From: an uncultured Thermoleophilia bacterium
Lineage (GTDB): Bacteria; Actinomycetota; Thermoleophilia; Miltoncostaeales; Miltoncostaeaceae
NCBI GenBank assembly: GCA_947258365.1
Contig: CAMYIK010000006.1
Coordinates: forward strand, 1-34,774
Direction of reading: 5' to 3'
Length of the DNA stretch: 34,774 nucleotides
Below the pieces are notes generated by a model. The model made no database searches, had not been told where the DNA came from, and saw nothing but the letters and a program-made list of their open reading frames with translations. Below, one piece after another: positions 1 to 34,774 of this stretch (positions within the stretch are counted from its first letter, which is position 1; each line of letters opens with the position of its first letter). Both the position numbers and the translations under genes were made by a program.

Positions 1-140
1 GTGTCTTGTTCGGTTCGGATGAGCCCTGGTCCGACTTCATGAGCGAGTACTGGAAGATCGAGGGCGCACCCGTCTCCGAAGAGCTGAAGCGAATGGTCTT
101 CAGAGAGAACTTCGAGAAGCTCCACGGGGACCGCTGGTGA
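1..140 (+). CDS. Amidohydrolase family protein, C-terminal end only
   Basis: Reading from base 3, an open frame runs to TGA at 138-140 and gives about 45 residues. They include the stretches VLFGSDEPW and VFRENFEKLHG. A GSD-xPW segment followed by a short helix of the form R-x-NFEKL is typical of the C-terminus of amidohydrolase_2 (ACMSD-like) metal-dependent hydrolases. There the Asp of GSD is a metal/catalytic ligand and the last helix packs on the TIM barrel. The rest lies outside the window, so the substrate cannot be judged. The stop overlaps the GTG start of the radical SAM gene (GTGA), so the two are probably translationally coupled. A close relative of the nitrilase-type enzymes of Nit1 clusters is not indicated; this is a different hydrolase family. 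Confidence 0.65.
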   Translation, partial: VLFGSDEPWSDFMSEYWKIEGAPVSEELKRMVFRENFEKLHGDRW

Positions 141-1291
141 ATCAAGTCGACCTCAAGACCCTCGCCGTCGAGCTGCAATCGTTGGGTGTCCGGACGGTCG
201 ATGAGCGCCCGCGGGAGGAAGTGCGCTCCGGCGGAGCCGGCCCATCCGATGCCGGTTTCCTCTGGATCGACGACACCCCGCTGACCGTCCCGGTCAATGG
301 CGACTACGTCGGGCGGTCTCCGTACGAGCTGGTAATGCACTCCAGCGGTCGTTTCGGGGAGCTCACGCGCAATGGGGAGGAGGTCGGTCGGGTACGGATT
401 CATCCGCGGCCGAAGATCTACGACCTTGAAACAGAGGACGGGGTGCCGTACTGGAAGATCGGGCTGATGCACCTCGACAGCCTCGCCTCGACGGTCATGC
501 AGCACTGCGTCTACTGGGGCACACACGAGCAGTGCCATTTCTGCGCCATCGGCACGACTCTGCTCAATGGTCGCACGATCGCCGTGAAGACTCCGGAGCG
601 CCTGGCGGAGGTTGCGGCGGCGGCCAAGCGGCTCGACGGCGCGAAGGACGTAACCCTGACCACCGGCAGCCCGAATCGAGTGGACCGCGGCGCGGATTAC
701 ATGACGCGTGTGGCCGCCGCGATTCGGGAGGCGGCTGACCTTCCGGTTCAGGTTCAGATCGAACCGCCCGATGACCTCGGCTGGTTTGGGCGGATGAAGG
801 ATGCCGGCGTCGAGGCGCTGGGGCTCCACCTCGAGGTCTGGGACGAGGAGGTGCTCGCCCGCGTCGCTCCCGGCAAGCATGCGCAGGGCCGGGACTACTA
901 CCTGACAGCGTGGGAACGGGCGGTCGACGTATTCGGACCAGGGCAGGTCTCGACCTACTTCATCCTCGGGCTTGGCGAAGACAAGCAGTCGGTACTCGAC
1001 GGGTGCCGCGCGGCTATCGATCGCGGCGTCTACCCGTTCGTGGTGCCCCTGCGCCCCGCACCGGGTGCAATCACCCAGACGGCCACGCCGCCTTCCGTCG
1101 AATACGTCCGCGAGGTCTATGAGGCCGTGGCGCCACTTTTGGCGGATGCCAAGCTCATGAGCCAGAACGCGCGCGCGGGCTGCGTCCGCTGTCAGGCGTG
1201 CTCGGCGCTCTCAACCTTCGAGCAGGCCTTCGGGAACGAACGGAACAACGACCCCGAGCCGACGCCGCTCGTGGGGCCGGCGGCGGCGTGA
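137..1291 (+). CDS. Radical SAM protein, MSMEG_0568/NitD family
   Basis: This 384-residue protein resembles the MSMEG_0568-family radical SAM proteins of Nit1 (cyanide/nitrile-associated) clusters. Cysteines C124, C133 and C136 (HCVYW...QCHFC) look like the iron-sulfur ligands, with spacing C-x8-C-x2-C rather than the canonical C-x3-C-x2-C. A second trio, C349, C352 and C355 (CVRCQAC), near the end may bind an auxiliary cluster. The middle shows radical-SAM barrel features: TLTTGSPN near 173-180 and the paired strands VQIEPP and LGLHLEVW. Start: GTG overlapping the upstream stop. The next gene, an acetyltransferase of the family that travels with it, starts inside this gene's last codons. The reaction is not known to me. 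The family is assigned from its neighbours plus sequence, and the cofactor from the cysteines. Confidence 0.82.
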   Translation: MNQVDLKTLAVELQSLGVRTVDERPREEVRSGGAGPSDAGFLWIDDTPLTVPVNGDYVGRSPYELVMHSSGRFGELTRNGEEVGRVRIHPRPKIYDLETEDGVPYWKIGLMHLDSLASTVMQHCVYWGTHEQCHFCAIGTTLLNGRTIAVKTPERLAEVAAAAKRLDGAKDVTLTTGSPNRVDRGADYMTRVAAAIREAADLPVQVQIEPPDDLGWFGRMKDAGVEALGLHLEVWDEEVLARVAPGKHAQGRDYYLTAWERAVDVFGPGQVSTYFILGLGEDKQSVLDGCRAAIDRGVYPFVVPLRPAPGAITQTATPPSVEYVREVYEAVAPLLADAKLMSQNARAGCVRCQACSALSTFEQAFGNERNNDPEPTPLVGPAAA

Positions 1292-1770
1292 GGCCAACAC
1301 TCAGAATTGCCCGTTCCGACCAGGATCTGCGAGGACACCATGCGGTGCGCCACAGCATCTTCGTCGAGGAGCAGGGCATCTTCTCTGAGAGCGACCACGA
1401 CGAATGGGACGAGAGCGCCCTGCAAATCGTTGCCGAGGTGGACGGGCAGATCGTGGGCGCCGTGAGGATCTACCGACTGGATGACTTCGGGCTCTGGAAG
1501 GGCGATCGCCTGGCCGTCTTGCCTCACGCCCGGCGTGGCGTCGGGATGCTTCTGGTCAGATTCGCAGTCGAGTCCGCAGGGGTGCGTGGCGGCTATCTGA
1601 TGGTGGCCAACGTCCAGGAGGCCAACGCCCGTTTCTTCGAACGCCTTGGCTGGCAGATGCGCGACCGACTCGACTACCACGGCCGACCGCACCGAGAGGT
1701 CTCCATCGGTCTGGGCGGTGCGGTCGCTGCCGATGTGCACAGCGCGGCCTTGGCGTGGGTCGCGGGCTAG
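1288..1770 (+). CDS. GNAT N-acetyltransferase, MSMEG_0567/Sll0786 (NitE) family
   Basis: This 160-residue protein has the Gcn5-related acetyltransferase fold: an N-terminal FVEEQGIF segment, a central IVGAVRIYR strand, an acetyl-CoA pyrophosphate-loop region near LPHARRGVGMLLV, and a C-terminal NARFFERLGW motif. In Nit1-type clusters a GNAT protein of this kind follows the radical SAM gene, as here. I chose the GTG at 1288, which overlaps the preceding TGA by four bases. A longer frame begins at 1198 but would lie entirely inside the radical SAM gene. The acceptor substrate is unknown. Its stop tetranucleotide CTAG (1767-1770) is shared with the stop of the convergent AIR-synthase-like gene. 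Confidence 0.82.
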   Translation: MRPTLRIARSDQDLRGHHAVRHSIFVEEQGIFSESDHDEWDESALQIVAEVDGQIVGAVRIYRLDDFGLWKGDRLAVLPHARRGVGMLLVRFAVESAGVRGGYLMVANVQEANARFFERLGWQMRDRLDYHGRPHREVSIGLGGAVAADVHSAALAWVAG

Positions 1771-2705
1771 TCCAACCCGAGGGTGGTCAACGGCTCGGTA
1801 GTGAAGTCCCAAACGACCTGCACGTCATCTCCGAATCCCATACGTACCTCAGAGGTGTCGTCGAGCACGCCCACGGTGGCGATTGAGAGCGCCGCGGCGG
1901 CGAAGCGCCTCTCGAGAGCCCCGGCGTCTCCGACCAACAGGAACCCATAGGACATGAAGACCAGTAGCCACCGTCCTAAGGGCACCGCGTCAGGTCGGGG
2001 AATGGCGTCGAGATCAATCGTGCAGCCCAGGCCGGTGCCTTCGAGCATCTGGATCAGGGAACCGATGATGCCAGGCATGGAGACGTCGCGTGCCGCCCAG
2101 AGCTCACCGGCTTCGGCCGCGGATGGGAGAAGAGCGAGATCGGCCGCTGCCCGATCGCGTCTCGGACTTCGCAGATGGCTGAAGAAAGGCATCGAGCCCT
2201 CGCCGCCAACCAGCTCGCCTTCGATGCAGATCGCGGCACAGATGCGCTCCCCTGCTTTGGCCCGCGAGATCCGCAGCGGAGCGGTGCAGCGTCCGACGCC
2301 CGCGACCGAGAGCGCACCGGCGGCCCCATCCGCGATCGTCGTGTGTCCACCAACCAGGGGGACGCCGTACAGATCGGCGCCTGCACTCACGCCGGCCAGC
2401 GCCTCATGGGCCAAAGCCTCATCCGCGACAATCGTGTTGAGCAGGGCGAGCGGGCGAGCTCCGGTGGCGGCAAGATCATTCAGGGTCGCGACGACGCCGG
2501 CGATTCCCGCGACGCGGGGCGAGTCGGCCACAAGATCCGGGGTGATCGCTTCGGCCGCGAGGGCGATCTGCTCCGCCCCGACGCTGAGCACCGCTGCGTC
2601 TTCGCCGTCGCCGCCGACGAGGCGTGCCACCATCTCCAAATGTCGTTTGTCGACCAGACCCGGATGGTTCCGGACTGAAGCAACCAACGAAGTGAGGTCA
2701 GCCAC
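1767..2705 (-). CDS. AIR synthase-like (PurM/ThiL fold) protein, Sll0787/NitF family
   Basis: The 312-residue product looks like a PurM-family ATP-binding enzyme: an acidic GEDAAVL segment near 34-40, NDLAATGARP at 76-85, VGGHT at 118-122, and a C-terminal VGD..ALERRFAAA region. PurM-fold enzymes phosphorylate or activate substrates with ATP. This subfamily (Sll0787-like) is known mainly from Nit1-type clusters, beside the radical SAM and GNAT proteins, which are its neighbours here. Unusually it is on the opposite strand to them, convergent with the acetyltransferase and divergent from the DUF1116 gene. The GTG start at 2705 directly abuts the GTG of the gene on the other strand, with no clear ribosome binding site upstream but a TAGCCT box six bases away, which fits a leaderless mRNA. 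The substrate is unknown. Confidence 0.8.
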   Translation of the reverse strand: MADLTSLVASVRNHPGLVDKRHLEMVARLVGGDGEDAAVLSVGAEQIALAAEAITPDLVADSPRVAGIAGVVATLNDLAATGARPLALLNTIVADEALAHEALAGVSAGADLYGVPLVGGHTTIADGAAGALSVAGVGRCTAPLRISRAKAGERICAAICIEGELVGGEGSMPFFSHLRSPRRDRAAADLALLPSAAEAGELWAARDVSMPGIIGSLIQMLEGTGLGCTIDLDAIPRPDAVPLGRWLLVFMSYGFLLVGDAGALERRFAAAALSIATVGVLDDTSEVRMGFGDDVQVVWDFTTEPLTTLGLD

Positions 2706-4088
2706 GTGACAAGGCTACGGGTTGCCACCGCGGGTCTCGATCTCCTCGCCGAGGCCGTTGAGTCTCAAGACGCGGACCTCACGCGTGTCGACTGGGCGCC
2801 GCCGGCCGCCGGGGATGCCGAGACGGTCCGTGCGTTGGTCGCGCTCTACGGCGACGACCGGGTCACCGAAGCCAACGGTGAGGCCGTGGCCCGACTCCAG
2901 GCGGCGGAGCCCGAGCTCGTTGGCGCGGGACGCGCCGGTGACCTGGTTCCCGGTCTTGAAGGGAAGATGGTGCTCCACGCGGGACCACCGATCGAACCCG
3001 ATCGAATGTGCGAGCCCCAACGTCTCGCCGTCGCGGCGGCGGTTCTGCTGGAGGGCTGGACGCCCGACGTTGACTCCGCTCTCTCGCAGCTGGACGCCGG
3101 TGACGTCGCGATCGCGCCGGCCCACTCACTCGGCGCGGCAGGCGCGATGACCGGCGTGATCTCCCCATCGATGGCCGTCTGGCATGTCCGCAACTCGGTG
3201 CACGGGATCGACGCCTGGTCGCCGTTGAACGATGGTCCGGGTGAGGCTTTCTGGCTCGGCGTCGCCAGCTGGGAGTCCGTGGCGCGTCAACGAGAGCTGG
3301 CGGATGTCATCGCCCCGGCGTTCGCCGCGGCACTCGAGAAGGTGGGGCCGGTGCCGGTCTTCCCACTGAACGCCGAGGGCATCGCGATGGGCGACGACTG
3401 CCACATGCGTCACCAGGCCACCACGATGCTCCTGCTCCGACACCTCCTGCCCGCGATGGCGGAGGCGGCTCCGGCCGCTGTGCCAATCGTGGCCAGTCGC
3501 CTCCAGACCAACGGCCACTTTGCGCTCACGCTGACAATCGCGGCGTGCCGGTCCGCCCTCGCGAGCATCCGCGGCATTCCCCACTCGAGTATCGTGACGT
3601 TCATCAGTCGGAATGGCACCGACGCGGCGGTCGAGGTGGCCGGGCTACCCGATCAGTGGTTCGTCGCACCCGCGTTGATGGTCGGGGACGCCTTGTATCG
3701 GCCGGGTTTCAGCGATGAGGATGCCGCACCGGACATCGGTGACTCAGCCCTCGTCGAGTGCTGTGGCCTCGGTGCGGCGGCGTCTGCGTCGAGCCCCAGT
3801 GTCGCGGCCTTCTTAGGGGGTGGGCTCGCGGATGCCGTCGCGCGTACCCGAAGCATGGAGCGCATCTGCCTCGCTGCCAGCGAGCGCTTTCGGATTCCCA
3901 CCCTGGACGGAGAGGGCACGCCTCTGGCCGTCGACGCCCGTGCGGTGGCCGACCTCGGCGAGACCCCTTTGATCAACACCGGGATTCTGCATGCCGCTGA
4001 AGGAGGACAAATCGGCGCCGGTGTCGCGAAGGCTCCGATCGAGCCCTTCCGCGAGGCGATCTTGGCTCTAGCCGCCGGCCTTGACTAA
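2706..4088 (+). CDS. DUF1116 family protein, AllG/YlbE-like
   Basis: This 460-residue protein matches the DUF1116 family in length and motifs: MVLHAGPPIEP at 88-98, MCEPQRLAVAAAVLLEGW at 101-118, a central GDDCHMRHQAT, a LQTNGHFALT segment, and a C-terminal NTGILHAAEGGQIGAG. The family includes YlbE (AllG), a subunit of oxamate carbamoyltransferase in allantoin degradation, which works with FdrA (AllF) and YlbF (AllH). Neither partner is in the window, so a carbamoyl-transfer role is only a family-based guess. Start: GTG at 2706, preceded by GTGAGGT about eight bases upstream, a credible ribosome binding site. The 3' end overlaps the convergent membrane-protein gene by 21 bases. Confidence 0.72.
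   Translation: MTRLRVATAGLDLLAEAVESQDADLTRVDWAPPAAGDAETVRALVALYGDDRVTEANGEAVARLQAAEPELVGAGRAGDLVPGLEGKMVLHAGPPIEPDRMCEPQRLAVAAAVLLEGWTPDVDSALSQLDAGDVAIAPAHSLGAAGAMTGVISPSMAVWHVRNSVHGIDAWSPLNDGPGEAFWLGVASWESVARQRELADVIAPAFAAALEKVGPVPVFPLNAEGIAMGDDCHMRHQATTMLLLRHLLPAMAEAAPAAVPIVASRLQTNGHFALTLTIAACRSALASIRGIPHSSIVTFISRNGTDAAVEVAGLPDQWFVAPALMVGDALYRPGFSDEDAAPDIGDSALVECCGLGAAASASSPSVAAFLGGGLADAVARTRSMERICLAASERFRIPTLDGEGTPLAVDARAVADLGETPLINTGILHAAEGGQIGAGVAKAPIEPFREAILALAAGLD
2712..2717 (-). promoter_or_regulatory. Putative -10 box for a leaderless AIR-synthase-like transcript
   Basis: On the minus strand TAGCCT sits six bases before the GTG at 2705. This spacing places the transcription start at or near the start codon. 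It lies inside the first codons of the divergent DUF1116 gene. The -35 region is poor (TCGAGA-like), so the call rests on the TANNNT match and its position only. Confidence 0.35.
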
Positions 4089-4568
4089 GAGTCTGAAGAT
4101 CGGCCTTCGCCCGCTGGCGATCCAGGTGGTGCCCACCTCCCGGACCAGCTCAACGCCCTCGGCGCGATAGGCCGCGAGCTTTCCGACCGCGCGCAGATCA
4201 AGAGCGGCGATGCCGAAGATCACCCCGCCCATGGGTGCGGCGATGGACGGCGAGAAAGTGAGCGCGACGATGACGAGCCCCGCCCAGACCGCGAGGGTCA
4301 GCGCCATCCGCGTTCCGGTGCGGCCCTTTGGTTCGACTTCGACGCCTGGCTCCGCCTCAGGAGCATCGGCCACCGCCTGCAGCAACCACCTGTGGCCACC
4401 GCGAAACTGAATGAAACCGAATAGCAGCGCCAGCACGAGGAATGGCACTGCGGAGCCCACGAACCCTGAGCCACCAATCGATGCGCCGATCTGGCCGGCG
4501 AGGCCGATCAGAACGCCACCGATACCGGTGATCCAAAGCTCTTGGCCAAGTGACGCGACCGGCCGCAC
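4068..4568 (-). CDS. Small integral membrane protein, function unknown
   Basis: A 166-residue hydrophobic protein with about four predicted membrane segments: one near 12-33 (ITGIGGVLIGLAGQIGASIG), one near 38-53 (VGSAVPFLVLALLFGFIQF), and two after a charged cytoplasmic-looking loop (EAEPGVEVEPKGRTG), namely MALTLAVWAGLVIVALTF and IAAPMGGVIFGIAALDL. The soluble C-terminus is short and basic. I do not recognise the family. The GTG start lies 20 bases from the ATG of the divergent oxidoreductase, so the two probably share a promoter region. The end overlaps the DUF1116 gene tail-to-tail. Confidence 0.6.
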   Translation of the reverse strand: MRPVASLGQELWITGIGGVLIGLAGQIGASIGGSGFVGSAVPFLVLALLFGFIQFRGGHRWLLQAVADAPEAEPGVEVEPKGRTGTRMALTLAVWAGLVIVALTFSPSIAAPMGGVIFGIAALDLRAVGKLAAYRAEGVELVREVGTTWIASGRRPIFRLLVKAGG

Positions 4569-4575
4569 GGCCTGG

Positions 4576-4581
4576 GATACT
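4576..4581 (+). promoter_or_regulatory. Putative -10 box for a leaderless LLM oxidoreductase transcript
   Basis: GATACT lies seven bases before the ATG at 4589. The position supports that ATG as the true start rather than the frame-open upstream codon at 4550, which would lie inside the divergent membrane-protein gene. No convincing -35 box or ribosome binding site is seen. Confidence 0.35.
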
Positions 4582-4588
4582 CGCAGAC

Positions 4589-5611
4589 ATGAGCACCATC
4601 GGAATCCCGGTCGACATCCAGCTCACCGGGGAGTCTCCCGGTGAGCTGATCGCCACGGCGCAGGAAGCGGAGTCGGCGGGGCTGGCACGCATTTGGAGTC
4701 CCGAACTCCAGCGGTCCGCGACCATTCCGCTCGCGATCGTCGCCGGGGCGACCGAGCGCATCGAGATCGCTACCGGCATCGCGTTGGCGTTCACTCGAAG
4801 CCCAATGGTCCTGGCGCTGGAGGCGCTGGATCTCGACCAACTCAGCAACGGCCGGATGGTTATCGGGCTCGGTGCCGGCGTGAAGCGACTGAACCTCAGC
4901 TGGCATGGAGCCGACTACGACCCGCCGCTTGGCCGCATGCGGGAGCTGTTTGACGCCCTCGATGAACTCATCGAGGCATTGGCCCAAGGCCGGGACGCGC
5001 GCTCGCCCGGTCGTCACTACGACATCGGTGTGGTGGGTTTCCGGCGCACCGCACCCGCGCCCCGCACGAAGATCCCCATCTGGTTGGCGGCGGTACTGCC
5101 AGGTATGGCCAGCGTGGCCGGGTCTCGGGCCGAGGGGCTGCTCGATCACCCGATCACCACGCCCGAGTGGCTGGCGGAGGTGCTTCGGCCGGCCATCGCT
5201 CGTGGCGCGGAACGGGCAGGACGCGAGGCCCCGAGCGTCGCGGGGGCGCTCACGTGCGCGGTCGACGATGATCGCGACCGCGCGATGCGAGCCGCGGCAC
5301 TGACCGTCGGCTTCTACGCGACGGTGAAGACCTATGAGCGCTTGTTCGAGATGCACGGCTTCTCGTCGCGCCTCAAGCCGATCCGCAAGGCCTTTCTCTC
5401 GCGTGAGGAGGACGCCCTCATCGACGCGGTCGGCCCCGAAATGACCGAGCGCTTTGCGGCGGCCGGTACCGCCGAGGAGGTACGAGAACGCGCTCGCGCG
5501 TCATACGCCGGCGACTGCCAACGCCTCTGGGCTACGCCACCACATCACCTTCAGAGCCCGGAAGACATCGCGCACTGGCAGACCGGAATCTGCCGCGCTT
5601 TTGGAAACTGA
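4589..5611 (+). CDS. LLM-class flavin/F420-dependent oxidoreductase
   Basis: This 340-residue protein has the bacterial luciferase-like TIM-barrel signatures: an early AQEAESAGLARIWSPE segment, RIEIATGIALAFTRSPM, the signature LDQLSNGRMVIGLGAG, and GRMRELFDALDELIEAL. These enzymes use FMN or deazaflavin F420 for hydride transfer. The many close relatives in actinobacteria are often F420-dependent, but cofactor and substrate cannot be fixed from sequence alone. I chose ATG 4589 because a -10-like GATACT lies seven bases upstream. The last residues overlap the presumed start of ligD by 11 bases, so the two genes are likely co-transcribed although no functional link is evident. Confidence 0.82.
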   Translation: MSTIGIPVDIQLTGESPGELIATAQEAESAGLARIWSPELQRSATIPLAIVAGATERIEIATGIALAFTRSPMVLALEALDLDQLSNGRMVIGLGAGVKRLNLSWHGADYDPPLGRMRELFDALDELIEALAQGRDARSPGRHYDIGVVGFRRTAPAPRTKIPIWLAAVLPGMASVAGSRAEGLLDHPITTPEWLAEVLRPAIARGAERAGREAPSVAGALTCAVDDDRDRAMRAAALTVGFYATVKTYERLFEMHGFSSRLKPIRKAFLSREEDALIDAVGPEMTERFAAAGTAEEVRERARASYAGDCQRLWATPPHHLQSPEDIAHWQTGICRAFGN

Positions 5612-7928
5612 CCTCGAGGAATACGGGCGCAAGCGTGACTTCGGCGAAACGCCGGAGCCTCGGCCGGAACCGTTGGACGGACCGGCGGGCAATCGTTTCG
5701 TCATTCAGCGCCACGACGCTCGAGCGCTGCACTTCGATCTGAGGATCGAATGGGATGGCGTGCTCATCAGCTGGGCCGTGCCGAAGGGCGTCCCCCTCAG
5801 GACCGATGTCAAACGCCTCGCGGTCCAAACCGAGGACCATCCACTCGAGTATCTGACGTTCTCCGCGGTGATCCCGGAGGGCCAGTACGGCGCCGGTCGC
5901 ATGACCATCTGGGATAGCGGCACCTTTGAGGTGGTCGGGCGCAAGGAGGGGGAGTGGAAGCTCGTCTTCAGTGGCGGCGTCATAAACGGGGAGTACCACC
6001 TGGTGCGAACCGGCGACGCCGACTCCCGCGACTGGCTCATCTTTCGTGCCCGGGCGGCAGGCGAGGGCATCCCGGATCCGGGTCCGCGGTTTCGGGAGCT
6101 GCGTCCGATGTTGCCCCGGCTGGCCGATGAGCCCTTCGACAATCCCGACTGGTCCTTCGAGGTCAAGTGGGATGGCTACCGAACGCTCGCGCTGATCAGC
6201 CCGGATGGCAACGAACTGCGCAGCCGCAACGGGTTGGACATGACCGAGGAGTTCCCGCTCGGCGATCTGCGCCGCTCCGTGTTCGTCCAGGAGGCCATCG
6301 TCGACGCCGAGGTGGTCGTACTGGGCGAAGACGGCAGGGCGAGCTTCGGCGCGCTCCAGAAACGCGCAAGCCCCGCGACCCTCATCGCCTTCGACCTCCT
6401 CTACGCCGACGGAGTCTGGTTGCTCGACGAGGCGTGGGCGGTGCGGCGTGAGCTCCTCAGCCGGGTGATCACCCCCGAGGCCGCACCCCGGGTGCGGATC
6501 TCTGACGACATTCCTGCACGGGGCAAAAACCTCTTCGAGGCCGCCGCCGCTCAGGGCGTCGAAGGCATCGTCGCCAAACGACACGACTCGAAGTACCTGC
6601 CGGGCACGCGGACCGACAAGTGGCAGAAGATCAAGGTGCGCCAGACCGGCGAATTCGTGATTGGCGGGTACACGCTTGGCGAGGGCTCGCGGCGGAGCAG
6701 CCTCGGCTCGGTCCTCGTGGGCGAAGTCGTCGATGGGCGGCTGGAGCATCGAGGCCAAGTTGGCTCGGGCTTCACGTCGATAACCGCCGACGACGTGCGC
6801 GCCAAGTTGGATCCGCTCATCCAGGACGAGGCGCCGTTCCCGGGAGAGTTTCCCGTCGACGGTGAGCCGCGCTGGGTAGAGCCTCGTCTGCGCTGCGCGG
6901 TGAGCTACGCCGAGTTGACGGATGACACTCGCTTGAGGGCGGCTGTGTTCGAGGGCCTGGTCGAGGACCCGCCATCTCCGCCTCCCGGGGATCCTGAGAC
7001 CGAGCGAGTCGTTGTGGATGGAGACCGCCAGATCCGGCTCACGAATCTCACCAAGCCCTACTGGGGTCCGGAAGGCATCACCAAGGGCGACCTGATCGAT
7101 CACTACGCGGCGGTGTCTGAGGCGCTCGTGCCTCACCTGGCCGGCCGCGCCATGATCCTGAAGCGGTACCCCGACGGGGCGGACGCCGAGCCATTCTTCC
7201 AGCACAACATTCCGACCGGGGCTCCGGATTGGCTCCACCGGGTGGAGCTGTCTCGCAGCGACAAGCCCGAGAGGGCGACGAACACCTACGTCATGGTTGA
7301 CGATCCTCTCGCCTTGCTCTGGGTCGTGAACCTCGGCTGCATCGATCTGAACCCCTGGCAAAGCCGCGCCGCCACACCAGACCAGCCGACGCACGTGCTC
7401 TTCGACCTCGACCCGATGGACGGCGTGGACTTCGCGCGGGTGGTCGAGGTTGCACTGCTCATCCGGGAGCAGCTCACTGCGCTGGGCCTGAGGGCCTACC
7501 CGAAGACCACCGGTGGCTCGGGGATGCACCTGTTCGTACCCGTTTCCCCGGGGCTCACCTATGAGGTCGTACGGCTCTTTGCATTCGCGATCGCGGAGCG
7601 CCTCGTCGGACTACGGCCGGAGCTGGTGACGACGAAGGTGCCCCAGGACCAGCGCGGCCAGAGGGTCTATATCGACTCTAACCAAAACGGGAGGGGGCGA
7701 AGCATTTCGTGCGTCTACTCGGTCCGCCCGCGGCGCGATGCCCCGGTCGCGACTCCATTGGACTGGGACGAGGTGACTCCAGAGGTGCTGCCAAGCCAGT
7801 TCACCATTGCCAATTCGGCGCGGCGCTTGGCCGACCGCGGCGACCTCTTTGCACCCGTGCTCACCGACCTTCAAGAGCTCGCTCCGGCCATCGGGCAGCT
7901 TTCTACCCGCTCGGGGGGAGGGGAGTAG
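5601..7928 (+). CDS. ligD: Multifunctional NHEJ DNA ligase LigD (PE-LIG-POL)
   Basis: The 775-residue protein has all three LigD modules in the order phosphoesterase, ligase, polymerase. In the 3'-phosphoesterase part, H38, H44, D46, R48 and H80 occur at the spacing known for catalytic residues of the Pseudomonas enzyme. In the ATP-dependent ligase, EVKWDGYR carries the adenylated lysine K189, followed by motif FDLLYADG and KWQKIKVRQTG. In the polymerase/primase, HVLFDLDP carries metal-binding D602 and D604, with TTGGSGMHLFVP after it. It acts in Ku-dependent double-strand-break repair; no Ku gene is in the window. The TTG at 5601 is inferred from the start of homology and overlaps the LLM gene; an earlier start would lie deep within that gene. 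This domain order differs from the POL-PE-LIG order of mycobacteria. Confidence 0.92.
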   Translation: METDLEEYGRKRDFGETPEPRPEPLDGPAGNRFVIQRHDARALHFDLRIEWDGVLISWAVPKGVPLRTDVKRLAVQTEDHPLEYLTFSAVIPEGQYGAGRMTIWDSGTFEVVGRKEGEWKLVFSGGVINGEYHLVRTGDADSRDWLIFRARAAGEGIPDPGPRFRELRPMLPRLADEPFDNPDWSFEVKWDGYRTLALISPDGNELRSRNGLDMTEEFPLGDLRRSVFVQEAIVDAEVVVLGEDGRASFGALQKRASPATLIAFDLLYADGVWLLDEAWAVRRELLSRVITPEAAPRVRISDDIPARGKNLFEAAAAQGVEGIVAKRHDSKYLPGTRTDKWQKIKVRQTGEFVIGGYTLGEGSRRSSLGSVLVGEVVDGRLEHRGQVGSGFTSITADDVRAKLDPLIQDEAPFPGEFPVDGEPRWVEPRLRCAVSYAELTDDTRLRAAVFEGLVEDPPSPPPGDPETERVVVDGDRQIRLTNLTKPYWGPEGITKGDLIDHYAAVSEALVPHLAGRAMILKRYPDGADAEPFFQHNIPTGAPDWLHRVELSRSDKPERATNTYVMVDDPLALLWVVNLGCIDLNPWQSRAATPDQPTHVLFDLDPMDGVDFARVVEVALLIREQLTALGLRAYPKTTGGSGMHLFVPVSPGLTYEVVRLFAFAIAERLVGLRPELVTTKVPQDQRGQRVYIDSNQNGRGRSISCVYSVRPRRDAPVATPLDWDEVTPEVLPSQFTIANSARRLADRGDLFAPVLTDLQELAPAIGQLSTRSGGGE

Positions 7929-7953
7929 GCGTCGGTGGCGAACCAAATCGGCG

Positions 7954-8766
7954 ATGCCACCTAACGCCCACGCACTTGCCGAGCGCCTCAGGCGCGACTA
8001 TGACCGCTTCAGCCCCGCCCAGCAGTCGCTGGCCAGGTACCTGACCGAACACCTCGCTGAGATCCCGATGCTCTCAGCGCACGATAACGCCCGGACCGCG
8101 CACTGCAGTCCCGCGACGGTCGTGCGCTTTGCCCAGGCACTCGGGTACTCCGGATACCCGGAGATGCAGCGGGTGGTTCGGGATGCCCAACGGCCCAGCC
8201 TGCAGGACCCGCGCGAAACGACGCCGGGAAGCCCCCTCGAGGGCCTCGGTGCGGTACTCGCCCGCGAGCGCTCCGCGCTTGACGACGCGTCGCAGTACCT
8301 CCGATCGCCCGGGCTCAACCAGCTTGTGGTCGCTCTTCGTGACCGCGCACCTCTCTTCGTCGTCGGCGAAGGCCAGGCTCGCCCGGTCGTCTCCGTGCTC
8401 GAAGAGCGCTTGAGTCGTGCCGGCACGCCTGTCGTATCGCTCTCGACGCTCGGAGCCGCCGAGCGAGCCTGGCTCGACGCCATTTCCCCTCGTGCTGGCA
8501 TATTGGTGATCGCGGTTGGCCGGGAGACGCGTCTTGGTGACGCGGCCCTCGCCGCGGCCCAGTCCGCCGGGGTTCCTGTCGGGGTCCTCGTTGATTCACC
8601 CGTTTCCGCGCTGGCACGGCCACCACTGGCCCGCGTTGTGCCGTGTGACTCTCATGGCAGCAACCCGAGTCTGGTGCCGATGGTCGCGGTGGCTCAGGCG
8701 CTTGCCGACGCACTCGCGCGTCCGGTGGAGCGTCGTATTCCCAGCGGCGGCCTGGCAGCTGCTTAG
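7954..8766 (+). CDS. RpiR/MurR-family transcriptional regulator with SIS domain
   Basis: This 270-residue protein has an N-terminal RpiR-type helix-turn-helix domain (about 1-75, with AQQSLARYLTEH and SPATVVRFAQALGYSGYPEMQ). It is followed by a C-terminal sugar-isomerase (SIS) fold (about 110-250), where segments such as LFVVGEGQARPVVSVLEERL and GILVIAVGRETRLGDAALAAAQSAG match the phosphosugar-binding strands. Members of this family sense phosphorylated sugars and repress or activate nearby sugar-catabolic genes, but no such genes are adjacent. ATG 7954 is the first in-frame start after ligD ends, 25 bases upstream. A perfect 13-base inverted repeat follows the stop codon. Confidence 0.8.
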   Translation: MPPNAHALAERLRRDYDRFSPAQQSLARYLTEHLAEIPMLSAHDNARTAHCSPATVVRFAQALGYSGYPEMQRVVRDAQRPSLQDPRETTPGSPLEGLGAVLARERSALDDASQYLRSPGLNQLVVALRDRAPLFVVGEGQARPVVSVLEERLSRAGTPVVSLSTLGAAERAWLDAISPRAGILVIAVGRETRLGDAALAAAQSAGVPVGVLVDSPVSALARPPLARVVPCDSHGSNPSLVPMVAVAQALADALARPVERRIPSGGLAAA

Positions 8767-8793
8767 CAATCGTCCCGACCTCGGGACGATTGC
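8766..8793 (+). terminator. Perfect inverted repeat between the RpiR gene and pdxS
   Basis: Arms GCAATCGTCCCGA and TCGGGACGATTGC pair perfectly with a two-base centre (CC), starting at the last base of the RpiR stop codon. As RNA it would form a strong hairpin with a small loop, but no T-run follows, so a factor-independent terminator is only one possibility. The dyad lies just upstream of the pdxS promoter region and could instead be an operator. Confidence 0.5.
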
Positions 8794-8808
8794 CTGATAC
8801 CAGCACGC

Positions 8809-8834
8809 TAGAATCTCCCGCCCGACTAAAGGAG
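8809..8834 (+). promoter_or_regulatory. pdxS -10 box and ribosome binding site
   Basis: TAGAAT at 8809-8814 is a good -10 match, and AAAGGAG at 8828-8834 lies four bases before the pdxS GTG. No clear -35 box is seen at normal spacing; the upstream dyad at 8766-8793 occupies that zone, so a regulator bound there could control this promoter. Confidence 0.45.
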
Positions 8835-8838
8835 ACGC

Positions 8839-9735
8839 GTGGCCGACGAGAATGGCCGTACCGGCACATTCAGCGTGAAGAGTGGACTGGCCCAGATGCT
8901 GAAGGGCGGGGTCATCATGGACGTGACCACACCCGACCAGGCCCGCATCGCCGAAGAGGCCGGGGCATGCGCGGTGATGGCGCTCGAGCGCATTCCGGCC
9001 GACATCCGGGTGTCCGGCGGGGTTGCCCGCATGAGCGATCCCGAGATGATCACGAGAATCCAAGAGGTCGTGACGGTTCCGGTCATGGCGAAGTGCCGCA
9101 TCGGACACTTCGTCGAGGCTCAGGTGCTGCAATCTCTCGACATCGACTACGTGGACGAGAGCGAAGTCCTTACGCCCGCTGATGAGGCTAACCACATCGA
9201 CAAGCGCGGTTTCACCGTGCCGTTCGTTTGTGGCGCGACTGATCTCGGTGAGGCCCTTCGACGCATCGGCGAGGGCGCGGCCATGATCCGGACCAAGGGT
9301 GAGGCAGGCACCGGCAACGTCGTCGAAGCAGTGCGCCACATGCGGACCATTCGCGGCGACATCGGTCGCCTGGCGTCGTTGAGTCCTGAGGAGGTCTACG
9401 CGGCCGCGAAGGAGTTTCGTGCTCCTCTTGAGCTCGTGGAGCAGGTTGCACGCGACGAGGCGCTTCCCGTGGTCAACTTCTCCGCAGGCGGCATCGCCAC
9501 CCCCGCGGACGCCGCGCTGATGATGCAGCTCGGTGCCGACGGGGTGTTCGTCGGCAGCGGCATCTTCAAGAGCGAGGACCCGCCCAGCCGGGCGCGCGCC
9601 ATTGTCGAGGCCACGACGCACTTCGAGGACCCCGAGGTGATCGCTCGCGTCTCTCGCGGCCTGAAAGACGCCATGCCTGGGCTGGAGATCGGCCCGCTCG
9701 CCGAGTCGGAGCTGCTCCAAACTCGAGGCTGGTGA
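8839..9735 (+). CDS. pdxS: Pyridoxal 5'-phosphate synthase, PdxS lyase subunit
   Basis: PdxS condenses ribose 5-phosphate, glyceraldehyde 3-phosphate and ammonia to pyridoxal phosphate in the DXP-independent pathway; it forms a 12-mer that binds PdxT. The 298-residue sequence is full length. The expected catalytic residues are present: D28 in VIMDV, K85 in VMAKCRIGH and K153 in [12 protein letters not shown], with the C-terminal [17 protein letters not shown] phosphate-binding region. The GTG start is preceded by AAAGGAG. It overlaps pdxT by four bases (GTGA), so the two subunits are translationally coupled. Confidence 0.97.
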
Positions 9736-10379
9736 GCCCGGCCCGTTTGCCAGGACCCCCCGTCGTCGGGGTTCTGGCCATCCAGGGAGCGTTTCGAGAG
9801 CACATCGCCTCGCTGGCAAGAGTTGGTGCCGAGGGACGCGAGGTCCGCACCTCAAAGGACCTGGACGGCATCGACGGCCTGATCCTTCCAGGCGGCGAAA
9901 GCACCACACTGCGCCTTGCCGGTGGGGAGTCGGGACTACTGGAGGCCGTCGCCGAATTGCGCGCCGCCGGAGTACCGATGCTTGGCACCTGCGCCGGAAT
10001 GATCCTTCTGGCCGACCGACTCTCCGGTGGCTCTGCGCCAATGATCCGGGGGCTCGACATCGAGGTCAGAAGAAATGCCTACGGGCGCCAGCGGGCCTCG
10101 TTCGAGTGCGAGCTCAGCATCGAGGCGCTCGGAGCTGAGCCGCTACGGGCGATCTTCATCCGCGCACCCTGGGTCGAGTCCGTCGGGCCCGATGTCGAGG
10201 TGCTCGCCGAGTACGCCGGGCGGGCTGTCGCCGTACGTCAGGGGCCGCTGGTTGCCACCGCTTTCCATCCTGAGTTGACGGATGATCCGCGCGTGCACGC
10301 TCTATTCCTCGATACGCTGCGAGACAACGCGATGCCGCAGCTGCGGAGCAAGGGGGAACCCGGTGTCCGGACACAGTAA
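9732..10379 (+). CDS. pdxT: Pyridoxal 5'-phosphate synthase, PdxT glutaminase subunit
   Basis: PdxT hydrolyses glutamine and channels ammonia to PdxS. The 215-residue protein has the class I glutamine amidotransferase triad: the nucleophile C87 in GTCAGMILL, and H179 and E181 in [20 protein letters not shown] and [13 protein letters not shown] are the usual PdxT motifs. Its end overlaps the start of yebC by 17 bases, which continues the operon. Confidence 0.96.
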
Positions 10380-11109
10380 GTGGTCGACCATCAAGCGCAA
10401 GAAGGGCGCCGCCGACGCCAAACGCGGGCAGCTCTTCTCCAAACTCTCACGGGCGATAATCGTCGCCGCCAAGGAAGGTGGCCCTGACCCCGAGGCCAAC
10501 GCGGCACTTGCGGCCGCCGTGCAGAAGGCGCGCGACAACTCGATGCCCAAGGACAACATCGAGCGCGCCATCCAGCGCGCCGTCGGCGGAGAGGGCGGAG
10601 AGCTCGAGACCATCACCTACGAGGGCTACGGCGCCGGTGGCGTGGCGGTCTACCTGGTGACGCTGACGGACAACAAGAACCGGACCGCAGCGGATGTCCG
10701 GCATGCCTTCACCAAGCACAATGGCTCACTCGGCACCTCCGGCAGCGTCGCCTGGCAGTTCGACAAGAAGGGTGTGATCTTGATCGATGCCGAGGGCATC
10801 GACGAAGACGCGCTCATGGACGCCGCTCTCGAGGCCGGTGCCGAAGACATCGCGGTCGACGGAACCCAGTGGCAGGTGACGGCCGAGCCGACCGAGTTCG
10901 GCGCGGTCCGCCAGTCCATTGAAGGTGCCGGCATCACAATGGCCTCGGCCGAGGTCACAATGCTTCCGCAGACGACCGTGGAGCTGAACGAGAAAGAAGC
11001 GCGTTCGGTCCTGAAGCTGATCGATGCGCTTGAAGAAAGCGATGACGTCCAGGACGTCTACGCGAACTTTGACATCTCCGAAGACATCCTGGAGGCCGTG
11101 GCGGGCTAG
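10363..11109 (+). CDS. yebC: YebC/PmpR-family DNA-binding protein
   Basis: A 248-residue YebC/TACO1-family protein beginning [14 protein letters not shown], followed by DAKRGQLFSKLSRAIIVAAKEGG and the long conserved body; the C-terminal ALEESDDVQDVYANFDI segment is diagnostic. Members bind DNA as regulators, and some have been implicated in resolving ribosome stalling at proline-rich motifs; which applies here is open. The GTG at 10363 lies inside the end of pdxT and is preceded by AAGGGGGAA. A longer in-frame extension to 10282 is unlikely because the family starts at SGHSKW. The position immediately before ruvC is the common actinobacterial arrangement. Confidence 0.95.
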   Translation: MSGHSKWSTIKRKKGAADAKRGQLFSKLSRAIIVAAKEGGPDPEANAALAAAVQKARDNSMPKDNIERAIQRAVGGEGGELETITYEGYGAGGVAVYLVTLTDNKNRTAADVRHAFTKHNGSLGTSGSVAWQFDKKGVILIDAEGIDEDALMDAALEAGAEDIAVDGTQWQVTAEPTEFGAVRQSIEGAGITMASAEVTMLPQTTVELNEKEARSVLKLIDALEESDDVQDVYANFDISEDILEAVAG

Positions 11110-11135
11110 GTCTGCCGCCTGAGGCGTCTGCCAGC

Positions 11136-11633
11136 ATGGCTGGCGTGATCCTCGGCATCGATCCCGGGCTGGCCTCCACCGGCTACGCCGTCCTCGCGCG
11201 CGATGGAACTCGTCTGCGCGGCATCGCGGACGGAACCCTGAAGACGTCTCCTCGGATGGAGCAACCGGAGCGCCTCAAGATCTTGTTCGACGGCGTCATG
11301 GCGGTCGCGCACGAGCACGAGCTGGAAAGCGCGGCGATCGAGGCCTGGTTCGTCCACTCCGCTGCCAAGTCGACCATGGGCACCGCCGAGGCGAGGGGTG
11401 CGATCCAGGTGGCATTGGCTCAGGCGGGCCTGGCCGTCACCGAGTACACCCCGAAGTCGATCAAACAGTCGGTCGCGGGATTCGGTGGCGCCGACAAGGC
11501 GCAGGTCCACGCCATGGTGAGACGACTCTGCGGGCGCGATTGCGCCAGCAATCATTCCGCGGATGCCATGGCCGTCGCCATCTGCCATGCGACCAGCGCA
11601 CCGCTTCGGCACGCCATCCGCCGAGCGAAGTAG
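11136..11633 (+). CDS. ruvC: Holliday junction resolvase RuvC
   Basis: RuvC cleaves Holliday junctions symmetrically with RuvAB. The 165-residue protein has D9 in ILGIDPG, E69 in AAIEAWF and D143 in SADAMAVAICH. The fourth position, Asp in E. coli, is H140 here; Thermus thermophilus RuvC also has histidine there, so this is a known variant and not a defect. It lies 26 bases after yebC and 10 bases before ruvA, forming the ruvCAB operon. Confidence 0.95.
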   Translation: MAGVILGIDPGLASTGYAVLARDGTRLRGIADGTLKTSPRMEQPERLKILFDGVMAVAHEHELESAAIEAWFVHSAAKSTMGTAEARGAIQVALAQAGLAVTEYTPKSIKQSVAGFGGADKAQVHAMVRRLCGRDCASNHSADAMAVAICHATSAPLRHAIRRAK

Positions 11634-11643
11634 CGTTGGACCG

Positions 11644-12231
11644 ATGATCCGCACCCTCCGCGGGCGCCTCGCCGCGCTCGAGTCCGACGGAGCCGTCGTC
11701 GAGGTCGGCGGCATCGGCGTGCTCGCCCGCGTGTCGGCGACAACTATGACCCGGCTGCCCGCGCCCGGCGAGTCGGTCTCCTTGCTCACGCATCTCGTGG
11801 TGCGAGAAGAGGCGCTCGATCTCTATGGGTTCCTCGATGCCGCAGAGCGGGATCTCTTTGAAGCCTTCATCGGGATCAGTGGGGTAGGGCCGCGGTTGGC
11901 GCTTGCCATCTGCGGCGTCTCCCGTCCCGATGAGCTCCGGCTCGCGATCGCGCGGGGCGACTCCCGCGTGCTTCAGAGCGCCCCAGGTGTAGGCAAGCGC
12001 ACGGCTGAGCGCGTCGTTCTGGAGCTGAAGGACCGCCTCGGTCAGATTGCAGCGACGACCTCGGGCGAGGACGGGGCGTCTCCGGCCGCGGCCGTCATGG
12101 CCGCGCGCGACGGTCTCATGAGTCTCGGGTTCAGCGGCGACGAAGCCGACGAGGCCCTTTCCGGCGCACCGGTCGAGGCCGACTCTGAGGAGCTGGTGAG
12201 GTACGGCCTGGAAGCGCTGAGGCGGAGATGA
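11644..12231 (+). CDS. ruvA: Holliday junction branch migration protein RuvA
   Basis: RuvA binds the four-way junction as a tetramer and loads the RuvB motor. The 195-residue sequence has the N-terminal OB domain ([14 protein letters not shown]..., [12 protein letters not shown]), two helix-hairpin-helix motifs ([13 protein letters not shown] and [19 protein letters not shown]) and the flexible-linker third domain ending in ALEALRRR that contacts RuvB. ATG 11644 fits the family start. Its TGA overlaps the ruvB ATG by four bases. Confidence 0.95.
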
Positions 12232-13259
12232 CCGACGAGGAGCGCCTGGGCGACGCCGACGAGGCAGAGGGGGAAGAGGAGCTCGACAGGTCACTGAGGC
12301 CGCGCAGCCTCGATGACTTCCTGGGACAAGGTTCGGTCTCCCTGCAGCTCGGGATCTTCTTGACGGCAGCGCGACAGCGCGGCGAGCCGTTGGATCACAC
12401 TCTTCTGGCGGGGCCTCCCGGCCTCGGCAAGACGTCCCTGGCGGGGATCATCGCCTCGGAGCTCGAGGCGGAGTTCCACCCGACCAGCGGCCCCATGATG
12501 GAGCGCAAGGGTGATCTCGCGGCAATCCTGACGGCGATCGAGCCGGGTGGCGTTCTGTTCATCGACGAGATCCACCGCCTCAATCCCGCAGTCGAGGAGG
12601 TCCTCTACTCGGCCATGGAGGACTTCCAACTGGACGTCGTCCTCGGGCAGGGTCCGTCCGCGCGGACGCTTCGTTTGGATCTGCCGCCCTTCACGCTCGT
12701 CGGGGCGACGACCCGGACGGGACTGTTGACGACGCCTCTACTCGGTCGCTTTGGCGTAGTGCAGCGGCTTGACTATTACTCGGTGGCTGACCTCGCTCGG
12801 ATCGTCTCCCGCTCGGCGGGTCTCCTGGAGCTAGAGATCGATGAGGCAGGAGCCGAGGCTTTGGCCGGGCGTGCGCGAGGCACCCCGCGGATCGCCAATC
12901 GCCTCTTGCGGCGTGTGAGGGATGTCGCGCAGGTCGAAGGGCAAGCCGTCATCGACGAGGCGTACGCGCGGAAGGCTCTCGGCGTTCTCGAGGTCGACGA
13001 GCTGGGGCTTGATGACTTGGACCGTCAGATCCTGAGGTGCTTGGCCATCACGTTCGAAGGACGACCGATCGGTCTCGGCACGCTTTCCGACGCTGTGGGT
13101 GAGGCACCCGACACGGTCGAGGACGTCTACGAGCCGTACCTGCTGCAGGAAGGGCTGCTGGCACGTACGCCACGGGGCCGTATCGCCACCGCCCGTGCGT
13201 ATCGCCATCTCGGCCTCGAACCTCCGAAACCGGACGCGGCACAGGGTGGCCTCTTCTAA
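12228..13259 (+). CDS. ruvB: Holliday junction branch migration helicase RuvB
   Basis: RuvB is the AAA+ ATPase that drives branch migration. The 343-residue protein has Walker A GPPGLGKT (62-69), Walker B FIDEIHRL with D113 and E114, the [16 protein letters not shown] sensor/arginine-finger region and a C-terminal winged-helix domain. The overlap with ruvA (ATGA) implies coupling. The SecD-like gene starts 14 bases before its stop, so that gene sits in the same transcript. Confidence 0.96.
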
Positions 13260-14253
13260 GCGACGCGCGGTCATCGCTGGGCTCATCGGCGCGATGATCG
13301 TGATCTTGGCCGGCTTGGCCTTCGTGCGGCCGTCGGTCGTCGGCTTCGGCGACGATGAGATCGCCGAGTTCGTCCTGTTGCCGCTTGCGACAGCCGAGTC
13401 CGAGGCAACAGACACGGCGGTTGAGCGGACCATCGGGCTCATCGAGGCACGAGCGGAGGCTTTCGGTGTCGATCCACCCGAGATCCTCCGGGAGGACGAC
13501 AAGATCGTGGTCGGCGTGGCGGAAGGGAAAGATCCCGAGGGCTTGGTGAACGACCTCACCAAGCGGGGTCGGATCGAGTTCTTCGACTACGAGGCGAACC
13601 TCGTCGGGGAAGGCACTCTCGACAGCCTGACAGCGGCGATAGAGAGAGCCGGCGCCGCGCCCGGCATCGAGGGCGATTTCTATCTCTTCGATCCCCAGGA
13701 CGAGTTGGTCGTGGGACCGGTATTCGGACGAATCGCGCTGGATGCAGTCGTCGCCGAACGTCTCCCTACCGGGCCGGCGGACGGCTCGTCGGAGCGAAGT
13801 GTCAGGCCAGGGCGCCTCGTCGCGGTCGAGAAGCAGAAGCTCTCACCAGACTCCAAGCTGACCCAATCCGCGTACCAGGTTCTTCGGGATCGACCGACGC
13901 TCGACAACCTCGACATCGAGCTCGTATTCGTGCGAACGAATGCTGAGACGCTTGGCGAACCGACCATCGACCTCGCAATGGACTTCACCGACGAGGGTGG
14001 AGACACGTTTCAGGACATCACGGCCGATTTGGCCCAGCGGGGGCAGATGCTGCAGACGAACCAGACCTTCGCCGTGATCTTGGACAACGAGATCATCAGC
14101 CGGCCGTTCGTCGATTTCAGAGAGCTGCCCAACGGCGTTCCTGGAGGACGCGCCGTCATTCAAGGGAACTTCACGCCAGAAGAGGCGAAGAGGCTGCAGG
14201 CTCAGATCAACGACCCGTTGCCATTGCAGCTCGAAATCCTCCAGCGCAGATAG
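13246..14253 (+). CDS. Stand-alone SecD exported-domain paralog (lacks translocon membrane domain)
   Basis: A 335-residue protein with one N-terminal membrane segment (about 8-26) followed by the periplasmic/exported part of SecD. It is a close paralog of the first half of the SecDF encoded just downstream: [15 protein letters not shown] against FYDYEENLAGQGTLD, then [39 protein letters not shown] and [10 protein letters not shown] align without gaps. It ends after [16 protein letters not shown], exactly where SecDF continues into its multi-membrane domain. The GLDLQGG motif near TM1 of SecDF is replaced by GFGDDEI. The GTG start at 13246 overlaps ruvB; no other in-frame start fits. It probably sits in the membrane with the domain outside and may assist SecDF/YajC in late export. 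Its role is inferred. Confidence 0.8.
13978..14005 (+). repeat. 28-base block identical to 15540-15567 in secDF
   Basis: The bases encoding MDFTDEGGD plus one more are identical in the SecD-like gene and in secDF, in the same reading frame, 1562 bases apart. Flanking bases stay similar with scattered third-position changes. This is the longest perfect match I noticed between the paralogs and is consistent with duplication followed by either constraint or gene conversion. Confidence 0.75.
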
Positions 14254-14268
14254 CTCACGTGAGGCCCT

Positions 14269-14589
14269 TTGCTAGTTTCCGCCCGCTCCCAACCGCTTCC
14301 CTGGAGACCTCCGCTGTCCGGCTTACTGCTGCCGATCTACATCGTTCTGTTCGCCCTCATCATCTGGTGGGTGGCTATCCGACCCCAGCAGCGGCGGCGC
14401 AAGGAGATGGACGCGCTTCAGTCGCGCCTCATGGTCGGCGCGGAGATCGTGACCACCAGCGGCATCCACGGAACAGTGACGGCGATCGAAGACGAGGGCA
14501 CCGTGCTGCTCGAAATCGCGGAGGACACCGACATCCGAATCGCGAAGGCTGCGGTTGGGGAGATCCTCGGTTCTGGCCCCGACGAGTGA
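14269..14589 (+). CDS. yajC: Preprotein translocase accessory subunit YajC
   Basis: A 106-residue protein with one membrane segment (LLLPIYIVLFALIIWWVAI) followed by RPQQRRRKEMDALQSRLMVGAEIVTT, the YajC signature, then a small beta domain (IHGTVTAIEDEGTVLLEI). YajC associates with SecDF/YidC at the SecYEG channel. The start is uncertain: TTG 14269 has GTGAGG four bases upstream, but the N-terminal 16 residues before the membrane segment are longer than usual. It lies 15 bases after the SecD-like gene. Confidence 0.85.
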   Translation: MLVSARSQPLPWRPPLSGLLLPIYIVLFALIIWWVAIRPQQRRRKEMDALQSRLMVGAEIVTTSGIHGTVTAIEDEGTVLLEIAEDTDIRIAKAAVGEILGSGPDE

Positions 14590-14655
14590 CCGGATCGGGG
14601 CTCGTCGGCAAGAAGCACGAAGATCGCCAGAGCGCGCTTAAGGAAACTAGGCGAC

Positions 14656-14787
14656 ATGGCCGATGAACGGTTTCGTGCCACTGTGTTGAGCCGTGGCGAG
14701 CGCCCTTCGCGTCGAGTGCCTTATGAGTGCGTGGTCCTGGCATGTGGACCCGCGTTGCCCCCTGAGATGAGGAGTTGCACCACGTGA
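14656..14787 (+). CDS. Possible 43-residue leader ORF overlapping the secDF start
   Basis: ATG 14656 opens a 43-codon frame whose TGA (14785-14787) overlaps the secDF GTG (GTGA). The sequence (MADERFRATVLSRG, later ACGPALPPEM) has no membrane segment or recognised domain. Third-position GC is only about 60 percent, lower than the surrounding genes, and a good ribosome binding site is missing. It may be chance. It is listed because some bacteria place regulatory leader peptides before secDF, and because the stop-start overlap would couple translation. Confidence 0.25.
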   Translation: MADERFRATVLSRGERPSRRVPYECVVLACGPALPPEMRSCTT

Positions 14788-17612
14788 ATGAGGTGCGCCG
14801 TGCATGGATGATGATGGCGGTCGTGATCGGCCTGGTCGCGGCGTCGATCACGGTGGTCGTGCTCCGTCCGACGGTTCTTGGCTTGGATCTACAAGGCGGG
14901 GTGGAGGTCGTGCTTCAGGGGCGCGCGACCGCTGAGTCCGAGGTCAACGACGAGGCCATCGAGCGATCAATCGAGGTCATTCGGAATCGTGTCGACCGCT
15001 TCGGCGTAACCGAGCCCGAGATCCAGAAGCAGGGCGACGACCAGATCATCGTGGCCCTGCCGGGTGCGGACAATCCCGAGCAGGTGGTCGAGGACCTGAT
15101 CCGCCCCGCCCAGCTCAACTTCTACGACTACGAGGAGAACCTCGCTGGTCAGGGCACGCTCGACACGCTGTTCCAGGCCGTCAAGCGCGCGCAGCGCACG
15201 ACACCGGATAACGCCGAACTCAGACGGCCGGCCTTCTACTTGTTCGGGAAGGCTCCTCAGCGAGAATTCCTACTGGGACCGAAGTTTGGTCGACAGTCCT
15301 TCGATGACGCGGTCGAGGCGCAGTTCCCGCAGGGGCGCCCTGGCGGCACGACCATCGAGGAGGTGCCCGCAGGCCTGCTCGTCGCCAGCGAGGAGCAGCA
15401 GCTCTCTCAAGACAGCGACCTGACCCAGTCGCAGTTCCACGTGCTCCAGAACAACCCGGGTCTGTCGGGCAACGACATCGAGCGGGCCTTCGTTCAGACC
15501 AATACGCAGACCCTGGGCGACCCGACGATCGACGTCGCCATGGACTTCACCGACGAGGGTGGAGACAAGTTCCAGGACATCACCGCGGAGCTCGCTCAGC
15601 GCGGGCAGATCCTGCAGACGAACCAGACGTTCGCGGTCATTCTGGACAACGAAATCGTCAGCCGCCCTTTCATTGACTTCCAAGACCTCCCGACCGGTAT
15701 CAGTGGTGGGCGGGCGGTCATCCAGGGGAACTTCTCGACAGGTGAGGCACGGCGTCTCGCCGATCAGATCAACTCCGGTGCCATCCCGATCGAGCTCGAA
15801 GTCATCAGCCAGCAGGAGGTCTCAGCGACCCTTGGTGCGGAGTCCCTCAGGCAGGGCCTGATCGCCGGTCTCGTGGGTCTCGCCCTGGTGCTGATCTTCC
15901 TCATCGCCTACTACCGGGTCTTGGGCGCGGTTGCTGCCTTGGCGCTGCTGATCTACGCCTCGATGCTCTACGCCGCGATCGAATTGGTGCCGGTCACGCT
16001 GACGCTGCCGGGTATCGCGGGAATCATCCTCACCATCGGCGTCGCCTCAGACGCGAACGTCGTGATCTTCGAACGCGTGCGAGAAGAGGCGCGTGCGGGA
16101 CGCACGCCGAGAACAGCTCTTCTGAACGGATACAAACGCGGTATCAGCGCCATCATCGACGCGAACGTCGTGACGCTCGCCACCGCAGTGATCCTGTTCC
16201 TGTTCGCGACCGCCGGAGTCCGTGGCTTCGCCTTCACCCTGTTCATCGGTGTCCTGCTGTCGTTCTTCACCGCGGTCTTCGCCACGAGGGCGATCTTCGG
16301 CCTGCTGGTGGACACACCGGTGCTGCGCGATGACCGGTTCATGGGCCTCAAGCAGAAACAGCCGAACTGGAACTTTGACTTCGTCGGCCGTTGGAAGATG
16401 TGGTTGGCCATTTCGTTCATTCCGATCATCATCGGAATGGGCTGGATCGGCATCAACGGTCTGAACCTCGGCCTCGACTTCGAGAGCGGTAGCCGCTTCC
16501 AGCTGGCCTTCGAGGAGCAACCAAGCGAGACGGCCGTGCGCGAGGCCTTCGCGGACCTCGGCCTAACGGCGAAGGTGCAGGAAACCGAGTCGGTTACCGA
16601 GCAAGGCCTGCTGGGTTTCCAGGTCACGACATCGGTGCTCCAACCCGAGGCGCGCAACGAGGTCGAGGATGCGCTCCAGGAGCAACTCGGCGAGTTCGAG
16701 GTCGAGCAGTTCGATCTCGTCGGGCCGACCTTCGGACGCCAGATCGTGCGCAACGCGATCACCGCGATCATCCTGTCGTTCATCGCGATGGTCGTCTATC
16801 TGACCATCCGATTCGAGTACAAGCTCGCCCTGCCCGCACTTCTGTCGGTCGTCCAAGACGTGCTGCTCTCGATCTCGATCTACGCCTTCACAGGACGGGA
16901 GGTCACCGCGGCGACGGTGGCCGCCTTGCTTACCGTGCTCGGGTACTCCTTGTACGACGTGGTGATCGTGTTCGACCGAATACGAGAAAACGTTCCGATC
17001 CTGCGCGGATGGAAGTACCGCGACATCGTGAACCGCTCGGTCGCCGAGGTGCTGTCGCGATCCTTGATCACGACCTTCACAACCTTGGTACCGATCATCG
17101 CCCTGTTCTTCTTCGGCGGAGAGACGCTCAAGGACTTCGCGTTCGCGCTGGCGGTCGGAATCTTCTCCGGTGGTGCATCGTCGATCGTGATATCCGCGCC
17201 CCTTGCCGCCCTCTGGAAAGAGCGTGAGGACCCGGACAAACAGGCGCCGACCAAGGCGGAGAAGCGCGCCAAGCTCACCACCGGGCGCGACTCGGACGTC
17301 GCCGACGTGGACGAGCTGACTCGTGCGGAGATGATGCTCGACCAGGAACTCGCCGCGGAGGTCGCGCGCGCGGAGGGCAAGTCCCAGATCGGGGCCGGCG
17401 AGGTGGAGATAGAGATCGCCGACCAGGCGCTGCAGGATGCCCTCCCTGATGAGGAGCCTCCGGACCAACCCGAGGCGGATCCGGACGCGGATGCGCCCGA
17501 GCCTGCCGAAGGTGCCGAGCCTGAGTCCACGACACCCACCGAGAAGCGGCCCAGGCGGGCACGGTCCGGCAAGCGCCGGCACCAGAACGTCCGCAAGCGC
17601 CGGCGCCGCTAA
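14784..17612 (+). CDS. secDF: Fused protein translocase subunit SecDF
   Basis: A single 942-residue chain joins SecD and SecF. SecD: GLDLQGG at 33-39, a large exported domain, then the six-segment membrane bundle with VASDANVVIFERVREE containing D423 of the proton path. SecF begins near W529 (WNFDFVGRWKMWLAIS), with GLDFESGS near 563-570 and a second bundle with YDVVIVFDRIREN. SecDF uses the proton gradient to pull exported proteins out of SecYEG. GTG 14784 has GAGGAG nine bases upstream and is preferred over TTG 14775. The chain ends in an unusual tail of about 130 residues, first acidic (DEEPPDQPEADPDADAPEP), then strongly basic (GKRRHQNVRKRRRR). Confidence 0.94.
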   Translation: MNEVRRAWMMMAVVIGLVAASITVVVLRPTVLGLDLQGGVEVVLQGRATAESEVNDEAIERSIEVIRNRVDRFGVTEPEIQKQGDDQIIVALPGADNPEQVVEDLIRPAQLNFYDYEENLAGQGTLDTLFQAVKRAQRTTPDNAELRRPAFYLFGKAPQREFLLGPKFGRQSFDDAVEAQFPQGRPGGTTIEEVPAGLLVASEEQQLSQDSDLTQSQFHVLQNNPGLSGNDIERAFVQTNTQTLGDPTIDVAMDFTDEGGDKFQDITAELAQRGQILQTNQTFAVILDNEIVSRPFIDFQDLPTGISGGRAVIQGNFSTGEARRLADQINSGAIPIELEVISQQEVSATLGAESLRQGLIAGLVGLALVLIFLIAYYRVLGAVAALALLIYASMLYAAIELVPVTLTLPGIAGIILTIGVASDANVVIFERVREEARAGRTPRTALLNGYKRGISAIIDANVVTLATAVILFLFATAGVRGFAFTLFIGVLLSFFTAVFATRAIFGLLVDTPVLRDDRFMGLKQKQPNWNFDFVGRWKMWLAISFIPIIIGMGWIGINGLNLGLDFESGSRFQLAFEEQPSETAVREAFADLGLTAKVQETESVTEQGLLGFQVTTSVLQPEARNEVEDALQEQLGEFEVEQFDLVGPTFGRQIVRNAITAIILSFIAMVVYLTIRFEYKLALPALLSVVQDVLLSISIYAFTGREVTAATVAALLTVLGYSLYDVVIVFDRIRENVPILRGWKYRDIVNRSVAEVLSRSLITTFTTLVPIIALFFFGGETLKDFAFALAVGIFSGGASSIVISAPLAALWKEREDPDKQAPTKAEKRAKLTTGRDSDVADVDELTRAEMMLDQELAAEVARAEGKSQIGAGEVEIEIADQALQDALPDEEPPDQPEADPDADAPEPAEGAEPESTTPTEKRPRRARSGKRRHQNVRKRRRR

Positions 17613-17639
17613 ACCCGGCTACATCTCCCGCCGATAGGG

Positions 17640-17675
17640 CAGTAGGCGGGGCCGCGCAGGGCCCCGTCCTTACTG
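17640..17675 (+). terminator. Hairpin after secDF, likely terminator
   Basis: A stem of CAGTA-GG-C-GGGGCC pairs with GGCCCC-G-TCC-T-TACTG around a GCGCAG loop, with two small bulges, 28 bases past the secDF stop. No T-run follows (TCCTC), as is common in high-GC genomes. It would end the long pdxS-to-secDF transcript. Confidence 0.5.
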
Positions 17676-17702
17676 TCCTCGCCGTGCCCGCGGAGGTGTT
17701 TC

Positions 17703-18194
17703 GTGATTCCGGAGTTGATCGGCCTGGCCGCCGCAACAATGGCGTTGGCCTTCATGTACGTACGTGCCCCGCAGTCGGCCACACCCGACGACGACATAAC
17801 TCAGGAGATTCCCGTCGCGAAGGCACCCGTGGAGCGTTCGGTTCCGGCTCCGGCGCAGCCGTACCTGCCTCGGTCGGGCCCTGCCTGGCATGCCCTTTCC
17901 GGCGAGTTCGTGATCACCGGCGAGGCTCGGCGGGCTGGTGATCTTGCGCTGGTGGAGGTGCCTCTCGCCAAGGCGCTGCGGCGACCTCCGATCGCGTCGC
18001 GCATCTGCGACGACAGCCCAGCGCCCGGCTCGGTCTCACTCATCGTCCGCAACGAGGAAAACTGCGTGGAGAGCACCCTGAGGGTCGCCACGTCAGGCAA
18101 GCCACGCTCGTCGGCGACCACGCTCGTCGTGTGCGTCAATGCGCGCGATCGGGGCCCGTTCCGGCTACACGGGCGCTTCAAGCTACGCGGTTAG
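17703..18194 (+). CDS. Small membrane-anchored or secreted protein, unknown function
   Basis: A 163-residue protein with one hydrophobic N-terminal segment (about 4-20, LIGLAAATMALAFMYV) and then a Pro/Ala-rich exported linker. The folded-looking C-terminal part (about 60-163) has beta-strand character: FVITGEARRAGDLALVEV and TTLVVCVNARDRGPFRLHGRF. It contains three cysteines (residues near 103, 120 and 142) that could form a disulfide. GTG 17703 has GGAGGTG four bases upstream, a strong ribosome binding site. I do not recognise a family. It lies between secDF and recJ, both on the same strand, but a hairpin separates it from secDF. Confidence 0.62.
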   Translation: MIPELIGLAAATMALAFMYVRAPQSATPDDDITQEIPVAKAPVERSVPAPAQPYLPRSGPAWHALSGEFVITGEARRAGDLALVEVPLAKALRRPPIASRICDDSPAPGSVSLIVRNEENCVESTLRVATSGKPRSSATTLVVCVNARDRGPFRLHGRFKLRG

Positions 18195-18211
18195 TGATCG
18201 GAGGCCGTTGG

Positions 18212-18255
18212 TACCGTGGGACGCGGTGCTGATGGCGACACAACACACGGTCTGA
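18212..18255 (+). promoter_or_regulatory. recJ promoter-like box and 7-codon upstream ORF
   Basis: TACCGT at 18212-18217 is a TANNNT-type -10 box. From ATG 18232 a seven-codon frame (MATQHTV) runs to TGA at 18253-18255, which abuts the recJ GTG at 18256 with no gap. Ribosomes finishing it could restart on recJ, which itself has no clear ribosome binding site. Confidence 0.35.
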
Positions 18256-20832
18256 GTGCCCTGGAGCGCTAAGCGCGTCCAGTACGAGGACGTCGCGCGG
18301 CTGCGAGAATCACTGGCCTGCCCCGAACCCCTCGCGTGGACGCTGGTGCGCCGCGGCTTTACCGACCCGGAGGAAGCTCGCTCCTTTCTCTCGGCGGATG
18401 GACCGCTGGAGCCACCAACAGATCTCGCCGGGGTCGCGGATGCGGCCGAGCGCCTGGCCGAAGCAATCGCTCGGGGCGAGCAGATCGTCGTTCATGGCGA
18501 CTACGACTGTGACGGCATCAGCTCTACCGCGATGCTCACGAGAGCCGTGCGCAGCCGTGGCGGAAAGGTTTCGACCTTCTTGCCCTCACGGTTCACAGAC
18601 GGCTATGGCGTCAGCACGGCGACCGTAGAACGGCTGGCGGGCGATGGGGCGCAGGTACTCGTGTGTGTCGACTGCGGTACGACAGCCCGGGCCGAGCTCG
18701 AGCGCGCGCATGAGCTCGGTATGGAGACCATCGTTCTGGATCACCATCTGGCCGGCGGGATCCGACCCCCGGGGATTCTTGCGAACCCGGCGATGGGGCA
18801 ACCGCACGGAGCGCTGCCCTCGGCGGCCGGGGTGGTTCTGAAGGTCGTTCGCCAACTGGCCGAACTCGACGGGCCCGACACCTTGAAGGTCGACCCATTG
18901 GACGAAATCGACCTGGCGGCTCTTGCCACGGTTGCTGACGCCGTGCCACTGCAGGACGAGAACCGGCGCGTGGTCGCGCAAGGCATCGCCGCGATTCGTG
19001 ATCATCCGCGCCCGGGAATTCGCGCCCTGCTGGAGGCCGCGGGTCAGGACTACCGCTCGGTTGATGCACGAACGCTTGGCTTCACCATTGGTCCCGCCGT
19101 GAACGCCGCGGGCCGCCTGGATCATCCGGATCGGGCGCTCGGCCTACTGCTCGAGACGGATCGGGACGCCGCGCGGCCGGTCGCCGAACGTCTTTGGCAG
19201 CTGAACTCCGAGCGCCGAGACATCGAGCGTCAAATCACGGACGACGCCATTGCCCAATTCGAAGCTTCTCCCGAGGAACACCAGAGCGCGGCCGCCATCG
19301 TGGTCGGAGGCGAAGGCTGGCACGAGGGCGTGGTCGGCATCGTTGCCTCCCGCATGGCCGAGCGTTTCGAGCGGCCCGCCATCGTCATCTCGATCGATGG
19401 GCATGACGCGAAGGGCTCGGGGCGCAGCGTGGCCGGTGTGGACCTACACGGCTTGGTATCTCAATCGGACGATGTCCTGACCAAGTGGGGCGGCCACGAA
19501 GGCGCCGTCGGTCTTTCGCTGGCACGCGACGACATCCCCGCGTTCCGGCGCGCGCTGTCCATCGCGGCCGAAGGGGCCCGGGCGGCGATCGAGCGCTCTC
19601 GCGTCAAGATTGTCGATGCGGTAGTCGCGGGCTCCGATCTTTCGCTCGCGGGAGCCGAAGCCTTCGAGGCGCTTGCCCCGTACGGTCGCGGCAATCCCAC
19701 CGCCAGCGTGCTTATTCCCGGTGCCGCGATTCGCGGGGTCGGGACCATGGGGGCCGAAGGCCGCCATCTCCAGATCGGCCTGACTGCGGGCGGCGTCAAT
19801 TCCCGAGTACTGGGCTGGTCGCAGGGGCACCGCGCCCAAAGCATCGATGTCGAAAAGCGTCATGACGTCGTTGCGGAGCTGTCGATCGAGCGGTGGCAGG
19901 AGACGGTCGGGCCACGGGTGACGCTCCGGGGGCTGGACGGGCTCGATGAACGTGCGCCGGAGGACGGCCGGGGCACTCAGGTGGCGTTGGCATCAGATCA
20001 GCCGTTCCGTTCGCTCACGGACGCCGTCTTTGCCGAAGCGCCAACGCCCTCGTCTGCGGGCCCGAGCGCGACGGCGGCACACGTCGTCGACACCAGGGGC
20101 AGCGGCGCCCTTTCGAGAGTCGTCGCGTTGAGCGCGGCTGATAATGGCGTGCTGATGGTGGCAAGCGACGCGGTCAAGCGCGAGGCGGCTCTTCGAACCG
20201 TCCTCAGTCCTCGGCGCCTCGGCTGTGAGCGGGTCGCGGTCCTCAGCGCCGACCGTGAAGCTACGAGGGCTCGGGAGGTCCTGGAAGACCCTCGGGGAGG
20301 ATCCCTGCTCGGCATCGTCGACTATTCCTCGCTTGAGGGAATGTCACCCCTTGACGGTGTCCATGTCGTCGCGCTGGATCCCCCGAGCAGCCCGAAGCAG
20401 ACTTCCGCGCTCATCGGAGCAGCCGGATCTGGCTGGCTGCACTTTGCATGGGGGCCTGAAGAGCAGGCGTTTGCGCAGCACGTCTTGATGAACCGGACCG
20501 ACATTCGCGCCGCGGCCCGCCTGGCGTGGCCCATCCTTCGGGGCGCGACCGAGCACAGCTGGCCGGCGATAGCCCTTGCGCTGAGGCCAGTGATGGAGCA
20601 GGTCGGCCTGTGGGTCGTGGCTGACGCGATACGCGCCCTTGGAGAAGCGGGGCTCTGTGAGGTCACAGAAGACGCGCTACGCGTCGTGCCGGATGCGCAT
20701 GGCGACCTCGCCACGACACCGACGGGGCGGCGCCTCATCGAGTTCAGGCAGAGGGGAGAGGACTACCTCACGAGAGCCCAGACGCTTGATGTTAAGACAG
20801 TCGGCCTGGCCGCAATAGCGACGGCCGGCTGA
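18256..20832 (+). CDS. recJ: Single-stranded-DNA-specific exonuclease RecJ
   Basis: RecJ degrades single-stranded DNA 5' to 3' in recombination and repair. The 858-residue protein has the DHH phosphoesterase core: VHGDYDCDGIS with D82, D84 and D86, VCVDCGT, and LDHHL with D162, H163 and H164. The DHHA1 domain has SGRSVAGVDLHG and GGHEGAVGLSL, and an OB-like domain follows (HLQIGLTAGGVNSRVLGW). The last 300 residues form an extra C-terminal region, seen in longer RecJ proteins, ending in a segment rich in helices. GTG 18256 is chosen because upstream frames are closed. RecJ is absent from many classical actinobacteria such as mycobacteria, so its presence is one argument for a deeper lineage. 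Confidence 0.93.
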   Translation: MPWSAKRVQYEDVARLRESLACPEPLAWTLVRRGFTDPEEARSFLSADGPLEPPTDLAGVADAAERLAEAIARGEQIVVHGDYDCDGISSTAMLTRAVRSRGGKVSTFLPSRFTDGYGVSTATVERLAGDGAQVLVCVDCGTTARAELERAHELGMETIVLDHHLAGGIRPPGILANPAMGQPHGALPSAAGVVLKVVRQLAELDGPDTLKVDPLDEIDLAALATVADAVPLQDENRRVVAQGIAAIRDHPRPGIRALLEAAGQDYRSVDARTLGFTIGPAVNAAGRLDHPDRALGLLLETDRDAARPVAERLWQLNSERRDIERQITDDAIAQFEASPEEHQSAAAIVVGGEGWHEGVVGIVASRMAERFERPAIVISIDGHDAKGSGRSVAGVDLHGLVSQSDDVLTKWGGHEGAVGLSLARDDIPAFRRALSIAAEGARAAIERSRVKIVDAVVAGSDLSLAGAEAFEALAPYGRGNPTASVLIPGAAIRGVGTMGAEGRHLQIGLTAGGVNSRVLGWSQGHRAQSIDVEKRHDVVAELSIERWQETVGPRVTLRGLDGLDERAPEDGRGTQVALASDQPFRSLTDAVFAEAPTPSSAGPSATAAHVVDTRGSGALSRVVALSAADNGVLMVASDAVKREAALRTVLSPRRLGCERVAVLSADREATRAREVLEDPRGGSLLGIVDYSSLEGMSPLDGVHVVALDPPSSPKQTSALIGAAGSGWLHFAWGPEEQAFAQHVLMNRTDIRAAARLAWPILRGATEHSWPAIALALRPVMEQVGLWVVADAIRALGEAGLCEVTEDALRVVPDAHGDLATTPTGRRLIEFRQRGEDYLTRAQTLDVKTVGLAAIATAG

Positions 20833-20842
20833 TCCGCCGCGA

Positions 20843-20848
20843 TATCGT
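20843..20848 (+). promoter_or_regulatory. Putative -10 box for a leaderless rel transcript
   Basis: TATCGT lies six bases before the GTG of rel at 20855, and no purine-rich ribosome binding site is present in the 22-base gap after recJ. The geometry fits transcription starting at the start codon. Confidence 0.4.
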
Positions 20849-20854
20849 GGGTTC

Positions 20855-23065
20855 GTGAGCGACGGACTCGACATCATCGAAGTTGACGACGGACTCGCGC
20901 AGCCTCAGCTGCGTGAGCTGCTGGATGAGGTCGCCCTCCACTACCCGGAGGTCGATGTCGACGCGATCAGCCGTGCCTACTCCTTTGCCGAGGAGCAGCA
21001 CCGAGGCCAGATGCGTCACTCCGGCGACCCGTTCATCACCCACCCGTTGGGCTGCGCGCGAATCTGCGCCAGCCTCGGCGCGGATCCTGTGGCGATCACC
21101 GCGGCACTTCTCCACGATACCGTGGAGGACACCGAGGCGACCCTTCAGGACATCGAGGCTGAATTCAGCCTCGATGTGGCCCAGCTTGTCGACGGCGTCA
21201 CCAAGCTCTCCCGGATCCACTTCGACAGCACCGAAGAGCATCAGGCGGAGAACTACCGCAAGCTGATCGTCGCGATGTCCAACGACATCCGCGTGCTGGT
21301 GGTAAAGCTCGCGGACCGGCTGCACAACATGCGCACGCTCAGCTACCAGAAGAAGCACAAGCGACTCCAGAAGGCCCGCGAGACACTCGATATCTACGCA
21401 CCGCTCGCCCATCGCTTGGGTATGCACTCGATTAAGTGGGAACTCGAGGAGCTCGCGTTCCACGCGCTGCATCCGAAGCGGTACAGCGAGATCCAGAGTC
21501 TGGTGAACCAGCGCCGCGAAGAGCGCGAGCGATTCATCGAGGAAGCGGGAGCGTTCCTCGAGGAGAAGTTGGACGAGGCCGGCATCGGGCCGATCGCGAT
21601 CTCAGGACGCGCGAAGCACTACTACTCCATCTACGACAAGATGACCCGCAAGGGCAAGGAATTCAACGAGATCTACGACCTTACGGCCATGAGGGTCCTG
21701 GTCGACTCCGTTAAGGACTGCTACGGCGCTGTCGGCATCGTTCACAGTCTGTGGCAGCCCATGCCTGGGCGCTTCAAGGACTACGTGGCGATGCCCAAGA
21801 TCAATCGCTACCAGAGCCTCCACACCACCGTGATCGGACCGGGAGGCAAGCCGCTCGAGATTCAGATCCGCACCCACGATATGCATCGCACGGCCGAGTT
21901 CGGCATCGCGGCCCATTGGCTCTACAAGGAGACCCAGGGCGAAAAGCAGCTCGACTGGGTCAAGGGAATGCTGGACTGGCAGCAGGAGACCAGCGACCCG
22001 AACGAGTTCCTCGACACACTTCGCTCCGATCTCGAATGGGGCGACGAGGTCTACGTCTTCACGCCGAAGGGCGATGTGAAGAATCTCCCGGCAGCCTCGA
22101 CGCCGCTCGACTTCGCCTATTCGGTCCACACGGACGTGGGGCATCAGTGCGTGGGCGCCAAGGTAAACGGCAACATCGTGCCTCTGACATACACCCTGAA
22201 GTCGGGGGACATCGTCGAGGTGCTGACCTCGAAGTCGCGACGCTCGCCCTCGCGCGACTGGATACACCTGGTCAAATCGAGCCGTGCTCAGTCGAAGATC
22301 CGTCAGTTCCTCCAACGCGAACGCCGTGAGGATGCCGAACACACGGGGCGCGATGCGCTGCAGGAAGGCCTGCGAAAGGCCGGGCTGCCCAGTCAACGGA
22401 TTGCCGGCTCTTCCTTGCTCGCGGAGATCATCAAGGACATGGGCTTCCCGAAAGCACGGGAGTTCTACGTCTCGCTGGGGCTCGGCAAGACCTCGACCGA
22501 TTCGGTGGTCAACAAGGTGCTGCAGCGGCTCAAGGCCGGCCAGGGAGTACACGACGGCCTCGCCAGCAGCCGGCAGGAGGGCGAGCGCCCACGAACGGCC
22601 GCGGCATCCAAGGACCTGGGCATCGAGGTCGATGGAATCGCGGACGTCTTGGTGCGCCTCGCCAAGTGCTGCAAGCCGGTTCCCGGGGACCCAATCGTCG
22701 GTTACATATCGCTGGGCCGCGGGATAACCGTGCACCGGGCAACCTGCCCCAACGCGCAGGCGCTGGAGGCAAAGAACTCGGAGCGCTTCACCAAGGTTTC
22801 CTGGGAAGGCGATAGCCAGCGTGCGTTTCGTGTCGACATCGCGGTGGATGCCTGGGACCGCGCGCGGCTACTTGAAGAACTCTCGCGTTGTTTCTCTGAG
22901 CACGGCGCCGATGTCGTGACCGCACAGATCCATGGCGACGCGGGAATGGTGCACGATCGGTTCACGGTCGATATCGGTGACACCGAGATGCTCCGGGACG
23001 TCGTCGCGGCCCTCCGTCAGATTGAGTCGGTCTTCGACGCGTACCGCCTCTCGCCGGGCTCCTAG
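20855..23065 (+). CDS. rel: Bifunctional (p)ppGpp synthetase/hydrolase Rel
   Basis: Rel makes and degrades the stringent-response alarmone. The 736-residue protein has the HD hydrolase domain with H63, H87-D88 (LLHDTVEDTE) and E91-D92, the synthetase domain with YYSIYDKM, EIYDLTAMRV and YQSLHTTV, and a TGS domain beginning EVYVFTPKGDVKNLPA. The motif with three conserved cysteines CCKPVPGDPIVGY and a C-terminal ACT domain complete it. The synthetase loop carries RFKD (306-309), the RXKD form typical of bifunctional Rel enzymes rather than the EXDD form of monofunctional RelA. Both active sites look intact. It begins 22 bases after recJ. Confidence 0.96.
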   Translation: MSDGLDIIEVDDGLAQPQLRELLDEVALHYPEVDVDAISRAYSFAEEQHRGQMRHSGDPFITHPLGCARICASLGADPVAITAALLHDTVEDTEATLQDIEAEFSLDVAQLVDGVTKLSRIHFDSTEEHQAENYRKLIVAMSNDIRVLVVKLADRLHNMRTLSYQKKHKRLQKARETLDIYAPLAHRLGMHSIKWELEELAFHALHPKRYSEIQSLVNQRREERERFIEEAGAFLEEKLDEAGIGPIAISGRAKHYYSIYDKMTRKGKEFNEIYDLTAMRVLVDSVKDCYGAVGIVHSLWQPMPGRFKDYVAMPKINRYQSLHTTVIGPGGKPLEIQIRTHDMHRTAEFGIAAHWLYKETQGEKQLDWVKGMLDWQQETSDPNEFLDTLRSDLEWGDEVYVFTPKGDVKNLPAASTPLDFAYSVHTDVGHQCVGAKVNGNIVPLTYTLKSGDIVEVLTSKSRRSPSRDWIHLVKSSRAQSKIRQFLQRERREDAEHTGRDALQEGLRKAGLPSQRIAGSSLLAEIIKDMGFPKAREFYVSLGLGKTSTDSVVNKVLQRLKAGQGVHDGLASSRQEGERPRTAAASKDLGIEVDGIADVLVRLAKCCKPVPGDPIVGYISLGRGITVHRATCPNAQALEAKNSERFTKVSWEGDSQRAFRVDIAVDAWDRARLLEELSRCFSEHGADVVTAQIHGDAGMVHDRFTVDIGDTEMLRDVVAALRQIESVFDAYRLSPGS

Positions 23066-23072
23066 GAGCCCG
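23055..23072 (+). terminator. 18-base perfect palindrome over the rel stop codon
   Basis: CGGGCTCCTAGGAGCCCG is self-complementary and contains the rel TAG (23063-23065). A second pair of arms, AGCCCGC at 23067-23073 and GCGGGCT at 23100-23106, could form an alternative larger stem. Either may act as a transcript end; no T-run follows. Confidence 0.4.
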
Positions 23073-23140
23073 CCCGAGATGAAACGCGGCCGGACGCAAG
23101 CGGGCTGACAAAGAGGCCTGGGGACGGCCAGGGCGGCTGA

Positions 23141-23146
23141 TAGCCT
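23141..23146 (+). promoter_or_regulatory. Putative -10 box upstream of the LytR_C protein gene
   Basis: TAGCCT lies nine bases before ATG 23156, with no ribosome binding site between. This would give a leaderless or nearly leaderless mRNA independent of rel. Confidence 0.33.
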
Positions 23147-23155
23147 CGCCCGCCG

Positions 23156-23929
23156 ATGTCCGATCTCGACCTGCTTGTCCCCGCGATTGCGATCGTCGCG
23201 CTCTTTGGAGTTGTCGGCCTGATCGTCCAGTCGGTTCGCCACGGCCGCGCGATCCGCAAGGTCGAGGAACTCCTGCACGATAGTGGCGGCGCCGCGAGCG
23301 AGGCATCGCTCGACCGCATTCGGCAGCTCCAGACCCGCGCCAAAGTATCCACGGGGGTGCGTCGCGGCACAGGCCCGGCCATCACCATCGCCGCGCTCCT
23401 CGGAGTGGCTGTACTGGCTGGTGGCGCCTGGTTCTTCTTGAGCGGCGGTGATGGTGATGGCGGTGGCCAGGCCTCAGGCCAAGAGCAGCCGGCGACCACG
23501 GACGGCAACGGCCAGACCACGCCGGGCGATGAGACGACACCGGACGAAGAGAACCCTCCGGACGACGGCGAGACGACACCGACTGACCCGCAGACGTCCA
23601 CTGAAGTCACCCCGCTGGCGAACAAGGCCGAGGTGACCGTGGCGATCTTCAACGCCTCCGGGATCCAGGGCGCCGCCGGCACAAAGACCCGAGGCATTCT
23701 GGAGGCCGAGGGCTACAGCTTCGGGATCATCGACAACTCACCAGACGGGGCGACCGGCATCTCGCAGACCCAGGTGATGTGGGCCGAAGACAAGGAAGAG
23801 GTGGCGCGGAACGTCGCGCAGGACCTCGAAGTGAGTCTTGTCGGTCCACTTGATGGGCTCACGCCGGATCAAATCGGCGCAGCGGACGTCGCGGTCATTG
23901 TCGGCCTCGACGTCGCGAACCGGCCTTAG
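23156..23929 (+). CDS. Membrane protein with LytR C-terminal (LytR_C) domain
   Basis: A 257-residue protein with two membrane segments (about 8-26 and 74-94). A charged cytoplasmic-looking stretch lies between them, followed by a Gly/Thr/Pro/Asp-rich exported linker and a C-terminal LytR_C domain (about 155-257: VTVAIFNASGIQGAAGT, then VGPLDGLTPDQIGAADVAVIVG). The domain occurs at the end of LytR-CpsA-Psr wall-polymer ligases and in stand-alone envelope proteins such as this one, which lacks the catalytic LCP part. A role at the cell wall is likely. Its stop overlaps the convergent hydantoinase stop through the tetranucleotide TTAG. Confidence 0.78.
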   Translation: MSDLDLLVPAIAIVALFGVVGLIVQSVRHGRAIRKVEELLHDSGGAASEASLDRIRQLQTRAKVSTGVRRGTGPAITIAALLGVAVLAGGAWFFLSGGDGDGGGQASGQEQPATTDGNGQTTPGDETTPDEENPPDDGETTPTDPQTSTEVTPLANKAEVTVAIFNASGIQGAAGTKTRGILEAEGYSFGIIDNSPDGATGISQTQVMWAEDKEEVARNVAQDLEVSLVGPLDGLTPDQIGAADVAVIVGLDVANRP

Positions 23930-25446
23930 CCCGACTTACCCCAGCCCCCGCCGCCGGGGGTCTCGATCGATAGCACGGAATCGGCGGGCACGCGGCCTCG
24001 CCACTTGGGCGGCAGCTCGTCTCCATCGAGGAACGCTCGGCCAGTGTCCCCGGGCTCGCCGCCATCGTGACCTCGTGGGGCATGCCGCCGCCGTTCGGCG
24101 ATCAGTGACGCCTCCGCCTCCTGGAGCACGCGGAGGGTCCGTACGACTCCGTCTCCTCCCGGATGCCGTCCGTCACCGCCAGACCCGCGCCTCAGCGCGT
24201 AGCGCTCCACCCGTAGAGGGTAGGCCGTCTCCAGACTCTCAACCGGTGTGTTGAGCGTATTGCTCATCGCGACGTGAACACCGCTTGGGCCCGGCCCAAG
24301 CGGGCCGCCACCCTGGCCACCGCCGAGCGTCTCGTAGTAGGTGAAGGTGCCGTTTCCGATGGTGAGATTATTCATCGTGCCCTGCCCATTCGCCGGCACG
24401 GGAACGGCCTGGCCAATTGCGTCCATCACCACATCGACGATGCGACTGGAGGTCTCGACATTGCCGCCCGCGACCGCGGCGGGCAGCCCAGCGTTCACCA
24501 ACGTGCCCTCGGGTGCCTGGACATCGACCGGGGCGAAGGCTCCGGCGGACGCGGCGATGTCGGGATCGGTGACGGCGCGGATGACGGAGTAGACCGCCGA
24601 GCGGGTCACGGCGAGCGGGCAGTTGCAGTTGCCTGGCCCCGTGGGATCGGTTCCCGCGAAATCGACGCTCACGCTGTCGCCGGCGACGGTCACGCTTACC
24701 CGGATGGTGAGATCGTCCTCCGTGACGCCGTCGCCTTCCAGAACGTCGCTCGCCCCGTAGCGGCCGTCAGGTATCTCGGTAATGGCGGCGCGCATTCTGC
24801 GCTCTGAGTATTCGTAGAGGGCGTCGAACGCCTCAGCGATCGGGGCGGCGGTAGCCCGTCGGGACAACTCACCGAGACGCGCCTCGCCAAGACGGTGGGC
24901 CGCGACTTGCGCAGAGACATCACCGCGCCGTTCGTTGGGACTCCTACTGTTGGCAAGAAGGATGTCCATGACGTCGTCGTTGATGTCGCCATCGCGGACC
25001 AGACGGACCGGCGGCAGGATCAGCCCCTCCTGGTATAGCTCTCGCGATCCGGCAGGCATGCTGCCTGGCGCCATTCCGCCCACGTCAGCGTGGTGCGCCC
25101 GAGTAACCCCGTAGGCCACCAGAGCGTCATCTATCGCGATCGGGGAGATCAGGGTCAAATCAGGCAGATGTGTGCCGCCGCGATACGGGTCGTTGACCAA
25201 CCACATCTCCCCGGGGACGGCACCCCGCTCGCGCACCGCGTCTACCGCCTCGGGCATGGCGCCAAGGTGAACGGGGATAGACGCAGATTGGACGGCCATT
25301 CGCCCATATGCATCGAACAGGGCGGTGCTGCAGTCGCGGCGCTCGGTGATGTTCGGACTGTAGGCCGCGCGGATGAGCGCCGCCCCCATCTCCTCGGCGA
25401 TCGCCCTCAGGGCGTTCGACATGACCTGCAGTGTCACCGGATCCAT
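23926..25446 (-). CDS. Hydantoinase B/oxoprolinase family protein
   Basis: A 506-residue HyuB-type subunit, starting MDPVTLQVMSNALRAIAEEMG, with the family motifs NITERRDCSTALFD, VNDPYRGGTHLPDLTLISP and a Gly-rich C-terminal GGGGWG. With HyuA it forms ATP-dependent hydantoinases or oxoprolinases that open cyclic amides; related pairs also include carboxylases. The substrate cannot be told from sequence. The ATG overlaps the hyuA stop by one base (TGATG), so the pair is an operon. The third subunit found in acetone and acetophenone carboxylases is absent, which makes a hydantoinase/oxoprolinase role more likely. Confidence 0.87.
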   Translation of the reverse strand: MDPVTLQVMSNALRAIAEEMGAALIRAAYSPNITERRDCSTALFDAYGRMAVQSASIPVHLGAMPEAVDAVRERGAVPGEMWLVNDPYRGGTHLPDLTLISPIAIDDALVAYGVTRAHHADVGGMAPGSMPAGSRELYQEGLILPPVRLVRDGDINDDVMDILLANSRSPNERRGDVSAQVAAHRLGEARLGELSRRATAAPIAEAFDALYEYSERRMRAAITEIPDGRYGASDVLEGDGVTEDDLTIRVSVTVAGDSVSVDFAGTDPTGPGNCNCPLAVTRSAVYSVIRAVTDPDIAASAGAFAPVDVQAPEGTLVNAGLPAAVAGGNVETSSRIVDVVMDAIGQAVPVPANGQGTMNNLTIGNGTFTYYETLGGGQGGGPLGPGPSGVHVAMSNTLNTPVESLETAYPLRVERYALRRGSGGDGRHPGGDGVVRTLRVLQEAEASLIAERRRHAPRGHDGGEPGDTGRAFLDGDELPPKWRGRVPADSVLSIETPGGGGWGKSG

Positions 25447-27362
25447 CAGACGCGCTCCAGGTAGATGGTTCCGGACCCATCGCGGCGCGCCGACCAGTCA
25501 GCGCCGATCCAGCACGTCGCCCCGTCGATGGGCAGTCGTGATGGACCATGCCCGAGCGGCTCGGGCGCGCCGGATGACAGGTCAGGCGACACCCCGGGGC
25601 GAACCGCGGCCACGCGCAAGGAGACCGCCTCGACCGGTCGCTCCGGATGCCCATCGCCGTAGCGCTCGCGATGCAGCTCGTGGAAACCATCAAGCAGGGT
25701 CGTCGCGCTTGCGACGTCCCACGGCACGGTCAGAGAAAACGCCTGACCAGCGTAACGACAGTCCACAGAGACGCGGTGTTCGGCACCGGGCAGCTCGGAC
25801 TCCGCCCGCCCCTCGAGGGGCACAAGGTCGCGACGAAGTCCCTCGACGTCCCACGCGTCCCTGAGAACGGTTTGAACGTAGTCGCGCCGCTGCCCGGCCA
25901 CGATCAGACCAAGCGCCGCGAGCAGACCCGCTGCCGGCGGCACGATGACCGTCCGTACGCCCAAGGCGTCAGACACGTCCGCAGCGTGCAGTGGCCCGGC
26001 TCCGCCGAAGGCCAAGAGTGCCGCGTTGCGTGGATCAACACCACGCTCCACACTGACGCGCCGTAGTGCGCGCACCATCTCCTCATTGGCGACCCGGATG
26101 ATGCCGCTCGCGCACGCCTCAAGGTCGAGACCCAGCCGAGTGGCCAGCGACTCGACCGCGGTGCTCGCCGCGTCGAGGTCAAGAGCGATAGCGCCACCGA
26201 ACGTGGCGTCGGCATCCAATCGGCCAAGGACGAGGTTGGCGTCGGTGACGGTGGGCTCCGTGCCGCCGTGGCCATATGCCGCTGGACCGGGTTGGGCACC
26301 CGCAGAGTGCGGGCCTACGCGCAAGGCGCCGCCGCTATCCATCCACGCGATGCTGCCGCCTCCGGCCGACACCGTTTCGATGTCGAGCATCGGCAGGCTC
26401 AACGGGTAGCCGGCGATCACGGTTTCGCTGGTGCGTGCCGGCTCTCCGTCCCGCACCAGGGCAACATCGCATGAGGTGCCGCCCATGTCGAAGGTGAGAA
26501 GCAGAGGCGCGTCCACTGTGCCGGCGATGTCGGCTGCGCCAATCACACCCGCGGCAGGTCCGCTCAGCACCATCCAGGCCGCATGCTCAGACGACGCGCC
26601 GATGTCCAAGACTCCGCCGTTGCTCTGCATGATGCTGGGCGCGGGCAAGCCCGCCTCCACTGCGCGGGCCTCGAGACTCTCGAGGTAACGCCGCAGCACC
26701 GGCGTGAGATATGCGTCGACCACAGTGGTCGAGATGCGCTCGTACTCCCGGATCTCGGGCAGCACGTCACTTGATGCACTGACGTGCACGCCGGGCAGGG
26801 CAGTGCGGAGCGCCTCGACGATGCGCTGCTCATGCTCAGGGTGGGCGAACGAGAAGAGCAGGCCGACCGCTATGGCCTCGGGCGCGCGTTCGGTGATCTG
26901 CTGAACCAAACTCTTGAGTGCTGTCGCTGAGAGGTCGCGAACGAGGCCGGACGCACTGAAACGCTCATCGGCCTCGACAACCATCTCCCGTGAGACAAGG
27001 GGCGGCGCGTGCGCCTCGCTCAGGCGATACAGATGCGCTCGGTTCTGACGGCGCAACTCCAGCACGTCACCGAAGCCCTCCGTGGCGATCAGCGCCGTTG
27101 TGGCGCCTTTGCCCTCCAATAGGGCGTTGGTGCCGACGGTCATACCATGAGCAAAGGCGCCGATATCCGATGTGGCGAGACCCGCAACATCAAGCGCGGC
27201 CATGACGCCCGCAAGGACCCCGATGCTTTGATCCTCCGGGGTGCTCGGCACCTTGGCGGTAAAGAGCCGACCGCCCAACTCCAGCACAGCGTCGGTGAAT
27301 GTGCCGCCTACATCCACGCCCACCCGTGCGAGGGGGGCAGAAGCCGAGGACGCGCTTATCAT
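25446..27362 (-). CDS. Hydantoinase A/oxoprolinase family protein
   Basis: This 638-residue HyuA-type subunit begins with the actin-like ATPase phosphate motif VGVDVGGTFTDAVLEL. Further family motifs are AHGMTVGTNALLEGKG, PEIREYERISTTVVDAYL, LTFDMGGTSCDVALV and FGGAGPLHAADV. It supplies ATP-dependent activation to the HyuB subunit. ATG 27362 is preferred over the more upstream in-frame start because homology starts about 13 residues later, and because TAGAGT stands seven bases before it. It is divergent from the secreted-protein gene at 27381 with only 18 bases between. Confidence 0.88.
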   Translation of the reverse strand: MISASSASAPLARVGVDVGGTFTDAVLELGGRLFTAKVPSTPEDQSIGVLAGVMAALDVAGLATSDIGAFAHGMTVGTNALLEGKGATTALIATEGFGDVLELRRQNRAHLYRLSEAHAPPLVSREMVVEADERFSASGLVRDLSATALKSLVQQITERAPEAIAVGLLFSFAHPEHEQRIVEALRTALPGVHVSASSDVLPEIREYERISTTVVDAYLTPVLRRYLESLEARAVEAGLPAPSIMQSNGGVLDIGASSEHAAWMVLSGPAAGVIGAADIAGTVDAPLLLTFDMGGTSCDVALVRDGEPARTSETVIAGYPLSLPMLDIETVSAGGGSIAWMDSGGALRVGPHSAGAQPGPAAYGHGGTEPTVTDANLVLGRLDADATFGGAIALDLDAASTAVESLATRLGLDLEACASGIIRVANEEMVRALRRVSVERGVDPRNAALLAFGGAGPLHAADVSDALGVRTVIVPPAAGLLAALGLIVAGQRRDYVQTVLRDAWDVEGLRRDLVPLEGRAESELPGAEHRVSVDCRYAGQAFSLTVPWDVASATTLLDGFHELHRERYGDGHPERPVEAVSLRVAAVRPGVSPDLSSGAPEPLGHGPSRLPIDGATCWIGADWSARRDGSGTIYLERV

Positions 27363-27369
27363 CAGCCCG

Positions 27370-27375
27370 ACTCTA
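27370..27375 (-). promoter_or_regulatory. Putative -10 box for a leaderless hyuA transcript
   Basis: On the minus strand TAGAGT lies seven bases before ATG 27362. It sits in the 18-base gap shared with the divergent gene at 27381, which has no similarly good box. Confidence 0.37.
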
Positions 27376-27380
27376 CTCCG

Positions 27381-28451
27381 ATGCTTGCCCACCGCCGCTA
27401 TATCGCGCCCCTGGCGCTGACCCTGCTCATTCCCGCCGCGCCCGCGCACGCGGCGCCCGATTCGGCCTTTGTGCGCCCGGTGGTCCAGATTGCCGCCGGC
27501 CCACCCAACGGCGACTTCGCCGCGGGGGTGAGCGGATGGGCGCCCGTCGGCCCTCGACCCGTGGTGACAAGCGCATCCGGCGCGGCGCGCTTCGTACGGC
27601 TTGGCGCGAACACCACCCTGCTATCCAGCGCCATGGTGGTACCGGGTCGCGCTCAGTCACTCACCATCGAGGCACGCTCGCGCTCGCGCAGCGGCATCCT
27701 CATGGTGCGAGCAATCAGGGAAGACGGTAGCCAGGCCAATCTCGGCACCATCGTTCCGGCCAACGGCTTTCGTCGCTACGAGGTCGGGTTGGGGCCCGTC
27801 CGAGGGCAGACCGTGCGCATCGTGCTCGACCCGGTAGCGGCGCTGGGACGGACCGTCGACATTCGGCGCGTGGGGCCACTACGGCAGGTCGCCAGGGGTT
27901 GGCTGGTGCGGCGCGGAGCGCCACGCCGGGTCACCCGTGGCGTGATCGAGGTCGAGACCGGAGAGCTCACAATGACCTCAGCTGGCTTCAGACCCGGCGG
28001 AGGAGCCCGTGCTGCCCAGGTCCAGGTGCGCGGCTCCGGCGTCGTCCGGCTCAAGACCGGCGGCCGCACCGCCAAGATCACCGCGTCGAATCGAAGGTGG
28101 AAGAACCTCCGTGTGCCGCTGTCACCTCGAACCTTGCGGGCAAGCATCACGGTCCGAGCGACCCCAGGGGCCGGAACTGTTCGCCTTCGCCGAGTAGGCA
28201 GCGTGGTGCGCCGGCCAAGCCTCCGATCCTTCGCCACGAGGCTCACTGGTGGGCGCCGGGTCATCAGCGGTCGCCTTGTGCCAGCCGGAGGCCGCCTTCG
28301 TGTTCAAGCGCGGGCTGCGAATGGGCGCATCATCGGGCGCGCGCGCAGTAACCGCCGCGGGAATTTCCGCATGGTCGTGGCAGGAGTGCCGGCGCGCATC
28401 ACTACGGGTGGCGACGCGACACGCGTCGCGGCGAATCTACGGGTGCCCTAG
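27381..28451 (+). CDS. Secreted basic beta-rich protein, unknown function
   Basis: A 356-residue protein with a signal peptide (MLAHRRYIAPLALTLLIP, cleavage probably after AHA near residue 22). The mature part starts with NGDFAAGVSGW, a motif common in carbohydrate-binding beta-sandwich modules, and continues in beta-strand repeats. It is strongly arginine-rich, ending in alternating basic and hydrophobic strands (GRVVSGRLVPAGGRLRVQ-type). No catalytic signature is seen. Cell-surface or polysaccharide/DNA binding is possible but inferred from composition only. ATG 27381 is the natural start because it begins the signal peptide. Confidence 0.68.
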   Translation: MLAHRRYIAPLALTLLIPAAPAHAAPDSAFVRPVVQIAAGPPNGDFAAGVSGWAPVGPRPVVTSASGAARFVRLGANTTLLSSAMVVPGRAQSLTIEARSRSRSGILMVRAIREDGSQANLGTIVPANGFRRYEVGLGPVRGQTVRIVLDPVAALGRTVDIRRVGPLRQVARGWLVRRGAPRRVTRGVIEVETGELTMTSAGFRPGGGARAAQVQVRGSGVVRLKTGGRTAKITASNRRWKNLRVPLSPRTLRASITVRATPGAGTVRLRRVGSVVRRPSLRSFATRLTGGRRVISGRLVPAGGRLRVQARAANGRIIGRARSNRRGNFRMVVAGVPARITTGGDATRVAANLRVP

Positions 28452-28476
28452 CCGGGCGGCGCCGGCCGGGCCCGAC

Positions 28477-28506
28477 TAATGTTGCTCCGAGAAAGGCGAT
28501 CGGGAG
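28477..28506 (+). promoter_or_regulatory. Promoter and RBS of the thioredoxin-fold gene
   Basis: TAATGT at 28477-28482 is a good -10 box and CGGGAG at 28501-28506 lies seven bases before ATG 28514, giving a 5' leader of about 25 bases. The preceding secreted-protein gene ends at 28451, and the GC-rich repeat-like sequence 28452-28470 may form a weak stem. Confidence 0.4.
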
Positions 28507-28513
28507 ACCGCGA

Positions 28514-28828
28514 ATGATCACGCTGTACCAACTCGAGCGATGCCCTTGGTGCTCGGCCGCCCGCCAGGGTATGCGCAACGTGGGAATCGAGGAATACCGC
28601 ATCGTCAACGTGCCGCGTGACCGTGACGGACGGGGCGTGCTCGAGGAGCTCACGGGCCAACGCCGTGTACCGGTGATGGTCGATGAGGACACCGTCATCT
28701 GGGACTCCCGACGGATCGTTCGCTATCTGTATGAGACGTATGGGGGTGAGGAGCGCACCCGGTCAATCGAGGAACTGCGCGACGTTCCTGGAGGAGAGCG
28801 CAAGCTCTCGCAGGCTCCTACGGCTTAG
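28514..28828 (+). CDS. Glutaredoxin/GST N-terminal-fold protein
   Basis: A 104-residue thioredoxin-fold protein. It begins ITLYQLERCPWC with a CPWC motif (C10, C13), has a cis-proline at RVPVMVD, and ends the fold with WDSRRIVRYLYETYG, which is typical of GST N-terminal and glutaredoxin-like domains. A thiol-disulfide or mycothiol-type conjugate role is likely, but the partner is unknown. There is no GST C-terminal helical domain. The stop shares the tetranucleotide TTAG with the convergent zinc-ribbon/SPOR gene. Confidence 0.8.
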   Translation: MITLYQLERCPWCSAARQGMRNVGIEEYRIVNVPRDRDGRGVLEELTGQRRVPVMVDEDTVIWDSRRIVRYLYETYGGEERTRSIEELRDVPGGERKLSQAPTA

Positions 28829-29634
28829 GAGACAACCCTGCGCGGGTTGGCGCCCGGAAAATCAACCCTGAGGCTGTCCGCCTGATCGACGGCTTCCGCG
28901 CGGGTGTCGTACACCCCGCTGTAGACCACCCAGAACCCCGGGTTGAGGCCCTCGTGGTCGCTTGAGAAGAGTAACCCAGCCTCTTCGCCGAGAGCCTCGA
29001 CACGCTGGCGAGTGCCGACCGCTTCGGCACCGTCGGTCACGGAGCTCACGAAGACCGTCCAGCCGGTGGTGCCGGTGGGCCAATCGGACGTGGCCGTCTC
29101 GGTCGGGGTGGAGTCGGTCGGAGTAGGAACAGGGTCGGTAACCGCTGTGTCGGTCGGGTCCTCGAAGCCGTCCGTGTTCGCCTCGGTCTGGCTCGGATCA
29201 AACACCCCGTCATCGTTAGTCGTAGGAGCGGCAGGGTCTGGCGGAAGCCCGCCGTCGGTGGTCGCGGGAATCTCGGTTGCGGCCTCGGTGGCCGTGGTGT
29301 CGACCGATGTCACGGCCGCACCCGTCTCGCCGGATCCGGAGTCGCCGTCTTGCAGCACGGCGAACGCGACGCCGCCACCTACCAAGCCCAGGCCGATGAG
29401 CCCGGCGACGATCAGGGGGCCGAACTTCGCCGGCGACGTGATTCGCGGGGCGATGTCGGTCGGGGTGCCGCACTCGAGGCAATAGAGCTGGTCGGAATCG
29501 AGCGGAGACTCGCACTGCGAGCAGGCGCGAGCCCCATCGTCGGCGCCATCGGAGTCTTCGGACGCGGCAAGCTGCGCCCCGGCCGACGTGGGCGGGGTGT
29601 TGCTATTCAGCCAGTCATCGCCGGACTGGCTCAT
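28825..29634 (-). CDS. Membrane protein with N-terminal zinc ribbon and C-terminal SPOR-like domain
   Basis: A 269-residue protein with three parts: a cytoplasmic zinc ribbon (C38, C41, C52, C55 in CSQC...YCLEC), one membrane segment (about 71-94) and a long Thr/Pro/Asp-rich exported linker. A C-terminal SPOR-like domain (about 190-265: WTVFVSSVTDG, then GFWVVYSGVYDTRAEA) completes it. SPOR domains bind denuded glycan strands of peptidoglycan at division sites. The zinc ribbon inside and glycan sensor outside suggest a structural or signalling link across the membrane. Its ATG overlaps the stop of the other zinc-ribbon gene (ATGA), so the two are coupled. Confidence 0.78.
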   Translation of the reverse strand: MSQSGDDWLNSNTPPTSAGAQLAASEDSDGADDGARACSQCESPLDSDQLYCLECGTPTDIAPRITSPAKFGPLIVAGLIGLGLVGGGVAFAVLQDGDSGSGETGAAVTSVDTTATEAATEIPATTDGGLPPDPAAPTTNDDGVFDPSQTEANTDGFEDPTDTAVTDPVPTPTDSTPTETATSDWPTGTTGWTVFVSSVTDGAEAVGTRQRVEALGEEAGLLFSSDHEGLNPGFWVVYSGVYDTRAEAVDQADSLRVDFPGANPRRVVS

Positions 29635-30245
29635 TCCTCGATCGTTCCGATCTCGGCGGTCAGAGCGCTCTGGTCGCGCGTCTCAGGCGCGAAGCGCACG
29701 CCACACCGCCAGCAGAAGGCGGCCTCAGGGGCGAACTCGGCCCCGCAGCTCAGACACGCGCCGGCAACAGGCGGCTCCATGCCCTTACGCTCACGGCGCT
29801 CCGTCTCAATCGCCTCCAAACGCCAGTCCAGCAGGCGCACCTGCTCGTCGAGGTCGATCAGCTGCGCTGCCTTGCCCCGAAGGACCGACTCCGTCAGCGC
29901 ATCGCGCCGGAAGAGCTCCAGCGCAAGGCCGCCGAGGTGGAATTGGGCCTCCTGGCGCTCGCCGTCGAGGCGCTGGCGGTCGCGCTTGATGCTACTGCGG
30001 CTTGGCGTCCTGCCGGGCTTCGGCGCGCCGGCGCCGGTCGGCTCTGACTCCTCAGCGCTCTGCTCGGGCGTCGCGCTGAGCCCCGGCTCAGCCTCAGGCT
30101 GCGCTGCGGGCCGCACGTCATCAGCCTCGTCGCGGCTGCGCTTCCTGAACAAGCGTCGCCGGGGCCGCGTGGCCGCCTCGATGCTGTCGGAGCCGGGATC
30201 GAGGCCGGCAGGGGCGTCGGGCTCTATGGGGGTCTCGTCAGACAA
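29631..30245 (-). CDS. Zinc-ribbon protein with coiled-coil region
   Basis: A 204-residue soluble protein. The first 80 residues are low-complexity (Pro/Glu/Ala-rich, with a basic RPRRRLFRKRSRDE stretch). Residues about 85-153 are charged and probably coiled coil, and the end carries a zinc ribbon (C164, C167, C178, C181 in CLSC...FCWRC). I recognise no enzyme domain. It is translationally coupled to the zinc-ribbon/SPOR membrane protein and may be its cytoplasmic partner, since both ribbons are of the same type. The TTG start is inferred: a TAGATT box lies eight bases upstream, fitting a leaderless transcript. Confidence 0.65.
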   Translation of the reverse strand: MSDETPIEPDAPAGLDPGSDSIEAATRPRRRLFRKRSRDEADDVRPAAQPEAEPGLSATPEQSAEESEPTGAGAPKPGRTPSRSSIKRDRQRLDGERQEAQFHLGGLALELFRRDALTESVLRGKAAQLIDLDEQVRLLDWRLEAIETERRERKGMEPPVAGACLSCGAEFAPEAAFCWRCGVRFAPETRDQSALTAEIGTIEE

Positions 30246-30253
30246 GAGCCTGC

Positions 30254-30259
30254 AATCTA
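30254..30259 (-). promoter_or_regulatory. Putative leaderless promoter of the zinc-ribbon operon
   Basis: On the minus strand TAGATT lies eight bases before TTG 30245, with TTCGAG 18 bases further upstream as a possible -35 box. The remaining divergent region to the epimerase gene at 30419 shows no further clear element. Confidence 0.42.
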
Positions 30260-30418
30260 GTTAATCGCGCGGTCGCACTCGAACGTGACGGGTGAGAAGT
30301 ATGGGCAGATCGCGTGAATGAGGCGCAGAGGTTCAGCCCGCAGGCACACCACGAGCGCCACCCACCGCCCGTCGCTCGACCTGGCACCATTGCCGGGTGA
30401 TCAATCAGGCGAGGATCA

Positions 30419-31315
30419 GTGGCTGAAGAGAATTCCGCCCATGGCAGAGGGCGCACAGCTTTCCTTGTCGGCGGCACCGGAGTAGTCGGCGCACAGATTC
30501 TCAAGCGCCTGCTCGCCCAAGGATGGAGCGTCCGCGCCCTGGCTCGGAGCATCCACGCGGAGACGGCGCTTCGAGACTCGGGCGCCCAAGTCGTGCCCGG
30601 CGATCTGATTGATGATGACCACACGTGGCACGAAAAAGTCGCCGGAGTGGACCTCATCGTGCATTCCGGACTCCCTCGCTTGAGTCCTCCGCTGAGGAGA
30701 CGCCGGGTTGGTCGTCTGACGCGCCGTGCACAGCAGGGCATTCGAGGGCTACTCACTGCCGCAGATCCCGAAGTGCCGGTTGTCGCCGTGTCGACGACGA
30801 TGGTTGAGGATGACTTGGCCCTTGGCCGGCCGGCGCGAGCGCTCGAGCTGGAGCTGCAGGGGCACGCGAACACCACGATCGTGCGCTTGCCATGGGTATA
30901 CGGAGCATCGGGTCCGCTCGCTTGGGTCTCCCAAGGGGTGCGCGCCCGTCGATACCGAGTCGTCGGGCCGGGGACGAATCATTGGCCGATGATTTCCGCG
31001 CCAGACGGAGCACAGGCCATTCTGCTCGCTGCGGAGCTTGGGCCGGGGACCTTCACCGCCAGCGAAGAGGACGCCCCTCGCCAGAGGGAACTCGTCGAGC
31101 ACCTTTGCGCGAAGGGGGGAACTCCAATCCCCGACCATGTGCCGCAGATACTCGCGGGCTACAGCCTGGGCGCTCCGCTCGCCGCGGCGCTTGCCTCCGA
31201 CGCGCAGCCCGTCAGATCGGAGGCGCTCGTCGTCGCAGGATGGCAACCCCGCCACGGGTGGCGCGATGATCTGCTCGAGCTCACTCGGCCTGAAGAGGCT
31301 CCTGCGGAGGAATGA
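30419..31315 (+). CDS. NAD(P)-binding epimerase-like protein (atypical extended SDR)
   Basis: A 298-residue protein with the dinucleotide-binding loop GGTGVVG (18-24) in AFLVGGTGVVGAQILKRLL, followed by a Rossmann pattern (VRALARS, VVPGDLIDD, VDLIVHSGLP) and LPWVYGASGPLAW, as in NAD-dependent epimerases. The catalytic YxxxK motif is not visible where expected: the region VSTTMVEDDLALGRPARALE has no tyrosine-lysine pair. It may be an atypical SDR or a NAD(P)-binding regulator. GTG 30419 has GAGGA just upstream. Its end overlaps the convergent hypothetical gene by 35 bases. Confidence 0.72.
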   Translation: MAEENSAHGRGRTAFLVGGTGVVGAQILKRLLAQGWSVRALARSIHAETALRDSGAQVVPGDLIDDDHTWHEKVAGVDLIVHSGLPRLSPPLRRRRVGRLTRRAQQGIRGLLTAADPEVPVVAVSTTMVEDDLALGRPARALELELQGHANTTIVRLPWVYGASGPLAWVSQGVRARRYRVVGPGTNHWPMISAPDGAQAILLAAELGPGTFTASEEDAPRQRELVEHLCAKGGTPIPDHVPQILAGYSLGAPLAAALASDAQPVRSEALVVAGWQPRHGWRDDLLELTRPEEAPAEE

Positions 31316-31622
31316 CAGTGAGACCGCTGGCCGATCGCACCTTCCCGTCGGCCGTGTACTGAACGTCGATCACGTCGGCGTGCAGATCCTTGTAGACGCC
31401 GATACCCAGTGAAAGTACGAGCTTCCTCCAGCCCGTCAGCGCGATCTTTGCCTTGAGCGGTTTCTGAAACCGGAGCCATCGACCCTCGACGACGAAGTCC
31501 GAGCCTTCCGCCTGCTGAACGCTGTTGACAAAGACCTCGAACGGCGGCTCTGAGCGTTCCGGCAAGGCGACGCTCCAGACGCCTTCGGGGTGAGGACGCT
31601 CCAGGTCGGACATCTCCGTCAC
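31281..31622 (-). CDS. Hypothetical protein, 113 residues
   Basis: A short soluble protein (HPEGVWSVALPERSEPPFEV, then GRWLRFQKPLKAKIALTGWRK and LHADVIDVQYTADG) with beta-strand character and no recognised motif. It is placed convergent to the epimerase gene. The start is either GTG 31622 or ATG 31613; the first is used here. A frame of this length with balanced, non-repetitive composition is likely real, but no family can be named. Confidence 0.5.
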   Translation of the reverse strand: MTEMSDLERPHPEGVWSVALPERSEPPFEVFVNSVQQAEGSDFVVEGRWLRFQKPLKAKIALTGWRKLVLSLGIGVYKDLHADVIDVQYTADGKVRSASGLTVIPPQEPLQAE

Positions 31623-31735
31623 CCTAACCGACCAGATACGTAGCTCTCGGCGAATCCAGCGGCCGTGTCATACCCCGTACCAGTCGGGTTTGTAACCAAG
31701 GCCTGCACGTTCCGGTCAGTTTCCGTGCCAGCAAA

Positions 31736-31752
31736 TGTCAGAGCCTCTGACA
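31736..31752 (+). promoter_or_regulatory. 17-base perfect palindrome upstream of the Ala/Pro-rich gene
   Basis: TGTCAGAG and CTCTGACA are exact inverted copies around one central C, 27 bases before ATG 31779. The size and symmetry are typical of dimeric repressor operators. A GATAAC sequence at 31757-31762 could be a -10 box, which the palindrome would overlap or adjoin. Confidence 0.5.
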
Positions 31753-31778
31753 AAGCGATAACCTCGGACAGAATTTCG

Positions 31779-32711
31779 ATGGACGTGCCCGCCCACACGG
31801 AAACCGCTCACCGGCACCTCGCCGGCGTCGTCACGATCATCGTGGCGCTCGTCGCGCTGTTCGCTGCCGGTCCCGCCATGGCCGAAGAGGCTGTGGTCGA
31901 CGTTCCTGTGGCGCCGGTCGAGGCTCCTCCGACAGAGGAAGCTCCGACCGCGGAGGAGACCGTTCCTGCGACTCCCGCCGAGGAACCGGGAGCGGTTCCC
32001 GTCGCGGAAGACGAGGCGGTCCCCCTCGAGGATCTCCTTACTGCGCTGCCGGCCGAAGAGGCCGCGGTGGAGCCCGATCCCGCACCAGTGGCGCGGGAAG
32101 CCATCCCGGTAGAGCCCGCGGCTCCAAGTCTCGCCGCACCTGCGGCGCCCCTGACAGCCGTTGCCGCTCCGCCGAACGCCGCGCCTGACGCACCGAGCGT
32201 CGCCACAGCACCGTCGCGACCCGACCCGGTGACTCCGGTGGGGAGGCCGTACGCCACCCCGATCGGCTCACCTGCGCAGATCGCTCCTCCGGAGCCTCCG
32301 CCTGACCCGGTTCCGGCGGCTCTCACGAAGTCCCGCCTGAAGCTTTCCGACTCGGGCCTTGGCTCGACGATCGACAAGCTGACGAAGGAGTGGGGCGAGG
32401 CGTCGACAGCATCCGCAGGTACGAACGGGGAGATCCCGCTGGTGGAAGCCAGCACGCCGTTCGTCGAGCAGATCACCGAGGTTCGGGCATACAGCCTTCC
32501 CTCGGCCGGTGGCGGCTTCTTGCAGCTTCTCGTTGCCTGGGTGGCTCCTGGTGATCTCGGTGGCGCAGCGGTTCTCGCGCCCATCACTCAACTTCTTTTC
32601 GTTCTGGTCGCCTGGATGCTCGTCCGGCCGCGGCCTCTTCGGGAGTCACTCTCCCGCTTCAGCGCGGACCCACGTGTGGGCTACCGCGCCGTCGTACTCA
32701 GACCCGGATAG
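31779..32711 (+). CDS. Secreted or membrane-anchored Ala/Pro/Glu-rich protein
   Basis: A 310-residue protein. It has a signal-type N-terminal segment (GVVTIIVALVALFAAGPAMA, cleavage likely near residue 33) and a long disordered low-complexity region rich in Ala, Pro, Glu and Val (about 35-195). A modest folded or amphipathic region (KSRLKLSDSGLGSTIDK) follows, and near the C-terminus a membrane segment (AAVLAPITQLLFVLVAWMLV) precedes a basic tail. That layout suggests a protein that spans or is anchored in the envelope, with the low-complexity part in the wall. I prefer ATG 31779 because it starts the signal segment; an in-frame start at 31665 would add an improbable 38-residue leader and include the palindrome. 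Confidence 0.62.
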   Translation: MDVPAHTETAHRHLAGVVTIIVALVALFAAGPAMAEEAVVDVPVAPVEAPPTEEAPTAEETVPATPAEEPGAVPVAEDEAVPLEDLLTALPAEEAAVEPDPAPVAREAIPVEPAAPSLAAPAAPLTAVAAPPNAAPDAPSVATAPSRPDPVTPVGRPYATPIGSPAQIAPPEPPPDPVPAALTKSRLKLSDSGLGSTIDKLTKEWGEASTASAGTNGEIPLVEASTPFVEQITEVRAYSLPSAGGGFLQLLVAWVAPGDLGGAAVLAPITQLLFVLVAWMLVRPRPLRESLSRFSADPRVGYRAVVLRPG

Positions 32712-32787
32712 GTCCAGCGCTCCGGTAGCCGCGGCGACGCCGCGGCCGCTTGAAGCTGCCCTGGTTACTGCTGACGTGGTATCCGAG

Positions 32788-33258
32788 ATGACGACCTTTC
32801 TGGATCTCATGAACGACACAATCACCGTTCTCTTCCTGGCCCCCGGCGGTTCGAATCGCCGAGAGGCGGTCGAGCGCCTGGCGCGACTCGATTGCCGGGT
32901 CCACGAGGACATTCCAACACCCGCGGCCACGGCGGTGCCCAGCGACCTGCTGGTACTCGATCTCCGACACGAGCACGAGGACTGCGCAGAGTTCACGAAG
33001 GCGCTGCTGGATGACCCGCGACCACTCGTCGTCTTGGCCGAAGGGCCGTGCACTCAGGTGCGCGCGCTCGTCGACCGAGCGGCGGGGACCATGCTCATGA
33101 CGGGAGCCGAGGACGACTCGGGCTATCGCGTGGCGCTCAGTGTCAGCCGAGGGCTCGCCGCACGTCGGCGAACTCCGCGGCGGCAATCGCGGCCGCGCGC
33201 CTCAGTCACCCACGGTCCCACCCTCAGTGCGGCGCCACCCGCCGCACTGAGCGCCTGA
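32788..33258 (+). CDS. Receiver-like protein, possibly degenerate response regulator
   Basis: A 156-residue protein with an alternating strand-helix pattern resembling a CheY-like receiver: ITVLFLAPGG, LDCRVHED, DLLVLDLRHEHED with D58 at the phospho-acceptor position, then PLVVLAEG. The usual acidic pair at the end of the first strand is missing, so it may not be phosphorylated. The C-terminal 30 residues are basic and low-complexity. ATG 32788 is the most likely start; GTG 32776 is an alternative. The frame also continues upstream into the end of the preceding gene. A terminator-like hairpin lies within the last codons. Confidence 0.45.
   Translation: MTTFLDLMNDTITVLFLAPGGSNRREAVERLARLDCRVHEDIPTPAATAVPSDLLVLDLRHEHEDCAEFTKALLDDPRPLVVLAEGPCTQVRALVDRAAGTMLMTGAEDDSGYRVALSVSRGLAARRRTPRRQSRPRASVTHGPTLSAAPPAALSA
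33223..33251 (+). terminator. 12-base inverted repeat at the end of the receiver-like gene
   Basis: CTCAGTGCGGCG and CGCCGCACTGAG form a perfect stem with loop CCACC, ending five bases before the stop codon at 33256. It codes LSAAPPAALS-like residues, so the terminator sits inside the reading frame's end. No T-run follows. Confidence 0.55.
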
Positions 33259-33320
33259 CGCCGCAGGGCTCAGACGCTTCTGGGGCATGAACTGATTACC
33301 TGAGCAAGGAGAACAAACTC

Positions 33321-33416
33321 ATGATGACGCTCATTGGCGCGGCCTTCTTGGCCGGCTGCTTCGTCGCAGGCTTCCTCGCGGCAAACCGCCGCGCTCGAGT
33401 CGCCTGCGCCTACTAG
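33321..33416 (+). CDS. 31-residue membrane microprotein
   Basis: A 31-codon frame beginning ATG ATG at 33321, preceded by AAGGAG at nine bases (33306-33311), a strong ribosome binding site. It encodes a single hydrophobic helix (LIGAAFLAGCFVAGFLAA) followed by a short basic end (NRRARVACAY). Such one-helix proteins often assist larger membrane complexes; the partner is unknown. It ends seven bases before the convergent 70-residue gene. It lies downstream of the hairpin at 33223-33251, so it probably has its own promoter (GATTAC at 33294-33299 is a weak -10 candidate). Confidence 0.55.
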   Translation: MMTLIGAAFLAGCFVAGFLAANRRARVACAY

Positions 33417-33423
33417 GTAGACG

Positions 33424-33636
33424 CTATGCCGCTCGCACGATCGCGCCCACCAACTGGCCGTCCTCAGTGACGCACGCTCCCAGTTGGTGGCCGCGATCAT
33501 CGAGCACCACGCCCTCGTGTTCGGTCGCCTTGATGACGCGCCCGTCCGGGGTCACGACGTAGCCCCAAGCCTCCGACGCCTCAGCGTCAGACTTCGCCTG
33601 AGTGACCCGGCTGTCGTCTCTACGAATCTCTCTCAT
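33424..33636 (-). CDS. Small hypothetical protein, 70 residues
   Basis: A 70-residue soluble protein with an N-terminal charged helix (REIRRDDSRVTQAKSDAEA) and two beta-hairpin-like repeats containing DG turns (YVVTPDGRVIKA and CVTEDGQLVGAIV). On the minus strand the ATG is preceded by AGGAGGTGA, a nearly perfect anti-16S match with good spacing, which implies strong translation. No family is recognised. It lies downstream of the frameshifted aquaporin on the same strand, separated by a hairpin. Confidence 0.6.
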   Translation of the reverse strand: MREIRRDDSRVTQAKSDAEASEAWGYVVTPDGRVIKATEHEGVVLDDRGHQLGACVTEDGQLVGAIVRAA

Positions 33637-33654
33637 CTCTCACCTCCTGCCTGC

Positions 33655-33676
33655 TTCTTCTCCACGCGGAGAAGAA
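33655..33676 (-). terminator. Hairpin between the aquaporin remnant and the 70-residue gene
   Basis: TTCTTCTCC and GGAGAAGAA are exact inverted copies around ACGC (33664-33667). On the minus strand the stem falls 16 bases after the aquaporin stop and ends just before the AGGAGGTGA ribosome binding site of the small gene. It could be a terminator, or it could shield the leader of the small gene. Confidence 0.48.
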
Positions 33677-33692
33677 CACCTGTTCGCCTAGG

Positions 33693-34416
33693 CTAGGACT
33701 TGGCTCGGACGGCACCCTCAGGACGAGAGATCCCCAGATAGAGGACGGCGCCGATCGTCGCGCCCACAAAGGGTGCGCAGATGTAGATCCAGAGGTCAGT
33801 GAAGACCCCATGCAACAGAGCAGGGCCAAGAGAACGGGCGGGGTTCATCGAAGCACCCGTAGCCGCACCCATCACCAGCGCCTCCAGGGCGACGGTGCCG
33901 GCAATGGCCAGAGCGGCCATGGAACTCTCGGCGCGGGCGTCGGTCGCTACCGAGGTGATCACGAACATCAAGACGGCCGTCATAACCAACTCGATGCCGA
34001 AAGCGGGCCCGACATCCATCAGCCCTGGGCGCGCAAATCCGAAGTCGACGTCACGGCCGAAGGCCAGCAGAAGTCGATAGCGAGGCCACGGTGGCGCCGA
34101 TCACCTGAGCAAGGATGTAGGCGACGGCATCCTTCGGCGGAAGTCGACGAAGCAGCGCGAAGGCCATTGTGACCACCGGGTTGAGGTGCGCTCCCGAGAC
34201 GTGACCTGTCGCCAGTACCATGACGAGCACCGCAAGACCGAACGCGGCGGCGATGCCTCCGGCACCAGGTGAACCATCGATCTGCACGTTGACGACGATG
34301 GCGCCCTTGCCGCCCGCCACACGGACGAAAGTGCCAATGCCTTCGGCGACAGCGCGGCGCGCAACGTTGCGCGCGCGGTTTCCGGATCGTCGGCCACCGC
34401 GGGACCGTGCCTGAAT
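33693..34416 (-). pseudogene. Aquaporin/MIP channel with frameshift
   Basis: Two minus-strand frames together make a major intrinsic protein. The upstream one reads VAEGIGTFVRVAGGKGAIVV, LAVLVMVLATGHVSGAHLN followed by PVVT, and LAQVIGATVASL, then hits TGA near 34051. The downstream one picks up in another frame with LLLAFGRDVDFGFARPGLMD, FGIELVMTAVLMFVITSVATDARA and TGASMNPARSLGPALL. The shift falls at about 34064-34080, one extra base in the sequence as given. The first pore motif is NPV instead of NPA; the second is intact NPA. No ATG, GTG or TTG opens the upstream frame before the first membrane helix. It is a recent pseudogene or a sequencing error. Confidence 0.72.
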
Positions 34417-34774
34417 CCGTTATCACCGATGTCGCCACGATGTGAACAGAAGTGAGGCGCGGATACAGCGGTAGCCACCGTCAGTGCTCAGAATGGCCCT
34501 CACGCTCTTGGCGACGGATTCGCGAGGCTGACGGGGAGAAATTCGCGGCAACCGGAGACCCCGGCCCAGGTCTCCGATCGCCGAGGGCCGACGCTCTGCG
34601 GCCCCTCGTTGAGCGATGACCATCTTCGCGGGGATCGCCGTTTCCCCAACTCCCCGGGGGGACGGGATCGCAGACAGCACTAGACCATCGTCCGGGGAGG
34701 ACCTGCTCGTCGCGGAAATCCCTGCATGGCCAAATGGCGTGCGCCCCGACACACCCCGGGCGCACGAGCTAGGC
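34417..34774. other. Apparently non-coding, structured region
   Basis: No convincing gene is seen. One minus-strand frame (34423-34752) is open but Ser/Arg/Pro-rich, with third-position GC near 65 percent, lower than the real genes. CGGAGACC (34553-34560) and GGTCTCCG (34569-34576) form a perfect 8-base stem with a CCGGCCCA loop, and further short inverted GC arms surround 34579-34604 (CGAGGGCCG / CGGCCCCTCG). The region would be the 5' leader of the aquaporin on the minus strand. I could not assign a known riboswitch class. Confidence 0.4.

Follow-up and report, generated by a model that had tools for sequence, protein, structure and literature searches.

What could two small zinc-ribbon proteins do together when their genes overlap and one of the proteins is predicted to cross the membrane and end in a SPOR-like domain? 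In this study, we addressed this question for genes A and B in a window of 34,774 nucleotides (the whole stretch of DNA that was analysed), which corresponds to contig 6 in the 2.76-Mb draft genome (a MAG) of a member of the Miltoncostaeales (Actinomycetota, Thermoleophilia).

Architecture and conservation of the A-B pair

On the minus strand A comes first and B next, and both the open reading frames and the ATGA overlap of the original prediction were confirmed (Table 1). The pair is flanked on the opposite strand by genes for a glutaredoxin-like protein (28514-28828) and an epimerase-like protein (30419-31315), and A and B therefore form, by arrangement, a transcription unit of their own. 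B and the glutaredoxin-like gene converge, and their stop codons overlap at 28825-28828. Further along, the plus-strand gene at 27147-28451 encodes a protein of unknown function with only a sub-threshold Pfam match, and relatives of this protein (cluster 10) are encoded next to A and B in several further Miltoncostaeales genera. A functional link of the pair to the hydantoinase-like, RelA/SpoT and glutaredoxin-like flanks was rejected, because these reflect local synteny within the order and differ elsewhere.

Table 1. Features of genes A and B in the window
Feature	Residues	Position	Strand	Basis or remark
Gene A, cytosolic helical-hairpin zinc-ribbon protein		29631-30245	-	204 aa, TTG start
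Gene B, zinc ribbon, membrane helix, linker and SPOR domain		28825-29634	-	269 aa, ATG start
ATGA, overlap of A stop and B start		29631-29634	-	
A helical hairpin (coiled coil), L-G-G-L core	83-154	29784-29999	-	AlphaFold
A zinc ribbon, CxxC-x10-CxxC	164-182	29700-29756	-	C164, C167, C178, C181 invariant
A tail motif TAEI	196-199	29649-29660	-	T196 at least 90% conserved
B zinc ribbon, predicted cytosolic	38-56	29467-29523	-	C38, C41, C52, C55 invariant
B membrane helix	~70-93	29356-29427	-	Sequence; helix 72-85 in AlphaFold model
B linker, predicted extracytoplasmic, Thr/Pro-rich, disordered	94-184	29083-29355	-	Sequence; low pLDDT
B SPOR domain, Thermoleophilia variant without canonical Gln	185-269	28828-29082	-	Pfam profile, model, fold match

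Both proteins carry two CxxC knuckles about 10 residues apart, the pattern of zinc ribbons such as PF12773, PF13240 and PF13248. DZR and Zn_ribbon profiles were found in most A homologues. AlphaFold modelled an antiparallel hairpin in A with helices 83-113 and 119-154 (pLDDT of about 95), followed by the C164-C181 ribbon, in agreement with the coiled coil and zinc ribbon that had been proposed. G105, G106 and L107 of the hairpin were invariant among homologues, and a fold search with A returned only generic hairpins and zinc knuckles. The N-terminus of A is disordered and contains a basic-hydrophobic patch, RPRRRLFRKRS, at about residues 27-37 (30135-30167). This patch recurs in A relatives as PKRFLFLRRR and could bind membrane or nucleic acid.

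The ribbon of B (CxxC-x10-CxxC, residues 38-55) was matched by the Zn_Ribbon_1 profile in 25 of the 27 homologues. Since Arg and Lys precede the hydrophobic stretch at about residues 70-93, the sequence predicts an N-in, C-out topology for B. When full-length B was searched by sequence against the PDB, only OspA and rubrerythrin were returned, both weakly. In the window, PF12773 matched B with its first half and A with its second half. We considered whether the two proteins complete one double zinc ribbon, with one half from each, but rejected this, as another family has the halves the other way round. Staphylococcal TcaA is a zinc-ribbon bitopic envelope protein with a cytosolic ribbon, a single membrane helix and an outer domain. 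By this general description B can be likened to TcaA, but the outer domain of B is SPOR and B has an A-type partner gene.

Among the 42 genomes of the order, B was present in 34 and A in 31, and A adjoined B, in the order A, B, in 29. Nearly all of these 29 pairs overlapped by 1 or 4 bases (ATGA, GTGA or TGATG), which rules out chance open reading frames. Across the class, A-type matches were found in 226 of 230 genomes, many of them probably to the zinc ribbon alone, and B-type matches in 178. In about 50 genomes from the rest of the class, the two match tables, compared by eye, placed both genes on the same contig and no more than about 2 kb apart. The gene order was B, A in several lineages (L133-L136, L163 and L164), with adjacency kept, and the neighbours of the pair changed between families. 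The matches followed up outside the class, in a 399-genome sample of the phylum, were mostly to the SPOR domain alone. A single A sequence used as the query against genome contigs gave no match; an alignment query for B gave loci. The expectation that the two genes would be conserved together was thus borne out, and A and B very probably work together.

In several families of the class, a small protein is encoded a few genes away from the pair (L125:9281-10057, L126:8955-9404, L130:6255-6725, L137:6289-6759 and others). It has the form MYxFSRxIY... with a Cys/His-rich C-terminus, CxATTRKGxPCQRTPLPxxxYCPSHQHL, and the two copies scanned gave no Pfam match. A Thermoleophilia-like pair was also seen at loci L142 and L160, in records titled 'Bifidobacterium breve' and 'Chlamydiae bacterium', and these records are apparently MAGs that were mislabelled or mixed.

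The SPOR domain of B and its ligand site

The proposed build of B, a zinc ribbon, one membrane helix and a SPOR domain, was upheld at its C-terminal end by profile and by fold. PF05036 matched all 27 aligned B homologues (best E 1e-7), several of them above the Pfam cut-off; the window's own B scored 17.0 bits, below the 21-bit cut-off. The AlphaFold model of residues 191-268 showed a strand-helix-strand-strand-helix-strand order with a mean pLDDT of 92-98 per 10-residue block. The top PDB folds for B included the SPOR domains of CwlC (1x60), DedD (6ztg) and RlpA (6i05/6i09), which matched with probabilities of 0.98-1.00 and E values of 0.005-0.09. A sequence search of the PDB with the SPOR domain alone placed CwlC first, although weakly (E 0.02). 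The modelled fold supports the assignment of B to the SPOR family. The domain is likely to be extracytoplasmic and to engage the wall.

RlpA contacts denuded glycan through a highly conserved polar residue, the strand-1 Gln Q270 (Q251 in FtsN), and the lactyl carboxylate is bound by a basic patch that canonical SPOR domains share (PMC6895207). We aligned 26 Thermoleophilia SPOR domains with four E. coli SPOR domains, and mafft and hhalign agreed on the strand-1 register. The canonical Gln position was occupied by Ile, Val, Phe or similar residues in all 26 Thermoleophilia domains and by Gln in all four from E. coli. In the alignment, strand 2 showed no conserved basic residue and the strand-3 core, FWVVYSG, contained Lys or Arg in none of the 26 domains. 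The relatives of B thus all differ from FtsN in lacking both Q251 and the basic strand-3 residue R285 (PMC6895207). They share a conserved signature of their own, W-T-x-x-x-x-S and S-S-D-x-x-x-L-x-P-G-Y-W-V-V-x-S-G, with S198 among the conserved residues. Because the Gln and the strand-3 basic residue are missing, binding of denuded glycan by B should not be assumed, and binding in the canonical way is doubtful. The original prediction that this domain would bind peptidoglycan glycans is therefore weakened.

The same SPOR variant was observed on other proteins. In other Actinobacteria, it forms the outer domain of a membrane Ser/Thr kinase (L191:3515-5458, minus strand) and occurs on a PASTA membrane protein (L186:2461-3768, plus strand) and on a trypsin-like protease with an N-terminal CxxC ribbon (L189:1684-3048, plus strand). 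Within the class, it occurs on a lipoprotein (L193). A Pfam scan gave no SPOR match in the L191 kinase or the L189 protease. The window's genome also encodes a second SPOR protein (G000:C58:339-1439, also L183:339-1439, minus strand) with a C-terminal match above the cut-off. This protein is a secreted N-acetylmuramoyl-L-alanine amidase (Amidase_3) and could make denuded glycan.

The tail of A and the PknB/PstP/FHA genes

Past the zinc ribbon, T-x-x-I occurred 50 times in the 29 A homologues of the order, compared to 7.1 expected from shuffling of each tail, with 14 as the highest of 1000 shuffles. With one sequence per genus, the motif occurred 14 times against 1.8 expected and was present in 10 of 11 genera, a count reached by none of 5000 shuffles. 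The control motifs T...I, S..I, V..I and A..I were not enriched in A tails. The commonest form was [DE]-Q-x-T-x-[VA]-I, occurring one to four times; Ile is at +3, and no Ser was seen in place of Thr. The window's own A has a single strict match, TAEI, and is a weak example. In the rest of the class, enrichment was limited to a looser motif that has any hydrophobic residue at +3; the sample was redundant, and T-x-hydrophobic was enriched in it as well.

Since the Thr is never replaced by Ser and the +3 position is hydrophobic, the tail resembles a phosphothreonine ligand of FHA domains. Such a Thr-specific motif in a disordered tail is what would be expected of an FHA adaptor, with the class-wide result being weaker. 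The +3 rule for FHA domains is debated (PMC4037201). In mycobacteria, phosphothreonines in the C-terminal tail of CwlM, a wall regulator, bind FhaA (PMC6180346). A is similar to CwlM in being cytosolic with Thr sites in its C-terminal tail, and the kinase and FhaA genes of the CwlM-PknB-FhaA circuit are also found in the window's genome. However, a profile search detected no amidase domain in A, which instead has a zinc ribbon, a hairpin, a membrane SPOR partner and only putative phosphorylation. GarA and OdhI carry a phospho-Thr motif of the ETTSVF type. Like theirs, the Thr motif of the A tail is short, lies outside any folded domain and has a hydrophobic residue near +3, but the motif in A is C-terminal, has Ile at +3 and is present in up to four copies, and A has no FHA domain. 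We rate the chances that FHA domains dock on phospho-Thr in the tail of A as even.

The window's genome contains one block, fhaA-fhaB-pstP-rodA-pbpA-pknB(PASTA)-ddl, which encodes FhaA (FhaA_N and FHA), FhaB, a PP2C phosphatase, RodA, PbpA, a PASTA kinase and Ddl. The PknB, PstP and FHA genes with which an FHA adaptor would work are thus all present. In the same genome, T-x-x-hydrophobic sites were noted by eye in the juxtamembrane regions of PstP (TAEIP) and PknB (TAVM and TQVM) and in the FhaA linker (TQVF). The A-B pair is located outside the pknB operon.

A possible role at the cell wall

The reading that we prefer, with confidence a little below even, is that B anchors A at a cell-wall site and that A is a phospho-switched adaptor for PknB/FHA. 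A and B would form a single two-protein unit, in which B would cross the membrane with its N-terminus inside and its Thr/Pro linker would span the cell wall. The variant SPOR domain would be placed on a wall site, probably the septum, and B would hold A in the cytosol via the A hairpin and/or both zinc ribbons. A PknB-type kinase may phosphorylate Thr in the tail of A, and the phosphorylated tail may then dock an FHA protein, FhaA or FhaB, so that the pair would couple the wall site to the PknB/PstP/FHA circuit. Support for the association of A with B is strong; our view of the phospho-switch and of the ligand is inferred. The model is favoured by the adjacency kept under gene-order reversal and changing flanks, the SPOR profile and fold matches, the T-x-x-I tail, the PknB/PstP/FHA genes with their similar Thr sites, the same SPOR variant on a Ser/Thr kinase and a PASTA protein elsewhere, and the precedent of CwlM. 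It is weakened by the weak tail of the window's A, the looser motif outside the order, the debated +3 rule, the position of the pair outside the pknB operon and the missing SPOR glycan contacts. A device linking wall state to a cytoplasmic partner had been suggested earlier with that partner left unnamed; the T-x-x-I tail of A, which had gone unnoticed, suggests that the partners are FHA proteins from the PknB circuit.

Rather less probable is a septal or division wall module without phospho-signalling, in which B would be an FtsN/DamX-like protein with its own glycan-binding residues, A would be a cytosolic scaffold and the tail would dock unphosphorylated, for example by strand addition. By sequence and model, B has the topology of E. 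coli FtsN, DamX and DedD, being N-in and bitopic with a long disordered linker and a C-terminal SPOR fold. B is also the only SPOR protein above the cut-off in the Miltoncostaeales genomes G018 and G019. B differs from those three proteins in that its cytosolic part is a zinc ribbon and it is encoded with a zinc-ribbon partner. Moreover, an unphosphorylated strand motif would not require Thr, never Ser, with Ile at +3, and the canonical SPOR contacts to glycan are missing.

It is also conceivable, but improbable, that the SPOR variant senses another ligand, such as a modified glycan, lipid II or a wall protein, and that B signals to A in a manner not tied to division. The signature that replaces the Gln and the basic patch is consistent with such a sensor, as is the occurrence of the variant on a kinase, a protease and a PASTA protein; the closest folds, however, are still CwlC, RlpA and DedD. 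That A and B are unrelated small proteins which do not touch and are only co-expressed, their genes staying adjacent because of dosage or operon inertia, is very unlikely given the class-wide adjacency despite reversed gene order and changing neighbours.

Returning to the anchored-adaptor model, its parts are of known kinds; to the extent that we could check, the novelty lies in their combination, in the loss of SPOR residues and in the tail motif. The statement that no pair of this architecture had been described stands within the open literature searched. No paper combining SPOR, zinc ribbon and peptidoglycan, or SPOR and Thermoleophilia, was found in one open literature collection, in which absence is not proof. 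A further, speculative proposal that we regard as unlikely is a Thermoleophilia wall checkpoint, where a SPOR domain of new ligand specificity would report wall state across the membrane to an FHA-read zinc-ribbon partner acting as a class-specific adaptor. Such a checkpoint would be parallel to, yet distinct from, PASTA kinases and FtsN. Wall control and cell division have been little studied in Thermoleophilia. The class-wide pair offers a concrete and testable link of wall state to PknB/FHA signalling, and with the variant SPOR domain the extent of divergence in SPOR ligand recognition can be addressed.

Follow-up and report, generated by a model that had tools for sequence, protein, structure and literature searches.

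Small single-pass membrane proteins such as KdpF and CydX are encoded in the operon of the partner that they accompany, and small residues at four-residue steps are known to favour the packing of such helices. Small hydrophobic proteins are also found in type I toxin-antitoxin loci, among them txpA/ratA, whose partners are convergent and overlap at their 3' ends. As type I systems are described in PMC6563280, their toxins are hydrophobic, shorter than 60 residues and charged at the C-terminus, their antitoxins are antisense RNAs, and overlapping convergent pairs occur. For the ends of messages, stem-loops lacking a U tract have been described in Streptomyces, where they are likened to the I-shaped terminators of GC-rich genomes (PMC8269248).

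The window, meaning the whole 34,774-nucleotide stretch analysed here, is one complete contig of its genome (G000) and contains a gene for a 31-residue microprotein that faces a gene for a 70-residue protein (Table 1). Our main reading, with a probability of roughly 55%, is that the shorter protein is a genus-restricted, single-pass membrane microprotein encoded by the last cistron of a three-gene plus-strand operon, that the message ends at the hairpin H2, and that the product acts as an accessory peptide in the membrane. The operon would lead from an exported protein with a predicted membrane segment at its C-terminus through a receiver-like protein to the microprotein, and its message would terminate at H2, which lacks a U tract and lies in the 3' end of the independent, convergent 70-residue gene. 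Within this reading we infer co-transcription, termination at H2, the partner and the function. A role as membrane accessory peptide is the most likely one for the microprotein.

Table 1. Positions in the window of the small convergent genes, their ribosome binding sites, the two hairpins and the upstream features.
Feature	Coordinates	Strand	Remarks
Microprotein, 31 residues, predicted single-pass membrane	33321..33416	+	Residues 1-20 and last seven invariant
AAGGAG, microprotein ribosome binding site	33306..33311	+	Nine bases 5' of ATG; AAGGGG in L091
70-residue protein, convergent independent gene	33424..33636	-	Disordered start, then five predicted strands
Perfect AGGAGGTGA before 70-residue gene	33640..33648	-	Three bases 5' of ATG; AGGAGGT in L091
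H2 hairpin, 18 pairs, one mismatch, 22-base loop	33439..33498	+	Within 3' end of 70-residue gene; probably terminates the plus-strand message or forms its 3' stem
H1 hairpin, 12 pairs	33223..33251	+	Last codons of receiver-like gene; 70 bases before microprotein start
Receiver-like protein, weak AmiR_N similarity	32788..33258	+	Two in-frame starts possible, the first more probable
Exported Pro/Ala-rich protein, C-terminal hydrophobic segment	31779..32711	+	Predicted signal/membrane segments, read from translation; first gene of proposed operon
Palindrome TGTCAGAGCCTCTGACA, operator-like	31736..31752		Before exported-protein gene; conserved in L091

All pair comparisons below involve two sequences, the window and L091 (JAOTZF010000141.1, Thermoleophilia bacterium isolate 21_Jan_SF_Bin72), a Thermoleophilia MAG that stands for the genome G007. 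The earlier note on this DNA had described a 31-residue microprotein with its own ribosome binding site and a single hydrophobic helix, and this description holds: the AAGGAG site is correctly placed before the ATG, the frame is conserved as protein, hydropathy over 17 residues peaks at 2.28, and the AlphaFold2 model is one helix spanning residues 2-30 (pLDDT 83.1). The ribosome site is weaker in the sister genome. Three arginines fall within residues 23-26 and make a charged stretch close to the C-terminus. Along the helix, A8, G12, A16 and A20 stand at four-residue steps and are all invariant; this face may pack against itself or against a different transmembrane helix, with the exported protein as a possible source. 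The microprotein is identical at 28/31 residues in the sister genome, with six base changes in codons 1-20 that are all synonymous and three residue changes confined to positions 21-24. The 70-residue protein is identical at 46/69. Both small proteins are under purifying selection, with dN/dS values of 0.21 for the microprotein (column-shuffle P 0.0015) and 0.46 for the 70-residue gene (P 0.00075). Synonymous divergence (pS) is lower in the microprotein (0.29) and receiver-like (0.32) genes than in the two genes preceding them (0.54 and 0.52).

Conservation of the pair, which the earlier note had set beforehand as a check, is thus seen in the sister genome, where the genes also keep the same order: a 113-residue gene (-), the exported-protein gene (+), the receiver-like gene (+), the microprotein (+), the 70-residue gene (-) and an aquaporin remnant (-). 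The distance between the two stops is maintained as well, at 7 bases in the window and 9 in L091. Within the 42 genomes of the family, which are the same 42 as those of the order, both proteins are confined to their own genome and G007, the one further genome that represents the genus; at E <= 1, single-sequence searches of this set with the two proteins gave matches in 26 and 7 genomes, strong only in those two. Across 399 genomes of the class, the microprotein profile matched 38 at E <= 0.1 and was full-length only in the two genus copies, the next best covering 18 residues of a 505-residue frame (6.7e-4). Among 396 genomes of the phylum, two matched the microprotein at E <= 0.001, namely its own genome and a 20-residue piece with an internal stop. 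The 70-residue profile matched 14 of the 399 class genomes at E <= 0.01, again strongly only in the two genus copies. No further full-length microprotein was found in the 399 class and 396 phylum genomes, and no further 70-residue protein in the class draw. A microprotein match in Halopenitus persicus, one of two genome-contig loci, spans 14 residues and was taken as chance.

The 70-residue gene was said in the earlier note to have a nearly perfect AGGAGGTGA ahead of it; the match proved to be perfect, and the seven bases between the two stops were likewise confirmed. The protein is modelled as five strands following a disordered start (pLDDT 67.7). It has no significant family or fold match, with nothing in Foldseek at E <= 0.001, and no match in viral contigs or plasmids. 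PDB matches of its profile were five repeat-built chains of WD-40 type, in three of which no single stretch passed (3/5), and all were taken as repeat effects. Both small genes are real. Their close convergence is not a special arrangement, as had been suggested: counting open reading frames judged to be genes, the window has six convergent junctions, whose gaps measure -4, -21, -4, -4, -35 and +7 bases. Since all six overlap or abut, the 7-base gap of the studied pair is ordinary, even though it is the widest.

Upstream of the 70-residue gene on its own strand lies a split aquaporin gene of the MIP family (34320-33693, -), the halves of which (34320-34051 and 34019-33693) match Pfam MIP in different frames. 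Only part of this gene is left at the same place in L091, and it looks to be decaying in the genus. A 9-pair hairpin (33655-33678) separates the aquaporin remnant from the ribosome site of the 70-residue gene, and L091 has a stem that is similar without being identical. Elsewhere in the window, a protein encoded at 13259-14253 appears, from its translation, to resemble the N-terminal part of an adjacent long SecD/SecF-like protein (14775-17612).

The microprotein starts 62 bases after the stop of the receiver-like gene. A scan of 32700-34400 found no consensus promoter, and a well conserved block precedes the exported-protein gene (118 identical columns of 156/165); because of this spacing, the promoter scan and the block, the microprotein is most likely the third cistron. 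The 62-base stretch is itself fairly conserved (43 identical columns of 62/60), so that a non-consensus promoter belonging to the microprotein is possible. The block contains the palindrome TGTCAGAGCCTCTGACA, followed by GATAACCT. The palindrome looks like an operator; it was discarded as a marker of a regulon, since it occurs only once in the genome. An 8-pair hairpin, GCCGCGGC-GAC-GCCGCGGC (32728-32746), lies between the genes for the exported and the receiver-like protein and is kept in L091 with another loop. The receiver-like gene scores 21.1 bits against Pfam PF21332 (AmiR_N), below the cut-off of 27, and is for that reason named receiver-like only.

A search for receiver-like genes gave 21 matches. 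Fifteen loci were inspected, leaving aside the five weak ones, L082-L086, and a match that had no locus; the set became 14 on removal of the fragment L081, and 12 for hairpins, where the two genus copies were also removed. One of these loci, L087, lies on contig 178 of the same genome (G000) and has a second receiver-like gene preceded by a relative of the C-terminal segment of the exported protein, which suggests a duplicated two-gene unit. No microprotein was seen in this paralogous operon, so it is not essential to the gene set. None was found after any of the other 13 receiver-like loci; the ribosome-site filter used there also missed the sister copy, L071 (AAGGGG), and the profile and sequence searches agree with its result. 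Because it is absent after all 13, L087 included, the microprotein is regarded as an add-on of the genus. It is a short one-helix protein conserved as protein, as expected of an accessory microprotein, and its placement on the same strand behind the same upstream genes was found in one sister genome and not in other genera.

Two hairpins that the earlier note had overlooked, H1 and H2, bracket the microprotein. The earlier note had seen no terminator between the genes. This is borne out for the 7-base gap and by a scan for U-tract terminators, which found 0, but not for the junction as a whole, since a large hairpin, H2, starts 22 bases after the stop of the microprotein and overlies the final codons of the 70-residue gene. 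No other inverted repeat in the window is as strong as H2, which scores 16 (next 12), compared with a best of 15 among 60 Markov sequences of window length. A 60-base scan of folding energy reached -30.6 at the junction, short of the 5% point of -32.4 from 600 random stretches. The 91-base stretch holding the full H2 stem has a z of -3.69, with 0/200 shuffles folding as well, and the corresponding values in L091 are -2.60 and 4/200.

Both hairpins keep their pairing in the sister genome, where 13 substitutions leave 29/30 pairs intact. Both sides changed in four pairs, of which three became another Watson-Crick pair and one G-U; five changed on one side, four of these to G-U, and the innermost H2 pair was lost. 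All five G-U pairs of L091 form in plus-strand RNA and are A-C mismatches on the other strand, and H1 of L091 folds at -18.1 kcal/mol on the plus strand and at only -11.0 on the other. Random substitution kept at least 29 pairs with P 0.0 (50,000 trials), 0.0001, 0.0018 and 0.016 at transition fractions of 0.4, 0.6, 0.8 and 1.0. A within-pair shuffle control for H2 alone was not significant (128/500).

H2 is a strong, GC-rich stem soon after a stop, with conserved structure, as a hairpin terminator without a U tract would be. Strong hairpins of this kind (score at least 10, within 120 bases after a stop) follow 9/12 of the other receiver-like loci, where the background averages 0.10, and, with gene ends again taken from frames judged to be genes, 7/34 of the gene ends in the window, against 0.037 in random stretches. 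Because such hairpins follow other loci and gene ends, and given the Streptomyces precedent (PMC8269248), H2 is taken as the 3' stem of the operon or its terminator. The message probably stops there, within the facing gene, and the position of the hairpin suggests a plus-strand transcript that extends about 80 bases beyond the microprotein stop into that gene. With the transcript reaching H2, the 3' ends of both genes probably overlap. That H2 falls within the facing gene, at its 3' end, is attributed to the tight packing of the genome; the gene ending at 1767 (-) has a second such hairpin, likewise inside its facing gene.

Several other explanations were weighed against the accessory microprotein. 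That its frame is open by chance would suit its very short length and its restriction to one genus in our searches, but the first 20 codons show synonymous changes only (column-shuffle P 0.00025 there), and 0/100 simulated windows gave a comparable ORF. In those 100 Markov-1 windows, the mean number of ATG ORFs of 25-45 aa with a ribosome-binding site and a hydrophobic segment was 0.0 (observed, 1), and site matches of at least 7 bases before ORFs of 25-75 aa numbered 0.42 per window (observed, 2). Conservation and simulation together led us to reject a chance frame, which is extremely improbable. The paired changes in H1 and H2 could also be mutational and carry no RNA function, since template-switch correction of palindromes can mimic compensation. 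Two double changes of H2 do sit in adjacent pairs, and the comparison involves two sequences, with P rising to 0.016 under transitions only. Yet both hairpins retain pairing, the five G-U pairs suit plus-strand RNA and would not arise from template switching, and homologous genes are also followed by similar hairpins, which makes this origin of the changes quite unlikely.

The resemblance to type I toxin-antitoxin loci that the earlier note had drawn fared poorly. The microprotein would in this case be a membrane toxin silenced by RNA from the facing strand, and its 31 residues, one hydrophobic helix and charged stretch near the C-terminus fall within the description of such toxins, as the convergent arrangement with probable 3' overlap does within that of overlapping pairs (PMC6563280). 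A non-coding antisense antitoxin, on the other hand, does not fit a facing gene that shows protein-level conservation and has a strong ribosome site of its own, and an Rfam search returned no antisense RNA, though that strand may carry a further RNA. The microprotein occurs once in its genome, PADLOC models of defence systems gave no match, and tight convergence is the rule in the window. Type I control was consequently dropped as the leading reading and is very improbable. Less doubtful, though still unlikely, is mutual control at the 3' ends, in which two coding messages, neither of them for a toxin, overlap across H2 and interfere with each other or are cleaved as a double strand. The placement of H2 within the facing gene, its conservation as structure and the maintained distance between the stops speak for it, but a genome this compact can be expected to have overlapping ends, the hairpin at 1767 is placed in the same way, and the regulation has no support in any result. 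More speculative is the specific proposal that H2 does double duty: it would terminate the microprotein message while also encoding the final residues of the facing protein, and through this common hairpin the two conserved coding messages would control each other at their 3' ends. This is improbable; if true, the pair would be the equivalent of a type I locus with two proteins, in an actinobacterial lineage that has been little studied.

The accessory-microprotein reading adds a well-supported gene of a size often skipped by annotation, beside a conserved hairpin whose bases must also serve the opposite gene as codons. Should this shared hairpin control both messages, the locus would offer a simple example of two protein genes regulating each other at their 3' ends; if not, an operon simply ends here in the ordinary way of a tightly packed genome. 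Compared with the 3' ends lacking a U tract that are described for Streptomyces clavuligerus (PMC8269248), H2 differs in lying inside the coding end of a facing gene, where its terminator role is putative, and agrees in being a GC-rich stem that lacks a U tract and closely follows a stop; the same paper also describes bidirectional ends. With the type I loci described for Clostridioides difficile (PMC6563280), the pair shares a small hydrophobic one-helix protein, a convergent neighbour and a probable 3' overlap, whereas here the neighbour is a conserved protein-coding gene and the microprotein is single-copy. Unlike KdpF and CydX, the microprotein is restricted to one genus in these data; like them, it has about 30 residues and one strongly conserved predicted helix, and is probably encoded in a last or late cistron.
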